Shown here in pieces: positions 1 through 64,000 of a DNA stretch of 64,000 nucleotides. A program made the position numbers and the translations under genes. The first letter of the stretch is position 1; every line of letters starts with the position of its first letter. The notes below the pieces were generated by a model. It was not told the origin of the DNA, did not search any database, and saw nothing but the letters and a program-made list of their open reading frames with translations. The DNA is from Herbiconiux flava (GTDB lineage Bacteria; Actinomycetota; Actinomycetes; Actinomycetales; Microbacteriaceae), in NCBI RefSeq assembly GCF_013409865.1, contig NZ_JACCBM010000001.1, forward strand, positions 3,410,001-3,474,000. Direction: 5' to 3'.

Positions 1-1248
1 CACCTCGGTGTCGGCCGCCGCAGCGACGGCCCCCGCCGTCGTCGGGGTTGCCGCGGGCGGGGTGGGAACGACGGGAGCGCTGGCGGCCCCGGCTCCCGAG
101 GCACTGCGAGCGGCCGCGCGGCGGGCGCGGCGGCGGCGGGACGCGCGGACGAGGGCCGTGACGAGGCTCGTCAGCAGCAGCACGGCCGTCACGAGGACGG
201 CCACCGCGAGCACGATCCAGAGCCACGGCGGCACCGCCGGCGACGCCGTCGCGGCCGGGAGGAGCGGTGCGGCAGCGTCGGCCGCCTGCACCGTCACCTC
301 CGTCTGCGCCACCGCGCCGGAGGCGGCACCGGTGAGGATGAGCACGTGGGTGCCGGCCCGAAGGTCCGCCGGAACGTCGAGCACCGCCGCGACCTCCCCC
401 GCCGCGCCCGCGACCAGCGGACCGACCGCCGCGACCCCGTCGTCGAGCGTCGCCACGACCTGCTCGCCGGGGGCGAAGCCGCGGCCGGCGAAGCTGAGCG
501 CGTTGCCCGCGATGGCGGTCGAGGCCGTGTACCCGACGCGCGCCGCCGACGCACCCGAGGCCGGAGCGGCGGCGGGCGCATCCGCCGAGCCCGCCGCAGC
601 ACCCGCCCCACCGGCAGCGGCCCCCGCACCCGCACCACCGGAAGCACCGGCCCCCGCCGCGAACGTGATCGGCGTGAACGTCTCGTTCCCGGCGTTCTTC
701 ACCCCGTGCGCCCCGATCGTGATGATCCCGCACTGCACCTCGCGGCAGTCCACCGAGCCGACGTCGCCGTTGCGGTCGCGGCTCTCGAAGCTCGCCCCGG
801 GGATGACGAGGTCGACGGTCCAGCCGCCCGCGGCGTCCATCACGGCGTTCGCGGCGTCGGCCGTGTCGCTGCCGGGGAAGGCGACAAAGCGCTGGAATCC
901 CGCGTTGTCCTTCGCCTCGCTGTCGGGCACGTAGCGGTAGTCGGCGCCGACCTCGCCGCCCTGGCTCGGCCGCCACGAGGCCGGGTCGACCCAGCCGAAG
1001 AGCACGTACACGCCGCCGAAGCCGCCCGTGATCGACTGGAACCCGCTGCCGGTGACCGTGACCGGCGTCGCATAGTCGGGATCGGCGGTCGCGGTGCCCT
1101 CGGCGTTCGCGACCTTCACCGAACCGGCCGCGTGCGCCGCCGGGGCGCTGAGGGGCGCGATCACCGCGGCCGCGACGAGAGCGCCGACGAGTGCGACGCC
1201 GGCGACGACGCCGGGAAGAACCGGCCGGCGGGAGCGGATGTCGGTCAT
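1..1248 (-). CDS. Heme-locus cell-surface protein, partial (C-terminus beyond left edge)
   Basis: The reading frame stays open to base 1, so 416 codons are seen and the C-terminus is missing. It starts with ATG at 1248, overlapping the stop of the ABC ATPase gene by 4 bp (ATGA), so it is the last visible gene of the heme importer operon. An N-terminal signal peptide (about residues 1-40) is followed by a beta-rich extracellular part containing VYVLFGWVDP and CGIITIGAHGVKN, an Ala/Gly/Pro-rich linker and a membrane segment near residues 338-362, then basic residues. This layout resembles the anchored HtaA-associated surface proteins of actinobacterial hmu/hta loci. Heme binding or relay to the substrate-binding lipoprotein is inferred from context; no clear full HtaA domain is seen. 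Confidence 0.7.
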   Translation of the reverse strand, partial: MTDIRSRRPVLPGVVAGVALVGALVAAAVIAPLSAPAAHAAGSVKVANAEGTATADPDYATPVTVTGSGFQSITGGFGGVYVLFGWVDPASWRPSQGGEVGADYRYVPDSEAKDNAGFQRFVAFPGSDTADAANAVMDAAGGWTVDLVIPGASFESRDRNGDVGSVDCREVQCGIITIGAHGVKNAGNETFTPITFAAGAGASGGAGAGAAAGGAGAAAGSADAPAAAPASGASAARVGYTASTAIAGNALSFAGRGFAPGEQVVATLDDGVAAVGPLVAGAAGEVAAVLDVPADLRAGTHVLILTGAASGAVAQTEVTVQAADAAAPLLPAATASPAVPPWLWIVLAVAVLVTAVLLLTSLVTALVRASRRRRARRAAARSASGAGAASAPVVPTPPAATPTTAGAVAAAADTEV

Positions 1249-2123
1249 GGGCGATTCCTCCGAGGAGACGTAGGGAGCGGGCCGGGCGACCGGGCCGGGC
1301 GCACGAGCAGCGTCCCGTCGACCCGGTGCACGAGGATCGGGTGCCGGTACACCGCGCTCAGCAGCGCCGCGTCGAGCGCCTCGACGGGCGCCCCGTCGGC
1401 CCGCACGCGCCCGCTCTCGAGCACGACGACGCGGGTGGCGTGCGCGGCCGCCAGGTCGAGGTCGTGCAGCACGACGACGGCCGATCCCCCGGCGTCGGTG
1501 TGGGCACGCAGGTGGCCGAGCAGCCGCTCCTGGTGCCGGATGTCGAGGCTCGCCGTCGGCTCGTCCAGCAGCACGAGCTCGCAGCCCTGCGCCCGCACCC
1601 GGGCCCACGCGGCGCGGGCCTGCTCGCCGCCCGAGAGCTCGGGCAGCCGGCGGTGCTGCAGCGCGCCGAGCTCGGCGTCGTCGACGGCGGCGTCGACCCG
1701 CTCCGACTCCTCGACCGGCGCGAGCGACGGCCACGGCGCGAGCCCCATCGCGACGACCTCGCGCACGGTGAACGGGAACGAGACGTCGTTCGACTGCGTC
1801 AGCACCGAGCGGATGCGCGCCAGATCCCCCGCCCGCCACGACGCCACGGCGCGGCCGTCGACCGCCACCCTGCCCGAGGTCGGCGTGACGTCGCCCGCCA
1901 GCACGTGCAGCAGCGTCGACTTGCCCGCCCCGTTCGGCCCGACGAGCGCGACGAGCTCGCCCGCGCCGATCCCGAGCGACACCGAGTCGAGGATCGCGCG
2001 CCCCTCCACCTCGAGCCCCACCCCGTCGGCCACGATCCGCGGCGCGACCGATGCCGCGCCGCCCCCGACGACCTCGGCCCCTGCTGCAGAGCGCGCCGCC
2101 ACCACCCCCCGCATCACGCCCAC
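1245..2123 (-). CDS. hmuV: Heme/iron-chelate ABC transporter ATP-binding protein (HmuV type)
   Basis: Cytoplasmic ATPase that would energise heme or iron-chelate import. The 292-residue protein carries Walker A VGPNGAGKST, the ABC signature LSGGEQARAAWA, Walker B LVLLDEPTASLD and an H-loop VVLHDLDLAAAHA, all in normal order and spacing for the FepC/HmuV family. It overlaps the upstream permease gene by about 10 bp and the downstream surface-protein gene by 4 bp, so translation is probably coupled. ATG at 2123 is used; an internal ATG at 2114 would also work. Expression should follow the iron boxes upstream of hmuT. The substrate (heme rather than a siderophore) is inferred from the neighbouring HtaA gene. 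Confidence 0.9.
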   Translation of the reverse strand: MGVMRGVVAARSAAGAEVVGGGAASVAPRIVADGVGLEVEGRAILDSVSLGIGAGELVALVGPNGAGKSTLLHVLAGDVTPTSGRVAVDGRAVASWRAGDLARIRSVLTQSNDVSFPFTVREVVAMGLAPWPSLAPVEESERVDAAVDDAELGALQHRRLPELSGGEQARAAWARVRAQGCELVLLDEPTASLDIRHQERLLGHLRAHTDAGGSAVVVLHDLDLAAAHATRVVVLESGRVRADGAPVEALDAALLSAVYRHPILVHRVDGTLLVRPARSPGPLPTSPRRNRP

Positions 2124-3262
2124 CCGCCCGACCGCCGCCGCGTGCGCCGGATCAGCCAGAAGAAGAACGGCCCGCCCACCAGCGCGGTGAGCATCCCGAG
2201 CGGCAGGTCGGCGTACGGCACCGCCGTGCGCGCCACCAGGTCGGCCGCGAGCAGCAGCAGCGCCCCGCCCAGCGCGCTCGCCACGATCAGCCGTCGGTGT
2301 CCCGGGCCGAGCAGCATCCGCATCAGGTGGGGCACCACGAGCCCCACGAATGCGACGATCCCGCAGAGCGCCACGGCCGCGGCCGTCAGGATCGCGATCA
2401 CCACGATCGCGATCACCCGCGTCGACTCCACCTTCACGCCCAGGTGCCTGGCCTGCCGCTCGCCCAGCGCCATCAGGTCGAGGCGCCGCGCCAGCAGCAG
2501 CGCGAACACCGTGCCGGCCAGGCAGATCGGCAGCACGATCGCCACGTCCTGCCAGCGGCTGCCGTTCAGCGAGCCGAGCTGCCAGAACACGATCTGCTCG
2601 CGCTGCTGCGTCGACGCGGCGAACATCAGGAACGCGATGCCGGCACCCGCCACCGCCGTCACCGCGATGCCCGTCAAGAGCAGCGTCACCACCTCAGTGC
2701 GCCCCCGCGACCGCGCGGTCAGGTACACCAGCAGCGTCGCCGCGAGCCCGCCCGCGAAGGCGAAGACCGGCGCGGTCAGGATGCCGAGGAACGTCGCCCC
2801 CAGCACGATCGCCGTGCTCGCCCCGAGCGCCGCCCCGGCCGACACCCCCACCACCCCCGGCTCGGCGAGCGGGTTGCGGAACACCCCCTGCATGACGACC
2901 CCGCCCACCGCGAGCGAGGCGCCCACGACCGCCGCCATGGCGATCCGCGGGAAGCGGATGGCCCACAGCGTGGCATCGGCGTTCGGATGCACGGGCACCG
3001 CCGCCACGGGCAGCACCGCCGGGGCGCCGACCCCGGTCAGCAGCTCGTTGCCGTGCAGCGCGAGCGACCCCACGATCTCCGGCACCGGTACCGGCAGCTG
3101 CCCGATGCCCGCCGAGACCACCGCGAGCACCACGACGCCGACGCCGAGCAGCAGCACCGTCAGCCGGTACCGGGCAGCGCGGGGCCCGGTCGGGACGACC
3201 CGGGGCCCAGGCGGAGGCGGGGGCGTAGTCGACACCGCCACCGGGGCGACCGTGGCGGTCAC
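2114..3262 (-). CDS. hmuU: Heme/iron-chelate ABC transporter permease, FecCD family
   Basis: Integral membrane permease of a BtuC/FecCD importer, 382 residues with about nine to ten hydrophobic segments after a Pro-rich cytoplasmic N-terminus. Family motifs include RFPRIAMAAVVGASLAVGG, the GVFRNPLAEPGVVGVSAGAA stretch that begins most FecCD proteins, and the C-terminal GIVAFVGLVVPHLMRMLLG, which contacts the ATPase. The GTG start at 3262 overlaps the hmuT stop as GTGA, the arrangement expected for a coupled operon. It works with the HmuT-like lipoprotein and HmuV-like ATPase on either side. A much longer open frame extends upstream on the same strand, but it runs antisense-like through hmuT in another frame and has no transporter features. 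Confidence 0.9.
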   Translation of the reverse strand: MTATVAPVAVSTTPPPPPGPRVVPTGPRAARYRLTVLLLGVGVVVLAVVSAGIGQLPVPVPEIVGSLALHGNELLTGVGAPAVLPVAAVPVHPNADATLWAIRFPRIAMAAVVGASLAVGGVVMQGVFRNPLAEPGVVGVSAGAALGASTAIVLGATFLGILTAPVFAFAGGLAATLLVYLTARSRGRTEVVTLLLTGIAVTAVAGAGIAFLMFAASTQQREQIVFWQLGSLNGSRWQDVAIVLPICLAGTVFALLLARRLDLMALGERQARHLGVKVESTRVIAIVVIAILTAAAVALCGIVAFVGLVVPHLMRMLLGPGHRRLIVASALGGALLLLAADLVARTAVPYADLPLGMLTALVGGPFFFWLIRRTRRRSGGWA

Positions 3263-4362
3263 CGGGCGGCATCCGGAGCGTAGAGCCCGACGGCGAGCGC
3301 CTCGAGCACCCGCGCGCTGTCGGGCCCGAAGCTGAGGATCTGCGAGTCGGGCATGTCGACGACCCGTCGGTGCTGCCCGGCCGGCGTCTGCTGCAGGGCG
3401 GGCACCGCCTCGAGCAGCCCGTCGACCCCGTCGACCGACTCGAGGCCGCCGGTCATCACGAGCACGAGGTCGGGCGCGGCCGCCACGAGCCCCTCGTCGG
3501 TGAGGGGCCGCATGCCGTTCCAGCCGATCTCGGCCGAGACGTCGATGCCGCCGAGCGCCGTGACGAGGTCGTCGGCGCCCGAGCCCTGGCCGAACAGGTA
3601 GTAGACGCCGGCCTGTCCGCGCACGTAGAGGAAGACGATACGCAGCCGCTCGGCGGGATCGGCGGGCGCGACGGCGGCGATGGCCGCGACGGCGGCGTCG
3701 ATCTCGGCCCCCGTGCGGGCGGCGAGCTGGTCGCCCCGCTCCGGCACCCCGAGCCCCGCGGCGACCTGCCCGATCAGCTCGCCGGTGCCCGCGAGCGAGC
3801 GGTGCGAGTCGACCACGACCACGGGCACCCCGGTGTCGCGCAGCTGCAGGATCGTGTCCCACGGACCCAGGCTCGTGTCGGTGACGATCACGGTCGGCGC
3901 CAGCGCGAGGATCGCCTCGGCGTTGAGGTCGTGCCCGTTCTGCGTCACGAGCGGCCGGTCGGCGATCTCGGCGAAGCCGCTCGAGACGTCGCGCCCCACG
4001 ACCTGCTCGCCGAAGCCCAGCTCGAACACGATCCGCGAGAGCGAGCCGTAGATGTCGAGGGCCAGGATGCGCGAGGTGTCGCTGACGGTGACGGCCGTCC
4101 CCTGGGCATCCGTCACCGTGTCCGGCAGCGCCTGCGCGGGCTCGGTGATCGCCTCGACGGGGCTCGCCGGGGCCGCGACGCTCGAGGGCCCCTCCCAGGC
4201 CTTGGGGCTCGCGACCGGGGTGACGTCGGCGAGGGCGGGAGTGGCCCGGCCGGCGTCGGTCGAGCCGTCGGCCGCGGTCGAGCATCCGGAGAGCAGAGCG
4301 AGACTCAGAACGGCGCCGGCGACGGCGAGGAGGGGGCGGGGCAGGGAGGTCACGGAATCCAC
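3259..4362 (-). CDS. hmuT: Heme ABC transporter substrate-binding lipoprotein (HmuT type)
   Basis: Binds heme at the outer face of the membrane and delivers it to the permease. The N-terminus has a lipoprotein signal with lipobox LLSGC, then a class III (PBP2/TroA-like) binding fold. VSDTSRILALDIYGSLSRIV, EQVVGRDVSSGF and the FLYVRGQAGVYYLFGQGSGA segment are typical of HmuT proteins, and the length (367 aa) is normal. The GTG at 4362 lies 7 bp from the first of two iron boxes; a second in-frame GTG at 4353 is an equally good start. It is the first gene of an operon with hmuU, hmuV and a surface protein. DtxR/IdeR repression in iron-replete cells is inferred from the boxes. Confidence 0.9.
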   Translation of the reverse strand: MDSVTSLPRPLLAVAGAVLSLALLSGCSTAADGSTDAGRATPALADVTPVASPKAWEGPSSVAAPASPVEAITEPAQALPDTVTDAQGTAVTVSDTSRILALDIYGSLSRIVFELGFGEQVVGRDVSSGFAEIADRPLVTQNGHDLNAEAILALAPTVIVTDTSLGPWDTILQLRDTGVPVVVVDSHRSLAGTGELIGQVAAGLGVPERGDQLAARTGAEIDAAVAAIAAVAPADPAERLRIVFLYVRGQAGVYYLFGQGSGADDLVTALGGIDVSAEIGWNGMRPLTDEGLVAAAPDLVLVMTGGLESVDGVDGLLEAVPALQQTPAGQHRRVVDMPDSQILSFGPDSARVLEALAVGLYAPDAAR

Positions 4363-4368
4363 TCTAGC

Positions 4369-4407
4369 TTTGGTTAGGCTTAACTTACTATGGTTAGGCT
4401 GTCCTAA
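4369..4407. promoter_or_regulatory. Tandem DtxR/IdeR-type iron boxes in the divergent heme promoter
   Basis: Two 19-bp sites, 4369-4387 and 4389-4407, each match 15 of 19 positions of the TTAGGTTAGGCTAACCTAA consensus as I recall it; both contain GGTTAGGCT. They lie side by side, one base apart, between hmuT (minus) and the HtaA gene (plus), so a dimer pair could repress both directions when iron is plentiful. Confidence 0.8.
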
Positions 4408-4444
4408 CTCAGGACGATCGTCAACCGTTCAGAAAGGCAGCACT

Positions 4445-5890
4445 GTGGTTTCACGCAGCACTGTGGATTCGACCATCCCGAGGCGGGGGCGCACCGCCCT
4501 CCGCCGCTCCCTCGCCGTCGTGGCGGCATCCGCGCTCACCGCCGGCTTCGCCCTCACCGCGACCACCGCGGCGAGCGCCGCCCCCTCCGAGGGCACCATC
4601 ACCGACGCCTCCTTCACCTGGGGGCTCAGCAACGAGGCGGGCGGCGGGGCGTTCTTCGGCGGCTGCAACTTCCTCAGCGCGGGCACCGCGGGCGACACGG
4701 GCAGCTCGCGGGTGTGGACCGAGGCCGACGGCTTCTACTCCGCCTCCAGCGGCGACGTGAGCATCGTGAAGCCGGATGCGACGGGCGCCCTCGTGCCCAC
4801 GAGCTGGGCCACCAAGTGCCAGACGCCCGCCGGCACCCCCGTGTCGGCCGCCAGCACCTCGTCGCTGACCAAGAACGCGGTCGTCTTCGGCGGCGGCACC
4901 GGCACCGCGGCGGCGGACGGATCGGTGGAGGTCTCCTGGAACGGCTCGTTCACCGTCGCCTTCTACGGCGGCCTGACCTACTGGACGGCGTCGGACCCGG
5001 TGCTGACCCTCGACGCGGCCGGCAACGGCGAGCTCACCGCCACCGCGAGCGGCTACGGCACGAGCATGGAGGACCAGACCCAGTGGGTGCCGGTCGCCGC
5101 CCAGGAGATCGTGCTCGCCGACATCGCGGGCGCCTCCGTCGGCGACGAGGGCCTGACGGTCACCCCCGCCTACCTCGGCGTGCCGGTGACCACGAGCGGC
5201 ACGCCGCAGGCGACCACCGGCGCGAGCTGGGGATCGTTCCCGCAGAGCTTCGTCGACTTCCAGAACCTGACCGGGCAGTCGAGCTACTGGTACAGCTCGG
5301 GCGGATCGCGTGACGCCGCGAAGCCGGCCAGCCCGCTCGCGGTCGACTGGACGGTCGAGGGCGCGGTCGTGACCCCGCCCGAGGAGCCGGCTGCGGACGA
5401 GCGCGACATCGAGGTGACGGTGCCCACCGTCGTCACGCCCGAGCCCGAGGACGGCTCGTTCGGCTGGAGCTTCGCCGGCGGCGACGCGATCGCGCTCGGC
5501 ACCGCCACCCAGGCGGGCAGCACCTTCGTCGCCGAGGGCGCGATGACCCCGATCACGGTGACCGACACCCGCACCGGCGGCGCCTCGGCGTACCAGTGGA
5601 GCATCTCGGGCCAGGTCGCCGGCTTCACCTCCGGCACCGGCACGGCGGCCTTCGGGGCCGACGCGCTGGGCTGGACGCCGAGCGTGACCGGCGCGGGCAC
5701 CGGAGTCGCAGCGGGGGCCGCCGTGGCTCCGCAGCTGCAGGGCGGCCCCGGGCTCGCCAGCTCGGGCATCCTCGCGTCGAGCTCGGCCGCGTCGGGCGCC
5801 ACCATCGGGGCCGACCTCCGTCTGGTCATCCCGAGCTCGACCCCGGCGGGCGACTACACCTCGACGCTGACCATCACGGCGCTGAGCTAG
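4445..5890 (+). CDS. Secreted HtaA heme-binding domain protein with WxL-like C-terminal domain
   Basis: 481-residue exported protein. A signal peptide ends near ASAAPS (about residue 43). The first half is an HtaA domain (TWGLSNE, then WNGSFTVAFYGGLTYWTASDP), the domain that captures hemin in Corynebacterium HtaA/HtaB. From about residue 325 comes a separate beta domain with LGWTPSV, GLASSGILASSSA and a terminal PAGDYTSTLTIT. That is the pattern of the WxL surface domain, although the final WxL tripeptide is not intact. No LPXTG or membrane anchor is present. GTG at 4445 is preceded by AGAAAGG at 4431-4437. It is divergent from hmuT across two iron boxes and followed by a DUF916 gene, the usual partner of WxL proteins. 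The HtaA call is strong; the WxL call is moderate. Confidence 0.82.
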   Translation: MVSRSTVDSTIPRRGRTALRRSLAVVAASALTAGFALTATTAASAAPSEGTITDASFTWGLSNEAGGGAFFGGCNFLSAGTAGDTGSSRVWTEADGFYSASSGDVSIVKPDATGALVPTSWATKCQTPAGTPVSAASTSSLTKNAVVFGGGTGTAAADGSVEVSWNGSFTVAFYGGLTYWTASDPVLTLDAAGNGELTATASGYGTSMEDQTQWVPVAAQEIVLADIAGASVGDEGLTVTPAYLGVPVTTSGTPQATTGASWGSFPQSFVDFQNLTGQSSYWYSSGGSRDAAKPASPLAVDWTVEGAVVTPPEEPAADERDIEVTVPTVVTPEPEDGSFGWSFAGGDAIALGTATQAGSTFVAEGAMTPITVTDTRTGGASAYQWSISGQVAGFTSGTGTAAFGADALGWTPSVTGAGTGVAAGAAVAPQLQGGPGLASSGILASSSAASGATIGADLRLVIPSSTPAGDYTSTLTITALS

Positions 5891-5903
5891 CCGCTCGCAT
5901 CTC

Positions 5904-5957
5904 TCGGCCCGTCTCGGGCCGACCGGCAGGGGGCGGATGCGCGTTCCGCCCCCTGCC
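5904..5957. terminator. Two consecutive perfect hairpins between the HtaA and DUF916 genes
   Basis: Hairpin 1 pairs TCGGCCCG (5904-5911) with CGGGCCGA (5915-5922) around a 3-nt loop. Hairpin 2 has a perfect 13-bp stem (5925-5937 with 5945-5957) and a 7-nt loop. There is no U-run, so this could be a factor-assisted terminator or a processing/stability element that sets the ratio of the two gene products. Confidence 0.55.
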
Positions 5958-6020
5958 TCACCCCCACCTGCCCTGCCCCATTCCTCCCCCGCTCAGTCAG
6001 CCCAGTCAGCCCAGCCCAGG

Positions 6021-7088
6021 ATGCCCATGCCCTCGCTCCCGTTCCGCCTCGCCGTGGCGGCCCCCGTCGCCGCCCTCCTTGTGGCGGCCGCCCTGGCGCC
6101 CTCCGGCGCCGTCGCGGCAGCCGCGCCGGCCACCCCCGCCGCCGCACCCGTGGCGACCGCCGCCGACGCCGGCCCCAGCTGGAGCGTCGCCCCCGCCGAC
6201 CGCCCCCTCCCCGACGGCACCGCCGAGACCGGACGCGCCAACTTCGACTACGCCGTCGAACCCGGAGCCGTCATCGACGACGCCTTCGAGATCCGCAACG
6301 ACGGAGCCGTGCCGCTCGAGCTGCAGGTCTACGCGGCCGACGCCTTCACCACCCGCGAGGGCAGCATCGACCTCCTGCCCGCCGGCGAGCCCTCGGTCGA
6401 CGCCGGCACCTGGATCACGGTGGCCGTGCCCCAGGTCACCCTCCAGCCGGGCGAGACCACGGCGGTGCCCTTCCGCATCTCCGTGCCCGCGGATGCCCGT
6501 CCCGGCGACCACCCCGCCGGCCTGATCTCCTCCGCACTGACCGCGTCCGACTCGGCCACCGTGCAGGTCGACCGCCGGCTCGGCAGCCGCGTCTACCTCC
6601 GCGTCGACGGTGAGCTCACCCCGGCCGCGACGGTCACCGGCGTCAGCGTCGACTACTCCGGCAGCTGGAACCCGCTCGCCGTGGGCGCGCTCAACGTCGT
6701 CTACACGCTCGAGAACACCGGAGACACCCGGGTCACCGCGGTCTCCTCGGTCGCGGCCGGCGGACCGTTCGGCCTCGCGGGGGTCGCCGCGAGCGAGCAG
6801 CTCGCCGAGGTGCTCCCCGGCTCCGCGATCGAGGTGCGGCAGCGGCTCGAGGGCGTCGCGGCACTCGTCTGGCTGAGCGGCGCCGTGCGGGTGCAGCCGG
6901 AGGGCGTCGGTCTCGGCGGCGGGACGCTCGCACCGATCGAGGCGCCGTTCTCGTTCGCCGCCCTGCCGTTCGTTCCGCTGATCGCGCTGCTCGTCGTCGC
7001 GGTGCTCGTGCTCGTGCTCGCGATCCTGCTGATCGTGCGCACCCGTCGTCGCCGGGATCGGGGCCGGATGCCGGGAGAACCTGTCTAG
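6021..7088 (+). CDS. DUF916 (WxL-interacting) membrane-anchored protein
   Basis: Surface protein of 355 residues. A signal peptide (about 1-35) precedes a beta-sandwich region: ANFDYAVEPGAVIDDAFEIR, LQPGETTAVPFRISVPADA and RPGDHPAGLISS are typical of DUF916, described in Firmicutes as the peptidoglycan-binding part of WxL-interacting proteins. A single C-terminal membrane helix (about residues 315-340) and a basic RTRRRRDRGR tail follow. ATG at 6021 is chosen because it directly precedes the signal peptide; the frame is open further upstream but lacks a better start. It follows the HtaA/WxL-like gene on the same strand, separated by two hairpins, so the pair may form one surface complex that holds the heme receptor at the wall. 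Confidence 0.75.
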   Translation: MPMPSLPFRLAVAAPVAALLVAAALAPSGAVAAAAPATPAAAPVATAADAGPSWSVAPADRPLPDGTAETGRANFDYAVEPGAVIDDAFEIRNDGAVPLELQVYAADAFTTREGSIDLLPAGEPSVDAGTWITVAVPQVTLQPGETTAVPFRISVPADARPGDHPAGLISSALTASDSATVQVDRRLGSRVYLRVDGELTPAATVTGVSVDYSGSWNPLAVGALNVVYTLENTGDTRVTAVSSVAAGGPFGLAGVAASEQLAEVLPGSAIEVRQRLEGVAALVWLSGAVRVQPEGVGLGGGTLAPIEAPFSFAALPFVPLIALLVVAVLVLVLAILLIVRTRRRRDRGRMPGEPV

Positions 7089-7138
7089 CGGCATCCCCCG
7101 GCGGTACTGTGGGCCCACCCGCAACGGAAGGATCCGGC

Positions 7139-7546
7139 ATGACCGCCAGCGACGAGATCGACCAGCTGATCGCGAAGCACCCCGACTGGCGCGGAGCGAA
7201 GCTCGCGGAGATGCGCCGGATCATCCTCGAGGTCGACCCCGGCATCGTCGAGGAGTGGAAGTGGATGGGTTCGCCCGTCTGGGAGCTCGACGGCATCCTG
7301 ATCGTGGGCGACATCTTCAAGGCGAAGGTCAAGCTGGGCTTCCTGTACGGCGCCTCGCTGGACGACCCGCAGGGGCTCTTCAACGGCGAGCTCGGCGGCA
7401 ACCAGCGCCGCAGCGTCGAGTTCGCCGAGGGCCACTCGGTCGACGAGCAGGCCTTCAAGGACCTCGTGCGCGCGGCGATCGAGCGCAACCGGGCCAAGCC
7501 CGCCAAGCCCGCCAAGGCCAAGACGTCCAAGACCACCGGCTCATGA
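7139..7546 (+). CDS. DUF1801 domain protein
   Basis: Small cytoplasmic protein of 135 residues with the DUF1801 (YdhG/YdeI-like) signature: IVEEWKWMGSPVWELDG followed by IFKAKVKLGFLYGASL. The C-terminus is a Lys/Ala/Pro-rich low-complexity tail (AKPAKPAKAKTSK), which may bind nucleic acid or anionic surfaces. ATG at 7139 is supported by GGAAGG upstream. The stop overlaps the start of the next gene (ATGA), so the two are co-translated. The biochemical function of the family is not established, and I do not assign one. Confidence 0.8.
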   Translation: MTASDEIDQLIAKHPDWRGAKLAEMRRIILEVDPGIVEEWKWMGSPVWELDGILIVGDIFKAKVKLGFLYGASLDDPQGLFNGELGGNQRRSVEFAEGHSVDEQAFKDLVRAAIERNRAKPAKPAKAKTSKTTGS

Positions 7547-8733
7547 CGCGGGACCTCACCCGCCGCACGCTCTTCGGCGCCGCGAGCGGCGCTCTGACGC
7601 TGTCCGCCCTGGCGGCGTGCAGTCCGCGAGGCGGCGAGGGAATGGGCGGGCCGGCGTCGACCGTCACGCCGACGGCGCAGCGCGCATCCGGTCTCGAAGC
7701 CGCCTTCGACAAGGCCTTCACCGCCTCGGGGCTCGCCGGCTGCGCCGTGCGCGTGAGGCTGCCGAACGGGGCGCTGTGGCTGCGCACCGCGGGCGTCGCC
7801 GACCTCGACACCGAGGAGCCGTACCGCGCGGGCGACTCCGTGCGCATCGCCAGCATCACCAAGACGTTCACCGCGACCGCCGTGCTGCGCATGGTCGACG
7901 AACGGATGCTCGCCCTCGACGACACCCTCGACCGCTGGTATCCGCAGGTGCCGAACGCCTCGGAGATCACGCTGGAGCAGATGCTGGGCATGCGCTCGGG
8001 GATCGCCGACTTCACCGCGGACGCCCGCTTCGACGAGCGGTTCGCCGCCGACCCCGCGATGCCGTGGAGCCTGGAGCAGACGCTGCAGGTCATCCTGCGG
8101 AACCCGCCCTCCTTCGCGCCGGGGGCCGAGGTGCAGTACTGCGACTCGAACTACGCGCTGCTCGGAGCGATCGCCGCCCGGGTCGACGGGGCCTCGCTCG
8201 CCGAGGTGATCGCCCGCCGCGTGATCGAGCCCGCTGGACTGTTCGACACGTACTACCCCGACGACGACGCCATCCGCTCCCCTCACCCGCAGGGATACGT
8301 ACCCGAGGTCACGAGCGCCGGAGCGATCGACCCGACGGTGCCGCCGACCGTGGTGAACGAGGTGAACCCCGCCGTACCGGCCGGGGCCGGGGCGCTGATC
8401 TCGACGCTCGACGACGTCGCAGCGTGGGGCGACGTGCTCGTGGACGGCCGGCTGCTCGGTCCGCTCACGCAGGCCCGGAGGCTGCAGACGCAGCGCTTCG
8501 AGGGCCAGACGCTCGACTTCGGCTACGGACTCGGCATCACGAACTTCAACGAGTACCTCGGGCACGACGGGGCGATCTTCGGCTTCAGCTCGGTGGTGCT
8601 GACGAGGCCCGAGACGGGCACGCAGATCGCGATGGTGGGAAACACCTCGACGAACTCGACGACGCCGACGCTGTCGATCGCGGTGGCGCTGATCGACGAG
8701 ATCGACCCCTCGCAGGGCCCAGCCGCCGGCTGA
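7543..8733 (+). CDS. Serine hydrolase, beta-lactamase/D-Ala-D-Ala carboxypeptidase family, exported
   Basis: 396-residue enzyme of the class C beta-lactamase-like family (Pfam Beta-lactamase). The N-terminus RRTLFGAASGALTLSALAAC combines a Tat-like twin arginine with a lipobox, so it is probably a lipoprotein outside the membrane. Catalytic motifs are SITK (Ser-x-x-Lys) in RIASITKTFTATAV, YCD in VQYCDSNYALLG (position of the YxN motif, with Asp instead of Asn, a common variant in esterase-like members) and HDG in YLGHDGAIFGF. The ATG at 7543 overlaps the stop of the DUF1801 gene. Whether it acts on peptidoglycan peptides, esters or beta-lactams cannot be told from sequence. Confidence 0.85.
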   Translation: MTRDLTRRTLFGAASGALTLSALAACSPRGGEGMGGPASTVTPTAQRASGLEAAFDKAFTASGLAGCAVRVRLPNGALWLRTAGVADLDTEEPYRAGDSVRIASITKTFTATAVLRMVDERMLALDDTLDRWYPQVPNASEITLEQMLGMRSGIADFTADARFDERFAADPAMPWSLEQTLQVILRNPPSFAPGAEVQYCDSNYALLGAIAARVDGASLAEVIARRVIEPAGLFDTYYPDDDAIRSPHPQGYVPEVTSAGAIDPTVPPTVVNEVNPAVPAGAGALISTLDDVAAWGDVLVDGRLLGPLTQARRLQTQRFEGQTLDFGYGLGITNFNEYLGHDGAIFGFSSVVLTRPETGTQIAMVGNTSTNSTTPTLSIAVALIDEIDPSQGPAAG

Positions 8734-8791
8734 TCGACAGCAGGTTCGCGACTCGGCGGGGCATTTTCAGGTGTTACCTATGAGTCGTTTG

Positions 8792-8797
8792 TAGAGT
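8792..8797 (+). promoter_or_regulatory. Possible -10 element for the M23 peptidase gene
   Basis: TAGAGT lies in a short, relatively AT-rich segment (8762-8805) that stands out in otherwise GC-rich sequence. It would place a start site roughly 70 nt upstream of the chosen GTG. No convincing -35 hexamer is visible. Confidence 0.3.
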
Positions 8798-8875
8798 TGT
8801 CTTCGACGATCGGTGCGGCCTGAGGCCGCGCGTGCGCCGCCGGCCCCCGCGGCGCGAGACGAAAGCGAAACCCGA

Positions 8876-9859
8876 GTGACCCTGACTCCCCCCTCCGACA
8901 CCCCGTCGGCGCCCCTGACGCGCCGCGCCCTGCGTGAGCAGGAACGGGCTGCCGAGGCGGCTTCGAGCCGCCGACCGCTCGTGCGCGCCGCCGAGACCGC
9001 TGTCGTGCGGCCCAGTGCCGCGCAGGCCGACGTCGTGACCCGCACGCCGGCCGTCTCGACCGCGGTCGTGGCGCGCGCGGCCACCCCTGCCGGGGCCTCG
9101 GCCGGTCCGGCCGCCGCCTCGCGTCCGGTGCCGCGCCGGCCGCGGTGGAAGGCCGCTGTCGCCCTGTCGTTCGCCGCGCTGCTGGCCGCCGCCACGTCGC
9201 TCTCCGCGATCGAGACCAGCGATTCGTTCGCCTACGCCCCCGAGGTGCAGGCGGCACCCGCCGCGCAGGAGCTGCTCACCGCATCCGGAACCGCCGCCTC
9301 GGTCTGGCGCGACGGCTACCAGGCCACCACGCCCGAGGAGCTCGCCGCCGCCAAGGCGGCCGCCCGCGCCGCCGAGGTGGCCGCGAAGGTCGCCTCGATC
9401 GGCTTCCGCACCGCCTCGACCTACTCGAACAACCCCGACAGCGCCGTGCAGTGGCCCTTCCCCGTCGGCGTGCCGATCAGCGACGGCTTCGGCCCCCGCT
9501 CCTCCCCCGGCGGCATCGGCAGCACCAATCACAAAGGCGTCGACTTCACCCCCGGCCAGGGCAAGCCGATCTCGGCCGTCGCCTCGGGCGTCGTGCGGCT
9601 GGTCAACGGCTCCGACAACGGCGGCCTCGGCGTCTACGTCGTGGTCGACCACGTGATCGACGGCCAGAACGTCAGCAGCTGGTACGGGCACATGCTCTCC
9701 GGCTCCCCCGTCGTCACCGAGGGTCAGGCCGTCGTGGTCGGCCAGCAGCTCGGCTCGGTCGGCAACACCGGCACCTCAACGGGCGCCCATCTGCACCTCG
9801 AGATCCACCTCGACGAGACCCCCGTCGACCCCATCGCCTGGCTGACCGCGCACAACTAG
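8876..9859 (+). CDS. M23 family zinc metallopeptidase (peptidoglycan endopeptidase), membrane-anchored
   Basis: 327-residue envelope hydrolase. A basic cytoplasmic N-terminus (LTRRALREQER) and an Ala-rich segment precede one membrane helix (about residues 85-105, AVALSFAALLAAATSLSAI). A short Ala-rich helical stretch and a C-terminal M23 (LytM/lysostaphin) domain follow. Zinc ligands are seen as HKGVD (HxxxD) and HLHLEIH (HxH) near the C-terminus, so the catalytic site is intact. The start is GTG at 8876, immediately before VTLTPPSD; an alternative GTG at 8813 would add 21 residues. Such proteins cut peptide cross-links during cell separation. The gene stands alone between a serine hydrolase and a NYN protein. 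Confidence 0.85.
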   Translation: MTLTPPSDTPSAPLTRRALREQERAAEAASSRRPLVRAAETAVVRPSAAQADVVTRTPAVSTAVVARAATPAGASAGPAAASRPVPRRPRWKAAVALSFAALLAAATSLSAIETSDSFAYAPEVQAAPAAQELLTASGTAASVWRDGYQATTPEELAAAKAAARAAEVAAKVASIGFRTASTYSNNPDSAVQWPFPVGVPISDGFGPRSSPGGIGSTNHKGVDFTPGQGKPISAVASGVVRLVNGSDNGGLGVYVVVDHVIDGQNVSSWYGHMLSGSPVVTEGQAVVVGQQLGSVGNTGTSTGAHLHLEIHLDETPVDPIAWLTAHN

Positions 9860-9897
9860 CGCCACAGGCGTCACACTGGGGGTCACCCCCGATCGGA

Positions 9898-11067
9898 ATG
9901 AGCACGTCCATGACCGAATCCGCCGACGCCCGCGTGGCCGTCTACATCGACTTCGACAACATCATCATCTCGCGCTACGACCAGGTGCACGGGCGCAGCC
10001 AGTTCATGCGCGACAAGTCGCGGGGCTTCGGCGGCGGCGACGCCGAGAACACCGAGAAGCTGCGCCGCGCCACCGTCGACATCGGCGCCGTGATCGACTT
10101 CGCCTCCTCCTTCGGCACCCTCGTGCTGACCCGCGCCTACGCCGACTGGTCGGCCTCCGTGAACGCCGACTACCGGGGCCAGCTCGTGGGGCGGGCAGTC
10201 GACCTGGTGCAGCTGTTCCCGGCGGCGGCCTACGCGAAGAACGGCGCGGACATCCGCCTCGCCGTCGACGCGATCGAGGACATGTTCCGCCTGCCCGACC
10301 TCACCCACGTGGTGATCGTCGCGGGCGACTCCGACTACATCGCGCTGGCGCAGCGCTGCAAGCGGCTCGGCCGCTACGTCGTGGGCATCGGCGTCGCGGG
10401 CTCGACGAGCCGCTCGCTCGCCGCGGCCTGCGACGAGTTCGCCACCTACGACGCGCTGCCGGGTGTGAAGCCGGTGCCCGAGCTCGAGCCGGCCGCCGCC
10501 GCCCCTGAGGCCGCCCCTCGCTCCTCGGGCGGCTCGCGCCGGGGGCGCAAGAGCCCGGTCGCCGCCGAGGCCGAGCCGTCCGCGGCGCCCGCGGCGTCGA
10601 GCACCGCTTCCGACGGTTCTGCCGACACCGCCGCCGACAGCGCCGCCACGACCGACGCGGTGGCCGCCGACGTCGCCGCTGCCGAGCGACTGCTCCAGGA
10701 TGCGCTCGAGCAGGTCGCTCCCCCGGCCGCCAAGAAGCGGGGCCCGCGCCGCGCGAAGTTCCCGCCCGAGATCATCGAGGACGAGCCGGAGGCCGAGCCC
10801 GAACCCGAGCCCGAGGACCCGCAGGCGCTCGCCTCGAGCCTGCTCGAGCGCGCCCTCCGCCTCGGCCACGAGAAGGACGACGACGAGTGGCTGCACAGCT
10901 CGCTCGTGAAGACGCAGATGAAGCGCATGGACCCGTCGTTCAGCGAGAAGGCCCTCGGCTTCCGCTCCTTCTCCGACTTCCTGAAGTCCCGCGACGCGAT
11001 CGCGGAGCTCGACGACTCCTCGACGGCGAACCTGGTGCGCCTGACCCCGGCACTCGCCGACGCCTGA
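9898..11067 (+). CDS. NYN domain putative RNase with C-terminal OST-HTH/LOTUS-like domain
   Basis: 389-residue cytoplasmic protein. Residues about 10-175 form a NYN (PIN-like, LabA/DUF88) domain with acidic metal-binding clusters VYIDFDNI, NGADIRLAVDAIEDMF and VAGDSDYIALAQR, which suggests a metal-dependent ribonuclease. A Pro/Ala/Glu-rich linker follows (about 190-310). The final about 80 residues (SLLERALRLGHEKD, LHSSLVKTQMKRMDPSFSEK, FRSFSDFLKS) fit an OST-HTH/LOTUS RNA-binding fold. ATG at 9898 is used; ATG at 9910 is also possible. No neighbour points to a specific RNA target. Confidence 0.82.
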   Translation: MSTSMTESADARVAVYIDFDNIIISRYDQVHGRSQFMRDKSRGFGGGDAENTEKLRRATVDIGAVIDFASSFGTLVLTRAYADWSASVNADYRGQLVGRAVDLVQLFPAAAYAKNGADIRLAVDAIEDMFRLPDLTHVVIVAGDSDYIALAQRCKRLGRYVVGIGVAGSTSRSLAAACDEFATYDALPGVKPVPELEPAAAAPEAAPRSSGGSRRGRKSPVAAEAEPSAAPAASSTASDGSADTAADSAATTDAVAADVAAAERLLQDALEQVAPPAAKKRGPRRAKFPPEIIEDEPEAEPEPEPEDPQALASSLLERALRLGHEKDDDEWLHSSLVKTQMKRMDPSFSEKALGFRSFSDFLKSRDAIAELDDSSTANLVRLTPALADA

Positions 11068-11101
11068 GCATGAGTGAGTAATCCTCTGCTATTGTGAGAG
11101 G

Positions 11102-13087
11102 ATGTCTCAACTTCGCAGTCGACGCATCGTGGTCGCCGTGGCTGGTGGCACCGTCGTCCTGGCGTGCGCGTCGCCCCTCGCGGCGAGCAGCGCCTCTGCC
11201 GGCAACGCCGTCTCCGCTCTGATCTCGATCGCGACTCCGGTGATCCCAGACCCGGCGCCCGTCGCGGTCATCGTCGACGGCGCGACCGGGCAGGCGTACG
11301 TCGCGAACACATTCGCCGACACCGTTTCCGTCATCGACACCATGACGCGGGAGTTGACGCAGGTCATCGTCGCCGGCCCGACTGGCATCGGGAGGGGCCC
11401 GAGCGGGCTCGCCAGCGATCCGGCTCATCATAAGGTCTACGTCGCCAACTACAACTCCGACAGCGTCTCGGTGATCGACACGTCGACGAACGCGGTGGTC
11501 ACCGTGATCCCCGCATCTGCGAGCGGCATTGGTGGCGGCCCCTCGGGGATCGTACTCGATCAGGAACTCGACAAGGCGTACGTCACCAACCTGAAAGACG
11601 GCACGGTCTCGGTCATCGACACGACTCGGGACAAGGTGACCCAGGTCCTGCCGCACGACTCCAAGGGGGGTATCGGCCGAGCGGCGAGCGGCATCGCCAT
11701 CGACACCGACCTGCACCGCGCCTACGTCGCCAACCTCCAGGACAACTCGGTCTCGGTCATCGACACGCGCGATGATGGTGTCATCTCCGTGATCCCACAG
11801 GCCGCCATGGGGATCGGTAAAGCTCCCCGACAGATAGCGGTCGACTCGTCACTTCATCGCGCCTTCGTGACGAACTCCGAAAGCGGCAGCGTTTCAGTCA
11901 TCGATACGACCTTGAACACGGTCATCTCGGTGATCTCCACTGGCGTCGGGCCGAATCCCGACAGCATCTCGTTCGATCCGGTCGGCGGGCAGGTGTGGGT
12001 CGATTCGGAGTCGCAGATCGCTGCGATCGACACGCGGTCGCTCGAGATCACCGGCACGATCAGGAACGGCGGAGAGAGCTACTTCGGAACGGGAATCCAG
12101 TCGATTGCGGCCGACACGGCGCACCGGAGGGCGTACGTCACCGGGAGCCGGTCGGCCACGGTGGCGGTGCTGGATCTGGACGTGACCGCGCCGCTCGCCC
12201 GACGGAGCGGTGACGACCGGTACGCGACCGCGGCTGGCGTATCGGCGTCCGAATTCGCACCCGGGGTCGCGACCGTCTACATCGCGTCCGGCGAGAACTT
12301 CCCCGACGCGCTCTCCGGGTCCGCGGTCGCGGGCAGTCGAGGTGTGCCGGTACTGCTCGCGACGAAGAACAGCATCCCGACAGCGACCGGTGCCGAGCTC
12401 GCCAGGCTCAAGGCGAAGCAGATCGTCGTGCTCGGCGGCACTGCGGCGGTCAGCGAGTCGGTCGAGCAGGCCCTCCGCTCCTACGGCCCGGTGACAAGAA
12501 TCGGCGGCGACGATCGGTTCGCGGTCTCGGCCGCGATCTCCCGGGAGAACTTCTCGGTCAATCAGCCCGTCGTGTACATCGCCTCCGGCGAGAACTTCCC
12601 CGACGCGCTCTCCGGGGGCGCCGCCGCCGCGAACATCGGGTCGCCCGTGCTCCTGGTGAATCGCGGCGCGATCCCGAAGCCCGTCGCCGACGAGCTGACG
12701 CGACTTCAACCGGGCCGCATCGTCGTTCTGGGCGGAGAGAATGCAGTCGCACCTGCCGTCGAAACCGCGCTCCAGGCGATCTCGCCGACCACCCGGATCG
12801 CCGGCGCCGACCGGTTCGAGGTCTCGGCGGCGATCTCGAGGACGACCTTCACAGCCGGAGCCGACGTGGTCTACCTCGCGTCGGGAACCGGCTTCGCCGA
12901 CGCACTGGCCGGCGGCCCAGCGGCCACCGTGAACGGCGCACCGATGCTCCTCGTCCGACCCGACGCCGTCCCGCCGGCGATCGCGGCCGAGGTGAAGCGC
13001 CTCGACCCCACCCGGATCGTCGTACTGGGAGGAACCCAAGCGGTTTCGGCTCAGCTCTCCACCCAGATCCGCGAGCTCCTGTACTGA
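11102..13087 (+). CDS. Secreted YVTN beta-propeller protein with three cell-wall-binding (CWB2) repeats
   Basis: 661-residue exported protein. After a signal peptide (cleavage near SASAGN) about six blades repeat the pattern KVYVANYNSDSVSVIDTSTN, the YVTN/surface-layer propeller. Residues about 365-661 hold three CWB2 (PF04122) repeats, each with RxxGxDRF/Y, VYIASGENFPDALSG and RIVVLGG. CWB2 repeats attach proteins non-covalently to secondary wall polymers. The ATG at 11102 follows GAGAGG, but TATTGT at 11090-11095 also sits at leaderless distance. A strong hairpin terminator follows. The segment uses more A/T-ending codons than its neighbours. Ligand unknown; adhesion or wall-associated binding is inferred. 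Confidence 0.88.
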   Translation: MSQLRSRRIVVAVAGGTVVLACASPLAASSASAGNAVSALISIATPVIPDPAPVAVIVDGATGQAYVANTFADTVSVIDTMTRELTQVIVAGPTGIGRGPSGLASDPAHHKVYVANYNSDSVSVIDTSTNAVVTVIPASASGIGGGPSGIVLDQELDKAYVTNLKDGTVSVIDTTRDKVTQVLPHDSKGGIGRAASGIAIDTDLHRAYVANLQDNSVSVIDTRDDGVISVIPQAAMGIGKAPRQIAVDSSLHRAFVTNSESGSVSVIDTTLNTVISVISTGVGPNPDSISFDPVGGQVWVDSESQIAAIDTRSLEITGTIRNGGESYFGTGIQSIAADTAHRRAYVTGSRSATVAVLDLDVTAPLARRSGDDRYATAAGVSASEFAPGVATVYIASGENFPDALSGSAVAGSRGVPVLLATKNSIPTATGAELARLKAKQIVVLGGTAAVSESVEQALRSYGPVTRIGGDDRFAVSAAISRENFSVNQPVVYIASGENFPDALSGGAAAANIGSPVLLVNRGAIPKPVADELTRLQPGRIVVLGGENAVAPAVETALQAISPTTRIAGADRFEVSAAISRTTFTAGADVVYLASGTGFADALAGGPAATVNGAPMLLVRPDAVPPAIAAEVKRLDPTRIVVLGGTQAVSAQLSTQIRELLY

Positions 13088-13106
13088 CAACGGCAGCGCG
13101 CGGGGC

Positions 13107-13151
13107 GCACGAAGAAGGGCCCCGACGTGGTGACGTCGGGGCCCTTCGTGC
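13107..13151. terminator. Bidirectional rho-independent-like terminator
   Basis: A long inverted repeat pairs GCACGAA...AGGGCCCCGACGT with ACGTCGGGGCCCTTCGTGC around a GGTG loop; only a short bulge interrupts the 19-bp stem. It lies between the ends of two convergent genes and would serve both. Confidence 0.85.
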
Positions 13152-13164
13152 AGGATGAGGGGGC

Positions 13165-13938
13165 TTACGCCTCGCTCATCACCGCCTTCTCGGCCTGGCC
13201 GCGGGCCGCGAGGGCGGCGGCGCGGGCGGCGATGCGACGGGTCTGCTCGGCCTGGCCGGCGTCGAGCACGTCCTGCTCGACCTCGACGCTCGGCACGTGC
13301 TCCTGGCCGTTGTACTTCGCGATGTACTCGTCGAGCTGGGGGCCCGACTCCCACGAGGTGATCAGGCAGTAGCGGGGCTCGGTGCCGTAGTGGGCGGCCG
13401 CGTGCCAGAGGCGCTGCGTGTCGACGATCAGCTGCGCACCGGCGGGGAGGGCGATGCGCACCTCGCCCTCGGGGTCGGTGCGGTTGTGCCGCAGCACGAA
13501 GTAGCTGTCCTTGTCGTCGGTGAGGTTGAAGAAGCCGCGCACGACCCAGCCGGTGCCGTCGGGGTTCAGGCGGTTGTTGTCGTCCTGATGCAGGTTGTAC
13601 AGGGCGTCGGCGTAGGTGTTCGGCTGCAGCTCGATCACGCGGCAGCGGCCGACGTTGGAGCCGGGCTCCTGGGCACGCTCGGTGAGGGTGGGAGCGATCG
13701 CGGTCTGCGAATCGATCCAGACGCCGTCCTTGTCGGTGCGCGGCGGCTTGTGGTTCCAGAACCCGTTGCACTCGATCTCGCCCTTGGCGCTGGCGAGCGG
13801 AGCGAACCGGGTGTCACCCGAGGACTTCCAGTCGACGTACTCGATGTCGAGCCACTCCTTGGGGTCGATCTCCTTGTTGTAGCGGTCGAGAACCACGTAG
13901 CCGGTCTCTTCGAGAGCGGCGGACTTGATGTAACCCAT
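13165..13938 (-). CDS. Iron-box-controlled 2-oxoglutarate/Fe(II)-dioxygenase-like protein
   Basis: 257-residue cytoplasmic protein that I do not recognise as a named family. Its centre has the layout of a non-heme iron/2OG oxygenase: NLHQDD (His117, Asp119), a strand-rich stretch GWVVRGFFNLTDDKDSYFVL, then LWHAAAHYG (His179) and Arg189 in EPRYCLITSW. The C-terminus is an Ala/Arg-rich helix ending AEKAVMSEA. ATG at 13938 is preferred (GYIKSAALEETGY follows); ATG at 13950 is nearer to AAGGA. A DtxR-type box at 13992-14010 lies 54 bp upstream, so the gene should be induced by iron starvation. Roles such as siderophore or heme modification are speculation; no biosynthetic neighbours are present. 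Confidence 0.65.
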   Translation of the reverse strand: MGYIKSAALEETGYVVLDRYNKEIDPKEWLDIEYVDWKSSGDTRFAPLASAKGEIECNGFWNHKPPRTDKDGVWIDSQTAIAPTLTERAQEPGSNVGRCRVIELQPNTYADALYNLHQDDNNRLNPDGTGWVVRGFFNLTDDKDSYFVLRHNRTDPEGEVRIALPAGAQLIVDTQRLWHAAAHYGTEPRYCLITSWESGPQLDEYIAKYNGQEHVPSVEVEQDVLDAGQAEQTRRIAARAAALAARGQAEKAVMSEA

Positions 13939-13991
13939 GACGCGAATCATGTCCTTTCGTAAGTGGGCCAGCACGTTTTAACAGGCCCAAC

Positions 13992-14010
13992 TTAGGCAAG
14001 GCTAACATCC
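13992..14010. promoter_or_regulatory. DtxR/IdeR-type iron box
   Basis: The 19-bp site TTAGGCAAGGCTAACATCC matches 14 of 19 positions of the remembered TTAGGTTAGGCTAACCTAA consensus. It is 54 bp upstream of the dioxygenase-like gene on the minus strand and about 117 bp from the divergent hydrolase gene. Confidence 0.7.
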
Positions 14011-14126
14011 GGCCCCGAGGACGGCCTGACGACTCTGCACAGATGTGCAGATCAGGCCGATCCGACGGCGACCGATGCCGAGGGCGCGTTAGGTTAGCGA
14101 CCAGTCACTACCGTGAAGGAACAGCA

Positions 14127-15977
14127 ATGAAGCACATCACACCGCGCCGCAATGCGCTCTGGCTGGCGATCGCACTCGCCCTCTGCCTGATCTCAGCCAT
14201 CGGAGCCTCCCTCGTCCAGACCGCCGGCGGCCACGTGGCCGTGAAGGACCTGAGGTGGGAGACGTCCTCGGGCGAGACCCTGAGCGCCCTGCTCTTCAAG
14301 CCCGACACCGCCACCGCCGACGACAAAGCCCCCGCCATCGTCGTCAGCCACGGCTGGTGGAACAACCGTGAGATGCAGGACGCGAACTACGTCGAGCTCG
14401 CCCGCCGCGGCTACGTCGTCGTCTCGATCGACATGTACGGGCACGGCAACTCCGAGCCGCTCGCCAACGCCGACATCCCGGTCAACGGCACCGGCATGTA
14501 CGACGCCGTGACGCTCGTCGCCGACCTCCCGTACGTCGACACCGACCGCATCGGCGTCACCGGCCACTCCAACGGCGCCCGCGCCGCGAACTACAGCGTC
14601 GTCGCCGACAACGAGGCGCCCACCCCGCTCATCTCCTCGGTGCTGCTGGTCGACAACGAGGCCTTCTACGCCGACGCCGACGGCGCCTACACGAACATCT
14701 ACGGCGGCCGCGACGTCGGTCTCGTCGCCGACCAGTACGACGAGTTCTTCTTCCGCAGCTACGACGAGAACGGGGTCGCCCTCACCGCTCCCCGCGACTT
14801 CGTCGGCACGCCGAACGCCCAGTCCTTCCTGAACTTCGGCGCCGACCCGGCCACCGCCGGCGAGACCCGCGAGGCGGGGCAGTTCTACACCGAGTCGGTC
14901 GACGGCACGGATGCTCGGCGCATCCTCTACACGCCGGCCCAGACCCACCCGTGGGGCCCGTTCTCGAAGCAGACCACGAGCGACGTCATCGCCTACTTCG
15001 ACGCCACCCTCGGAGCGCCGGAGGCCATCGACCCGGCCGCGCAGGTCTGGCAGTGGAAGGAGTTCTTCAACGCCCTCGGCCTCGTGGGCTTCGGCATCTT
15101 CCTCGTGGCCTTCGCCCGGGCGTTGCTCGTCACCCGCGCCTTCGCCGGACTCCGCCGCAACGAGCTGCCCGAGGCGACGCCGCAGACCCGCACCGGTCTC
15201 GTCTGGTTCTGGGCGTCCATGGTCGTGTCGGCCCTGATCTCGGGCGTGACCTACGTCGCCCTGTCGCAGAACGAGGCGATCGGCTCGCTCGCTTTCAACT
15301 CCGTGCCCTCGCTGTTCCCCCAGGGCGCGGTGTTCTTCATCGCCCTGTGGGCCGCGATCAACGGCGGCGCCGCCCTGCTGATCATGGCCGTCTCGTGGTT
15401 CGCGATCGGCCGGAAGTCGGGCATCGACCTTCGCGCCGGCGGCATGCTGCCGGGCTGGAGGAGGTTCTTCCAGGCGATCCTGCTCGGGCTCGTGGTGGTG
15501 GTCGCCGCGTTCGGCATCGTCGCCGTGGTCGACTACTTCTTCACCACCGACTTCCGCATCTGGGTGCTCGCGGTGAAGTGGTTCACGCCCGACAAGATCC
15601 CGCTGGCCCTGCTGGTGCTGCCGTTCTTCCTGCTGTACTTCTTCGCCAATTCGCTCGCCGTGAACGTCTTCAACCGCTTCACCCTCGGCGGCCGCGAGTG
15701 GATCAACACGGCCGTGCTGGCGCTGTTCAACGCGCTCGCCCCGATCGTGCTGGTCGTCGTGCAGTACACGACGTTCTTCGCCAGCGGCGAGCTCGTGCCC
15801 GGGTTCGGCGGCATCTACAGCATCTGGCTGTTCCCGGTGATCGTCATCCTCGCGGTCGCGGCCGTCGTGTCGCGGAAGCTCTACCGGGCGACGGGCAACC
15901 CCTACCTCGGCGGGTTCATCATGGCCGCGACCGTGAGCCTGGTCTCGGTGACCAACACGCTCACCGTCACGGGTTAG
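14127..15977 (+). CDS. Alpha/beta hydrolase fused to a polytopic membrane domain
   Basis: 616-residue protein. One N-terminal membrane helix (about residues 10-30) is followed by an extracytoplasmic alpha/beta hydrolase domain (about 35-300): strand-rich APAIVVSHGWWNN (oxyanion region), nucleophile elbow GHSNGA (Ser in GxSxG) and a late THPWGPFS that could supply the catalytic His. The second half (about 315-616) has around eight hydrophobic helices. ATG at 14127 is preceded by GAAGGA. A divergent dioxygenase-like gene lies upstream and a convergent TetR gene lies just downstream. Substrate unknown; a membrane-bound esterase or peptidase is the most that can be said. Confidence 0.78.
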   Translation: MKHITPRRNALWLAIALALCLISAIGASLVQTAGGHVAVKDLRWETSSGETLSALLFKPDTATADDKAPAIVVSHGWWNNREMQDANYVELARRGYVVVSIDMYGHGNSEPLANADIPVNGTGMYDAVTLVADLPYVDTDRIGVTGHSNGARAANYSVVADNEAPTPLISSVLLVDNEAFYADADGAYTNIYGGRDVGLVADQYDEFFFRSYDENGVALTAPRDFVGTPNAQSFLNFGADPATAGETREAGQFYTESVDGTDARRILYTPAQTHPWGPFSKQTTSDVIAYFDATLGAPEAIDPAAQVWQWKEFFNALGLVGFGIFLVAFARALLVTRAFAGLRRNELPEATPQTRTGLVWFWASMVVSALISGVTYVALSQNEAIGSLAFNSVPSLFPQGAVFFIALWAAINGGAALLIMAVSWFAIGRKSGIDLRAGGMLPGWRRFFQAILLGLVVVVAAFGIVAVVDYFFTTDFRIWVLAVKWFTPDKIPLALLVLPFFLLYFFANSLAVNVFNRFTLGGREWINTAVLALFNALAPIVLVVVQYTTFFASGELVPGFGGIYSIWLFPVIVILAVAAVVSRKLYRATGNPYLGGFIMAATVSLVSVTNTLTVTG

Positions 15978-16004
15978 CGCCCGCGGGCATCCGTCAGCCG
16001 CCGG

Positions 16005-16508
16005 CTACGTCAGCAGCTGGATGCCGAGGGCCGTCGAGACGACCAGGCGGGCGCCACGGGCGAACATCTCGTTCACCTCGTCGGCGCTCGCCCCGGTGAG
16101 CTCGCGGCTCAGCTCGAGCGAGCGGCTGAAGCGGGCGGCCACCACCTCCCGGATCTCGGGATGGGTGGCCGACGCCGCCCAGGCCTGCAGCTGGAAGCGC
16201 AGCAGGTCGGCCTCGGCGATGGTGTGCCGGAAGGCGTGCCCGATGTCGTCGAGGGTGCCGGGGCGGCCGGCCGCCTCGCTCTCGGCCAGGCGGGCGCGCG
16301 CGTTCTCCTCGATCAGGTCGTAGCAGAGGTCGACGCAGGCGATGAACAGCCCGGTCTTGCTGCCGAACAGCTTGAACAGGTAGGGCTGGGAGACGCCGAG
16401 CGCCTCGGACACCACGCCGACGGGAGTGCCGTCGTAGCCGCCGCGGGCGAACTGCGTCATGGCCTCGCGGGCCGCCTCCGCGCGCCGCACCTCGGCCGTG
16501 CTTCTCAT
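16005..16508 (-). CDS. TetR/AcrR family transcriptional regulator
   Basis: 167-residue DNA-binding regulator. The N-terminal TetR helix-turn-helix spans about residues 8-55: AAREAMTQFARGGYDGTPVG, then VSEALGVSQPYLFKLFGSK. The remaining helical part is the usual ligand-binding and dimerisation domain, on the short side for the family. It is convergent with the membrane alpha/beta hydrolase and divergent from the GmrSD restriction gene, with a 117-bp intergenic region. Either neighbour could be a target; no palindrome clear enough to name as its operator was found. ATG at 16508 gives the normal TetR N-terminus, and the open frame beyond it runs antisense to the next gene. Confidence 0.85.
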   Translation of the reverse strand: MRSTAEVRRAEAAREAMTQFARGGYDGTPVGVVSEALGVSQPYLFKLFGSKTGLFIACVDLCYDLIEENARARLAESEAAGRPGTLDDIGHAFRHTIAEADLLRFQLQAWAASATHPEIREVVAARFSRSLELSRELTGASADEVNEMFARGARLVVSTALGIQLLT

Positions 16509-16625
16509 GATGCGACCGTAACGCACCAGGCCTCTGCCCCGCCCCGTCTCCCTGTCGCAACCGGGTGCATCACGTAAGCTCGTGTGCTGCGCACCACGGC
16601 GATCCGAGAGGCGAAGCGAATACAC

Positions 16626-18725
16626 ATGGTCACTGCTACGAACGTCGATGCGACCGCGGTCAACACCATCGCCTGGCTGTCCGATCCCGGGACGACGATC
16701 GTGGTTCCGGTCTACCAGCGGCAGTACCGATGGGACATCGGGGGCTGCGAGCAGCTGCTCGGCGACATCCGGTCGGTGGCCAGGAGCGACGACGGGCAGA
16801 CGCACTTCATCGGGTCGATCCTCAGCACGGCGAACACCGCGGCGGCGAGCACGGGCGACAGCAACGGCGCCAGCGCCATCGACGGCAGCAGCAGCAGCGA
16901 CGACGCCGCCCTGGTGCTGATCGACGGGCAGCAGCGCATCACCACGCTGATGCTGCTGATCGCGGCCCTGCACCACACGGTGCGCGACGAGCAGCCGGGC
17001 CTGGCCGCCGAGCTCGAGCGGGTGCTCGTGCGGGAGACGGCGGATCGCGCATCCGGAACCCTGCGCCCGCGCACGAAGCTGCGGCCGCACCGGGCGTGGG
17101 CCGAGGTGTTCGAGAGCGTCGTGCTCGACCGCCGCGAGCCGGGCGAGGAGCTGCGGGAGTCGCGGTTCGACGACAACTACGCGTTCTTCCGCAGCCAGGT
17201 GCGCGCCGAGGAGGTGCCGGCGATCTGGCGGGGGCTGCAGAAGCTCGAGCACGTCGCCATCACGCTCGGCGCCGAGGCGAACGCCCAGCAGATCTTCGAG
17301 AGCCTGAACTCCACGGGCGAGCCACTGCGCGACCACGAGCTGATCCACAACTACGTGCTGATGGGCCTCTCGCACGCCGAGCAGAGCGAGATCGAGGACG
17401 AGTACTGGCTGCCGATCGAGCAGAACACGGGCGAGTCGATCGCGAGCTTCTGGCGGCACTACCTCGTGATGACGACCGGGCGCGAGGTCGTGGTCGCCGG
17501 CGAGCGCGGGGTCTACGACGCGTTCCGGCAGGAGTTCCCGCGGCTCGACCTGGCGACCCTGCGGCGGCACGCAGCGGAGTGGCGCGAGTTCTCGGCGGCC
17601 TACCGGGTGCTGCTCGATCCGGCGCTCGAGCCCGAGCCGGCCGTGGCACAGCAGCTCGGCTGGCTGAACACCTTCGGCCGCGGCATGTATCCGCTGATCA
17701 TGCGCGCCTACCGCGATCGCGCGCAGGGGCTGCTCGACACGTCCTCGTTCGTCGCGCTCGCCGAGGCCCTGCAGTCGCTGCAGCTGCGCCGCACGATCGT
17801 CGGTCTCACCAACGACCGCCTGGTGGCGCGGCTCTGCCGGGCCCGCGCCGAGGGCGGAGACGGCCTCGAGCGCGCGCTGTCGCGCATCACCCCCTCGGAT
17901 GAGCGCGTGAAGGTGGGCCTGAAGTACACCGAGCTGCCGCATGCCGCGTACGTGCTCGGCCGGCTCGCCGGGGTGCCCGCGCCGGCCGGGGGCACCTGGC
18001 TCGCCGGGCTCGAGATCGAGCACGTCGTGCCGCTCGCCCCCGGCGACAGCTGGAGCGGCGACGGGGTGCGCGAGTGGGCCGACTACAGCGACGACGAGCA
18101 GAACAGCCACCGCGCCCTGGCGGAGACGCTCGGCAATCTGGCGCTGCTCGAGCATCCGCTGGCCGAGCGCGCCTTCGACCAGTCCTTCCCGGCGAAGCTC
18201 GGCCTGTACGCCGCGAGCGAGGTGCCGCTCACGTCCGAGCTCGCGTCGCTCGAGTCGTGGGGCACGGCCGCGATCGCCGCGCGCACCGTCGAGCTGACGC
18301 GGGCGTTCCTCGCCGTGTGGAAGCGACCCGGCACCGCGCTGATCGACGACGACAACCTCACGCCCATCCTCGACGCGGTGCGCCGCCGGGGCTGGCCGCG
18401 CGGCTGGGAGCGCGAGTTCGAGTACGTCGAGTACCGCGGCGAGCACTGGGAGGTCTACGACGTCAAGTACCTCTTCAACCGCGTCTTCAAACGGCTGTGG
18501 GCGGATGCTCGGCCGGCGGTCGTCGCGTTCAGCGAACGCCGCGGCGGCCCGATCTACGACGCCCGCGCGTGGACGGGGCACTGGGACGAGCTCGACGAGA
18601 CGCACTTCCTCTACATGGGGTGGGACTCGAAGTACATGCTGACCGCGGTGCAGGGCGTGCTGGAGGAGGCGGGGATCGCCTCGGAGGTGTTCGTGAAGTA
18701 CTCGTACTTCGGGGCGGTGATGTAG
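16626..18725 (+). CDS. Single-chain GmrSD-type restriction enzyme (DUF262-DUF1524)
   Basis: 699-residue protein of the GmrSD/Type IV restriction group. The N-terminal DUF262 part shows VVPVYQRQYRWD, the diagnostic LIDGQQRITTLMLLI and QQIFESLNSTGEPL. DUF262 binds and hydrolyses NTP. From about residue 455 comes a DUF1524 HNH nuclease domain: LEIEHVVPLAP, then LGNLALLEHPL. The last about 140 residues (WEVYDVKYLFNRVFKRLWAD, THFLYMGWDSKYM) are a domain I do not recognise, possibly for recognition of modified DNA. Family members cut glycosylated or phosphorothioated phage DNA. It stands alone, without a modification gene, as expected for modification-dependent restriction. ATG at 16626 is chosen; GTG codons at 16582-16584 are alternatives. 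Confidence 0.85.
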   Translation: MVTATNVDATAVNTIAWLSDPGTTIVVPVYQRQYRWDIGGCEQLLGDIRSVARSDDGQTHFIGSILSTANTAAASTGDSNGASAIDGSSSSDDAALVLIDGQQRITTLMLLIAALHHTVRDEQPGLAAELERVLVRETADRASGTLRPRTKLRPHRAWAEVFESVVLDRREPGEELRESRFDDNYAFFRSQVRAEEVPAIWRGLQKLEHVAITLGAEANAQQIFESLNSTGEPLRDHELIHNYVLMGLSHAEQSEIEDEYWLPIEQNTGESIASFWRHYLVMTTGREVVVAGERGVYDAFRQEFPRLDLATLRRHAAEWREFSAAYRVLLDPALEPEPAVAQQLGWLNTFGRGMYPLIMRAYRDRAQGLLDTSSFVALAEALQSLQLRRTIVGLTNDRLVARLCRARAEGGDGLERALSRITPSDERVKVGLKYTELPHAAYVLGRLAGVPAPAGGTWLAGLEIEHVVPLAPGDSWSGDGVREWADYSDDEQNSHRALAETLGNLALLEHPLAERAFDQSFPAKLGLYAASEVPLTSELASLESWGTAAIAARTVELTRAFLAVWKRPGTALIDDDNLTPILDAVRRRGWPRGWEREFEYVEYRGEHWEVYDVKYLFNRVFKRLWADARPAVVAFSERRGGPIYDARAWTGHWDELDETHFLYMGWDSKYMLTAVQGVLEEAGIASEVFVKYSYFGAVM

Positions 18726-18859
18726 GGGCGTTCTCGTCGGGCCGTCGTTCCGCGGCCCGGTCACGGGGTTTCCGGATGCTCTGCCGGGCTTCTCCACATG
18801 AACGACGGTCAGGATGAGAGGAAGTCACCGCCCGATCTCACCCGAACCGGAAGGCCCCC

Positions 18860-19795
18860 GTGAGCAACCTGCAGCGCATCCTGAACCTGGCATCGAAGGC
18901 CCTCGACAAGAAGGGGTCGGCCGGCAGCGGATCGGCCGGTGCGGGCGGTTCCCGCTCGGGCTCGACCGACTGGCGTGACCTCGTGCGCACCGCGGCGGAC
19001 AAGGTGACGGGCACGCCCTCGGCGCCGGCCGCGCCGGCCCCCTCACCCGCGCCGTCGTACCGCACGCCCGCGGCGCCGGCCGGCGCGACCGGTTCCGGCG
19101 CCAGCGTGCCCGGCGCTGCCGCCGGTGCGGCGCTGAGCGCCGAGGACCGCGGCGCCATCGCCCGCTACGACTACCTGCTGAAGACCGCCGACCCGGCGCA
19201 GCTCGAGCAGGTGCACCGTGAGGCGTTCGCCCGCCTCACCCCGGCTCAACGCGGCGAGGTCGAGAACCGGTTGCGCGCGGAGCTGCCCGCCTACGAGCAG
19301 CCGGCGTCGTCGTCGGCCGACGACCTCGCCCGGGCGGCGACCCGCGGCGAGGCGCACAAGCCCGGCTTCCTGCGCGGGATCTTCGCGAAGGCCGCGCCCG
19401 CTGCCGGTCGCGGATCCGGGCGCGGTGCGGGCGCGGGCGCCGCCCTCGGCGTCGCGGGCGCCGGTGCCGTCGCGGGTGCGGGCCTCGGCGTGGCCGGCGG
19501 CCTGCTGGCCGCGGTCGCCGGCGGCGCGATCGTGAGCAGTGTCGCCGCTCCCCTGCTGGAGCAGGCGGCGAGCCTCGGCACCGACTTCGAGGCCCTCAGC
19601 GGCGGCCTCGGCGAGTTCGCCGCCGGCGGCCTCGGCGAGTTCGGCACCGGAGCGGAGGATCTCGCCGCCGGAGCGGGCGACGCCGTCGCGGGCGTCGGCG
19701 AGCAGGCCTCGGGATTCGGCGAGCAGCTCTCGGACTTCGGCTCGAACTTCGAGATCCCGGGCCTCGGCGGGCTCGGCAACCTGTTCGACCGGTAG
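18860..19795 (+). CDS. Hypothetical Gly/Ala-rich protein with glycine-zipper-like segment
   Basis: 311-residue protein of unknown function. GTG at 18860 follows a good GGAAGG. The N-terminus SNLQRILNLASKALDKK is amphipathic; a Ser/Pro/Ala linker leads to a conserved-looking helical region (RYDYLLKTADPAQLEQVHREAFARLTPAQRGEVENRL). A very Gly/Ala-rich stretch then alternates small residues (GAGAALGVAGAGAVAGAGLG) and ends in a hydrophobic segment, followed by repeats of GLGEF/GFGEQ. Such glycine zippers often insert in or lie on membranes. There is no classical signal peptide. Related proteins in this bacterial family are annotated only as hypothetical, to my knowledge. Confidence 0.7.
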   Translation: MSNLQRILNLASKALDKKGSAGSGSAGAGGSRSGSTDWRDLVRTAADKVTGTPSAPAAPAPSPAPSYRTPAAPAGATGSGASVPGAAAGAALSAEDRGAIARYDYLLKTADPAQLEQVHREAFARLTPAQRGEVENRLRAELPAYEQPASSSADDLARAATRGEAHKPGFLRGIFAKAAPAAGRGSGRGAGAGAALGVAGAGAVAGAGLGVAGGLLAAVAGGAIVSSVAAPLLEQAASLGTDFEALSGGLGEFAAGGLGEFGTGAEDLAAGAGDAVAGVGEQASGFGEQLSDFGSNFEIPGLGGLGNLFDR

Positions 19796-19865
19796 GCCGA
19801 GGCGCGAACCGCAAAGAGTCCTGAAAGCAGCCCACCGGCGCCGACGGCTGCGGTTGGCTGGATCG

Positions 19866-20435
19866 ATGGCACACCTCACCAGATCCACCCGCACGGTCAC
19901 CATCGCCACCGGGCTCGCCGTCGCCGCGCTCCTCGCCGGGTGCACCGCCGACGGTCCGGGTGCGGCGACGCCGAGCTCCGCCGCCCCGGGCGCGACGACA
20001 GCCACATCCACGGCGACGCCGACCCCGACGCCCCGCGCGCTCTCGGCCACCGACCCGACCGCGCCCTTCGACCAGGTCGAGGCGGCGCGCTGGTTCGACG
20101 GCGTGGCCGACGACGTCACCACGCTGCTCGGCCTCGACAGCACTCCGCCGGGCATGACCGTGCACCTCGACGCGGAGACCAGCCAGAACCACCTCGTGAC
20201 GCTGAAGAGCCTCGCCGCGGGCGATTACTCCTTCCATCTCGCCTGCCGCGGCGGCGGGACGCTCGAGCTCGCCGTCACGAGCGGCGGCACCGCCTCCCTC
20301 GTGATCGACGGCCCGTGCACGGGCGAGCTCACCTCGGGCGATTTCACCGCGGCCGAGGGCGGCACCGAGTTCCGCTTCACGGCCACCGGCGACCCGATCG
20401 ACGTGGCGCTGCACTACTCCCCCGCCGCCCCGTGA
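19866..20435 (+). CDS. Putative lipoprotein
   Basis: 189-residue protein with a lipoprotein signal (VATIATG-type hydrophobic core, lipobox LLAGC at about residues 21-25), a Ser/Thr/Ala/Pro linker and a compact C-terminal domain. That domain has two possible disulfide cysteines in FHLACRGGGTLEL and IDGPCTGELTS. The beta-rich sequence (LEVAVTSGG-like strands, EFRFTATGDPIDVALHYSP) suggests a small extracytoplasmic beta-sandwich. ATG at 19866 begins directly before the signal. It lies upstream of the carboxypeptidase-like lipoprotein in the same direction, with a tandem repeat between. No function is assigned. Confidence 0.75.
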   Translation: MAHLTRSTRTVTIATGLAVAALLAGCTADGPGAATPSSAAPGATTATSTATPTPTPRALSATDPTAPFDQVEAARWFDGVADDVTTLLGLDSTPPGMTVHLDAETSQNHLVTLKSLAAGDYSFHLACRGGGTLELAVTSGGTASLVIDGPCTGELTSGDFTAAEGGTEFRFTATGDPIDVALHYSPAAP

Positions 20436-20460
20436 CCGCCGCCGCGAGGTAGGCCGTCGG

Positions 20461-20520
20461 GCCCACGCCGCCCGGGCCCACGCCGCCCAGGCCCACGCCG
20501 CCCAGGCCCACGCCGCCTAG
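20461..20520. repeat. Four tandem 15-bp repeats
   Basis: Four contiguous copies of GCCCACGCCGCCCRG at 20461, 20476, 20491 and 20506; copies 2 and 3 are identical and the last ends CCTAG. The array fills almost the whole gap between two lipoprotein genes, and its end (TAGGAT) supplies the Shine-Dalgarno-like sequence of the next gene, so copy-number change could alter its leader. Confidence 0.9.
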
Positions 20521-20529
20521 GATCGACTG

Positions 20530-21513
20530 ATGCGATCCGTGCGTTCCCTTACCCTCGGAGCAGCGGTGCTGGTCGGCCTGACGGCTCTGAGCGGATGCAC
20601 GCCCGAGCCCACGCCGTCGGCAGCCCCGGCGACGACCGCCCCTGCGACCGCACCGGTCACGGCCGAGGCCACCGCGACGGCCGAACCGACGGCCCCCGCC
20701 CCACCGAGCGTGGATCCCGCTGCCCTCGTGTGGCCCGCGGAGGGTCAGGGCGCGGTGGGCATCGCCGCGGCCGACGGCACCGTGCAGGTGCTGGGCCAGA
20801 GCCCGAACGCGGCCGGCACGCCGGTGCCGATCGCGAGCATCACGAAGGTGGTCACGGCGCTCGTCGTGCTGGACGCGCATCCGCTCGCCGACGCCGCCGA
20901 CCCCGGTCCCACGATCACGCTCGGCCAGACCGACCTCGACATCACCGCCGCCGTCGAGGCCGAGCAGCAGTTCACCGAGCCGATGTACGACGGCCAGCAG
21001 GTCTCCCTGCGGGACGCCCTCGCGATCACGCTGCTGACCAGCGCCAACAACTACGCCGAGTCGGCGGCGCGCTGGGCCTACGGATCGCAGGAGGCCTTCC
21101 TCGCGGCCGCGCGCGGCTGGCTCGACGAGCACGGGCTGACGAGCACCACCCTCGCCGACGCCAGCGGGCTGAACCCGGGCAGCGCCTCGACCCCGGCCGA
21201 GCTGCTGCGGGTCGCGGCGCTCGCGCACGCCGATCCGGCTCTCGCCGCGATCGCCGGCACGGCCTCGCTGGAGCAGGCCGACCTCGGCACCATCGCGAAC
21301 CAGAACGTCCTGCTGGGCGAGAACGGCGTCGACGGGCTGAAGACGGGGTCGACGAGCTACGCCGGCTTCACCCTGCTCACCTCGGCGCAGCGCACGATCG
21401 GCACGACCCCGGTCACGCTCGTGGCCGTGGTGCTCGGCACCCCGTCTCTCGATGCGCGGTTCGCCGACACCCGGTCGCTGCTCGCGAGCGCCGAAGCGGC
21501 GCTGGCGACATAG
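20530..21513 (+). CDS. D-alanyl-D-alanine carboxypeptidase-like lipoprotein (S11 type)
   Basis: 327-residue penicillin-binding-protein-like enzyme that would trim the terminal D-Ala of peptidoglycan stem peptides. It has a lipobox (LTALSGC), a long Thr/Ala/Pro linker and the three catalytic motifs of the S11 family: SITK (Ser-x-x-Lys), SAN in LLTSANNYAES and KTG in GLKTGSTSYAGF, all intact with normal spacing. ATG at 20530 is preceded by TAGGA, which comes from the end of the tandem repeat array. The nearest downstream gene is convergent, so it is probably the last gene of its unit. Confidence 0.88.
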   Translation: MRSVRSLTLGAAVLVGLTALSGCTPEPTPSAAPATTAPATAPVTAEATATAEPTAPAPPSVDPAALVWPAEGQGAVGIAAADGTVQVLGQSPNAAGTPVPIASITKVVTALVVLDAHPLADAADPGPTITLGQTDLDITAAVEAEQQFTEPMYDGQQVSLRDALAITLLTSANNYAESAARWAYGSQEAFLAAARGWLDEHGLTSTTLADASGLNPGSASTPAELLRVAALAHADPALAAIAGTASLEQADLGTIANQNVLLGENGVDGLKTGSTSYAGFTLLTSAQRTIGTTPVTLVAVVLGTPSLDARFADTRSLLASAEAALAT

Positions 21514-21523
21514 GAGCCGGCGG

Positions 21524-21985
21524 CTACAGCGCCGGGCCCATCAGCACCGCGAACATCGCGAACGCGCCGCCGACGATGAAGAGCATCGTGCCGAGCTGCA
21601 TGGTGCGGGTCTTGTTGCGGTCGGCCGTGGGAACGTCGACCTCGAGGATCGGGCAGCCCGACCAGCCGATCAGGCCGATGCTCAGCACGACGAGGAAGGA
21701 GCCGACCCACCAGAGCACACCCTCGCTCGGGTTGAGCATGGCGGGACGCCAGCCGGCCGAGAGCAGGAGACCGAGCACGACCGCCGTCGCACCGACCGCC
21801 ACCCCGAACCAGACGGTGCCGGTGCGCATGATGCGCTGCACGTTCTGCTCGGGTGACATGAGCTCGTGCAGTGCCGGGGCGACCGCGATGGGTGCGCCGC
21901 CCGTCACGGGCGAGCCGGAGCCGACGCCCTCGGGTGCGCTTCCCTCGCCGCCGGAGCGGCTCGACATGATCTCGGTGCGGGTCAT
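21524..21985 (-). CDS. Small integral membrane protein, unknown
   Basis: 153-residue protein with a Gly/Pro/Ser-rich cytoplasmic head (SGGEGSAPEGVGSG) and three hydrophobic helices: GTVWFGVAVGATAVVLGLLL, GVLWWVGSFLVVLSIGLIGW and TMLFIVGGAFAMFAVLMG. ATG at 21985 is chosen because GAAGGAG lies five bases upstream of it; a longer reading from 22003 lacks this. It lies downstream of the Pr6Pr-like membrane protein gene, 24 bp away, and the two probably form an operon. No family assignment. Confidence 0.75.
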   Translation of the reverse strand: MTRTEIMSSRSGGEGSAPEGVGSGSPVTGGAPIAVAPALHELMSPEQNVQRIMRTGTVWFGVAVGATAVVLGLLLSAGWRPAMLNPSEGVLWWVGSFLVVLSIGLIGWSGCPILEVDVPTADRNKTRTMQLGTMLFIVGGAFAMFAVLMGPAL

Positions 21986-22009
21986 CACTTCTCCTTCATC
22001 CACTACTTA

Positions 22010-22717
22010 CTATGCGACAACTTCCCGGGGCCCGCTATTGTTCCGAACGCGCATCCGGGACCACAGCACCGCGAGAGCGCCGAGGCCCACCAGGAACGCC
22101 GTGAGGCCGACCACGTAGGCGATCACACTGCCCCACCCGCCCGTCGACGGATCGAGGAAGGGGTAGGGGTAGATCACGCCGCCGCTCGCAGCAGCCCTGA
22201 TGAAGGTGTACACCGCCCAGGCCACGGGGTAAACCGGCACGACCCAGAGGGAGCGCCACGGCAGGGCCGGGCGGCCCGGTGTGAGCAGCCAGTCGAGCAC
22301 CAGGACGATCGGCACCCAGACGTGCACGATCTCGTTCGGCCAGGACAGGCCCTGGAAGCCCTCCCGCGGGACGCCGCGCAGCAGCAGGTTGTAGACGAGC
22401 CCCGTGACGATGGCGTAGCTCAGGGTCGCCATGCGCACGGTGGTGAACAGCGGGGTGTCCCGGGTGAGACGCAGGGCGAGCATCCCGCCCGCGATCAGCA
22501 CGACGATGTTCATCAGGCTGGTCTCGATGGTGAAGTAGCTGAAGTACTCCCACGGGTCGAAGGCGTCGTTGGCGACGCGGTCGCCGATCTGGATGCCGAT
22601 GGTCACGGCGAGGCCGAGGCCGACGACGAGGCGGATGAGGCCGGCGATGCGCCGGGCGGGGAGGAGAGGGCTGCTCACCCTGGTCATTCGGTGCGCTCCG
22701 CCCGGGGGACTGCTCAT
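22010..22717 (-). CDS. Pr6Pr/FAR-17a-type integral membrane protein
   Basis: 235-residue polytopic membrane protein with about six helices. The pattern FSYFTIETSLMNIVVLIAGG, the WPNEIVHVWVPIVLVLDWLL motif and the late VYTFIRAAASGGVIYPYPFLD are typical of the bacterial Pr6Pr/FAR-17a-AIG1-like family. The conserved Thr and His residues of FAR-17a relatives (serine hydrolases of fatty-acid esters in animals) may be present, but activity in bacteria is not established. Start ATG at 22717 or 22687. It is divergent from the histidine kinase gene. Confidence 0.75.
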   Translation of the reverse strand: MSSPPGGAHRMTRVSSPLLPARRIAGLIRLVVGLGLAVTIGIQIGDRVANDAFDPWEYFSYFTIETSLMNIVVLIAGGMLALRLTRDTPLFTTVRMATLSYAIVTGLVYNLLLRGVPREGFQGLSWPNEIVHVWVPIVLVLDWLLTPGRPALPWRSLWVVPVYPVAWAVYTFIRAAASGGVIYPYPFLDPSTGGWGSVIAYVVGLTAFLVGLGALAVLWSRMRVRNNSGPREVVA

Positions 22718-22805
22718 GGAGCGATCGTAGGGCCGGAGCGGCGCGACCGCCGGGATACTCCCCCGGGAGGACGCGCGCGGTGCGGGCCGCGGCTACGATC
22801 GGGCC

Positions 22806-24092
22806 ATGACCGAGCCGGACCGCGCGAGCGAGTGGGAGCCGCGGTTCCGCTTCTCGGGCCGGGCCGCGCTGTGGCTGCCTGTGATCGTGTCGTTCGTGGT
22901 GCAGGTGCCGGCGACGGTGTGGCTCGCCCGCGCGGGCCGGGCGTTCGAGGGCTCGCTCGCCGACGACCCGTGGCGCCTGGCTGCGCGGCTCGGGCTCGCG
23001 ATCGTCGGGCCGGTGGCGCTGATCTTCGCGCGGCGCTTCCCCGGGCCGGTCGTGGCGGTCGTCGCGGCCGCCGCGGGCGCCTACACGCTGCTGGTGGCCG
23101 GCGGCGCGGCCCCGCCGTACGTGGCCCTGGCCTTCGCGATCCTCGGTGCCGTCGTGCGCGGGGCGCGGAGCTGGGCGATCGCGTCGATCGCCGTCGCGTG
23201 GGTCGTGACGATCGGCGTCGGCGTCGCCCTGGGCGTGCCGTGGCAGGCGGCGCCGGTGACGGCGGCGACGCTGGCGCTGGTGCTGCTCGTGGTGGTGGGC
23301 GGGAGCATCCGGAGCCGGCGGGCGCGCTACGACGAGCAGCGGCGGCGCGCGGCGGAGCGACGGGTGAGCGCGGCCCAGGCCGAGCGGGTGCGCATCGCCC
23401 GGGAGCTGCACGACGTGCTCGCCCACTCGCTCAGCCAGATCAACGTGCAGGCGGGAGTGGGGCTGCACCTGATCGATCGCGACCCCGAGCAGGGGCGGCT
23501 GGCGCTGGCGAACATCAAGGCGGCCTCGAAGACGGCGCTCGACGAGGTGCGGTCGGTGCTCGGGATCCTGCGCGACGACGGCGCGGCGGGTGCCGCCCCG
23601 CTCGTGCCGGAACCGGGGCTCGCCCAGCTCCCGGCGCTCGTGGACGGAGTGCGGGAGCAGGGGGTCGCCGTGACGCTCGAGCTGCGCCTGCCCGGGGGCG
23701 ACGGGCTCGAGGGCGACGGACCCGAGGGCGACGGGCCCGGGCGCGCTGTGCAGCTGGCGGCCTACCGGATCGTGCAGGAGTCGCTGACGAACGTGCTGCG
23801 GCACTCGGGCGGCGGAGCGGCGCGGGTCGTGGTGGGGGTCGAGAGGGTCGCCGTGGGGGTCGAGGGGCGGATGCTCGTGCTGACGGTCGAGGACGACGGG
23901 GGTGTGCGCGCGGCTCCTGCGCGGGGTGATGGCGACGGCGGTGGGCGCGGGCTCGAGGGCATGCGCGAACGGGCCGAGCTGCTCGGGGGCCGCTTCGAGG
24001 CGGGGCCGCGGGCGGGTGGCGGCTTCGGAGTGCGTGCCGAGCTGCCGCTGGGTTCGGGCGCCGGCGGAGCGGGCGCGGAGGCCACCGCATGA
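22806..24092 (+). CDS. Sensor histidine kinase, NarL/LiaS-type (HisKA_3)
   Basis: 428-residue membrane sensor. Four to six N-terminal helices (about residues 20-170) with no large extracellular loop suggest sensing within the membrane. Then come a dimerisation/phosphoacceptor helix with His202 in RIARELHDVLAHSLSQ (HisKA_3) and an HATPase_c domain with N-box ESLTNVLRHS, G1 VEDDGG and G2 GRGLEGMRER. An acidic Gly-rich insertion (GDGLEGDGPEGDGPG) lies inside the ATPase domain. The stop overlaps the response regulator start (ATGA at 24089-24092), so this is a cognate pair. The signal is unknown; envelope stress is a reasonable guess from the intramembrane architecture. Confidence 0.92.
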   Translation: MTEPDRASEWEPRFRFSGRAALWLPVIVSFVVQVPATVWLARAGRAFEGSLADDPWRLAARLGLAIVGPVALIFARRFPGPVVAVVAAAAGAYTLLVAGGAAPPYVALAFAILGAVVRGARSWAIASIAVAWVVTIGVGVALGVPWQAAPVTAATLALVLLVVVGGSIRSRRARYDEQRRRAAERRVSAAQAERVRIARELHDVLAHSLSQINVQAGVGLHLIDRDPEQGRLALANIKAASKTALDEVRSVLGILRDDGAAGAAPLVPEPGLAQLPALVDGVREQGVAVTLELRLPGGDGLEGDGPEGDGPGRAVQLAAYRIVQESLTNVLRHSGGGAARVVVGVERVAVGVEGRMLVLTVEDDGGVRAAPARGDGDGGGRGLEGMRERAELLGGRFEAGPRAGGGFGVRAELPLGSGAGGAGAEATA

Positions 24093-24763
24093 TCCGTGTG
24101 GTGGTCGCCGACGACCAGCAGCTGATCCGGGCGGGGTTCGCCGCACTGCTCGGCGCCGAGGACGACATCGCCGTGGTCGGCGCGGCCGGCTCGGGCGAAG
24201 AGGTGCTCCGGGTCGTGCGGGCGACCCGGCCCGACGTGGTGCTGATGGACATCCGGATGCCCGGCGGAGACGGCCTCTGGGCCACCGAGCAGATCATCGC
24301 CGACCCCGCGCTCGCGTCGACGCGTGTGGTCGTCGTGACGACGTTCGAGCTCGATGAGTACGTCGAGCGGGCCATCCGCGCGGGCGCGAGCGGGTTCCTC
24401 GTCAAGGACACCGAGCCGGTCGAGCTCATCCGGGCCGTGCGGGTGGTGGCGGGCGGCGACGCCCTGCTGAGTCCCGGCGTCACCAAGCGGCTGCTCGAGC
24501 GGGTGGCCGCCGTGCGCCCGGCGACAGCCGACACGCGGATGCTCGACCCGCTCACCGCCCGCGAGCGCGAGGTGCTGGCGCTCGTCGGCGAGGGGCTGAC
24601 GAACGAGGAGATCGCCGGGCGGCTCGTGCTCAGCCCGCTGACGGCGAAGACGCACGTGTCCCGCATCCTGTCCAAGCTCGGCGCGCGGGACCGGGTGCAG
24701 CTGGTGATCGTCGCCTACGAGGCGGGGATCGTGGCGCCGCGGCACGTACTCCCCGGGGAGTAG
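24089..24763 (+). CDS. Response regulator, NarL/FixJ family
   Basis: 224-residue transcription factor. The receiver domain has acidic pocket DD at residues 8-9, phosphoacceptor Asp54 in VVLMDIRMPGGDG, Thr in VVVTTF and Lys in GFLVKDTEP. A LuxR-type helix-turn-helix covers about residues 155-215 (LTAREREVLALVGEGLTNEEIA, TAKTHVSRILSKLGARDR). It is translationally coupled to the histidine kinase, which should phosphorylate it. A SHOCT membrane protein gene lies 106 bp downstream in the same direction and could be a target or co-transcribed output gene. Confidence 0.93.
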   Translation: MIRVVVADDQQLIRAGFAALLGAEDDIAVVGAAGSGEEVLRVVRATRPDVVLMDIRMPGGDGLWATEQIIADPALASTRVVVVTTFELDEYVERAIRAGASGFLVKDTEPVELIRAVRVVAGGDALLSPGVTKRLLERVAAVRPATADTRMLDPLTAREREVLALVGEGLTNEEIAGRLVLSPLTAKTHVSRILSKLGARDRVQLVIVAYEAGIVAPRHVLPGE

Positions 24764-24869
24764 GCGTCGGCGCGGAGAGCATCCGCGGGGCCGATTCGCC
24801 GGGACCGCCTGGTCGCGATGCTGGAGTCAGGCGCCGATCGACGCCGCTCGTGTCTCGGAAGGACAGCTC

Positions 24870-25214
24870 ATGCTCACCGCACTCGCCACAACCCCGGCCC
24901 TCAGCGCCGTCACCGCCTTCGGGCCGCACTCCGGCTTCGGGCCCCACTACGGCTGGGGAGGCGGGCCGGGCTGGCTCGTCGTGCTCATCCCCCTGTTCTG
25001 GATCGCCCTGTTCGGGGTGCTCTTCGCCACGGTCGGGCGGCGCTGGCGGCGCCGCGCCTGGGAGGCCAGGGCCGCCGGAGGCGCGCCCGGCCGCCGCGCC
25101 GAGACGGTGCTCGCCGAGCGGTTCGCGCAGGGCGACATCGACGAGGTGGAGTACCGGGCGCGGCTCGAGGTGCTGCGGGCGAACAATCCGGTGGCGGAGT
25201 ACCCGGGGCGCTGA
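24870..25214 (+). CDS. Small membrane protein with SHOCT domain
   Basis: 114-residue protein. A Gly/His/Pro-rich N-terminus (FGPHSGFGPHYGWGGGPG) leads into one membrane helix (WLVVLIPLFWIALFGVLFATV), a basic stretch RRWRRR and a C-terminal SHOCT motif: VLAERFAQGDIDEVEYRARLEVL. SHOCT is a short oligomerisation module at the C-terminus of many small membrane proteins. ATG at 24870 is preceded by GGAAGGA. It follows a two-component system, as seen for accessory proteins of envelope-stress pathways; that link is inference. Confidence 0.85.
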   Translation: MLTALATTPALSAVTAFGPHSGFGPHYGWGGGPGWLVVLIPLFWIALFGVLFATVGRRWRRRAWEARAAGGAPGRRAETVLAERFAQGDIDEVEYRARLEVLRANNPVAEYPGR

Positions 25215-25260
25215 CGGGCGGGGCGCCGGGCCTGACGGTGCGCGTCCGCCGGTGTGCTCG

Positions 25261-25350
25261 TCAGCCGGAACGCTCGTCGGCCGGGCCGCGTCGGCCGGAA
25301 CGCTCGTCGGCCGGGGCTCGTCGGGCGGGGCGCTCGTCGGAGCGGCGTCG
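25261..25350. repeat. Three degenerate 30-bp tandem repeats
   Basis: Units at 25261-25290, 25291-25320 and 25321-25350; the first two are almost identical over a 21-bp core (25265-25285 and 25295-25315), and the third keeps CGCTCGTCGG. The period is a multiple of three and the plus frame is open into the HD gene, giving decapeptides like GRNARRPGLV if translated from a GTG at 25254. I treat it as non-coding leader sequence. Confidence 0.8.
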
Positions 25351-25433
25351 TGTTCCGGTCAGTTCTCGTGCCGAAACCGCCGTCTGCGCCGGAACGGGGG
25401 CTCGGGCATCCGTTCGACCGGCACACTGGGCGC

Positions 25434-26033
25434 ATGCATCTCGACGACCTGCCGCTGCCCGACACCCCCGCCGCTCGTGCCGCCGTCGAGGTGGCGCGGC
25501 GGTTCCACTCGCCGGCGTTCGTGAACCACGGCCTCCGCTCGTACCTCTGGGCGGCGGCCGCGGCCCGCACCGAGGGGCTGGCCGTCGACGACGAGCTGCA
25601 GTTCGTGTCGGCCGTGCTGCACGATCTCGGGCTGGAGCCGGCCTTCGACAGCCACACCCTGCCGTTCGAGGAGGCCGGTGGGCTCGTCGCCTGGGTCTTC
25701 GCCGCCGGCGCGGGATGGAGCGACCAGCGGCGCGACCGGGCGGCGGCGATCATCGTCGCCCACATGGCCGACTCGGTCGACCCGGCCGTCGACGCCGAGG
25801 GCTACCTGCTGGAGATCGCGACGGGGCTCGACATCTCGGGGGGCAACCCGGAGGCCTGGGACGAGGAGCTGCGGGCCGAGGTCCTCGCGGCGTACCCGCG
25901 GTTGACGCTGGCGGACGAATTCCTCGTCTGCCTCGCGGATCAGGCGGCGCGCAAGCCGCACTCGGCGGCGGGGGCCGCGGTCGCGTCGGGCCTGCCCGCG
26001 CGTCTGGCCGCGAACCCGCTCGACCGCCGCTGA
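25434..26033 (+). CDS. HD domain phosphohydrolase-like protein
   Basis: 199-residue cytoplasmic protein of the HD superfamily, closest in pattern to the cyanamide-hydratase-like branch: FHSPAFVNHGLRSYLWAAAA supplies the first His, LQFVSAVLHDLGLEPAF the HD doublet, and IIVAHMADSV a further His for metal binding. Length and motif order fit the family. ATG at 25434 starts right before LDDLPLPDTP; the frame is open upstream through a 30-bp tandem repeat, so a longer Arg-rich form cannot be excluded. Substrate unknown. Confidence 0.83.
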   Translation: MHLDDLPLPDTPAARAAVEVARRFHSPAFVNHGLRSYLWAAAAARTEGLAVDDELQFVSAVLHDLGLEPAFDSHTLPFEEAGGLVAWVFAAGAGWSDQRRDRAAAIIVAHMADSVDPAVDAEGYLLEIATGLDISGGNPEAWDEELRAEVLAAYPRLTLADEFLVCLADQAARKPHSAAGAAVASGLPARLAANPLDRR

Positions 26034-26040
26034 GCCGCGG

Positions 26041-26613
26041 TCAGCCGAAGAAGCGGCGGAGCGCCCGCATCACGGTGGCACGCACGCCACCGGGGCGGGA
26101 CGCGGAGGCGGCGCGGCCACCGCGGGTCGGGGCCGGTGTGCGGGTCGGGGCCGGCGTGCGGGTCTGCTTCACCGAGGTGGGGGCAGGCCAGCCGTAGCGC
26201 GCGGCGAGCGCGGCCGCGACCGCGCCGTAACGGGCCTCGTCGAGGCCGACACCGGCGCGGCGGATGCCGCCCTGCTGCAGCCGGAACACCCGCTCGAGGC
26301 GCACCCAGCTCGGCCGGCCCGCCGAGTCCCAGGGGCCGCTGCCGATCGCGACGTCCCAACGGTCGTCGTGCGGCTTCGAGGTGAGGGCGACGCCGAGCAG
26401 GGCGCCGCCCGGCGCCGTCGCGACGACGAGCACCGGGCGGTCCTTGCCGCGGCCGTCGCGCTCCTCGTAGGGCACCCAGGTCCAGACGATCTCGCCCGGG
26501 TCGGCGGCCCCGTCGGTGTGCGGGCTGTAGGCGAGGCGGATGCGCCCGACGCTCCCGGGATCGACCTCGACGGTCGCCGTCTCGCCGTACCGCCCTGCGT
26601 TCTCTTCGCTCAC
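26041..26613 (-). CDS. MazF/PemK-like protein without adjacent antitoxin
   Basis: 190-residue protein. Residues about 35-140 have the MazF/PemK pattern: DPGEIVWTWVPYEERDGRGKDRPVLVVA (the G-E-I-V-W and K-x-R-P-V-L-V motifs), then ALTSKPHDDRW and LERVFRLQQGGIRR. The C-terminus is a basic Thr/Pro repeat (TRTPAPTRTPAPTRGG) and RRFFG. MazF proteins are mRNA endoribonucleases kept inactive by an antitoxin encoded just upstream. No such small gene is visible here: the HD gene is convergent and the upstream gap (26614-26795) contains no partner. It may be a chromosomal PemK-like protein with another role. Confidence 0.72.
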   Translation of the reverse strand: MSEENAGRYGETATVEVDPGSVGRIRLAYSPHTDGAADPGEIVWTWVPYEERDGRGKDRPVLVVATAPGGALLGVALTSKPHDDRWDVAIGSGPWDSAGRPSWVRLERVFRLQQGGIRRAGVGLDEARYGAVAAALAARYGWPAPTSVKQTRTPAPTRTPAPTRGGRAASASRPGGVRATVMRALRRFFG

Positions 26614-26795
26614 GCCGCGACCCTACACCGAAGCTCTCGGCACCCCATCCGACCGAGGCCGGCGGCGAGTACGGGTCGTTCACGCCGGTGAACGATTCAC
26701 GAACCGCCGGGCCCGGATGCCGCCGCCGCCCTGCCCCAGCGGTTGAATGGCCGAGCCGCCGCGCCTCGGCGGCCCGTTCCGACGCCCGAGGACCC

Positions 26796-28139
26796 ATGAA
26801 CCGCTCCCCCCGCTCAGCCCGCCGCCGCGCATCCGCTCGCCTGCCGCTCGCCCTCACGGTGCTGCTCACCCTCGCCCTGACCGTGGCCGCCACGATCACG
26901 GGGGCGCCGCGACCGGCGTTCGCCGACGACTACCCGAGCTGGGACGACGTGCTCGCGGCCCGCGCCTCGGAGAGCGCGAAGCAGGACGAGATCTCGCGCA
27001 TCCAGGGCATCATCGCCGATCTGCAGGAGAAGGCGCGGGCCGCCCAGGCGCTCGTGAACCAGCGGAGCGACGAGAACGACGCCGCCGAGGCCGCCCTCGC
27101 CTCGGGCCAGGCCAAGGCCGACGCCCTCGCCACCAGTGCCGCGGCCGCCGCGACCAAGGCCGAGGAGTCGAAGAAGCGGGCGGCGATGATCGCGGCCCAG
27201 TTCGTGCGCACCGGCGGCAGCGACGTGACGTCGATGCTGCTGACGAGCTCGTCGCAGGACGCCGACCAGCTGCTCGCCCAGCTCAGCTCGGCCAGCCAGC
27301 TCACGCAGGCGGTCAACGCGGTCTACACGGCCGCGCAGCAGGACGCGAACACCTCGACGACGCTGAGCGCGCAGGCCGAGGTCGCGAAGCAGGAGCTGAC
27401 CGGTCTCGCGCAGGCGGCCGAGGACGCACTGCGGGAGGCGGCCGCCGCCCAGCAGGCCATGGTCGCCGCGCTGCAGGAACAGAACGCGCACCAGAGCGAG
27501 CTGCAGGCGCAGCTGACGAGCCTGCAGAGCGACGTCGCCACCACGGAGCAGCAGTACCAGGACGGTGTGGCCGCCCGGGCCGCCGCGGCAGCCGCCGCGG
27601 CCGCTGCCGCAGCCGCCGCCGCGCACCAGGGCGGCGCCGTGATCGGCCCCGTCTCGGGCGACGCGCAGGCGCTCGCGCAGGAGCTGATGGGCTACGTCGC
27701 CGCCGGGCAGTTCCACGGCTCGAGCCCCGACCACATCTTCGAGATCGCCTGGATCGCCCAGGGCCAGGACGTCGAGAACTGCGGCATCGACGTCGTCATC
27801 CTGCAGGCCATGGTGGCGGCGGTGCGCGCGTTCGGCAGCGCCGGGGTGAGCGACATCAGCCGGCGCTGCACCGGTCAGATCGAGGGGGCGGGCACGGCAT
27901 CCGCTCATTACAAGCAGGGCGGCGGTCACGCGGTCGACTTCACCTCGGTGGGCGGCATGCCGACCCTCGGCGCGAACGACGCCTCGCTGGCCCTGATCGC
28001 GGTGCTCGACCCGATCATGCCGAACGGCTCGCGCGTCGGGCAGTCGAACTGCCGCTACGCCGCGGGCAACGAGCCGTCGTTCATCAACTTCACCGACTTC
28101 GCCGACACCTGCAACCACCTGCACATCGACGACTTCTGA
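26796..28139 (+). CDS. Secreted coiled-coil protein with C-terminal globular domain
   Basis: 447-residue exported protein. The signal peptide ends near AFADDYPSWDD. Residues about 50-270 are a long coiled coil (ISRIQGIIADLQEKARAAQA, ALREAAAAQQAMVAALQEQ), like the helical hairpin of NlpC/P60 and FtsEX-dependent hydrolases. A run of 14 consecutive Ala-type residues marks the hinge. Instead of NlpC/P60, the C-terminus (about 300-447) has a globular domain with SAHYKQGGGHAVDFTSVGG and CNHLHIDDF; the His/Asp placement recalls zinc D,D-peptidases of the M15/VanY-like fold, although I cannot confirm this. Four Cys could form disulfides. Confidence 0.78.
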   Translation: MNRSPRSARRRASARLPLALTVLLTLALTVAATITGAPRPAFADDYPSWDDVLAARASESAKQDEISRIQGIIADLQEKARAAQALVNQRSDENDAAEAALASGQAKADALATSAAAAATKAEESKKRAAMIAAQFVRTGGSDVTSMLLTSSSQDADQLLAQLSSASQLTQAVNAVYTAAQQDANTSTTLSAQAEVAKQELTGLAQAAEDALREAAAAQQAMVAALQEQNAHQSELQAQLTSLQSDVATTEQQYQDGVAARAAAAAAAAAAAAAAAHQGGAVIGPVSGDAQALAQELMGYVAAGQFHGSSPDHIFEIAWIAQGQDVENCGIDVVILQAMVAAVRAFGSAGVSDISRRCTGQIEGAGTASAHYKQGGGHAVDFTSVGGMPTLGANDASLALIAVLDPIMPNGSRVGQSNCRYAAGNEPSFINFTDFADTCNHLHIDDF

Positions 28140-28195
28140 TCCGCCGCATTACTCGCCCCGGATGTTCATGTCAACGGGTGCACGCACGGTTCTCT

Positions 28196-28229
28196 AATTG
28201 CTAGAGTGACTAACTAGTTGCACATCTAG
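28196..28229 (+). promoter_or_regulatory. AT-rich promoter with extended -10 and three CTAG sites
   Basis: TGCTAGAGT at 28199-28207 resembles an extended -10. Three CTAG tetramers occur at 28201, 28214 and 28226, about 12-13 bp apart; the middle one sits in the palindrome AACTAGTT. CTAG is rare in most bacterial genomes, so regular spacing in front of a small gene suggests an operator. Confidence 0.45.
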
Positions 28230-28246
28230 CTTTCCGAGGAGACACC

Positions 28247-28408
28247 ATGAACGAGACCACCGCCACCGCCGGCATCGACAACGTCCTTCCCTTCGTGCGC
28301 CCCGAGCAGCTCGTGCACCCCGACCTCGTCGGCTACGTCAAGCGCCGCTTCAGCTTCCTCGACCCCGAGCACGCCGCTCGCTTCGACGACGCGCCCGACG
28401 CAGCCTGA
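28247..28408 (+). CDS. Small protein of 53 residues, unknown
   Basis: ATG at 28247 is preceded by a good CCGAGGAG ribosome binding site and an AT-rich promoter. The protein reads MNETTATAGIDNVLPFVRPE, continues QLVHPDLVGYVKRRFSFLDP and ends EHAARFDDAPDAA. It is hydrophilic, has no Cys and no signal peptide, and contains a predicted helical YVKRRFSFL core. Codon third positions are almost all G/C, as in real genes here. The next gene in the same direction starts 60 bp downstream. Function unknown; it does not look like a ribosomal or toxin peptide I know. Confidence 0.65.
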   Translation: MNETTATAGIDNVLPFVRPEQLVHPDLVGYVKRRFSFLDPEHAARFDDAPDAA

Positions 28409-28428
28409 CGCGCGGCACCCGCCCGCCG

Positions 28429-28451
28429 CTGCCTGCCTGCCTGCCTGCCTG
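28429..28451. repeat. Tetranucleotide CTGC microsatellite
   Basis: Five perfect CTGC copies plus CTG, lying between the 53-residue gene and the next small gene (start 28469). Slippage would change the spacing between them. Confidence 0.9.
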
Positions 28452-28468
28452 ATCCTCGACACCGCCTA

Positions 28469-28765
28469 ATGCCCGACGCCCTTCGCCGCCCGATGTTCGA
28501 CCCGGCACTCGCCGACGTCGCCGTCGTGGTGCGCGTCGACGGCCGCTGGCGCCTCGACGTGCTCCACCTCACGGGCGACGTGCTGGCATCCACCCCGCTG
28601 CACGTCGACGGGGCCATCCAGCCGCGGGTGCTCGCCCTAGTCACGAACCTGCTGGCCCGCTGGAACATCACGGCGTCGCCCTCCTGGGACGGCCACCACG
28701 GCACCTGGTCGACGCTCCTCACCCCGGCGCCCTCCCCCGACCGCCTCCGCACCCCCGCCCTCTGA
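28469..28765 (+). CDS. Hypothetical protein of 98 residues
   Basis: Small protein of unknown function: DVAVVVRVDGRWRLDVLHLTGDVLASTPLHV suggests a beta-hairpin-rich domain, followed by helix RVLALVTNLLARWN and a Pro-rich end. No signal peptide, membrane helix or known motif. ATG at 28469 has no clear Shine-Dalgarno sequence. It follows the 53-residue gene in the same direction across a CTGC microsatellite, so co-transcription is likely. Codon use is typical of the genome. It might be a start-site artefact, but the opposite-strand frames look less gene-like. Confidence 0.55.
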   Translation: MPDALRRPMFDPALADVAVVVRVDGRWRLDVLHLTGDVLASTPLHVDGAIQPRVLALVTNLLARWNITASPSWDGHHGTWSTLLTPAPSPDRLRTPAL

Positions 28766-28975
28766 CCCGCTGACCCGCTGCCTCGTTGCGCGGGGCTCGA
28801 CGCGAGAGTCCGCACGGATCCTTCCCGCCGGGGATGGTCTCGTGCAGCTGGACGGGTGCAGCTGCGAGGATGCGGTAGCGTAGTAGCAGAGGGAAAAATC
28901 CCGTCGGGCCCCGCCCGGCGGAAACGCACAAGCGTCTCGTGGGAGTCGCCACTTCTTCATCGAAGGAGTGTGCCC

Positions 28976-30454
28976 ATGTACGACCCCACGACCTCGTCGG
29001 CCGAAGCGGTCCCACCGGCCCCACCGCAGCGTCTTCGCGACGCGTGGATTCCTCTGGCCGGCCTCTCGGCGGTTTTCCTGTTCGAGATGCTCGACAACTC
29101 CGTCTTGAACGTCGCGCTTCCGACCATCGGGCGCGAGCTGACGGCGTCCACCGCGTCGCTGCAATGGATCTCCGGCGCGTACTCGGTCGCGTTCGGTGGC
29201 CTGATGCTGCTGTTCGGCGCGGTCGCGGACCGTGTCGGCCGGCGTCGGGTGATGCTCGTCGGCCTGACGCTTCTCGCGGTCGCGAGCATCCTGACCCTGT
29301 TCGTCACCTCGGTGGAACAGCTGATCGCCGTGCGGGCTCTGATGGGGGTCGCCGCGGCGATGACGACGCCGGGATCGATGGCGTTGGCGTTCCGCCTGTT
29401 CGACGCGGACGATCTGCGCGTGCGCGCCCTGACGGTCATCTCGACCGCGGGGCTGGTCGGCCTGGCCGTCGGGCCCACCATCGGCGGGTTCGTGCTCGCA
29501 GTGGCACCGTGGCAGGTGCTCATCGTCGCCAACGCGCCCATCGCGGTGATCGCCTTCCTCGGGATCCGCGCCGGGATCGCCCCCGATCGCCGAACCGAGC
29601 TCCACCGCGACCCCGTCGACGTGATCGGCGCCGTGCTGGGTACGGCGACCGTCGTCGGGGTCCTCCTCACACCGACCCTGTTCGTCGCCGGCACCGACGT
29701 CGCTCCGGCCTGGGGCGCTGCGGCAGTCACCGGGGCCGCAGCGGTCGGCTTCGTAGCCCGAGAGCGCACCGCGCGCCACCCGCTGCTGGATCTCGATCTC
29801 GTCGCACAACCGCTGGTCGCCAGCGGTCTGGCCTACAAGGCGGCGGCCGGCCTCGCGATGGCCGGGCTGTCGTACCTGGTCACGCTGCAGCTGCAGTTCG
29901 CGTGGGGGTGGCCGCCGGCCCTCGCCGCCGTCGGCACGCTGCCGCAGGTCGTGGTGCTCCTCGCGAGTGGCCGCTTCGTCGGTCCGTTCGTGAAACGCAC
30001 GGGCCTCGATCGAGCGGCCTGGATGAGCGCTGCCGCCGTGGTCACCGGTCTCGCCGTGTTCGCGCTCCTCGGCCGATTCGGCTACCCCTGGGTGCTGGTC
30101 GCCCTCGTGCTCGTCGCCGCCGGGATGCGGGTGGTCGGCGTCGTCGCCGGAAACAACGTGCTCCGCGGCCTCCCCGGGGACCGCACCTCCATCGGGGCAG
30201 CCCTGGTCGACACGGCGAGCGAGATCGCGACCGCCGTCGGGATCGCCGCGACCGGCACGATCCTCGCCGCTCTCGTCGGCGGCAGCATCGCGACGACGGC
30301 CTTCACGTCGGATCAGCTCGCGTCCTTCCAGCAGGCGATCCTCATCGCGGGCCTGGCCATCACCGCCCTCGCGGCCGCCCTCGTCTGCCTCGGCATCCAC
30401 CGTTCGCGCCGCACCCTCGCCCAGCCCACCACCCAGGAGCCCTCCCATGTCTGA
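28976..30454 (+). CDS. MFS transporter, DHA2-like drug exporter
   Basis: 492-residue membrane exporter with about fourteen helices, the DHA2 number. Motif A appears as GAVADRVGRRRVM after helix 2, and FEMLDNSVLNVALPTIGREL (the D1-type motif) in helix 1 is characteristic of this group; LAVGPTIGGFVLA corresponds to motif C of drug/proton antiporters. ATG at 28976 is preceded by GAAGGAG. The gene ends inside the start of the esterase gene (8-bp overlap), so the two are co-translated, suggesting that an ester-containing compound is both exported and hydrolysed. The WYL regulator downstream could control it. Confidence 0.88.
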   Translation: MYDPTTSSAEAVPPAPPQRLRDAWIPLAGLSAVFLFEMLDNSVLNVALPTIGRELTASTASLQWISGAYSVAFGGLMLLFGAVADRVGRRRVMLVGLTLLAVASILTLFVTSVEQLIAVRALMGVAAAMTTPGSMALAFRLFDADDLRVRALTVISTAGLVGLAVGPTIGGFVLAVAPWQVLIVANAPIAVIAFLGIRAGIAPDRRTELHRDPVDVIGAVLGTATVVGVLLTPTLFVAGTDVAPAWGAAAVTGAAAVGFVARERTARHPLLDLDLVAQPLVASGLAYKAAAGLAMAGLSYLVTLQLQFAWGWPPALAAVGTLPQVVVLLASGRFVGPFVKRTGLDRAAWMSAAAVVTGLAVFALLGRFGYPWVLVALVLVAAGMRVVGVVAGNNVLRGLPGDRTSIGAALVDTASEIATAVGIAATGTILAALVGGSIATTAFTSDQLASFQQAILIAGLAITALAAALVCLGIHRSRRTLAQPTTQEPSHV

Positions 30455-31427
30455 CCCCATGCCCCGCCCTCCCTTCGATCCCGAACTCAGCACCTTCCTC
30501 ACCGCCCTCGAGGCACGCGGGCAGTTCACCCTGACCACCGAGATGCTGCCCCGGATGCGCGGACTCGACATCACCGAAGAAGCCCTCGACGAGCGGCTGC
30601 TGTCCCGCGGGTACGAGCGGCGAACACTCACCGTGCCCGGCCACCTCGGGGATCCGATCACCCTCGCGGTCATCCAGCGGATCGGCCGCACTGGAGCCAC
30701 GAGCGCGGTGTACACGATCCACGGCGGCGGGATGATGTTCGGCCACCACCTCGGCAACCTCGACTCCTACGACGACTGGCTGCTGAACGACCACGACGTC
30801 GTGCTCATCAGCATCGACTACCGGCTCGCCCCCGAACACCCCGACCCGTACCCGGTCGAGGACTGCTACGCCGGACTCGTCTGGGTGCACGCCCACGCCG
30901 ACGAACTCGGCATCGACCCCGAGCGCATCGTGATCGCCGGGCAGAGCGCCGGCGCCGGGCTCGCCGCCGGCACCGCGCTGCTCGCTCGCGACCGGAAGGG
31001 GCCGGCGCTCCTGGCGCAGATCCTGGTCTCGCCCATGCTCGACGACCGCGACTCCACCGTGTCGACGAGGCAGATCGACGGTGTCGGGGTCGCGGATCGG
31101 CAGATGACCCGCTTCGGCTGGGACGCCTACCTCGGCTCCCGCCGCGGCGGCGAGGACGTCTCCGTCTACGCCGCTTCGGCGCGGGCGACCGACCTCTCCG
31201 GACTCCCGCGCACCTACATCGACTGCGGCAGCGCCGAGGTCTTCCGCGACGAGACGGTCGCCTACGCCAGCGGCCTGTGGGCTGCCGGTGGTGACGCGGA
31301 GCTGCACGTGTGGCCGGGCGCGTTCCACGGCTTCACGAGCATGATGCCGGCCGCTGCCCTCTCGCTGTGCGCCACCGCGGCTCTGGCCGACTGGACCCGG
31401 CGACTTCTCGATCCGGGTGCCCGCTGA
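30447..31427 (+). CDS. Alpha/beta hydrolase, hormone-sensitive-lipase family esterase
   Basis: 326-residue cytoplasmic esterase. Motifs of the HSL (bacterial family IV) group are intact: oxyanion HGGG in YTIHGGGMMFG, nucleophile Ser in GQSAGAG (GxSxG), acid Asp/Glu region in IDCGSAEVFRDE and His in WPGAFHGF. DYRLAPEHPDPYP is a family hallmark. ATG at 30447 overlaps the end of the MFS exporter gene by 8 bp. A role in detoxifying the exporter's substrate, for example by ester cleavage, is inferred from coupling only. Confidence 0.9.
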   Translation: MSDPMPRPPFDPELSTFLTALEARGQFTLTTEMLPRMRGLDITEEALDERLLSRGYERRTLTVPGHLGDPITLAVIQRIGRTGATSAVYTIHGGGMMFGHHLGNLDSYDDWLLNDHDVVLISIDYRLAPEHPDPYPVEDCYAGLVWVHAHADELGIDPERIVIAGQSAGAGLAAGTALLARDRKGPALLAQILVSPMLDDRDSTVSTRQIDGVGVADRQMTRFGWDAYLGSRRGGEDVSVYAASARATDLSGLPRTYIDCGSAEVFRDETVAYASGLWAAGGDAELHVWPGAFHGFTSMMPAAALSLCATAALADWTRRLLDPGAR

Positions 31428-31464
31428 GGAATCCCTCCGCGGGCGCATCGAGGGCCCCGTCCGA

Positions 31465-31839
31465 TCAGGTCGCAGGGCGGGAGAAGAGGTTGACGAGGTT
31501 GCCGTCGGGGTCCCGGAAGAGAGTGGATCTGTTGCCCCAGGGCATGGTCGTCGGCGGCAGGGTGACATCGTCGAGGACGTCGCGGAGGCGTTCGAATTCG
31601 GCATCGACGTCGTCGACGAGGAACTCGATGATGATCGAGTCGTTGCTGGCCGGCTTCGGCGCGTGGTCGCCGAGCATGGCGACCGTCGCCGTGCTCGCGA
31701 TGGCCACCGTGCCCGTGGTCGTGCGCAGTTCTGCGAACACGGGAGCCGGCCGCGTGGCCGTGATCCCGGTCACCGCCTCGTAGAAGCGGGCGAGGCGGTC
31801 GACGTCGTGGGTGATGATGCGGATCGATGCGAGTTCCAT
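31465..31839 (-). CDS. VOC (glyoxalase/bleomycin-resistance) family protein
   Basis: 124-residue single-domain VOC protein. ELASIRIITHDVDRLARFYEAVTG opens the fold, SIIIEFLVDDVDAEFERL forms the middle strand-helix, and NRSTLFRDPDGNLVNLFSRP is the usual C-terminal metal-side motif. It would act as a dimer. The candidate metal ligands (His10, Glu) are only partly visible, so enzyme versus binding protein cannot be decided. It is downstream of the WYL regulator on the same strand (77 bp) and convergent with the esterase gene. Confidence 0.85.
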   Translation of the reverse strand: MELASIRIITHDVDRLARFYEAVTGITATRPAPVFAELRTTTGTVAIASTATVAMLGDHAPKPASNDSIIIEFLVDDVDAEFERLRDVLDDVTLPPTTMPWGNRSTLFRDPDGNLVNLFSRPAT

Positions 31840-31915
31840 GGTGTCCTTCCAGCCGCGCCATCCGGCCCGGCGTGATCATCCTGGGCGACCCGGGCGACAC
31901 CGTCGTGTCGGTGTT

Positions 31916-32623
31916 TCAGGAGATGGTCGAGTCCGGACCCACCGCTCGCAGCCGTCCTTCGACGATGCCGAGATCCTCCGCCCGGAGCGGCCGACGCGGC
32001 GCACGCTCGATCAGCGGCTCGGCCCGCACGATCCGGTCGCCGCGGAACGCGCGGAGACCGTCCCTGAGCCGGCACCATCCGATCAGGTACCAGCTGTCGC
32101 CCTTGCCGACGAACCCCATCGGTTCGACGTCCCGCTCGGTCGAGCCACCGTCACGGTCGGTGTACGAGATCCGCAGAACCTGTCCGGTCCGCAGGGCTGC
32201 GGCGAGACCGGGTGGCGCTCCGGTCGGCTTCTCGTCGCCGAGCAGGTGGATGCGGGCAGCCAGCTCCGCCGTCTCCGTCAGCCTGTGATCGTCCGTGACG
32301 GCGACGACCTTGCGGAGAGCCGACGCCGCCGAATCCCGGAACGGGCTCGTCGCCAGCGCACCGAGGGCGATCATCACGGCGAGAGCTTCGTCGACCGTGA
32401 ACCCGAGTGGGGCGAGGGTATGGGTCGTGTCCAGGCAGTATCCGCCCGTGCGGCCGGGTTCGGCCCAGATCGGCACGCCGCCCTGTTGCAGCGCCGACAG
32501 GTCCCGTTCGATGGTTCGCGAACTGACGCCGAAACGGTCGGCGAGCCACCGAGCACTTCGAGGTCGTGGCGCCACGGCCCGCAGCTCCTCCACGAGCGCG
32601 TAGAGCCGGTCGGTGCGAGTCAC
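31916..32623 (-). CDS. WYL-domain (YafY/DeoR-like) transcriptional regulator
   Basis: 235-residue regulator. An N-terminal HTH_11 winged helix (RTDRLYALVEELRA, ARWLADRFGVSSRTIERDLSALQ) is followed by a WYL ligand-binding domain with VLRISYTDRDGGSTERDVEPMG, DSWYLIGWCRLRDGLRAFRGDRI. It is transcribed toward the VOC gene and downstream of the GNAT gene on the same strand. WYL regulators of this size commonly control neighbouring small enzymes; the VOC and the MFS/esterase genes are candidates. No operator was identified. Confidence 0.9.
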   Translation of the reverse strand: MTRTDRLYALVEELRAVAPRPRSARWLADRFGVSSRTIERDLSALQQGGVPIWAEPGRTGGYCLDTTHTLAPLGFTVDEALAVMIALGALATSPFRDSAASALRKVVAVTDDHRLTETAELAARIHLLGDEKPTGAPPGLAAALRTGQVLRISYTDRDGGSTERDVEPMGFVGKGDSWYLIGWCRLRDGLRAFRGDRIVRAEPLIERAPRRPLRAEDLGIVEGRLRAVGPDSTIS

Positions 32624-32640
32624 CCCTCGACCTTAACCAT

Positions 32641-33183
32641 CTAGGGGGTCAGGATGCGCTGGAAGAGCATGTGGTCCTGCCAGCGCCCCGCGATGCGGAG
32701 GTACTGCGGCGCGAGCCCGAAGCGGGTGAAGCCGCAGCGCTCCAGCACCGACTGCGACGAGCGGTTGTGCACGAGGGTGCCGGCCTGGATCCGGTGGAGC
32801 CCGAGCTCGTCACGCGCCAGGTCGGCGGTCGCTCCGACGGCGGCCGTCATCAGGCCCCGGCCGGCGAAGCGGGCGTCGATCCAGTACCCCAGGTTCGCGC
32901 TCAGGAACGGGCCGCGCACGACACCCGAGAGATTCACCCGGCCCACGATGCGCGACCCCTCCACGAGCACCAACGGCACTCCCGTCCCCGTCTCCTGCTC
33001 GTGCAGCACCCGCTCGATCTCGGACTCCTGTCCCGCGCGGGTGAAGAAGGCCTCGGTTCGTGTCGGATCCCACGGCGCCAGGTGGTCGCGGTTGTCGCGG
33101 TAGGCGTCGGCCAGGGCCGTCGCGTCGCCGATCGACAGGGGTCTGAGGATCACTCCCCCGCCCAGGTGCATGTCAGAGGTCAC
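32641..33183 (-). CDS. GNAT N-acetyltransferase, RimJ/RimL-like
   Basis: 180-residue acetyltransferase. The RimJ-type order is clear: VILRPLSIGDATALADAY at the N-terminus, LVEGSRIVGRVNLSGV, ANLGYWIDARFAGRGLMTAAV (acetyl-CoA-binding motif A, with RGLM in place of Q/RxxGxG/A) and AGTLVHNRSSQSVLERCGF (motif B, Asn plus C-terminal strand). Likely acetylates a protein N-terminus or an amine; the substrate cannot be told. It sits between the WYL regulator and the LacI regulator on the same strand. Confidence 0.9.
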   Translation of the reverse strand: MTSDMHLGGGVILRPLSIGDATALADAYRDNRDHLAPWDPTRTEAFFTRAGQESEIERVLHEQETGTGVPLVLVEGSRIVGRVNLSGVVRGPFLSANLGYWIDARFAGRGLMTAAVGATADLARDELGLHRIQAGTLVHNRSSQSVLERCGFTRFGLAPQYLRIAGRWQDHMLFQRILTP

Positions 33184-33192
33184 CCCGAGACC

Positions 33193-34203
33193 CTAGCGGG
33201 CGAGCGGCGGGGGCGGGGCCGTCGTCGCGCGGCGGACGAGGCGGGTGGGGAGGGTGATGTGGGTGCGGGCCGGGGTCTCGCCCGCCATCAGGCCGATCAG
33301 GAGCTCGGCCGCCGAGGCGCCGATCGACTGCATGGGCTGGCGCACCGTGGTGAGGGGCGGGTTCAGGCGCGCCGCCTCGGGCACGTCGTCGAAGCCGACC
33401 ACCGAGAGGTCGCCCGGCACGTCGAGGCCGAGCTCCGCCGCCGTCTGGATGGTCGCGATCGCCGAGAGGTCGTTCGCCGCGAAGACCGCGGTGGGCCGGT
33501 CGGGCGAGGAGAGCAGCGACGTCGCCGTCTCCCGCGCGATCTCCTTCTCGTAGAGGCCGACCCGCACGAGCGCCGGGTCGAACGGGATGCCCGCCTCCTC
33601 CAGCGCGCGCCGGTACCCCGCGTCGCGGAGGTTCGACGAGCGGAGGTCGGGGCGGCCGGCCACGAACGCGATCCGCCGGTGCCCGAGCTCGATCAGGTAG
33701 CGGGTGGCCAGGAGGGCGCCGCCGAAGCTGTCCGACTCCACCGTCGGCAGGTCGGCGCGGCCCGTGTGCGGGTCGACCGCGACGATCGGCACGTCGGCGG
33801 TCACCCCCACGACCGTCGGCGTCACGAGGATCGCTCCGTCGATCAGCGTGCCGCTCAGCCGGCTCAGCGAGCGGCGCTCCCACCCCGTGCTGTTGTTCTG
33901 CCTCGACCCGCTGTAGGCGAGCAGGTCGTAGCGCGAGTCGTGCAGCGCGGCGGCGACGCCCTTGAGGATCTCGGCGCTGAACGGCTCGAAGTCGGCCACC
34001 AGCACCCCGATCACACCGGTCCGCCGCGAGCGCATGCTGCTCGCGATCAGGCTCGACTCGTAGCCGAGCTCCTCCACCACCTGCAGCACCCGCTGCGTGG
34101 TCTCGCTCGAGATGCCGTAGCGCCCGTTGACCGCCTTGGACACCGTCGACACCGACACGCCCGCCGCCGCGGCGACGTCGTGGATGGTCGGCCGCCCGCT
34201 CAC
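33193..34203 (-). CDS. LacI family transcriptional regulator of the oligosaccharide locus
   Basis: 336-residue repressor. A LacI helix-turn-helix and hinge open the protein (TIHDVAAAAGVSVSTVSKAVNGRYGIS, residues about 5-35), followed by a periplasmic-binding-protein-like sugar domain with GVLVADFEPFSAEILKGV, FGGALLATRYLIELGHRRIA and DLSVVGFDDVPEAARL. The GTG at 34203 overlaps the stop of the GH43 gene (GTGA), so it is co-expressed with that enzyme and probably autoregulated. The inducer should be the sugar taken up by the divergent ABC importer. Confidence 0.92.
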   Translation of the reverse strand: MSGRPTIHDVAAAAGVSVSTVSKAVNGRYGISSETTQRVLQVVEELGYESSLIASSMRSRRTGVIGVLVADFEPFSAEILKGVAAALHDSRYDLLAYSGSRQNNSTGWERRSLSRLSGTLIDGAILVTPTVVGVTADVPIVAVDPHTGRADLPTVESDSFGGALLATRYLIELGHRRIAFVAGRPDLRSSNLRDAGYRRALEEAGIPFDPALVRVGLYEKEIARETATSLLSSPDRPTAVFAANDLSAIATIQTAAELGLDVPGDLSVVGFDDVPEAARLNPPLTTVRQPMQSIGASAAELLIGLMAGETPARTHITLPTRLVRRATTAPPPPLAR

Positions 34204-35759
34204 GACCGCACCGCCAGCGAGAACGAGGTCGCCGTGACGACCTCCGACGACGGCCCCACCGCGACCGGCCCGACCCACGCTCCCACAAAATCGCGCCCGG
34301 GCGAGGGGGCCAGTCCGGCCAGGTCGACCGGGGCGAACAGGGCCCCGTCGACGGATGCGCGACCGCTCAGCCCGTCCACCGAGAGCTCCAGGCGCACGGC
34401 CCCGCCATCGCGCGCCGTCCCCGAGGCGAACACCACCCGCTCCCCCGGCGTCACCCGGGTGCACCGCACCACCCCGTCCCCGTCGACCGACAGCTCCAGC
34501 AGCGCCCGTTCGGACACCCGCAGCAGCAGCCCGCCCCGCACCCCCGACCCCGCCGGCACCCGGATCGTCACCGCGACGTCCACGCGCTCCGCCGGCAGCC
34601 GCCGCCCGAGGAACGAGCGCTCCCCCACCGACGTCGGCTCCCCGCCGCCGCGCAGCCGCACCTCACCGCCTGACACGAGCGTCGCGAACGACGACGGATG
34701 CCGCCCGATCCCGTTCCAGTCGAGGTCGAGCACCCCGTCCCCGAATCCCTCCACGACGAGCGGATGCGCGACCGGATGCTCTACCGGCGCAGAGACGTCA
34801 GCACCGGTCGACACCTCCGCCTGCACCCGCCCCACGCCGGGCGCGAACAGCGGCCGTCCGTCCTCCCACTCGACCGGCACGAGGCACGTCTCGCGCCCGA
34901 GCAGCCCCTCCCGCACGGCGCCGTCGTGGCCCGGGACCGGTCGCGTCGCGAGCAGCGTCGCCCACCAGGCGCCCGTCGCATCCTGAACCAGATCGGCGTG
35001 CCCCACGGCCGCGAACTCCTCGCGCCGCCCCAGATCGCGGTGCGTCAGCCGCGGGTTGCCCGGGTCGCCGAGGTACGGCCCGGTGATCTCGTCGCTGTAC
35101 GCCACGACGACCGCGTGGTCCTCGGCGGTGCCGCCCTCGGCGGTCAGCAGCAGCCACCCGCCTCCCGGCCGGCTCAGGATGCGCGGCCCCTCGGCCCAGA
35201 CGGCGCCCTTCATCGCCCCGCCCCAGATCACCGCCGGCGACCCCAGCGGCTGGAAGGTCGCGGGGTCGAGCTCCACGAGCCAGACGTCGGTCTGCCCGGG
35301 GTAGGACGCGGACGCCGCGGGCTGCGTGCCGGTGAGCCACAGCCGTTCCCCGTCGACCGTGAGGCACGGGTCGATGCCGCCGACCCCGTCGATCCAGACC
35401 GGATCCGACCAGGGGCCCCGCGCATCCGTCGCCGTCACGGCGAAGTGCCCGGTACGCCCGCCCCACGACCCGTCGTCGGGCCCGACCACCGTGCAGACCA
35501 CCACGAGACGGTCGCCGACCACCCGCACCGAGGGCGCGAACAGACCGCGCGACGACTCCAGGCCGGCGAGGTCGAGCTGCCCGGGCCGCTCGATCGCGTG
35601 CCCCACCTGCCGCCACCCGATCAGGTCGCCGGAGACGTGCACGGGCAGCCCCGGCAGGTATTCGAAACTCGAGGTGACCAGCACGAACTCGTCGCCGAAG
35701 CGGCACACGCCCGGGTCGGGGTGGCAGCCGGGCAGAACCGGATTGCGGTAGCGGGCCAT
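34200..35759 (-). CDS. Glycoside hydrolase family 43 (beta-xylosidase/arabinofuranosidase-like)
   Basis: 519-residue cytoplasmic enzyme without a signal peptide. A five-bladed propeller GH43 domain covers about residues 1-310: catalytic base Asp in NPVLPGCHPDPGVCR, pKa-modulating Asp in GIDPCLTVDGERLWLTGTQP and acid Glu in AVWAEGPRIL. A C-terminal beta-sandwich (about 330-519, FLGRRLPAERVDVAVTIRVP) matches the DUF1349/concanavalin-like module found in GH43 beta-xylosidases. ATG at 35759 is preceded by GAGAGGAG. It is followed by the LacI regulator (GTGA overlap) and faces the sugar ABC operon. It would hydrolyse imported xylo- or arabino-oligosaccharides; exact specificity is unknown. Confidence 0.88.
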   Translation of the reverse strand: MARYRNPVLPGCHPDPGVCRFGDEFVLVTSSFEYLPGLPVHVSGDLIGWRQVGHAIERPGQLDLAGLESSRGLFAPSVRVVGDRLVVVCTVVGPDDGSWGGRTGHFAVTATDARGPWSDPVWIDGVGGIDPCLTVDGERLWLTGTQPAASASYPGQTDVWLVELDPATFQPLGSPAVIWGGAMKGAVWAEGPRILSRPGGGWLLLTAEGGTAEDHAVVVAYSDEITGPYLGDPGNPRLTHRDLGRREEFAAVGHADLVQDATGAWWATLLATRPVPGHDGAVREGLLGRETCLVPVEWEDGRPLFAPGVGRVQAEVSTGADVSAPVEHPVAHPLVVEGFGDGVLDLDWNGIGRHPSSFATLVSGGEVRLRGGGEPTSVGERSFLGRRLPAERVDVAVTIRVPAGSGVRGGLLLRVSERALLELSVDGDGVVRCTRVTPGERVVFASGTARDGGAVRLELSVDGLSGRASVDGALFAPVDLAGLAPSPGRDFVGAWVGPVAVGPSSEVVTATSFSLAVRS

Positions 35760-35800
35760 CGTCGGCTCCTCTCGATGATGGCTCACTCTAGCCCCAGGGA

Positions 35801-35823
35801 AAACAGTTTCGAAAACGTTTGAC
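35801..35823. promoter_or_regulatory. Candidate LacI-family operator between GH43 and sugar ABC genes
   Basis: Three overlapping palindromes: AAACAGTTT (35801-35809), TTTCGAAA (35807-35814) and AAACGTTT (35813-35820). LacI-family operators are centred on CG within A/T-flanked palindromes of this type. The site lies 42 bp from the GH43 start and about 110 bp from the lipoprotein start. Confidence 0.65.
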
Positions 35824-35932
35824 GATCGGGTTGGGTGCAGGTGACACTGAGTGCGCCCGGCCGAGCCGGGACCCCGACCACCCATCCGTCCACAGCGGAT
35901 GCATCTCAACGAAGAGAGAGCAGGTTGCACTC

Positions 35933-37216
35933 ATGAAACGCTCGAAGATCCTCACCGGATGCGCGGCGATCGCCCTCAGCGCGCTGGCCCTGTCGGGCTG
36001 CGCCCCGAGCTCCGGCGACTCCGCCGACGGCGGCACCACGCTGACGTTCTGGCACAACTCCACCACCGGCGACGGCAAGAAGTACTGGGAGGACACCGCG
36101 GCCGCCTTCGAGAAGGCGAACCCCGGCGTCACCATCGAGGTGCAGTCGCTGCAGAACGAGGAGATGGACGGCAAGCTGCAGACCGCCCTGAACTCGGGCG
36201 ACGCCCCCGACGTCTTCATGGCGCGAGGCGGCGGCAAGCTCGCCGACGTCGTCAAGGCCGGCCAGGCGATGGACCTCAGCGACGGCATCTCCGCCGACGC
36301 GAAGGCGGCCGTCGGCAGCTCGCTCTCGGCCTTCGAGGTCGACGGCAAGAACTACGGGATGCCCGTCTCGGTGCTCCCGTCGGGCATCTTCTACTCCTCC
36401 GACCTGTTCACGCAGGCCGGCGTGACCACTCCCCCGGCGACCATCGCCGACCTCGAGGCGGCCGACGAGAAGCTGAAGGCGGCGGGCATCGATCCCATCG
36501 CCGTCGGCGCCAAGGACGCCTGGCCCGCCGCGCACTGGTACTACAACTTCGCGCTGCGCGCCTGCTCGAAGGACGTGCTCGACACGGCCGCCGAGAGCCG
36601 CAAGTTCGACGACCCGTGCTGGCTGAAGGCCGGTGAGGACCTGCAGGCCTTCATCGACACCGCTCCCTTCAACGACGGCTTCCTGACCACCGCCGCCCAG
36701 CAGGGCGCCGGATCGTCCGCCGGCCTGCTCGCCAACAAGCAGGCGAGCATGGAGCTGATGGGCGCCTGGGACCCCGGAGTGATCACCTCGCTCACCCCCG
36801 ACGAGAAGCCGCTGGCCGACCTGAAGTGGTTCCCGTTCCCCGAGGTCGAGGGCGGCGACGGTGAGCCCGGCGCGATGATGGGCGGCGTCGACGGATTCTC
36901 CTGCTGGGTGAACGCCCCGAAGGAGTGCGTCGACTTCCTGAACTTCATGGTCGAGCAGTCGAACCAGGAGGCCTACGCCGACGCGTTCCAGACGCTGCCC
37001 GCCTCGCAGGACGCCCAGAGCGTCGTCACCGACCCGGCTCTGAAGGACGTTCTCGCCTCATACAACGATGCTCCCTACGTGGTCGTCTGGCTCGACACCC
37101 TCTACGGGCAGAACGTCGGCAACGCGCTGAACGTCGCCGTCGTGGACATGTTCGCCGGCAAGGGCGATGCGGAGAGCATCGTCAGCGCCGTGAACGACGC
37201 CGCGGCGAAGTCCTGA
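35933..37216 (+). CDS. Sugar ABC transporter substrate-binding lipoprotein
   Basis: 427-residue extracytoplasmic binding protein of the carbohydrate CUT1 (MalE/UgpB-like) class. Lipobox LALSGC ends the signal. The mature protein begins with TLTFWHNSTTGDGKKYWEDTAAAFEKANPGV, a typical family opening, and contains NSGDAPDVFMARGG and LMGAWDPGVI. ATG at 35933 is preceded by GAAGAGAGAGCAGG. It heads an operon with two permeases and a GH3 glycosidase; the ATPase (an MsmK-type shared subunit) is encoded elsewhere, as is usual for CUT1 systems. Repression by the divergent LacI protein is likely. Confidence 0.92.
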   Translation: MKRSKILTGCAAIALSALALSGCAPSSGDSADGGTTLTFWHNSTTGDGKKYWEDTAAAFEKANPGVTIEVQSLQNEEMDGKLQTALNSGDAPDVFMARGGGKLADVVKAGQAMDLSDGISADAKAAVGSSLSAFEVDGKNYGMPVSVLPSGIFYSSDLFTQAGVTTPPATIADLEAADEKLKAAGIDPIAVGAKDAWPAAHWYYNFALRACSKDVLDTAAESRKFDDPCWLKAGEDLQAFIDTAPFNDGFLTTAAQQGAGSSAGLLANKQASMELMGAWDPGVITSLTPDEKPLADLKWFPFPEVEGGDGEPGAMMGGVDGFSCWVNAPKECVDFLNFMVEQSNQEAYADAFQTLPASQDAQSVVTDPALKDVLASYNDAPYVVVWLDTLYGQNVGNALNVAVVDMFAGKGDAESIVSAVNDAAAKS

Positions 37217-37226
37217 GGCGGGCGCC

Positions 37227-38210
37227 GTGGCTACCGTGACCGCACCCCCGCTGACGCCGACACCGACGCCGACGCAGGCGCCGTCGACGGGAGCCACGGC
37301 GCGCCGTCGCCGCTGGGCGACCCGGGGTGAACTGGCCCTGCTCCTCGGGCCCGCCCTGATCGTCTTCTGCGGCTTCGTCATCCTGCCGGTGGCGATGGCG
37401 GCGTACTACGGATTCTTCAGCTGGTCGGGCTACGGCCCGGCGGTCGACTTCGTCGGGATCCGCAACTACGTCACCATCCTGACCGATCCCGACTTCCACG
37501 AGGCGCTCGGGCACAACGTCTTCATCGTCGTGATGTCGCTCGTGCTGCAGGGCCCGATCGCCCTGGGGCTCGCGCTCCTCCTGAACCGGAAGCTCCGCTT
37601 CCAGTCGGTCATCCGGGTGCTGATCTTCGTGCCCTACGTCATCTCCGAGGTCGTGGTCGGGCTCGGCTGGGGTCTCATGCTCCAGTCGAGCGGGGCGGTG
37701 AACGGCCTGCTCGACAAGGTCGGGCTCGGTGCCTTCGCCTCGGACTGGATCTCGGAGCCCGGCCGGGCCATCTGGACCCTGCTCGTCATCATCACCTGGA
37801 AGTACATCGGCTTCGCCGTCATCCTCTTCCTCGCGGGGCTCCAGGGCATCCCCGAGGAGCTCTCCGAGGCGGCGGCGATCGACGGGGCCTCGTTCTGGCA
37901 GATCCAGCGGCACATCGTGCTGCCGCTGCTCGGCCCGACCGTGCGCATCTGGGCGTTCCTGTCGATCATCGGCTCGCTCCAGCTGTTCGACCTGGTCTGG
38001 ATCATCTGGGGCCAGTACGTCGCCTCCACCGCCGGCACCTCGACGATGGCCACCTACATGGTCGCCAACGGCCGCAACGCCGGCAGCTACGGCTACGGCA
38101 GCGCCGTCGCCGTCGTGATGTTCCTCATCTCCCTCGCCGTGGCGCTCGTCTACCAGCGCTTCGTGCTGCGCCGCGACACCGCGGGCGCCCTCACCGGAAG
38201 CAGCAAATGA
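37227..38210 (+). CDS. Sugar ABC transporter permease (MalF/MsmF type)
   Basis: 327-residue CUT1 permease with about six helices after a Pro/Thr-rich cytoplasmic N-terminus. The N-terminal helix carries the LLLGPALIVFCGFVILPVAMA pattern; the EAA loop that docks on the ATPase is EELSEAAAIDGASFWQIQRH followed by IVLPLLGP. GTG at 37227 starts 10 bp after the binding-protein stop. The gene overlaps the second permease by 4 bp (ATGA). Imports the same oligosaccharide bound by the upstream lipoprotein. Confidence 0.92.
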   Translation: MATVTAPPLTPTPTPTQAPSTGATARRRRWATRGELALLLGPALIVFCGFVILPVAMAAYYGFFSWSGYGPAVDFVGIRNYVTILTDPDFHEALGHNVFIVVMSLVLQGPIALGLALLLNRKLRFQSVIRVLIFVPYVISEVVVGLGWGLMLQSSGAVNGLLDKVGLGAFASDWISEPGRAIWTLLVIITWKYIGFAVILFLAGLQGIPEELSEAAAIDGASFWQIQRHIVLPLLGPTVRIWAFLSIIGSLQLFDLVWIIWGQYVASTAGTSTMATYMVANGRNAGSYGYGSAVAVVMFLISLAVALVYQRFVLRRDTAGALTGSSK

Positions 38211-39115
38211 TGGCAACCCCCACCCTGCAGAAGCCGGTGACGGAGTCGGCGACGACCCGGCGCGCGCCGGCCGCATCCGCCGCCCCCGTCGGCAGCGGCC
38301 GCCGTTCGAGCAGCCTCGCGATCTACTTCGTCGCCCTCGTGCTGATCGGCCTGATGCTGGCGCCGGTCGCCTACATCATCCTCGGCGGCTTCCGCTCGAA
38401 CTCCGAGATCACGCTCGACCCCTCTGGCCTGCCGGGCGAGTGGAACTGGGCCAACTACGGCGACGTGCTCGCCAGCGGCGTGTTCTGGGGACAGGTGGCG
38501 AACTCGACCATCGCGGCCGTCGCCACCACCCTGTTCGTCGTCGTGCTCGGGCTGATGGCGGCGTTCGCCCTCTCGCGCTACGCCTTCCGGGGCCGCGGGG
38601 CGGTCTACGCCCTGTTCACCGCTGGGCTGATGTTCCCGATGACCGTCGCGATCACGCCGCTCTACATCCTGGTGCGCGACCTCGGCCTGATGAACTCGCT
38701 CGCGGGCGTGATCGTGCCGCAGATCGCGTTCGGCCTGCCGGTGACGATCATCGTGCTCGTGCCCTTCCTCTCGGCCATCCCGAAGGAGCTGCAGGAGGCG
38801 GCGTCGATCGACGGCTGCAGCCGGCTCGGCTTCTTCTGGCGGATGGTGCTGCCGCTCTCGGTGCCCGGCGTGATCACCGTCGGGATCCTCGCCTTCGTGG
38901 CCAGCTGGAACTCGTACATGCTGCCGCTGTTCATCCTGAACAACGACGCCGCGTTCACGCTGCCGCTCGGCACGCAGGCCTTCGCCTCGCAGTACTCGGT
39001 CGACACGGCGAAGGTGCTCGCCTTCACCTCGCTGTCGATGATCCCCGCCCTGATCTTCTTCAGCCTCTTCGAGCGGCGCATCGTGGGCGGTCTCACGGGC
39101 GCCGTCAAGGGCTGA
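38207..39115 (+). CDS. Sugar ABC transporter permease (MalG/MsmG type)
   Basis: 302-residue partner permease with about six helices. IYFVALVLIGLMLAPVAYIILGGFRSNSEI is the standard MalG-type start. The EAA loop is KELQEAASIDGCSRLGFFWR followed by MVLPLSVPG, and the C-terminus ERRIVGGLTGAVKG ends as in most family members. Two adjacent ATG codons at 38207 and 38210; the first overlaps the preceding stop. It forms the heterodimeric channel with the preceding permease. The GH3 gene follows after 35 bp. Confidence 0.92.
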   Translation: MMATPTLQKPVTESATTRRAPAASAAPVGSGRRSSSLAIYFVALVLIGLMLAPVAYIILGGFRSNSEITLDPSGLPGEWNWANYGDVLASGVFWGQVANSTIAAVATTLFVVVLGLMAAFALSRYAFRGRGAVYALFTAGLMFPMTVAITPLYILVRDLGLMNSLAGVIVPQIAFGLPVTIIVLVPFLSAIPKELQEAASIDGCSRLGFFWRMVLPLSVPGVITVGILAFVASWNSYMLPLFILNNDAAFTLPLGTQAFASQYSVDTAKVLAFTSLSMIPALIFFSLFERRIVGGLTGAVKG

Positions 39116-39150
39116 CCCCCCACTCTCTCGACCTGAAAGCGAACCCCGTC

Positions 39151-41469
39151 GTGACCACTCCCCTCCCCGCCTCCGACCGTGTGCACGGGCTGCTCGCCCA
39201 GATGACGCTCGAGGAGAAACTCGCCCAGCTCGTGGGCTTCTGGGTCGACCAGAGCGACGACGCCGTCGCCCCGATGGCCGGAGACATGAACGCCGGCGGC
39301 CTCTACCGCGACGCCGTCGAGCACGGCATCGGCCACCTCACGCGGGTGTACGGCACCCGCCCGATCGACCCCGTCGAACGCGCGGAATGGCTCTGGGCCG
39401 AGCAGCGGCGGCTGATCTCGGAGACCCGGCTGGGCATCCCGGCCCTCGTGCACGAGGAGTGCCTGACCGGTCTCGCCGCGTGGAAGGCGGCCACCTTCCC
39501 GACGCCGCTGGCCTGGGGCGCCGCGTTCGACCCCGAGCTGGTCGAGCAGGTCGGGGCGGCGATCGGGCGCTCGATGCGCGAGGTCGGCGTGCACCAGGGG
39601 CTCGCCCCGGTGCTCGACGTCATCCGCGACCCGCGCTGGGGCCGGGTCGACGAGTGCATCGCCGAGGACCCGTACGTCGTCGGAACCATCGGCACCGCCT
39701 ACGTGCGGGGCCTCCAGGACGCCGGCGTGCACGCGACGCTTAAGCACTTCGCCGCGTACTCGGCCTCGCAGGCCGGCCGCAACCACGCACCGGTGCACGT
39801 CGGGGCCCGCGAGCTCGCCGACGTCTTCCTGCCGCCGTTCGAGATGGCGATCCGCGAGGGCGGCGCCCGCTCGGTGATGAACTCCTACAGCGAGATCGAC
39901 GGCGTGCCGGTCGGCGCGAACGCCGCCCTGCTCACCGGGCTGCTCCGCGACGGGTGGGGCTTCGACGGCACCGTCGTGTCCGACTACTTCTCGGTCGCCT
40001 TCCTCGAGACCATGCACGCCGTCGCCGCCGACCGCGGCGAGGCGGCCCGGCTCGCCCTCGAGGCCGGCATCGACGTCGAGCTGCCGAGCGGCGACGCCTA
40101 CCTCGCGCCGCTGGCCGAGGAGGTGCGCGCGGGCCGCGTGCCCGAGAGCCTGATCGACCGCTCGGTGCTGCGCGTGCTGGGCGAGAAGGAGGAGCTCGGG
40201 CTCCTCGACGAGACCTTCGAGTCGGCTCCCACCGCCATCGACCTCGACGATGCCGAGCACCGGATGCTCGCCCGGCAGCTCGCCGCCGAATCCGTCGTGC
40301 TGCTGACGAACGACGGCGTGCTCCCGCTCGCGGATCCCTCCCACGGCGCTCAGTCCTCCCGGATCGCGGTGATCGGGCCGAACGCCGACTCCGCCGAGGC
40401 GCTGATGGGCTGCTACTCCTTCGTCAACCACGTGCTGGCGCACCACCCCGGGACGCCGATGGGCATCGAGATCCCGACCGTGCGCGCGGCCCTCGCGGCG
40501 GCGCTCTCGGGCACCGTGACCTTCGAGCCCGGCTGTGACGTCGAGGGAGACGACCGCTCGGGCATCGCCGCGGCGGTCGAGAGCGCCCTGGCGGCGGAGG
40601 TGGCGGTCGTCGTCGTCGGCGACCGGGCCGGCCTGTTCGGCCGCGGCACCGTGGGCGAGGGCAACGACGTCGAGAGCCTCGAGCTCCCCGGGGTGCAGCG
40701 GGAGCTCGTGCAGGCGGTCGTCGCGTCGGGCACGCCGGTGGTGATGGTGGTCGTCACCGGCCGGCCCTACGCGATCGACTGGGCGATCTCGGGCGCCGAG
40801 CGCCCTGCGGCGGTGCTGCAGGCGTTCTTCCCGGGCGAGGAGGGCGGCACGGCTCTCGCGGACGTGATCTCGGGAGCCGTGTCGCCGAGCGGGCACCTGC
40901 CCGTCTCGTTGCCGCGCTCGGCCGGGGCGCAGCCGTTCGGCTACCTGCACCCGATCCTCGGCGGGCCGTCCGAGGTGACCAGCGCCGACAGCACCCCCGT
41001 GCTGCCGTTCGGGCACGGCCTGAGCTACACCACCTTCGAGCGCTCGGAGCTCACGGCCGACGCCGAGGTGACGGCCGGCGACGCCTTCGGGGCCTCGGTG
41101 CGCATCCGGAACACGGGCGAGCGCGCGGCGACCGACCTCGTGCAGCTCTACGCCCGTGACCTCGTGGGCAGCATCACCCGGCCCGTCGCGCAGCTGCTCG
41201 GCTACCAGCGGGTTGCGCTGGAGCCGGGCGAGGAGGCCGTCGTGCGCTTTCGGGTTCCGACCACGCGGCTCGCCTTCAGCGGGCTCGACCTCACGCGCAT
41301 CGTCGAGCCGGGCGCCGTCGAGCTCTGGGTCGGCCCCTCCTGCGCCGAGCGCGAGACCGAGGCGGCGATCGAGATCGTGGGGGCCGTGCATCCGGTGACA
41401 GTCGACGACGAGCTGCTCGTGGCCGTCGAGGTCGAGCGGATGCCCGCCCGCGCGGTCGCGCAGGCCTGA
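39151..41469 (+). CDS. Glycoside hydrolase family 3 (beta-glucosidase/beta-xylosidase)
   Basis: 772-residue cytoplasmic enzyme lacking a signal peptide, so it acts on imported oligosaccharides. The (beta/alpha)8 domain has KHFAAYSASQAGRNHAPVHVG (substrate-binding Lys-His) and nucleophile Asp in GTVVSDYFSVAFL, with Tyr where beta-glucosidases usually have Trp (SDW). An alpha/beta sandwich with AVIGPNADSAEALMGCYS follows, then a fibronectin-III-like C-terminal domain with LPFGHGLSYTTFE and LVQLYARD. GTG at 39151 follows GAAAGC. The SDY variant and the adjacent GH43 fit xylo-oligosaccharides better than cello-oligosaccharides, but this is inference. Confidence 0.9.
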   Translation: MTTPLPASDRVHGLLAQMTLEEKLAQLVGFWVDQSDDAVAPMAGDMNAGGLYRDAVEHGIGHLTRVYGTRPIDPVERAEWLWAEQRRLISETRLGIPALVHEECLTGLAAWKAATFPTPLAWGAAFDPELVEQVGAAIGRSMREVGVHQGLAPVLDVIRDPRWGRVDECIAEDPYVVGTIGTAYVRGLQDAGVHATLKHFAAYSASQAGRNHAPVHVGARELADVFLPPFEMAIREGGARSVMNSYSEIDGVPVGANAALLTGLLRDGWGFDGTVVSDYFSVAFLETMHAVAADRGEAARLALEAGIDVELPSGDAYLAPLAEEVRAGRVPESLIDRSVLRVLGEKEELGLLDETFESAPTAIDLDDAEHRMLARQLAAESVVLLTNDGVLPLADPSHGAQSSRIAVIGPNADSAEALMGCYSFVNHVLAHHPGTPMGIEIPTVRAALAAALSGTVTFEPGCDVEGDDRSGIAAAVESALAAEVAVVVVGDRAGLFGRGTVGEGNDVESLELPGVQRELVQAVVASGTPVVMVVVTGRPYAIDWAISGAERPAAVLQAFFPGEEGGTALADVISGAVSPSGHLPVSLPRSAGAQPFGYLHPILGGPSEVTSADSTPVLPFGHGLSYTTFERSELTADAEVTAGDAFGASVRIRNTGERAATDLVQLYARDLVGSITRPVAQLLGYQRVALEPGEEAVVRFRVPTTRLAFSGLDLTRIVEPGAVELWVGPSCAERETEAAIEIVGAVHPVTVDDELLVAVEVERMPARAVAQA

Positions 41470-41579
41470 CCCGCGGGGCGCCAACCTGACGCCGCGGGGT
41501 GCCCCCGGGCGACATAATGAGTCGACATCTGTCGTCGTGGACGACGGGACCCGTCTTTTGTGAGCCTGAGAGGCACCCT

Positions 41580-43619
41580 GTGCGCCGTCGCATCCCGGCC
41601 ATCATCGCCGCCGCCCTACTCGTCGTGGCAGGCGTGTCGGCCGCCCCACTGAGCGCCGCGGCCGACACCGTGCCGTTCCCGCCGCTCTCGCCCTTTCACA
41701 ACGTGGTCGGCTCGATCGACACGATCGAGTTCGTGGCAGGCAAGGGCCTGGTGGCCACCGGCTGGGTGATCGACACGAGCGATCCCCGGGCGGTGCAAGG
41801 CTTGGAGTACCAGGTCGGCTATCCCGACGGACGCACCGGCTGGGGCGGGGGCTTGGGCGGGAACGGCCTCCCCCGTCCCGACGTCGCCGCGGTCTACCCC
41901 GACGCCGGCCCGAACCACGGCTTCCGTACCGAGCTGGGCTACTACGAGGCGATCGGCACCTACAAGTTCTGCGCCGAGGCGTCGTTCGAAGCCTTCGCCT
42001 GCAAGACGGTCTCCTTCGAGGGGGAACGGATATCGGGCACGTTCGAGTCCCTCTCCCTGGACCTCGCGCCGACGCCCGCGCAGATCCGAATGCAGGGCTG
42101 GACCAGCGACACCTGGCTCGGCCATGGCTCTCCGACAGGTGGTGCGTTCGTGCCCCTGAACTATTCCATCGACTTCGTCCCGCTCTCCGGGCCGGGGTCG
42201 ACGACGGACTCCGGCGCCTGGCACCACGACCTCTCGAGCGGCGCGTCGTCCGACCGGCCGGACGTGCGTGCCGCGCATCCGTCCACCCCGGGAGTGATGG
42301 GGTTCGACGATCATGTCGATATCGACGACGCCGGTCGGTACACCGTCTGCGTGACCCCGCAGCCCTACTTCGCCGATTACCGCAACGCGAGCGTCTCCCC
42401 GCTCGGCTGTCGGAGCATCGACGTGCGCACGGTCGAGGGAACAGCCCGCGTTCTGACCGGAACGGCCGAGCCGGGAGGGACGATCACGGCGTCGGCGACG
42501 ACGTGGACCCCGGCACAAGCGACCGATGCCATCTCGTGGGTCCGTTCCGGCAACGGGACGGCCGGCGTGGAGCTGCCCGAGCTGCGCGGGTCCACGAGCT
42601 ATCCGGTCTCGACGGCCGACGTCGGGCACTGGGTCAGCCTCTACGAGACGGCGAGCGCTCCGGGTCTGCTCCCGCTCCGGACATGGGCCGGGATCGGGCC
42701 GGTCACGCTGCCAGGTGTCGAGACCTCCCGGATCGCCGGAGACGACCGCTACGCGGTCTCGGTGGCGACGAGTCTCGCGCGGTTCCCCGATGCGACGGCC
42801 GGCGCTCCCGTCGTGTACGTGGCCTCCGGCCAGTCGTTCCCCGACGCCCTCGCGGCCGGTCCGGCGGCCGCCGAGCAGGGTGGATCGCTGCTCCTGACCA
42901 CGGGGGCCGACCTGCCTCCTGTCGTCGCCGCCGAGATCACCCGGCTGCACCCCGCCTCGATCGTCGTCGTGGGCGGAGAGGCGTCCGTGTCGGCGTCGGT
43001 GCAGAAGGCACTCGCCCGGCTCGCCCCGACCACCCGGATCGGGGGCGCCGACCGCTACGAGACGTCCCGGCTGCTGCTGGCGTCGGCGTTCCCCGACGGT
43101 GCCGACCGCGTCTTCGTGGTCACGGGCCGAGGCTACGCGGATGCGCTGCCGGCCGGTGCCGCGGCAGCATCGCTGGGCGCGCCCGTGCTGCTCGTCGACG
43201 GGGGCGCGTCATCTGCCGACACAGCGACTCGCGCCGCCCTGGCCTCGGGTGGAACCAGCACGGCGACCGTCGTCGGGGGCGTGAACGCGGTCAGCGCGGG
43301 AGTCGCGGCGACGCTCGGTGCGAAGATCTCGGTCGAGCGGATCTCGGGCGCCGATCGTTTCGCGAGCGCCGTAGCGCTGAACCGCTCCGTACACAGCTCG
43401 GCCGACACCGTGTACATCGCCACCGGGATGAACTTCCCCGACGGCCTCACGGGCGGGGCGCTCGCCGGCAGCCTCGGGGCGCCGCTCTACCTCAGCCAGT
43501 CCGGCTGCCTGTCGAGCGAGGTCATCGACGACATCCTGTCGCTGCACGCGACGTCGGCGGTGCTGCTCGGCGGCCCGGCTGCGATCAGTTACCCGGTCGA
43601 GGGGCTGTACGCCTGCTGA
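41580..43619 (+). CDS. Secreted protein with three to four CWB2 cell-wall-binding repeats
   Basis: 679-residue exported protein. The signal peptide is RRRIPAIIAAALLVVAGV, cleaved near SAAADT. The N-terminal half (about 30-280) has two similar beta modules (VGSIDTIEFVAGKGLVATGW and the IRMQGWTSDTW region), each with paired Cys (CAEASFEAFAC, CVTPQPY...LGC) and no family I recognise. An Ig-like module follows (TGTAEPGGTITASATTWTPA), then CWB2 repeats with RIAGDDRYAVSVATS, VYVASGQSFPDALAAG and SIVVVGG. GTG at 41580 is chosen for GAGAGG six bases upstream. Likely wall-attached adhesin or surface protein; the last Cys pair (SGCLSS, YAC) may close the final repeat. Confidence 0.85.
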   Translation: MRRRIPAIIAAALLVVAGVSAAPLSAAADTVPFPPLSPFHNVVGSIDTIEFVAGKGLVATGWVIDTSDPRAVQGLEYQVGYPDGRTGWGGGLGGNGLPRPDVAAVYPDAGPNHGFRTELGYYEAIGTYKFCAEASFEAFACKTVSFEGERISGTFESLSLDLAPTPAQIRMQGWTSDTWLGHGSPTGGAFVPLNYSIDFVPLSGPGSTTDSGAWHHDLSSGASSDRPDVRAAHPSTPGVMGFDDHVDIDDAGRYTVCVTPQPYFADYRNASVSPLGCRSIDVRTVEGTARVLTGTAEPGGTITASATTWTPAQATDAISWVRSGNGTAGVELPELRGSTSYPVSTADVGHWVSLYETASAPGLLPLRTWAGIGPVTLPGVETSRIAGDDRYAVSVATSLARFPDATAGAPVVYVASGQSFPDALAAGPAAAEQGGSLLLTTGADLPPVVAAEITRLHPASIVVVGGEASVSASVQKALARLAPTTRIGGADRYETSRLLLASAFPDGADRVFVVTGRGYADALPAGAAAASLGAPVLLVDGGASSADTATRAALASGGTSTATVVGGVNAVSAGVAATLGAKISVERISGADRFASAVALNRSVHSSADTVYIATGMNFPDGLTGGALAGSLGAPLYLSQSGCLSSEVIDDILSLHATSAVLLGGPAAISYPVEGLYAC

Positions 43620-43643
43620 TCGGGGGTCAGCGGTGGTGGGAGA

Positions 43644-45839
43644 TCAGCGGGGCTGGGCGGCGAACTCACCCCAGAGGCGGTCGGTGAAGGCGCCGGGCGG
43701 GAGGGGCGGTGAGCCCGATGCGTCCGGCGGGGGCGGGGTCTGTGTGGTGGCCGGCGTGTCGGCGAGCTCGGCGAGGTGCTGCAGGAGCGCGCGGGCGACG
43801 CGGTCGTTCTCGCGGAAGGCGACCGCGTTCGTGCGGGGGCGGGAGAAGGCGCCGACGAACGGGGAGTTCGTGTAGGGGCCGATGGCGTAGCTGCGGCCCG
43901 AGGGTTCGTCGGCCTGCAGCACGCGACGGTCGTCGGGGCGCACGGCGAGGCGACCGGTCGGGGCGCGGTAGGCCGGGTCGTGGGCGACCTCCTCCACCGC
44001 GGCTCCGGCGTCGAGGAGAGCGCGCAGCAGCGCGTTGTCGCTGCGGGCCACGCTCGTGTCGGGCAGGCGGGCGTCGACCAGGGCACTGGCGGTCACGACC
44101 TCGGCGTGGTTCTCGGAGCTCGCGCGGAACACCCCGCCCTCCTCGTCGGCCTCGACCCGGAGGCCGGCGCCGAGGAACCGCACGACTCCCGCCTCCGAGA
44201 GCGCGAGCAGCTCCTCGAGGCGGTGCGCGGGCGGCCCGCTGGCGATGAAGCTGAACCAGCCGAGCCACCAGCCGTTGATGTCCTCCACGCGGGAGCGCGC
44301 CGTCCAGGTGGGCGACGAGACGATCTCGGCGAGCGCGAACAGGGAGGTCAGCAGCGCGATGAACAGGCCGAGAGTGGCGCTGTGCTCGGGCAGGGTGCGC
44401 AGCCGCAGGTCGCGCTCGATGTACTCGCGTACCCGGTGCTGCAGTGCCTCGGCGCCGTCGGGCCCGTCGTCGCGCACGCCGTCGAGCGGGCGGTCGAGCT
44501 GCGGCAGGAAGAGGCGGTCGAGCTCGTCGATCACCGTCCGCTCGATCAGCGCCGTCAACTCGGCGGCGTCGCGCCGCACCCGCTCCTCGTCGGCGGCGTC
44601 GGCGAACACCGGGTCGGCGAAGCCGCGACCGCGCGTCCCCCCGACCGGTGCCGTCGCGTCGGTGGCGGTGGCGGTGGCGACGATTGAGGCCCGCGGGTCG
44701 AGCGCCTCGAAGCGCGCCGCGAACTCCGGCCAGCCGATCCGCACGCGCTCCGGGTGCCCCGTGACCAGCTCACGGTAGTAGCCCCAGAGCATCTCCTGCG
44801 CGATCAGCGGCCAGACGTCGGCCGCGAAGTCGAGCGTGGCGCGCGAGGCCGCGAGCCCGGCCGCGATCGCGGGCGTGAAGAAGCGCCCGGCCGGCGCCTC
44901 CCCGGCGAGGGTCGAGCCGATCTTCGAGTGGTACGGCACGCCCCGTCGTGAGCCGATCAGGATGCGCGGCTCCCGCCCCGAGGGCTCGTAGCGGAGCCGT
45001 CCGGCGTCCGTCGTGAATCGCCCGCCGCGGCCCTCGGTCAGCAGCACGATCAGGTCGACCGCCGCGAGCCCGAAGCCGCGCACGATCACGCGCTGGCCGG
45101 GCACGATCGCGCGCGTGTCGGCGTCGGCCGTGAAAGCCGGCGGGAGGTAGTAGAGCTCCCGGCGCCGCGCGAAGTCGATCAGCCGGGCGTGCTCGGGCTG
45201 CGGATCGGCGCCCGTGTGACCCAGGGAGTACAGCACGAGGTCGACCGTGAGCGCCCGGCCCCGCTCGAGGCCCACCCGGCGGCGGCCATCCGGGAGCTCG
45301 GTCACCGCGGAGGCCCTCGACCGGTGCTCGCGCACCTGGACGCCCGGCCCGAGGGCGTCGAGCGCCTCCTCGTAGAACCAGCGGAGGTAGAGGCTCTGCA
45401 GGCGCCTGGTCGGGAAGCTCGCCGGACCGAGGTGCCGCAGCTCGGCGCGGAGGGCGTCGTCGAGGCGGTCCTCCGGCACGCGGATGCTCCCCCCACGCAC
45501 CCGCTCCGCCCACTCGATCAGCGAGGGCCCGGGGCGGACGGGCCCGTCGATGGTGGAGGTCTCGTCGGTGAACATGGTGACGTCGGCCGCCATCGAGTTG
45601 AGCTTCAGCAGCGGCGACTGGTCGTGGCGCCAGATGCGGCCCGGGCCGGCGGGGTGCGGATCGATCAGGTGCACCACCAGCGACGGGCCGCCGTCGCGGG
45701 TGCGCCGATCGGGCCCCCAGAGCTCGTCGAGGTTCGCGGCCAGGCGTTCGAGCACGCCGACGCCCCGCGGCCCGGCGCCGACGACGGCGAGGGAGACGGG
45801 TGCGGCGGGGCGGGAGGGGGCCGGGATGCGTGCGGACAT
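43644..45839 (-). CDS. FAD/NAD(P)-binding protein (NAD_binding_9 type)
   Basis: 731-residue cytoplasmic flavoprotein-like protein. The N-terminal Rossmann motif VSLAVVGAGPRGVGVLERLA and the following HLIDPHPAGPGRIWRHDQSP with LLKLNSMAADVTMFTDE are typical of the NAD_binding_9 group of uncharacterised actinobacterial proteins. A second dinucleotide site is suggested by VIVRGFGLAAVDLIVLLTEG. ATG at 45839 is chosen because it precedes the Rossmann fold directly. It is divergent from the LLM monooxygenase and transporter operon and probably belongs to the same pathway, for example as a reductase or oxygenase. No substrate can be named. Confidence 0.8.
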   Translation of the reverse strand: MSARIPAPSRPAAPVSLAVVGAGPRGVGVLERLAANLDELWGPDRRTRDGGPSLVVHLIDPHPAGPGRIWRHDQSPLLKLNSMAADVTMFTDETSTIDGPVRPGPSLIEWAERVRGGSIRVPEDRLDDALRAELRHLGPASFPTRRLQSLYLRWFYEEALDALGPGVQVREHRSRASAVTELPDGRRRVGLERGRALTVDLVLYSLGHTGADPQPEHARLIDFARRRELYYLPPAFTADADTRAIVPGQRVIVRGFGLAAVDLIVLLTEGRGGRFTTDAGRLRYEPSGREPRILIGSRRGVPYHSKIGSTLAGEAPAGRFFTPAIAAGLAASRATLDFAADVWPLIAQEMLWGYYRELVTGHPERVRIGWPEFAARFEALDPRASIVATATATDATAPVGGTRGRGFADPVFADAADEERVRRDAAELTALIERTVIDELDRLFLPQLDRPLDGVRDDGPDGAEALQHRVREYIERDLRLRTLPEHSATLGLFIALLTSLFALAEIVSSPTWTARSRVEDINGWWLGWFSFIASGPPAHRLEELLALSEAGVVRFLGAGLRVEADEEGGVFRASSENHAEVVTASALVDARLPDTSVARSDNALLRALLDAGAAVEEVAHDPAYRAPTGRLAVRPDDRRVLQADEPSGRSYAIGPYTNSPFVGAFSRPRTNAVAFRENDRVARALLQHLAELADTPATTQTPPPPDASGSPPLPPGAFTDRLWGEFAAQPR

Positions 45840-45965
45840 GCCCCGAGGATCGCCCGCGCATCCGCCCGATGCGAGCACTGTGACCAACCATGACGCAGGT
45901 GACGCTTTGTGAACCGGATTCGTTGGCGACCGGCCCCGGACGCACCTAACGTCGGGCCATCGGCA

Positions 45966-46002
45966 GCGCTCGGCAACGAACGGGACGGCGCTCGGCAACG
46001 AA
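45966..46002. repeat. 15-bp perfect direct repeat upstream of the LLM monooxygenase gene
   Basis: GCGCTCGGCAACGAA occurs at 45966-45980 and again at 45988-46002, a 22-bp period (two helical turns). The second copy ends next to the Shine-Dalgarno sequence AAGAAGGAA. A tandem operator for a dimeric activator or repressor is plausible. Confidence 0.75.
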
Positions 46003-46014
46003 AGAAGGAACCCC

Positions 46015-47202
46015 ATGCCCATCGAATTCCTCGGCATCGCCGCGACCAACGACGGCAGCGAGACCCGTGCCCGCAGCGGCGCGAGCTTCGACAAGGAGTA
46101 CACGCTGCGCCTCGCCCGGGCCCACGAGGACACCGGCTGGGACCGCGTGCTCTTCGCCTACCACTCCGGTTCGCCCGACCCCGCGACCGCGGCGGCGTAC
46201 GTCGCCTCGAAGCTGGACAAGCTGCAGATCCTGCTCGCGCACCGGCCGAACGTGTCGTACCCCACCTACGCGGCGAAGGTCATCGCGACCCTCGACCAGA
46301 TCAGCGACGGCCGCCTCACGGTGCACATCATCACGGGCGGGTCGAGCGCCGACCAGGCCGCCGAGGGCGACTTCCTCACGAAAGACGAGCGCTACGAGCG
46401 CACGGGCGAGTACATCCGCATCCTGAAGCAGGCGTGGACGAGCAAGGAGGCGTTCAGCTTCCACGCCACGCACTACCGCTTCGACGACTTCGTCAGCGAC
46501 GTCTGGCCCGTGCAGCAGCCGCGGCCCGACATCTCGTTCGGCGGCTCCTCCCCCGCGGCCTACGCGATCGGCGCGGCCGAGAGCGACATCTACGCGCTCT
46601 GGGGCGAGCCGCTCGCGAGCACGGCCGAGCAGATCCGCACGATCACGGATGCGGCGCTCGCCGCGGGTCGCCCCTCGCGTCCGCGCCTGCAGGTGGCCTT
46701 CCGGCCGATCCTCGGGGCGACCGAAGCGCTCGCGTGGGAGAAGGCCGAGCGCATCCTCGGCCGGATCGAGGAGCGGAGCGGCGTGCTCGGCGCCGCTGCC
46801 GGCGACCTCAAGAACCCCGAGAACGCCGGATCGCAGCGGCTGCTCTCGATCGCCGAGCAGGGCGACCGCTACGACCGGGCGCTCTGGACGAAGGTCGCCG
46901 CCGCCTCGGGCGGACGCGGCAACTCGAACGCGCTCGTGGGCACGCCCGAGACGGTCGCGGCGGCGCTGCTCGACTACGTCGACCTCGGTGTGGACATCAT
47001 CTCGGCGCGCGGCTACGACTACGTCGACGACACGATCGACTTCGGGCGGTACGTCATCCCGATCGTGCGCGAGGAGGTGGCGCGGCGGGATGCGGCGGCG
47101 GCCTCGGCGTCAGGCTCCGCCTCAGACGACGCCGACTCCGCTCGCGCCGACGCCGGCTCCGACTCCGACTCCCGCGAGGAGGACTCCCGTGCCGCAGCCT
47201 GA
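46015..47202 (+). CDS. LLM-class flavin-dependent monooxygenase (SsuD-like)
   Basis: 395-residue FMNH2-dependent oxygenase of the alkanesulfonate-monooxygenase group. IEFLGIAATNDGSE opens the TIM barrel; LQILLAHRPNVSYPTYAAKVIATLDQISDGRLTVHIITGG and DERYERTGEYIRILKQAWTS are standard family segments. A Ser/Ala/Asp-rich tail follows the fold after about residue 360. ATG at 46015 has AAGAAGGAA upstream. It starts an operon with a GNAT enzyme and a polar amino acid ABC importer, like the B. subtilis ytmI/cmo sulfur operon, so a role in cleaving C-S bonds of imported organosulfur compounds is inferred. A separate flavin reductase is not visible. Confidence 0.88.
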   Translation: MPIEFLGIAATNDGSETRARSGASFDKEYTLRLARAHEDTGWDRVLFAYHSGSPDPATAAAYVASKLDKLQILLAHRPNVSYPTYAAKVIATLDQISDGRLTVHIITGGSSADQAAEGDFLTKDERYERTGEYIRILKQAWTSKEAFSFHATHYRFDDFVSDVWPVQQPRPDISFGGSSPAAYAIGAAESDIYALWGEPLASTAEQIRTITDAALAAGRPSRPRLQVAFRPILGATEALAWEKAERILGRIEERSGVLGAAAGDLKNPENAGSQRLLSIAEQGDRYDRALWTKVAAASGGRGNSNALVGTPETVAAALLDYVDLGVDIISARGYDYVDDTIDFGRYVIPIVREEVARRDAAAASASGSASDDADSARADAGSDSDSREEDSRAAA

Positions 47203-47788
47203 CGAGTTCCGCTACGTCGCCGCCGACGACCCGCTGGCCCTCCCCCTCCTCACCGAGCTGGCCGAGGAGTACGACGCCCGCTACGGCGACGCCTGGGGCG
47301 AGCCCGCCTCGACGGAGATCAACCGCTACCCGGTGGCCGAGTTCGCTCCCCCGCACGGCGCCTTCGTGCTCCTCCTGCGCGACGGCGTGCCGATCGCCGG
47401 CGGCGCCTTCAAGACCTTCGACCCCGACACCACCGAGCTCAAGCGCATCTGGACCTCGAAGCACCACCGCCGCCAGGGCCTCGCCCGCCGGGTCGTGGCC
47501 GAGCTCGAGGACGAGTCGCGCCGCCGCGGCTTCGCCCGCGTCTACCTCACGACCGGCCCCCGTCAGCCCGAGGCGCAGCGCCTCTACGCCGAGACCGGCT
47601 ACACGCCCCTGTTCGACACGACGCTCACGGCCGAGGAGGTCGTCATCCACGGCTTCGCCAAGTCGCTGAGCGGGCAGCCGCTCGACATCGAGGACATCCG
47701 GCGCCGGCACGACGAGTCGCTCGAGCACTTCTACGCGGCGCTGCCGAACCGTCGGCTGGGCGCCGGACGGTCGGAGGTGACCGCATGA
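47189..47788 (+). CDS. GNAT N-acetyltransferase of the sulfur-like operon
   Basis: 199-residue acetyltransferase. The acetyl-CoA site is KRIWTSKHHRRQGLARRVVAEL (R-R-Q-G-L-A, motif A), followed by VYLTTGPRQPEAQRLYAETGYTPLF (motif B). GTG at 47189 has a perfect AGGAGG upstream and overlaps the end of the LLM gene by 14 bp; its stop overlaps the permease start (ATGA). In the B. subtilis cmo pathway an acetyltransferase N-acetylates S-alkylcysteine before oxidation; the same role is proposed here by position and family, not by residue evidence. Confidence 0.88.
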   Translation: MPQPDEFRYVAADDPLALPLLTELAEEYDARYGDAWGEPASTEINRYPVAEFAPPHGAFVLLLRDGVPIAGGAFKTFDPDTTELKRIWTSKHHRRQGLARRVVAELEDESRRRGFARVYLTTGPRQPEAQRLYAETGYTPLFDTTLTAEEVVIHGFAKSLSGQPLDIEDIRRRHDESLEHFYAALPNRRLGAGRSEVTA

Positions 47789-48842
47789 GCGGGCTGTCGA
47801 CCCGTGAGCGGTCCGCGGAACCGGGCGGCCGAGCATCCGTCGCCCTGCCCGTGAGCACCGGTGACGCCACGGCGGCCGGCACCCCCGGCACCCCGCTGCC
47901 CCCGGGTATCGACCTCAAGCGCCTGGCCGAGCGCCCCGTCGTGCCGCTGCGCCACCCCGTGCGCTGGGTGATCACCGCCGTCGTGCTCGTGCTGCTGCTG
48001 AATTTCGTGCAGACGCTGTTCACGAACCCGGCCTGGGAATGGTCGAAGGTGGGCACCTGGCTGTTCGCCCCCGCCATCCTGAAGGGGCTGCAGCTCACCC
48101 TGCTCGCCACCGCGATCAGTGCGGTCGTCAGCTTCCTCGGCGGCATCGTCGTGGCGCTCGGACGCATCTCGGGCAACCCGGTGCTGAGCACGCTGAGCTG
48201 GCTGTACATCTGGCTGTTCCGCTCGGTGCCGCTGATCCTGGTGCTGATCTTCCTGTTCAACCTCGGCAACCTGTACCCCACGATCGGCATCGGCGTGCCG
48301 TTCGGGCCGCAGCTCGAGGTGCCGACGTTCACGCTGCTCTCCTCGCTCGCGCTCGGCGTGATCGGGCTCAGCCTCAGCGAGATCGCGTACAGCGCCGAGG
48401 TGGTGCGGTCGGGCATCCTGGCCGTCGACCAGGGTCAGCACGAGGCCGCGAAGGCACTCGGCATCCCCTCGCGGCGCCAGTTCACGCGCATCGTGCTGCC
48501 CCAGGCGCTGCGCTCGATCGTGCCGGCCTACGTGAACCAGATCATCGGGCTGCTGAAGGCGAGCTCGCTGCTGTTCTACGTGTCGCTGCTGGATCTCTTC
48601 GGCGTGGTGCAGAACCTCGGCAGCACCTACCCGACAGACATCATCCCGCTGCTCGTGGTGGCGACGATCTGGTACCTCGTGCTGACGAGCGTCATCTCGG
48701 TGGTGCAGTACTACATCGAGCGGTTCTACGCCCGGGGGTCGGTGCGGGTGCTGCCGGCGACGCCGTGGCAGCGATTCCGCGGTGGCGTGCGGCAGCTGAG
48801 CCGTCGGCCCGCAGCCCGCCCGCACGAACCGAGGGAGGTCGT

Positions 48843-48846
<4 letters not shown>
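47785..48846 (+). CDS. Polar amino acid ABC transporter permease
   Basis: 353-residue permease of the HisMQ/GlnP type. After a long cytoplasmic N-terminus, helices start near [16 protein letters not shown]. The EAA docking loop is [20 protein letters not shown] with [17 protein letters not shown]. This is the single-permease arrangement of cystine/glutamine importers such as TcyL. ATG at 47785 overlaps the GNAT stop. It acts with the ATPase (4-bp overlap) and the lipoprotein gene downstream. Confidence 0.92.
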
Positions 48847-49604
<758 letters not shown>

Positions 49605-49635
49605 CGACAGCGCCCCTCTCCCCCCTTTCCCTATC

Positions 49636-49657
49636 TCACCATCACCATCACCATCAC
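49636..49657. repeat. Hexanucleotide TCACCA repeat
   Basis: Three copies of TCACCA plus TCAC in the 68-bp gap before the binding-protein gene. If translated it would give a His run, but no reading frame starts here. Confidence 0.85.
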
Positions 49658-49672
49658 AGCGAAGGACACCCC

Positions 49673-50689
49673 ATGCAGCACTCCACCCCCACCCGCCTCC
49701 GAACGCTCGGAGCCCTCGCCACGGCGGCGCTCCTCGTCACGAGCCTCGCCGCCTGCGCCTCGGACGCCTCCGCCTCCGGCTCCTCGGCCGCCCCCGACGG
49801 CACCGTCACCGTCGGCGCGTTCTCGAACGGTGCGGCGACCGAGACGTCGATCGAGGTGTCGACGGTCGAGAGCATCCGCGAGACCCTGCCTGCGGAGGTT
49901 CTCGACAGCGGCGAACTCGTGATCGGCGTCGGCGCCCTGCCCGCCGGTTTCCCGCCGCTCGCCTTCACCGGCGACGACAACGAGACCCTGACCGGCGCCG
50001 AGCCCGACCTCGGCCGCCTGGTCGCCGCGGTCTTCGGACTGAAGCCCGTGGTGCAGAACTCCACCTGGGACAACCTCTTCGTCGGCATTGACACCGGCGC
50101 CACCGACGTCGGCTTCTCGAACATCACCGACACCGAGAAGCGCAAGGAGAAGTACGACTTCGCCTCGTACCGCGGCGACAACCTGGCCTTCCAGGTGCTC
50201 GCCTCGAACGACTGGGACTTCGACGGCGACTACGAGAACCTCGACGGCCTGACCGTCGCGGTGAGTGCCGGCACGAACCAGGAGAAGATCCTCTCGGAGT
50301 GGAAGTCGAAGCTCGAGGCCGAGGGCAAGACGCTCGAGATCCTCTACTTCCCCGATGCGAACAGCACGACGCTCGCCCTGAACTCAGGCAAGATCGACGC
50401 CTCCTTCGGCCCGAACCCGGGCATCTCGTACCAGAACACCATCTCGGAGGGCGGAGCGAACCCCACCCGAACCGCCGGCACCTTCTCGGGCGCGGGTGAG
50501 ACCCTCGACGGCCTGATCGCCGCGACGGTGAAGAAGGACTCGGGCCTCGCCCAGCCGGTGGCGGATGCGATCAACCACCTCATCGAGAACGGCCAGTACG
50601 ACGAGTGGCTGGCCGCGTACGACCTCGAGAACGAGGCCGTCGAGACCTCGCTCGTCAACCCGCCCGGTCTGCCGCTCGACAACAGCTGA
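49673..50689 (+). CDS. Amino acid ABC transporter substrate-binding lipoprotein
   Basis: 338-residue SBP_bac_3 protein. Lipobox LVTSLAAC, then a linker and a bilobal domain: [55 protein letters not shown] and [16 protein letters not shown] are family hallmarks; [17 protein letters not shown] lies in the second lobe. ATG at 49673 is preceded by GAAGGA. It follows the ATPase gene by 68 bp and ends at a strong terminator. Cystine or S-alkylcysteine is a candidate ligand because of the monooxygenase and GNAT genes; not provable from sequence. Confidence 0.92.
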
Positions 50690-50702
50690 GCGGCTCCCGG
50701 CG

Positions 50703-50744
50703 CCGAGCCCTCGACCGCTCTCAGCGGTCGGGGGTTCGGTGTTT
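50703..50744 (+). terminator. Rho-independent terminator of the ABC operon
   Basis: A 17-bp stem (50703-50719 with 50723-50739, two G-U pairs) closes a 3-nt CTC loop and is followed by TGTTT. It ends the operon that began at the LLM monooxygenase. Confidence 0.85.
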
Positions 50745-50795
50745 CTCGGGCTCATTCCCGTCGGATGTAAACGAGCATTCATCAGCTGTTTCTGA

Positions 50796-50808
50796 TAGAA
50801 TCTCAGTA
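50796..50808 (+). promoter_or_regulatory. -10 element placed for a leaderless transcript
   Basis: TAGAAT at 50796-50801 ends 6 bases before the ATG at 50808. Transcription would start at or next to the A of ATG, and there is no Shine-Dalgarno sequence, so a leaderless mRNA is likely. Confidence 0.6.
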
Positions 50809-52169
50809 TGACTTCAGCCGCCCGCATCCTTGAGATGGCCGCCGCCGTCTGCGGCCGTTCCGGCGCGGGTCTGGCCGGTCTCGGCGACGACGAGCTGCTC
50901 CGATTGATGGCCGCCTACGAGGCCCTCGGGCGCGCGGTGTCGGCGCAGCAGGTTCGGTTTGCGGGTGAGGTCGGGGTGCGGTCGCGCACCGAGCTGGGCG
51001 ACGAGGGGCTGAGCCGGTCGCAGAACTTCACGACCCCGGTCGCGCTCGTCGCCAAGGTGACAGGCGCGTCGGCGCGGGCGTGCAAGGCCCGGCTCGAGCT
51101 GGGGCGCAAGCTGCGAGGCGCGGTGCTGCTGGGTGGTGGCGAGGGGCCGGCGCCGTTCCCGGTGGTCGCCCGCGCGCTCGACGACGGTGTGCTCGGCGTG
51201 GAGGCCGCGACGTCGATCGTGGGGCGGTGCAACGAACTGGCCGATCGGGGATGTTCGGCCGACGTGGTGGCGACCGCCGAGGAGACTCTCGTCGACCAGA
51301 CCATCGCGTGCCGGTTGTCGGCCGATGAGACGGCCAAGCTCGCCATCCGCCTCCGCGAGGTGCTCGACCCGGATGGCGCCGAACCGCGTGACGAGGTGCT
51401 GCAGCTGCAGCGGTCGTTGACGATCGCGCTGGCGCCGGATGGGATGTACCGGGGGACGTTCGCGCTGGCGCCGGAGCAGGGCGGGGTGTGGCTGTCCAGT
51501 ATCCGGGCGTTGCAGAGCCCGCGCGTGGCCGGGCCACGGTTCGTCGATGGCGACGAGTACGTGATCGCCGATGGTCGCACTCAGGCGCAGAAGAACGCCG
51601 ACACGATCACTGAACTGATCGCCCGCGCTGCCGGGGCCGACGACATGCCCCGCATCAACGGGGCAATCGCCACCGTCAACGTGCACATGACCCTCGACGA
51701 TCTCGAGAAGGGTCACGGGGTCGGGTGGATCGACGGCATCGACCAGCCCGTTCCCGCTTCCACCGTCGAACAGCTGCGGTGCAACTCCCCCATCACCGCC
51801 ACTCTGTTCGGCGACAAGGGCGAGGTGCTCTACCACGGCAAGACGAAGCGGCTCTTCACGGCGGCGCAGAACCGGGCACTAGCGGCGCGGGATGGCGGCT
51901 GCGTGTGGCCCTCCTGCGACAGGCCACCGTCGTTCTGCGAGACGCATCATGCGAACGAGTGGGTTTCGGACGATCATCCACCTGGCAGAACCGACATCGA
52001 CAACGGCGTCCTTCTCTGCCACTTCCACCACTCCCATCTGCACAAATCACCGTGGAAACTGACGATGCAGGAAGGCACACCGCATCTCATTCCACCGAGG
52101 TGGGTCGACACGGAACAGAAGCCGATTCCGACTACCCGTCGACGCACCATCCAGCGACCCGCCGCCTAG
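50808..52169 (+). CDS. DUF222 and HNH endonuclease domain protein
   Basis: 453-residue protein of a family present in many copies in Microbacteriaceae. The N-terminal DUF222 region (about residues 25-330) contains LGRAVSAQQVRFAGEV, GLSRSQNFTTPVALVAKV and AQKNADTITELIARAA. The C-terminal HNH nuclease site is RDGGCVWPSCDRP with CETHHANEW, DNGVLLCHFHHSHLHK, so the Cys pairs and His residues are intact. Function is unproven; a link to mobile DNA or genome variability has been suggested from copy number. A large inverted repeat follows the stop codon. ATG at 50808 appears leaderless. Confidence 0.9.
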   Translation: MTSAARILEMAAAVCGRSGAGLAGLGDDELLRLMAAYEALGRAVSAQQVRFAGEVGVRSRTELGDEGLSRSQNFTTPVALVAKVTGASARACKARLELGRKLRGAVLLGGGEGPAPFPVVARALDDGVLGVEAATSIVGRCNELADRGCSADVVATAEETLVDQTIACRLSADETAKLAIRLREVLDPDGAEPRDEVLQLQRSLTIALAPDGMYRGTFALAPEQGGVWLSSIRALQSPRVAGPRFVDGDEYVIADGRTQAQKNADTITELIARAAGADDMPRINGAIATVNVHMTLDDLEKGHGVGWIDGIDQPVPASTVEQLRCNSPITATLFGDKGEVLYHGKTKRLFTAAQNRALAARDGGCVWPSCDRPPSFCETHHANEWVSDDHPPGRTDIDNGVLLCHFHHSHLHKSPWKLTMQEGTPHLIPPRWVDTEQKPIPTTRRRTIQRPAA

Positions 52170-52171
52170 CC

Positions 52172-52260
52172 AGCCACGGTCTCCGAGGGCAAGCGCGAAG
52201 CGCGCGGCAGCACCCCACGGCTACCGCGCGCTGACGCGCTTGCCCACGATGGTCATGGCT
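52172..52260. repeat. Long imperfect inverted repeat downstream of the HNH gene
   Basis: The core pairs GGGCAAGCGCG-AA-GCGCGCGG (52187-52207) with CCGCGCGC-TGA-CGCGCTTGCCC (52224-52245) around a 16-nt loop. Outer arms AGCCACG (52172-52178) and CATGGCT (52254-52260) extend it. It has no U-run, so it may be a terminator, a recombination end or a nuclease target. Confidence 0.75.
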
Positions 52261-52325
52261 GAGTCGAAAGGCGCGGCATCGCACCCGGCTTCGCGAGATT
52301 TCGCACCTCGATCGGGTATTTGCCG

Positions 52326-52631
52326 TCAGGCGCCCGCCTCGGGCGACTCGTCATCGGACGGGCGGCCGTTGCTTCGGCGCGGGCCGACGATGGCGCGCCA
52401 GACGCCGACGCCGACGCCGAGTGTCCAGAGCGGCAGGCCGAAGAACGCCACGACCCAGAGCGGCGCGCTGCGGCGCCCGCTCCCGATGGGTTCGCCCAAC
52501 CGCCAGCCGTGCATCACGCAGAGCCAGAGGGTCAGCGCGAGGAACGCCGCCGACAGGGCGGCAAGCAGCAGCGGATGCGCAGCCAGCACATCCGCCGCCC
52601 GCCTCCGCGTCCCGCCCGCGCGCCGTGCCAC
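52326..52631 (-). CDS. Small membrane protein, two helices
   Basis: 101-residue protein of unknown function. After a basic N-terminus (ARRAGGTRRRAADVL) come two membrane helices, HPLLLAALSAAFLALTLWLC and LWVVAFFGLPLWTLGVGVGV, and a hydrophilic acidic tail DDESPEAGA. GTG at 52631 is chosen, two bases after the stop of the small acidic gene, so the two are translated as a unit. A longer open frame upstream runs through that gene out of phase and is not credible. Confidence 0.7.
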   Translation of the reverse strand: MARRAGGTRRRAADVLAAHPLLLAALSAAFLALTLWLCVMHGWRLGEPIGSGRRSAPLWVVAFFGLPLWTLGVGVGVWRAIVGPRRSNGRPSDDESPEAGA

Positions 52632-52633
52632 GA

Positions 52634-52810
52634 TCAGTCCTCGAGGTCGCCTGCCTGCTCCGGCTCGGCGGCGCTCTGCTCCGTGCGGTCGCGGAGCCGG
52701 TCGGACATCTCCGAGGCACCCGCCCCTTCGTCCTCGTCGGCCGCCTTGATCAGCTCGGCGAGCTCGTCGTCGCGGGGCGCATCCGCGGTGCTCGCATCGT
52801 TCGTGCCCAT
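52634..52810 (-). CDS. Small acidic protein, 58 residues
   Basis: Acidic, cysteine-free protein of 58 residues: RDDELAELIKAADEDEGAGA forms a helix and SEMSDRLRDRTEQSAAEPEQ another. ATG at 52810 is preceded by GGAG at a normal distance. It lies immediately upstream of the two-helix membrane protein gene. Unknown function; the composition suggests a stress-related or regulatory small protein, but nothing specific is visible. Confidence 0.65.
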   Translation of the reverse strand: MGTNDASTADAPRDDELAELIKAADEDEGAGASEMSDRLRDRTEQSAAEPEQAGDLED

Positions 52811-52969
52811 GTCGTCTCCTGCTCCTGCTTCCCGCTGGGGATGATCGGCCCGCACCCTGCGCGCCACTCCCCACCCTGGCCCTCTCCGCTCAGATCCACC
52901 CGAGTACCGCGACCCGTTGCGGATCGACGCACTCGTCTTCGGCGGCGGTCATCCCCGACGCGCTCGGCG

Positions 52970-53095
52970 AGCGGGGCGCCGTTGCTCTCCCAGCACCTGC
53001 CGGGCGAGGCGGTCGTCGGGGCGGCCGCCGTCGTCATCGCGGTCGGTCTCTTCCTCACCGCCACCACCGCCCGGCGCCTGGGCGCGAAGCCCTAA
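52970..53095 (+). pseudogene. Possible C-terminal remnant of a DMT/EamA transporter
   Basis: The last about 40 residues of an open frame read PLLSQHLPGEAVVGAAAVVI and AVGLFLTATTARRLGAKP before a stop. This resembles the final helix and G-E motif of EamA-type exporters. No start or remaining nine helices are present upstream in any frame, so it would be a fragment. The rest of the gap 52811-53102 shows nothing else. Confidence 0.25.
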
Positions 53096-53102
53096 CCGGC
53101 CG

Positions 53103-54179
53103 TCACAGCGTGTTCCCCAGTTTGAAGCCCTGCTCGGTGTCGCCGGCCCGGGTGTACGAGAAGCCGTCGGCCCCGATGGTCACGGCCATCTCGCTCGGAG
53201 CCTCCCGGGCGATCACCGGCTGCGGCTCGCCGTCGAGGTCGAGCACGAGGGAGGCCTCGGTGTACCAGCTCGGCACGACGGGGTTTCCCCACCAGTCGCG
53301 GCGCTGGTTGTCGTGCACGTCCCAGGTCACGACCGGGTTGTCGGGGTCGCCCGTGTAGTAGTCCTGCGTGTAGATCTCGACGCGGTGCCCGTCGGGGTCG
53401 GTGATGTAGAGATAGAAGGCGTTCGAGACGCCGTGGCGTCCGGGGCCCCGCTCGATCAGGTCGCTCTTGCGCAGGGCGCCGAGCTTGTCGCAGATGTAGA
53501 GGATGTTGTGCTTCTCGTGCGTCGAGAAGGCGATGTGGTGCATCCGCGGGCCGTTGCCCCCGGTGAGGGCTGTGTCGTGCACGGTGTCCTTGCGGCGGAG
53601 CCACGCGGCGTAGGTGACGCCGTTCTCGTCCTGGATGTCTTCTGTGACCCGGAACCCGAGGTCTTCGAGGTACTTCCTCCCGCGCGGCACGTCGGGAGTG
53701 ACCTGGTTGAAGTGGTCGAGACGCACGAGGGCGCCCGGGCCGTAGAGGTCGTAGCGCCAGGCGAGGCGCTCGACGTGATCGACCTGGTAGAAGAACTCGT
53801 ACGGGAAGCCGAGCGGATCAGTCACCCGCACCGAGTCGCCGACACCGTTCACGAAGCCGTCGGCCCGGCGCTCGACGCGGCAGCCGAGAGCGCGGTACCA
53901 GGCCTCCGCCCGGTCCACGTCCTCCGGGCTGCGCACCCGGTAGGAGAAGGCGGCGACGGCCGCGACCGGGCCCTTCCGCAGCACGAGGTTGTGGTGGATG
54001 AACTCCTCGAGGCTGCGCAGGTAGATCGCCTCGTCGTCCTCCTCGGTCACCACGAGGCCGAGGATGTCGACGTAGAACTCGCGCGAGCGGGCCAGGTCGG
54101 TGACCACGAGCTCCATGTACGCGCAGCGCAGGATGTCGGGCGGGGTCAGCTCGGGGGTGGGGATGGTGTCGATCGTCAT
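53103..54179 (-). CDS. hpaD: Homoprotocatechuate (3,4-dihydroxyphenylacetate) 2,3-dioxygenase
   Basis: 358-residue extradiol ring-cleavage dioxygenase converting homoprotocatechuate and O2 to 5-carboxymethyl-2-hydroxymuconate semialdehyde. Two VOC halves are present. Metal ligands align with Brevibacterium fuscum HPCD (H155, H214, E267) as His156 (LVRLDHFNQV), His215 (MHHIAF) and Glu268 (HRVEIYTQDYY); the catalytic His200 corresponds to His201 (TVHDTALTGG). The C-terminal segment after the barrel, which covers the active site in HPCD, is also present. ATG at 54179; hpaE lies 38 bp upstream on the same strand. The metal (Fe or Mn) is not predictable. Confidence 0.93.
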   Translation of the reverse strand: MTIDTIPTPELTPPDILRCAYMELVVTDLARSREFYVDILGLVVTEEDDEAIYLRSLEEFIHHNLVLRKGPVAAVAAFSYRVRSPEDVDRAEAWYRALGCRVERRADGFVNGVGDSVRVTDPLGFPYEFFYQVDHVERLAWRYDLYGPGALVRLDHFNQVTPDVPRGRKYLEDLGFRVTEDIQDENGVTYAAWLRRKDTVHDTALTGGNGPRMHHIAFSTHEKHNILYICDKLGALRKSDLIERGPGRHGVSNAFYLYITDPDGHRVEIYTQDYYTGDPDNPVVTWDVHDNQRRDWWGNPVVPSWYTEASLVLDLDGEPQPVIAREAPSEMAVTIGADGFSYTRAGDTEQGFKLGNTL

Positions 54180-54217
54180 CGATCAGACCTTTCTGTAGCG
54201 GGGAGTGTGGGGAGGGT

Positions 54218-55750
54218 TCAGCCGGCGGTGACCGCGGCGTCGGACGCCCCGAACCGGGCGGTGTGCACCTCGCCTAGCGTGATGTGCACCGCCTGCTGGT
54301 CGGAGTAGAAGTCGAGTGAGCGGTAGCCGCCCTCGTGGCCGAGGCCCGAGGCCTTCACCCCGCCGAACGGGGTGCGCAGGTCGCGCACGTTGTGCGAGTT
54401 GAGCCAGACCATGCCCGACTCGACCGCCTGGGCGAAGGTGTGGGCGCGCTCCAGGTTCGAGGTCCAGATGTAGGCGGCTAGGCCGTACTTCACGCCGTTG
54501 GCGAGCGCCAGCGCCTCCTCGTCGGTATCGAAGGGCGTGATCGCGACGACCGGGCCGAAGATCTCCTCCTGGAAGATGCGCGCGTCGGGCTTCACGTCGG
54601 CGAACACTGTCGGCGCCACATAGTTGCCGGTCTCGAAGCCCTCGGGCCGGCCCCCGCCAGCCACCAGACGACCCTCGCCCTTGCCGATCTCGACGTAGCT
54701 CATCACCTTCTCGTAGTGCTCCGGATGCACGAGCGCCCCGACCTCGGTCTTCGGATCGTGCGGGTCGCCCACGACGATCCTCTTCGCCCGCGCGGCGTAG
54801 CGCTCCACGAACTCGTCGTACACGGGGCGCTCCACCAGGATCCGGGAGCCCGCCGTGCACCGCTCGCCGTTCAGCGAGAACACCCCGAACAGGGTCGAGT
54901 CGATGGCCCGGTCGAGGTCGGCGTCGGCGAAGACCACCGCTGGCGACTTGCCGCCGAGCTCCATCGACATGCCCTTCAGCGTGGGAGCGCAGTTGGCGAA
55001 GATGATCTGCCCGGTGCGGCTCTCGCCGGTGAACGAGATCAGCTGCACGTCCTCGTGCTTCACCAGCGCGTCGCCGGCCTCCTCCCCCAGGCCGTTCACG
55101 AGGTTGAAGACGCCGTCGGGCACCCCCGCCTCGCGGAAGATGTCGGCCCAGAGACTCGCCGAGAGTGGCGTGAACTCGGCGGGCTTCAGCACCACCGTGC
55201 AGCCCGAGGCGAGCGCCGGCGCCAGCTTCCAGCTCTCGAGCATGAACGGGGTGTTCCACGGGGTGATCAGCCCGGCCACGCCCTTGGGCTTGCGATTGAC
55301 GTAGTTCAGCTGCCGGCCCGGCACCTTGTAGGCGTCGTCGGCCTGCGCCACGATCAGGTCGGCGAAGAAGCGGAAGTTCTCGGCCGCCCGCTGCGCCTGG
55401 CCGAGCGCCTGGGTGATCGGCAGCCCCGAGTCGAACGACTCCAGCTCGGCGAGCCGCGCATCCCTCGACTCGACCAGGTCGGCGATGCGGTTCAGGATGC
55501 GCGACCGCGCCCGAGGCAGCATGCGGGGCCAGGGCCCCTCGTCGAAGGCGCGGCGCGCCGCGGCGACCGCCCGGTCGATGTCGTCGCGCTGCCCGGCGGC
55601 GGCCTGCACGTACGTCTCGTTCGAGACCGGATCGAGCACGTCGAACGTGGCCCCGGAGAGACTGTCGACGAACTCGCCGTCGATGTAGTGCTGGATCTTC
55701 TCGGGCAGCCCCTCGGGGACGTGCAGGGTGCGGGGGGACTGATCGGTCAT
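54218..55750 (-). CDS. hpaE: 5-carboxymethyl-2-hydroxymuconate semialdehyde dehydrogenase
   Basis: 510-residue NAD-dependent aldehyde dehydrogenase. It oxidises the ring-cleavage product to the diacid. NAD-binding ISFTGESRTGQIIFA, catalytic Glu in SMELGGKSPAVVFADADLD and nucleophile Cys in SLNGERCTAGSRILV are intact; NHNVRDLRTPFGGVKASGLG is near the C-terminus as in HpaE. ATG at 55750 has AAGGAG upstream. First gene of the hpaE-hpaD unit, divergent from hpaH. The 12-bp motif shared with the hpaG-like promoter lies 43 bp upstream of the start. Confidence 0.92.
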   Translation of the reverse strand: MTDQSPRTLHVPEGLPEKIQHYIDGEFVDSLSGATFDVLDPVSNETYVQAAAGQRDDIDRAVAAARRAFDEGPWPRMLPRARSRILNRIADLVESRDARLAELESFDSGLPITQALGQAQRAAENFRFFADLIVAQADDAYKVPGRQLNYVNRKPKGVAGLITPWNTPFMLESWKLAPALASGCTVVLKPAEFTPLSASLWADIFREAGVPDGVFNLVNGLGEEAGDALVKHEDVQLISFTGESRTGQIIFANCAPTLKGMSMELGGKSPAVVFADADLDRAIDSTLFGVFSLNGERCTAGSRILVERPVYDEFVERYAARAKRIVVGDPHDPKTEVGALVHPEHYEKVMSYVEIGKGEGRLVAGGGRPEGFETGNYVAPTVFADVKPDARIFQEEIFGPVVAITPFDTDEEALALANGVKYGLAAYIWTSNLERAHTFAQAVESGMVWLNSHNVRDLRTPFGGVKASGLGHEGGYRSLDFYSDQQAVHITLGEVHTARFGASDAAVTAG

Positions 55751-55792
55751 GGTGACTCCTTGCGAGCGGACTCCATCGTGCGGCTGAGTCAG

Positions 55793-55804
55793 ATGATATA
55801 CGAT
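55793..55804. promoter_or_regulatory. Candidate GntR/FCD operator, site A
   Basis: ATGATATACGAT lies between hpaE and hpaH. It differs in one base from ATAATATACGAT at the second hpa promoter (59720-59731, minus strand), and both are close to the palindrome ATCGTATACGAT, a pattern typical of FCD-type GntR regulators. Confidence 0.7.
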
Positions 55805-55875
55805 AAGAGACACAATCAGAAGAGGGTGTCCTCGATAGACTGCGAGGGCGCACCGCGAGGAAGGACGACGACGTC

Positions 55876-56661
55876 ATGCTCGACACCGCCACCATCGAGG
55901 CCATCGCCGACGAACTCGTCGAAGCGGCGACCAGCCGCGCGCCGGTCCCCCTGCTCACCGCCCGCCATCCCGGCATGACCGTCGAGGACTCCTACGCGGT
56001 GCAGGGCCTCTGGCGCTCCCGAAACGAGGCCCTCGGCCGCACGGTGGCCGGCCACAAGATCGGCCTGACCTCCAAGGCCATGCAGGCCGCGACCGGCATC
56101 ACCGAGCCCGACTACGGCGTCATCTTCGACGACATGGTGCTCGAGACCGGCAGCGTGCTGCAGTGGGGCGCCTACGCGAACCCCCGGGTCGAGGTCGAAC
56201 TCGCCTTCCGCCTGAAGAGCCCGCTGCGGGGGCCCGGATGCACGATCTTCGACGTGCTCGCGGCGACCGACTACGTGGTGCCGGCCCTCGAGGTGCTCGA
56301 CTCGCGCATCGAGATGGAGGGGCGCACGATCGTCGACACCATCAGCGACAACGCCGCCATGGGGGTCATGGTGGTCGGCGGCCGCCCGGTGCGTCCCGAC
56401 GAGATCGACCTGCGCTGGGCGGGCGCGATGCTCTACCGCAACGAGGGCATCGAGGAGACGGGGCTTGCCGGCGGCGTGCTGAACAACCCGGCCTCGGGCG
56501 TGGCGTGGCTGGCGAACAAGCTCGCGGCCCACGACGACGGGCTCGCTGCCGGAGAGCTGATCCTCGCCGGCTCGTTCACGCGGCCGATGTGGGTCTACCA
56601 GGGCGACTCGGTGTTCGCCGACTACGGCCCCCTGGGGGTGGTGACGTGCCGGTTCGTGTGA
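55876..56661 (+). CDS. hpaH: 2-oxo-hept-3-ene-1,7-dioate hydratase
   Basis: 261-residue metal-dependent hydratase of the HpcG/MhpD family, adding water to 2-oxohept-3-enedioate. HKIGLTSKAMQAATGI, EPDYGVIFDDMVLETG and RVEVELAFRLKSPL (Glu pair for the metal) are family motifs, and LEVLDSRIEMEGRTIVDTISDNA matches the conserved active-site loop. ATG at 55876. Its stop overlaps the aldolase start (GTGA), so the two last steps of the pathway are coupled. Divergent from hpaE across operator site A. Confidence 0.92.
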   Translation: MLDTATIEAIADELVEAATSRAPVPLLTARHPGMTVEDSYAVQGLWRSRNEALGRTVAGHKIGLTSKAMQAATGITEPDYGVIFDDMVLETGSVLQWGAYANPRVEVELAFRLKSPLRGPGCTIFDVLAATDYVVPALEVLDSRIEMEGRTIVDTISDNAAMGVMVVGGRPVRPDEIDLRWAGAMLYRNEGIEETGLAGGVLNNPASGVAWLANKLAAHDDGLAAGELILAGSFTRPMWVYQGDSVFADYGPLGVVTCRFV

Positions 56662-57470
56662 GCCCCGAGGAGGGCTTCCGGGCGGCGCTCGCCGCGCATC
56701 CTGGGCCCCTCGCCGGCATGTGGGTGTGCAGCGGCAGCCCCCTGGTGGCCGAGCTCGCGGCCGGTTCGGGCCTGGACTGGCTGCTGATCGACGCCGAGCA
56801 CAGCCCCAACGGGCTCGAGTCGCTGCTCGCCCAGTTGCAGGCGGTGCACGGCTACCCGGTGCTGCCCGTGCTGCGGCCGCCCGTGCTCGACCCGGTGCTG
56901 ATCAAGCAGTACCTCGATCTGGGCACGCAGACCCTGCTCGTGCCGATGGTCGACACGGCCGAACAGGCCGAGCTCGCGGTGCAGAGCACGCTCTACCCGC
57001 CCGAGGGAATCCGCGGCGTCGGCTCGGCGCTCGCCCGCGCCTCGCGCTGGAACCGCAGCGAGGGCTACCTGCAGCACGCCGGCGAGACGATCGCGGTGAT
57101 CGTGCAGATCGAGTCGCGCGAGGCCGCCCGGAACATCGAGTCGATCGTGCAGGTGCCCGGGCTCGCGGGGATCTTCCTCGGCCCGGCCGATCTCGCCGCC
57201 TCGCTCGGCGTACTGGGGCAGCAGGACCACCCCGAGGTGATCGCCGCCGTCGAGCACTGCCTCGCGGTGGCCGCCGCGCACGGGGTTCCTGCGGGCGTCA
57301 ACGCCTTCGCCGAGCCGCTGGCCCGGCGCTACCTCGCGGCGGGAGCGTCGTTCGTACTGGTGGGGGCCGACGTGGCCCTGCTCGCGCGGGGGTCGGAGGC
57401 GCTGGCCGAGCGGTACGCGGTCGGCGAGGCCGACCCGGCTTCGCCGGCCGCCGACCGCCCCGGCTACTGA
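56658..57470 (+). CDS. hpaI: 4-hydroxy-2-oxoheptanedioate aldolase
   Basis: 270-residue class II pyruvate aldolase (HpcH/HpaI family), splitting 4-hydroxy-2-oxoheptanedioate into pyruvate and succinate semialdehyde. GLDWLLIDAEHSPNGLESLL carries the catalytic His; VIVQIESREAARNIESIV and GIFLGPADLAASLG carry the metal-binding Glu and Asp; YPPEGIRGVGSALARAS is the substrate loop. GTG at 56658 overlaps the hpaH stop; a GTG at 56646 is the alternative. It ends 15 bp before the convergent GntR gene. Confidence 0.92.
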   Translation: MSPEEGFRAALAAHPGPLAGMWVCSGSPLVAELAAGSGLDWLLIDAEHSPNGLESLLAQLQAVHGYPVLPVLRPPVLDPVLIKQYLDLGTQTLLVPMVDTAEQAELAVQSTLYPPEGIRGVGSALARASRWNRSEGYLQHAGETIAVIVQIESREAARNIESIVQVPGLAGIFLGPADLAASLGVLGQQDHPEVIAAVEHCLAVAAAHGVPAGVNAFAEPLARRYLAAGASFVLVGADVALLARGSEALAERYAVGEADPASPAADRPGY

Positions 57471-57485
57471 GAGGCGCGCCGCGTC

Positions 57486-58211
57486 TCAGCGTCGCGGTGC
57501 GGCGTGATGGTCGGCTTGGTACGACAGCAGGGCGTCGAGCGTGCCGGTGCGGTGGGCCCGCGCAGCGAGCTCGATCTCGAGTGCTGGGGCGCCCGACTCG
57601 ATCAGCCGGAGCAGGCTCTCGTGCTCGGCGACCGACTCCCGCGCGCGACCGGGAACGAAGCTGAAGGTGGAGTCGCGCAGCACGGCCAGCCGGTCCCAGC
57701 CGCGGTGCACGAGGTCGAGCACGTGCGGGTTCGGGCAGTGCTCGAAGATCACCGCGTGGAAGGCGCGGTTCAACTCGGTGAAGCGGTGCGGGTCGAAGTG
57801 GTCGAGGCAGTCGGCCATCTGCGCGTTCACGGCACGCGCCTCGGCGAAGTCTCCGGCGGTGACGAACGGCGCGGAGAGCGCGGTGGCCGCTCCCTCCACG
57901 AGGCTGAGCGTCTCCATCGTGTAGAAGTACTCGCGCTCGTCGACCATCGCGACCTGCGCTCCGACATTGCGCTCGAAGGTGACGGCGCCCTCGGCCTCGA
58001 GCCGGCGGATGGCCTCGCGGACGGGCACGACGCTGACACCCAGCTGCTTGGCGATGGGGCCGAGCACGAGGCGGAAGCCCGGCGTGTAGCTGCCGTTCCG
58101 GATGCGCTCCTTGATGAACGCGTAGGCCTGCTCCGACTTGCTCGACGCGGTCTCCGTGCTCGACGCGGTCCGGGCGGGCGGTCCATCGTCGCGGGTGGCA
58201 CTCGTCGTCAT
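57486..58211 (-). CDS. GntR family regulator, FCD subfamily
   Basis: 241-residue DNA-binding regulator of the aromatic cluster. The winged helix is about residues 25-90: SEQAYAFIKERIRNGSYTPG, IAKQLGVSVVPVREAIRRLEAEGAVTF. The FCD domain follows, with metal or ligand His/Asp residues in ELNRAFHAVIFEHCPNPHV and ESVAEHESLLRLIESG. ATG at 58211 overlaps the stop of the FAH-RraA gene (ATGA), so it is made together with a pathway enzyme. The shared motif at 55793 and 59720 is the proposed operator, meaning autoregulation. The inducer is probably a pathway intermediate. Confidence 0.9.
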   Translation of the reverse strand: MTTSATRDDGPPARTASSTETASSKSEQAYAFIKERIRNGSYTPGFRLVLGPIAKQLGVSVVPVREAIRRLEAEGAVTFERNVGAQVAMVDEREYFYTMETLSLVEGAATALSAPFVTAGDFAEARAVNAQMADCLDHFDPHRFTELNRAFHAVIFEHCPNPHVLDLVHRGWDRLAVLRDSTFSFVPGRARESVAEHESLLRLIESGAPALEIELAARAHRTGTLDALLSYQADHHAAPRR

Positions 58212-59713
58212 CGGGTCTCCTTCTCGTAGCGCGCCTTCCATGCCGCATTCATAGGGTAGAGGCCGTCGACGCCCTCGCCGCGGGCGACCTGCTGGGCGAT
58301 CCACGCCTCCTCGCGCTCCTGCTCGATGGCGGCGTCGGCGATCTCGGCCACGAGGGCGGGCGGGATGACCAGCACGCCGTCGTCGTCGCCGACGATCACG
58401 TCGCCCGGCTGCACGGCCGTGCCACCGCACGCGATGGTCAGGTCGACGTCCCACGGCACGTGCCGCCGGCCGAGCACGGCGGGATGCCCGCCCTGCGAGT
58501 ACGCCGGGATGTCCAGCGCCGTGACCGCCGCGATGTCCCGGATGCCCCCGTCGGTCACGATCCCGGCCGCGCCGAGCTGCTGCGCCCGCAGCGCCAGGAT
58601 GTCTCCCACCGTGCCCGTACCGGCCTCGCCGCGCGCCTCGATGACGAGCACGTCGCCGGGCCTCAGGGAGTCGAACGCGCGCTTCTGCGCGTTGTATCCG
58701 CCGCCGTGCGCGGCGAACAGGTCCTCCCGGTTCGGGATGAACCGCAGGGTGCGCGCCCGGCCGATCATCTTCGTGCCGGGGCGCGTCGGCCGCACACCGT
58801 CGATCGTCACCTCGTCGAGACCGCGCTTGCGGAGCTGCGAGCTGAGCGTGGCCGTGCCGACCGAGGCGAGCTTCGCGCGCAGCTCGTCGGTGAGCTCGAA
58901 GGGGGCCTCGACGGGCGGGAGTCCGGCCGCCTCGCGGCTGCCCCAGGCCTCCGCGCGCTGCAGCTCGTCGATCTGCGGGCCGGCACCGTGGGCTCCGGTG
59001 GGCGCCGCGCCCTCGACGACACGCGTGACGAGCCGACCGCTGGTGGGAGCGCCCGGAGCATCCGGAGCATCGACCTCGACCTCGACCACCTGGCCGGGCC
59101 CGACGACGCTCGACCCCGCAGGCGTGCCGGTGAGGATGACGTCGCCGGGCTCGAGGGTGATCAGCTCGGAGAGGTCGGCGACCAGCTGGGCGAAGGGGAA
59201 GACGAGGTCGGTGGTGCGGTCGTCCTGCACCAGGGCGCCGTCGACCCAGGTGCGGATGCGCAGGGCTGCCGGGTCGAGCCCCGCCGCGTCGACGAGGGCG
59301 GGGCCGAGCGGGGTGAAGCCGTCGCCGCCCTTCGAGCGGAGGTTCGAGCCCTTGTCGGCCCAGCGCAGGTCGTAGACGCCGAAGTCGTTCGCCGCGGTGA
59401 CGGCGGCGACGTGGGCCCAGGCCTCCTCGCGGGAGACCCGTCGGGTCTCCCTGGCGATGACCAGGGCGATCTCGCCCTCGAAGGCCAGCAGCTCGGTGCC
59501 GAGCGGGCGCTCGATGACGCCGCCGCTCGCCGCCACGGAGGTCGACGGCTTCAGGAAGTAGGACGGCTGCGAGGGGGTACGGCCGCGCTGGGCGATGCGG
59601 CTCGGGTAGTTCAGGTGCAGGGCGATCACCTTGCCGGGCCGGTCGCGCCCAGCGGGGTCGAACGACCGGGCGGGCTCGAACGTCGGGGCAGGGGCGACGG
59701 CTTCGTCAGTCAT
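58208..59713 (-). CDS. FAH-family isomerase fused to an RraA-like domain (HpaG position)
   Basis: 501-residue protein made of two unrelated enzyme domains. Residues about 25-235 are FAH/HpaG-like: FEGEIALVIA (metal ligands Glu79, Glu81), GVYDLRWADKGSN (Asp115), KGGDGFTPLGP and EPGDVILTGTPAG. Residues about 275-480 are RraA/HMG-aldolase-like: GGGYNAQKRAFDSLRPGDVLV, TGTVGDILA (Gly370), DGGIRDIAAV (Arg392-Asp393). Enterobacterial HpaG has two FAH domains, doing isomerisation and decarboxylation; here the second is replaced by RraA, a family with known oxaloacetate-type decarboxylase activity. It probably performs both HpaG steps. ATG at 59713 is 7 bp from operator site B. Confidence 0.87.
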   Translation of the reverse strand: MTDEAVAPAPTFEPARSFDPAGRDRPGKVIALHLNYPSRIAQRGRTPSQPSYFLKPSTSVAASGGVIERPLGTELLAFEGEIALVIARETRRVSREEAWAHVAAVTAANDFGVYDLRWADKGSNLRSKGGDGFTPLGPALVDAAGLDPAALRIRTWVDGALVQDDRTTDLVFPFAQLVADLSELITLEPGDVILTGTPAGSSVVGPGQVVEVEVDAPDAPGAPTSGRLVTRVVEGAAPTGAHGAGPQIDELQRAEAWGSREAAGLPPVEAPFELTDELRAKLASVGTATLSSQLRKRGLDEVTIDGVRPTRPGTKMIGRARTLRFIPNREDLFAAHGGGYNAQKRAFDSLRPGDVLVIEARGEAGTGTVGDILALRAQQLGAAGIVTDGGIRDIAAVTALDIPAYSQGGHPAVLGRRHVPWDVDLTIACGGTAVQPGDVIVGDDDGVLVIPPALVAEIADAAIEQEREEAWIAQQVARGEGVDGLYPMNAAWKARYEKETR

Positions 59714-59719
59714 GGGCCG

Positions 59720-59731
59720 ATCGTATATTAT
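59720..59731. promoter_or_regulatory. Candidate GntR/FCD operator, site B
   Basis: On the minus strand the site reads ATAATATACGAT, one base different from site A. It lies 7 bp upstream of the FAH-RraA start codon, where a bound repressor would block transcription or initiation. Confidence 0.7.
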
Positions 59732-59758
59732 TTAGTACACTTTTCCCAGTCCCGACGC

Positions 59759-59764
59759 TATACT
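59759..59764 (+). promoter_or_regulatory. Possible -10 element for the TPP enzyme gene
   Basis: TATACT is a five-of-six match to the -10 consensus. It would give a leader of about 105 nt before the ATG at 59877. The -35 region is not clear. Confidence 0.4.
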
Positions 59765-59876
59765 CGCACCGTCTGGTCGAAGCCGACCGGTGCTCGAAAA
59801 AGGGGCACGAAGTCCGTCCGTCGCGGCGAACGAGACACATACGGAAACCTCCCGTCCCTGTCTCGAAAGGCTCGTC

Positions 59877-61529
59877 ATGCCGTCGGTCTCCGCCCACGTC
59901 GCCCTCACCCTCGCCCACCACGTCGACCACGTGTTCGGCATCATGGGGAACGGCAACGCCTACTTCCTCGACGCCCTGCTCGAGCACACCTCCGCCCGCT
60001 TCACCGCGGTGCGTCACGAGGCCGGCGGGGTGGTCGCGGCCGACGCCTTCCATCGCGCCGGTGGCGGGCTCGCGGCGGCCACGGCCACCTACGGCGCCGG
60101 CTTCACCAACACACTCACCGCCCTCGCCGAGGCCGTGCAGGCGAAGGTGCCGCTCGTGCTCGTGGTGGGCGACGAGCCGACCTCCGGCCCGCGCTCCTGG
60201 GACGTCGACCAGATCGCCCTCGCCGCCGCCGTCGGCGCCCGCACCTACACGGTCGGCCGGATGGACGCGGCGGCCACGACGGTGATCGCCGTCGAGCACG
60301 CCCTCACCTACCGGGTGCCCACCGTGCTGGCCATCCCCTACGACGTCGCCGCCCTCGAGGCCGGTGAGGTGCCCGCGGTGGCCGAGCCGTCGCTGCCCGG
60401 CCCGCTCGTGGTGCCCGGCCCGTTCGCCGAGGCGGCCGTAGCCGGCCTGGCGGAGCTGCTCGCGGGTGCCCGCCGGCCGTTCCTGCTCGCCGGCCGGGGC
60501 GCCTGGCTGGCCGGTGCCGGCGAGGCGCTCGGCGAGCTCGCCGACGCCACCGGAGCGCTGACGGCCAGCACCGCGCTCGGGCGCGGCGTCTTCCCCGATC
60601 AATGGCACGACCTCGGCGTCACCGGGGGCTTCGGAGCCGAGGGCGCGATGGAGCTCGTGCGCGAGGCCGACGTCGCCGTGGTGCTCGGGGCCTCGCTGAA
60701 CCAGTTCACGATGCGCTTCGGCGAGCTCTTCGCGCCCGGCACCCGGGTGGTGCAGGTCGACGTGGCGCCCACCGCGAGCCACGCCCACGTGAGCGGTTTC
60801 GTGCGGGGTGACGCCGCCGAGGTGGCCCGGGCGCTCGTGCGTGCCCTCCGCGAGCGCGGCGCGACCCCGAGCGGCTGGCGGGAGTCGGTCGACGTCGCGG
60901 CCGCCCGACAGCAGGAGCCCGGCGACGAGCTCGCCCCCGACGGGCGGCTCGACCCCCGCTCGGCGGCACAGCGGATCGGCGAGCTCCTGCCAGAGGACCG
61001 GGTGGTCGTCTCCGACGGCGGACACTTCATCGGCTGGGCCAACATGTACTGGCCGGTCGCCTCCCCCGACCGCCTGATGATGGTCGGCACCGCGTTCCAG
61101 TCGATCGGGCTCGGCTTCCCGAGCGTGCCCGGCGCAGCCATGGCGAAGCCCGACGCCACCGTGGTGCTGACCACCGGCGACGGCGGAGGCCTGATGGCGC
61201 TCGCCGATCTCGAGAGCGCCGTGCGCGTGGCGGCCGGCCGCGGCGTCGCCGTGGTGTGGAACGATGCCGCCTACGGGGCCGAGGTGCACGTCTACGGACG
61301 GAAGGGTCTCGCTCAGGAGTCGATGCGCATCCCGGAGGTCGACTTCGCCGCCCTGGCGGGAGCGGTCGGCGCCCAGGGTGTCGTGGTGCAGACGCTCGCC
61401 GACCTCGACGTACTGGGCGAGTGGGCCGCCCGACCGGCGAACGAGCGGCCCTTCCTGCTGCTCGACCTGCGCATCTCAGGCGCGGTGGTCGCGCCCTACC
61501 AGCACGAGATCATCCGCGTGAGCCGCTGA
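59877..61529 (+). CDS. Thiamine pyrophosphate-dependent decarboxylase/synthase-like enzyme
   Basis: 550-residue member of the acetolactate synthase/benzoylformate decarboxylase family. TPP-activating Glu48 lies in AVRHEAGGVVAADAFHRA; the central domain shows PFLLAGRGAWLAGAGEALGE; the TPP/Mg site is TTGDGGGLMALADLESA followed by VVWNDAAYG. ATG at 59877 is preceded by GAAAGG. It is divergent from the FAH-RraA gene. In this context it may decarboxylate an arylpyruvate (such as hydroxyphenylpyruvate) to an arylacetaldehyde feeding the pathway, or process a 2-oxo acid product; residue data do not decide. Its 3' end overlaps the convergent monooxygenase gene by 20 bp. Confidence 0.85.
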   Translation: MPSVSAHVALTLAHHVDHVFGIMGNGNAYFLDALLEHTSARFTAVRHEAGGVVAADAFHRAGGGLAAATATYGAGFTNTLTALAEAVQAKVPLVLVVGDEPTSGPRSWDVDQIALAAAVGARTYTVGRMDAAATTVIAVEHALTYRVPTVLAIPYDVAALEAGEVPAVAEPSLPGPLVVPGPFAEAAVAGLAELLAGARRPFLLAGRGAWLAGAGEALGELADATGALTASTALGRGVFPDQWHDLGVTGGFGAEGAMELVREADVAVVLGASLNQFTMRFGELFAPGTRVVQVDVAPTASHAHVSGFVRGDAAEVARALVRALRERGATPSGWRESVDVAAARQQEPGDELAPDGRLDPRSAAQRIGELLPEDRVVVSDGGHFIGWANMYWPVASPDRLMMVGTAFQSIGLGFPSVPGAAMAKPDATVVLTTGDGGGLMALADLESAVRVAAGRGVAVVWNDAAYGAEVHVYGRKGLAQESMRIPEVDFAALAGAVGAQGVVVQTLADLDVLGEWAARPANERPFLLLDLRISGAVVAPYQHEIIRVSR

Positions 61530-63459
61530 GGCTCGCGGCCGCAGCCTCGGCCTCGGCCCCGGGTTGGCTCCCGGCACCGCCCTCGAGCATCGCCCCGGCG
61601 AAGAACGCCGAGAGCTCCGCCATGGCGGTCAACGGGAGCACGTGCGCGACGTACTGATCAGGGCGCACGACCACGACGCATCCGGTGGCCGGGTCGAGCC
61701 CCCGGAGCGTCGTGATGCTCTCTGCAGAGTCGGCCGCGTAGACCTTCTCGTAGTCGATCAGGCCGAACGGGCCCGTGCGGGGCAGGAAGACCGGGGGCAC
61801 CGTGGAGATGTCGACCTCGACGTGCGGCTCGGGGTAGACGACCTTCACGTCGAACACGCTGTCGGCCTCGGCGCCGACCGGCGTGTGGCGGATGAGCGGC
61901 GAGTCGGGGGCGTGCTCGAGCCACTCGGCCCACTCCCCCAGGGCCTCGCGCCCACCCGCCGACGCCGCTGCCGGGAAGGCGTACAGCCGCCAGCGCCCGT
62001 CGGCGCGGGCATGGTGCCCGAGATGGATCGGGTTCCCGTCGGCCACCCGCACCACCGGCGCCGACTTGAAGCGCTTGCCGACCGGGAAGCCCTCGGCGAG
62101 CGCCTGGTGCTCCGTCCCGCCGATCAGCATCGACGGCGGGTACTGCGTCATGAACCCCGCCGGGAACTCGGCGGTGCGCACGTAGAAGTCGGCCAGCTCC
62201 TCGGGGTTCTCGAATTCCTCGGGCTTCTTCGCCATCAGCGTCGACCACTCCTTGTCGAAGTCGATCAGGTTCTTGGCGATCACCTGGCGCTCGGCGGAGT
62301 AGGTCTTCAGCAGCTCCTCGGGCGCCCGCCCGGTCAGCACGTGGCCGAGCTTCCAGCCGAGGTTGAAGCCGTCCTGCATCGAGACGTTCATGCCCTGCCC
62401 GGCCTTGGCGCTGTGGGTGTGGCAGGCATCCCCCGTGATGAACACGTGGGGGCAGCGGTCGTCGCCCTCGGGCACCTCGTCGAACTTGTCGGTGAGGCGA
62501 TGGCCGACCTCGTAGACGCTGTACCAGGCCACGTCCTTCACGTCGAGCGTGTAGGGGTGCAGGATGGCGTTCGCCTTCGCGATCGCCGTCTCGACCGTGG
62601 TGCGGCGCACGGCCCCGTTGTCGCCGGCCGCCACCTCGCCGAGGTCGACGTACATGCGGAACAGGTGCCCGCCCTCGCGCGGGATGTGCAGGATGCTGCC
62701 CGCCTGCGACTGGATCGCGCACTTGGTGCGGATGTCGGGGAAGTCGGTCACGGCGAGCGTGTCCATCACGGCCCAGGCGTGCGCCGCCGAGGCGCCGACG
62801 AGGGTGCGGCCGATGGCCTCGCGCACGCCGCTCCGGGCACCGTCGCAGCCCACCACGTACTTGGCCCGTACGTGCCGTTCGAGACCTTCCCGCTCGCCGG
62901 CCGTCTCGCGCAGGGTGACGGCGACCGGATGCCCGTGCCCCTCCTCCACGGAGAGGGTGACGAACTCGTAGCCGTAGTCGACCTCCATTCGCGCCGGTGC
63001 GTCGTGCATCGCCTCGGCGAAGTAGTCGAGCACCCGCGCCTGGTTGACGATCAGATGCGGGAACTCGCTCACCCCGGTGGCGTCGTCGACGGCCCGGGCG
63101 GAGCGGTGGATGCGGCTCGGGTCGGCCGGGTCGGGCGACCAGAAGGCCATCTCGCTGATCTGATAGGCCTCGGCCGTGATGCGCTCGGCGAAGCCGAAGG
63201 CCTGGAAGGTCTCGACACTGCGGGCCTGGATGCCGTCGGCCTGCCCGATCGCCAGCCGGCCGGGACGCCGCTCGATCACCCGGGCGTGGATCTCGGGGAA
63301 CTGGGCCAGCTGGGCGGCCAGGATCATCCCCGCCGGGCCCGAGCCGACGATCAGCACGTCGACCTCGTCGGGCAGCAGGGCGGGGCGGTCGATGCCGGTG
63401 CCCGCCGCCGGGGCGATGCGCGGATCGCCGGATACGTAGCCGTGGTGGTGGAACTGCAT
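61510..63459 (-). CDS. FAD-dependent aromatic hydroxylase (phenol 2-monooxygenase/3-hydroxybenzoate 4-monooxygenase type)
   Basis: 649-residue flavoprotein monooxygenase. GxGxxG motif VLIVGSGPAGMILAAQL, DG motif VGCDGARSGVREAIG and GD motif VFITGDACHTHSAKAGQGMN (followed by SMQDGFNLGWKL) identify a class A aromatic hydroxylase. A C-terminal thioredoxin-like domain (about 470-620, LIDYEKVYAADSAESITTLRG, VVVRPDQYVAHVLPL) and the length match MobA (3-hydroxybenzoate 4-hydroxylase) and phenol hydroxylase. ATG at 63459 has GGAG upstream and lacks the basic extension of a longer frame. Its substrate should be a hydroxylated aromatic acid entering the hpa pathway; whether it makes homoprotocatechuate is untested. 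Confidence 0.9.
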   Translation of the reverse strand: MQFHHHGYVSGDPRIAPAAGTGIDRPALLPDEVDVLIVGSGPAGMILAAQLAQFPEIHARVIERRPGRLAIGQADGIQARSVETFQAFGFAERITAEAYQISEMAFWSPDPADPSRIHRSARAVDDATGVSEFPHLIVNQARVLDYFAEAMHDAPARMEVDYGYEFVTLSVEEGHGHPVAVTLRETAGEREGLERHVRAKYVVGCDGARSGVREAIGRTLVGASAAHAWAVMDTLAVTDFPDIRTKCAIQSQAGSILHIPREGGHLFRMYVDLGEVAAGDNGAVRRTTVETAIAKANAILHPYTLDVKDVAWYSVYEVGHRLTDKFDEVPEGDDRCPHVFITGDACHTHSAKAGQGMNVSMQDGFNLGWKLGHVLTGRAPEELLKTYSAERQVIAKNLIDFDKEWSTLMAKKPEEFENPEELADFYVRTAEFPAGFMTQYPPSMLIGGTEHQALAEGFPVGKRFKSAPVVRVADGNPIHLGHHARADGRWRLYAFPAAASAGGREALGEWAEWLEHAPDSPLIRHTPVGAEADSVFDVKVVYPEPHVEVDISTVPPVFLPRTGPFGLIDYEKVYAADSAESITTLRGLDPATGCVVVVRPDQYVAHVLPLTAMAELSAFFAGAMLEGGAGSQPGAEAEAAAASLSGSRG

Positions 63460-63519
63460 GCGATGGGTGCTCCGTCTTCGTCGACCTTCCCCCTCGACTT
63501 CGGTGTGCAAGGAGGGTAT

Positions 63520-63554
63520 GTTCGATAATCGAACGCACGGTTCGACTATCGCTC
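63520..63554. promoter_or_regulatory. IclR-type operator pair
   Basis: GTTCGATAATCGAAC (63520-63534) is a perfect 15-bp palindrome. GTTCGACTATCGCTC (63540-63554) matches it at 11 of 15 positions, with centres 20 bp apart (two helical turns). It resembles the GTTCGATAATC-type sites described for PcaU/PobR regulators, as I recall them. It lies between the FAD monooxygenase and the IclR gene. Confidence 0.8.
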
Positions 63555-63635
63555 ACGCGATGGTAGCTCGCTGCCGCCCTCGGGGCAATGGCACTCGAGG
63601 CAACGGCCGACTAGAGATCTGGAGCCACGAGCAGC

Positions 63636-64000
63636 ATGAGCGCATCCGACGGCACGAACGGCGCCACGTCGCAGACCCTCGACCGCGGCATCCGCATCCT
63701 GGAACTGCTCGCCGACCGCCTCGAGCCGCAGTCGATCGACGACGTCGCGGCGGCACTCGGCGTGCATCGCTCGGTGGCCTACCGGCTCATCCGCACGCTC
63801 GAGCAGCACGGCCTCGTGGGGCGCGACGCGGCCGGGCGACTGCAGCTCGGCGCCGCGCTCGCCGCACTGGCCGCGGGCGTCGCGCACGATCTGCAGGCCG
63901 AGGTGCTGCCCGAGCTCACGGCGGCCGCGAACGAGCTCGCCATGACCTGCTTCCTCGTCGTGCTCGACCACGACGAGTGCGTGACACTGGTCAGCGTGGA
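63636..64000 (+). CDS. IclR family transcriptional regulator, partial (cut by right edge)
   Basis: The first 121 residues of an IclR regulator. The winged helix-turn-helix is about residues 13-75 (LDRGIRILELLADRLEPQSIDDVAAALGVHRSVAYRLIRTLEQHGLV), followed by the start of the effector domain (AALAAGVAHDLQAEVLPELTAAANELAMTCFLVV). ATG at 63636 has a weak Shine-Dalgarno. It is divergent from the FAD monooxygenase gene, with the palindromic pair in between, so it probably controls that gene and itself. Aromatic acids are the usual effectors of the PcaU/PobR branch. The C-terminus lies outside the window. Confidence 0.9.
   Translation, partial: MSASDGTNGATSQTLDRGIRILELLADRLEPQSIDDVAAALGVHRSVAYRLIRTLEQHGLVGRDAAGRLQLGAALAALAAGVAHDLQAEVLPELTAAANELAMTCFLVVLDHDECVTLVSV

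Follow-up and report, generated by a model that had tools for sequence, protein, structure and literature searches.

The window analyzed here is a stretch of 64,000 nucleotides from Herbiconiux flava (contig NZ_JACCBM010000001.1, positions 3,410,001 to 3,474,000). At its left end a row of hmu-type genes lies divergent from a pair of genes on the opposite strand, and the intergenic region carries two predicted DtxR-like boxes. The features are as follows.

1..1248, minus strand: next gene of the hmu row, running past the left end of the window; its product looks Ig-like and has a hydrophobic segment at the C-terminus
1245..2123, minus strand: hmuV-like ATPase (NF010068, heme ABC transporter ATP-binding protein, 264.7 bits against a cut-off of 261)
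2114..3262 (start approximate), minus strand: hmuU-like permease, from its reading frame and from relatives that adjoin hmuT/hmuV in related loci
3259..4362, minus strand: hmuT-like substrate-binding lipoprotein (PF01497, 4.9e-29), divergent from the gene pair
4369..4387, no strand assigned: DtxR-like box 1, between the divergent hmuT and the gene pair; 16/19 matches to TWAGGTTAGSCTAACCTWA
4389..4407, no strand assigned: DtxR-like box 2; 16/19 matches to the same consensus
4445..5890, plus strand: HtaA-fold/WxL-like protein, 481 aa, with an N-terminal signal peptide judged by eye
4589..5359, plus strand: HtaA/CR-fold domain, residues 49-305 (AF2 model, VIA-align to HbpA and HtaA, conservation)
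5417..5887, plus strand: WxL-like C-terminal domain, residues 325-481 (profile-profile and PDB sequence matches; a separate module in other proteins)
5564..5599, plus strand: WxL motif 1, D374-x-R376 ... W385-S-I (D in 78/78, R in 77/78, W in 76/78 homologs)
5666..5680, plus strand: LGWTP element of the actinobacterial WxL-like domain (L, G, W and P each in 78/78)
6021..7088, plus strand: WxLIP (DUF916) protein, 355 aa, with a by-eye signal peptide, two Ig-like domains and a C-terminal membrane helix
6969..7061, plus strand: transmembrane helix of the WxLIP protein, residues 317-347

An initial annotation of this DNA had noticed an HtaA-like gene next to a DUF916 gene, and this observation was confirmed; the interpretation given with it is supported in part. 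A homolog with 99% identity to the 481-aa protein occurs in Herbiconiux sp. VKM Ac-2851. Immediately to the left of the window lies a second HtaA-fold protein, HtaA-2 (L032:6599-about 7990, minus strand). Its C-terminus is a hydrophobic stretch, by eye a membrane segment, and the protein is probably the membrane-held next step of heme transfer. The protein at 1-1248 contains a GVYV...SW.PS stretch, which by eye reappears in P0029, P0091, L074 and L178, in each case between HtaA-type and WxL-like domains. Farther to the right, the window encodes a protein (11102-13087, plus strand) in which YVTN-like repeats precede putative cell-wall-binding repeats of CWB2 type.

The second gene of the pair had been read as a DUF916 partner with a C-terminal membrane helix, and both parts of this reading hold: DUF916 scores 36 bits against the Pfam cut-off of 27.3, and the membrane helix is present together with the second Ig-like domain (DUF3324/HBD). 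WxLIP proteins have a conserved NQIDKxxxYFDLK stretch (PMC10599100). The Pfam and PDB alignments place GRANFDYAVEPG of the window protein at this site; by eye only F-D and its neighbors agree. The family alignment (A2) comprises 85 rows, the query plus 84 of 106. A solved WxLIP-WxL complex, known here from its title, is available as PDB entry 9i25.

Next we analyzed the C-terminal part of the first protein. The profile of its domain family (A3) aligned with seven Firmicutes WxL domains over a 62-column region surrounding motif 1, at a probability of 88% (hhalign, single-target E 3.1e-6). The corresponding values were 0.1% and 1.4% for two other alignments, 2.5% for canonical HtaA domains, 0.08% for reversed A3 and at most 0.32% for 50 column shuffles. 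The reference alignment has only seven rows, with domains from plasmid records, because plasmid searches for Firmicutes WxL yielded few. The first A3 match among 177,635 PDB sequences was the WxL chain 9i25_A; the match is weak (E 0.37) and aligns on motif 1. At the cut-off of PF13731 (WxL, 25 bits) no family matched for the window protein. PF13731 does match 12 of 78 relatives at E values up to 10 (best 2.5e-5), and the four viewed singly are below the cut-off. The 9i25 WxL chain is also missing from the list of 50 structural matches to the model of the 481-aa protein; since these are a re-alignment of Foldseek's top 1000, its absence is no argument against the fold.

These comparisons support the earlier proposal of a WxL-like C-terminus, but not the tryptophan on which it was based. 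The LGW of LGWTPSV is ruled out as the WxL motif, as it is conserved beside motif 1 and not at motif 1, which is centered on W385. In an alignment of 53 WxL-like domains from the fetched loci, the D, R and W of motif 1 are invariant, together with LG and Y. For Firmicutes WxL domains, the Asp and the Arg have been described at positions W-8 and W-6, respectively (PMC9772566). This spacing of -8/-6 before the first W is found in P0068; in the window protein it is -11/-9, because the loop is longer. Motif 1 has the form W-x-I/V/L, with a strict W-x-L in 12/53 and W-S-I in the window protein. A tryptophan of the second WxL motif occurs in 0/53 of these domains, and the window protein has L-T-I-T-A-L there. 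Because the definition of WxL calls for two motifs, the actinobacterial domain is not a strict WxL domain. The Herbiconiux genome contains one A3 match and one PF06030 match in total; the sole A3 match means that it has no small WxL partner.

The N-terminal part had been described as an HtaA heme-binding domain. The AF2 model supports the first half of this description, as the 481-aa protein has the CR fold, but the canonical axial-Tyr motif is absent. The nearest solved fold to residues 53-303 of the model is HbpA (9bcj, 9bch), whose aligned chains of 188 and 198 residues, unlike the window protein, have no WxL-like part. C74, C125 and Y174 are invariant in the 78-row alignment A1 (the query plus 77 of 120 listed homologs, with 538 found; the alignment excludes fragments, longer proteins of several domains and a small number of full-length sequences), and Y283 is kept in 74/78. 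The Pfam model PF04213 (HtaA) matched neither the 481-aa protein nor anything else in its genome, and the plain Pfam label was therefore dropped; a relative, P0078, passes it with 27.1 bits against a cut-off of 24. According to PMC12494546, universal conservation in C. diphtheriae extends to an axial Tyr, to a Ser four residues ahead of it and to a Tyr that binds propionate. This S-x3-Y motif of helix 1 is absent from the window protein and present in 1/78 homologs; by sequence-level equivalence, the Ser and Tyr positions are occupied by E64 and G68 (77/78 each). It is present in 13/171 HtaA-fold domains of the fetched loci. Alignment of the window-type HtaA domain with five canonical CR domains was weak (hhalign, 9.5%). 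A serious alternative, given HbpA as the closest structure, is that the domain recognizes heme proteins, as HbpA does hemoglobin, and is not a hemophore for heme itself, so that other proteins of the locus would handle free heme. We regard this reading as possible, if somewhat doubtful.

The suggestion that the pair is under iron control gained support from the twin boxes, which are predicted from sequence. The scan used TWAGGTTAGSCTAACCTWA, the DtxR consensus in W-coded form. It gave the two sites; the strict form, which has no W codes, matched nowhere at 3 mismatches, and 100 shuffles of the window produced 0 boxes at 16/19. The same pair of boxes occurs at L037 (genome G011) and in Herbiconiux gentiana (L121). 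Sites of at least 15/19 occur at the HtaA-WxL gene in 8/10 loci (L032-L039, not L040; L041 is without the gene start) and in 7/10 loci with other HtaA-fold genes (L042-L051), but in only 1/40 loci with other WxL-like proteins. This exception, L074, has an HtaA protein adjoining hmu-type genes. The distribution indicates that the boxes track the heme cargo and not the anchor. In named genomes the association is looser: in 27 of 52 fusions a box precedes the HtaA domain by no more than 500 bases, 14 have one only near hmuT and 11 have neither.

The Herbiconiux arrangement recurs in many other actinobacteria. Among 199 genomes of the family, A1 has matches in 69, PF06030 in 55 (E 0.001) and the WxL-like profile in 60 (E 1e-6); a WxL-like domain is present in 53 of the 55 PF06030-positive genomes. 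The expectation that HtaA/DUF916 adjacency is kept in relatives was borne out, with a WxLIP gene next on the same strand in 10/10 window-type fusion loci of the Microbacteriaceae and adjacent in 46/52 fusions of named genomes (45 by rule plus L184, where a WxLIP domain lies directly beside the fusion). The named-genome set consists of the best 80 of 199 places, which gave 74 loci; this selection favors full-length fusions, and some of the genomes are identical with those of our other surveys. All three hmu-type genes are present in the loci of 43/52 fusions. The hosts include Subtercola, Labedella, Microbacterium, Pseudoclavibacter, Arthrobacter, Cellulomonas, Streptomyces, Tessaracoccus, Brachybacterium and Bifidobacteriaceae MAGs. 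Across the class, the WxL-like domain was found in 58/296 genomes (E 1e-10).

Several fusions stand without a WxLIP gene in view. Four of them (L142, L153, L162, L193) are at most 401 bases from the end of their locus. A Streptomyces hmu locus (L136:686-3487, minus strand) has a second, divergent HtaA-fold/WxL protein, a 934-aa frame on the far side of the hmu genes, with no WxLIP within the 686 bases fetched beyond the gene. In Pseudoclavibacter helvolus (L130:9779-11548, plus strand) the fusion has no WxLIP after it and no hmu genes in a 21 kb locus; this is a natural case for asking how the fusion protein is held.

Such cases bear on the possibility that the WxL-like domain suffices for wall attachment, with the DUF916 protein acting not as a tether but as a folding helper, or forming a surface structure of its own. 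WxL domains by themselves bind peptidoglycan non-covalently, as reported in PMC5817068, and 12/53 WxL-like ORFs of the fetched loci lack a directly following WxLIP (13 by rule, which passes over the L074 WxLIP because it overlaps its WxL-like ORF; one of the twelve, L081, stops at a contig end). Against this stand the frequent adjacency, in that 40/53 of these ORFs are directly followed by a co-oriented WxLIP, the solved complex in the PDB and the co-variation of paralogs. The distances of WxL-like and WxLIP domains correlate over 41 pairs (r 0.864), and among 144 re-pairings of paralogs within four genomes the true pairing was best, with a nearly equal runner-up (0.861); in only 22/41 pairs do the WxL-like domain and the WxLIP have matching nearest neighbors. 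We consider attachment by the WxL-like domain alone unlikely. It is highly improbable that the pair is a chance neighborhood, in which the Ig-like C-terminal domain would be unrelated and the DUF916 protein generic, with no functional link between them: Ig-like and pilin-like folds are common, and the best structural match of the C-terminal part is CfaE (Z 9.0, rmsd 3.2, 119 residues), but the adjacency in named fusions, the co-occurrence across genomes and the profile match against shuffled controls all argue against it.

A second type of fusion was found at L074, where a canonical HtaA domain (PF04213, 1.1e-19), a middle domain and a WxL-like domain are followed by a WxLIP and hmu-type genes. 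L171, L178, L179 and L186 have the same protein layout and an adjacent WxLIP. These canonical HtaA-WxL proteins, all above the PF04213 cut-off, are the following.

L074:1045-2847
L171:5687-7462
L178:11196-12920
L179:11205-12926
L186:11325-13025

By eye, all five have S/N-x-x-x-Y after WG, with S in four. Hence two kinds of HtaA-type domain have been joined to a WxL-like anchor in hmu loci.

The anchor also occurs with other partners. At L052:3229-5091 it is joined to a purple-acid-phosphatase/metallophosphatase region and at L072:4748-6139 to a repetitive part without a Pfam name, each with a WxLIP next. ORFs of 223-254 aa in L087, L089 and L090 consist of a signal peptide, a WxL-like domain and little else, resembling "small WxL", and have no WxLIP within the fetched 9-10 kb. 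Genomes G045 and G171 contain seven and nine WxL-like domains, respectively, and two Clavibacter phaseoli plasmids (NZ_CP040796.1, NZ_CP040787.1) carry DUF916/WxLIP-type genes.

The gene pair resembles known systems. It shares with the Firmicutes WxL/WxLIP (Csc) clusters (PF13731, PF06030; PMC10599100, PMC9772566) a secreted protein with a C-terminal WxL-type domain and a D-x-R...W motif 1, as well as a neighboring partner of DUF916 type that has a membrane helix besides its two Ig-like domains. It differs in having neither a second WxL motif nor a small WxL partner, and in its HtaA-fold outer domain, its heme-uptake locus and its DtxR-like boxes. The Firmicutes clusters have been described as host-binding, with unclear purpose. 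Over 91% of 938 WxL sequences are from Firmicutes (PMC9772566). WxL has been placed mainly in Lactobacillales and Bacillales (PMC5817068) and has also been described in bee-gut lactobacilli. With the Corynebacterium Hmu/HtaA/ChtA system (PF04213), as described in PMC12494546, the locus shares an HtaA/CR fold beside hmuTUV-type genes, DtxR-like boxes and an HtaA-2 with a C-terminal hydrophobic segment. The CR proteins of C. diphtheriae are described there as presumably each held by their own C-terminal helix; the Herbiconiux fusion has no such helix, has a WxL-like domain in its place and lacks the canonical axial Tyr motif. HtaA and WxL together were not found in the literature searched, which excluded most subscription papers; some actinobacterial proteins are named "WxL domain-containing" or "WxL protein peptidoglycan domain-containing" in public records.

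We conclude that the gene pair probably serves the heme-uptake locus as a surface module under iron control, with display of the WxL/WxLIP type. When iron is short, a DtxR-type repressor would leave the twin boxes, so that the hmuTUV operon and the gene pair are transcribed. The HtaA-fold/WxL-like protein would then be secreted, as would the WxLIP, which would be kept in the membrane via its C-terminal helix. The DUF916 domain of the WxLIP may hold the WxL-like domain at the wall, with the HtaA-fold domain pointing outward. There it could catch heme or a heme protein and pass it to the membrane-anchored HtaA-2 and from there to HmuT-HmuUV.

A broader reading can be offered only tentatively. 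Actinomycetes may have their own WxL-like/WxLIP display system, with a single tryptophan and varied outer domains, into which heme loci have plugged HtaA-type domains at least twice, once in the canonical CR and once in the HbpA-like form. The HbpA-like version might seize whole heme proteins, and the complex would be an iron-controlled scaffold for nutrient capture and not an adhesin.

These results extend WxL/WxLIP, so far studied in Firmicutes, to actinobacteria. The WxL-type anchor thereby gains a testable role, in a heme-uptake locus with DtxR-like boxes, and heme receptors may be held at the wall without a sortase and without a membrane helix of their own.
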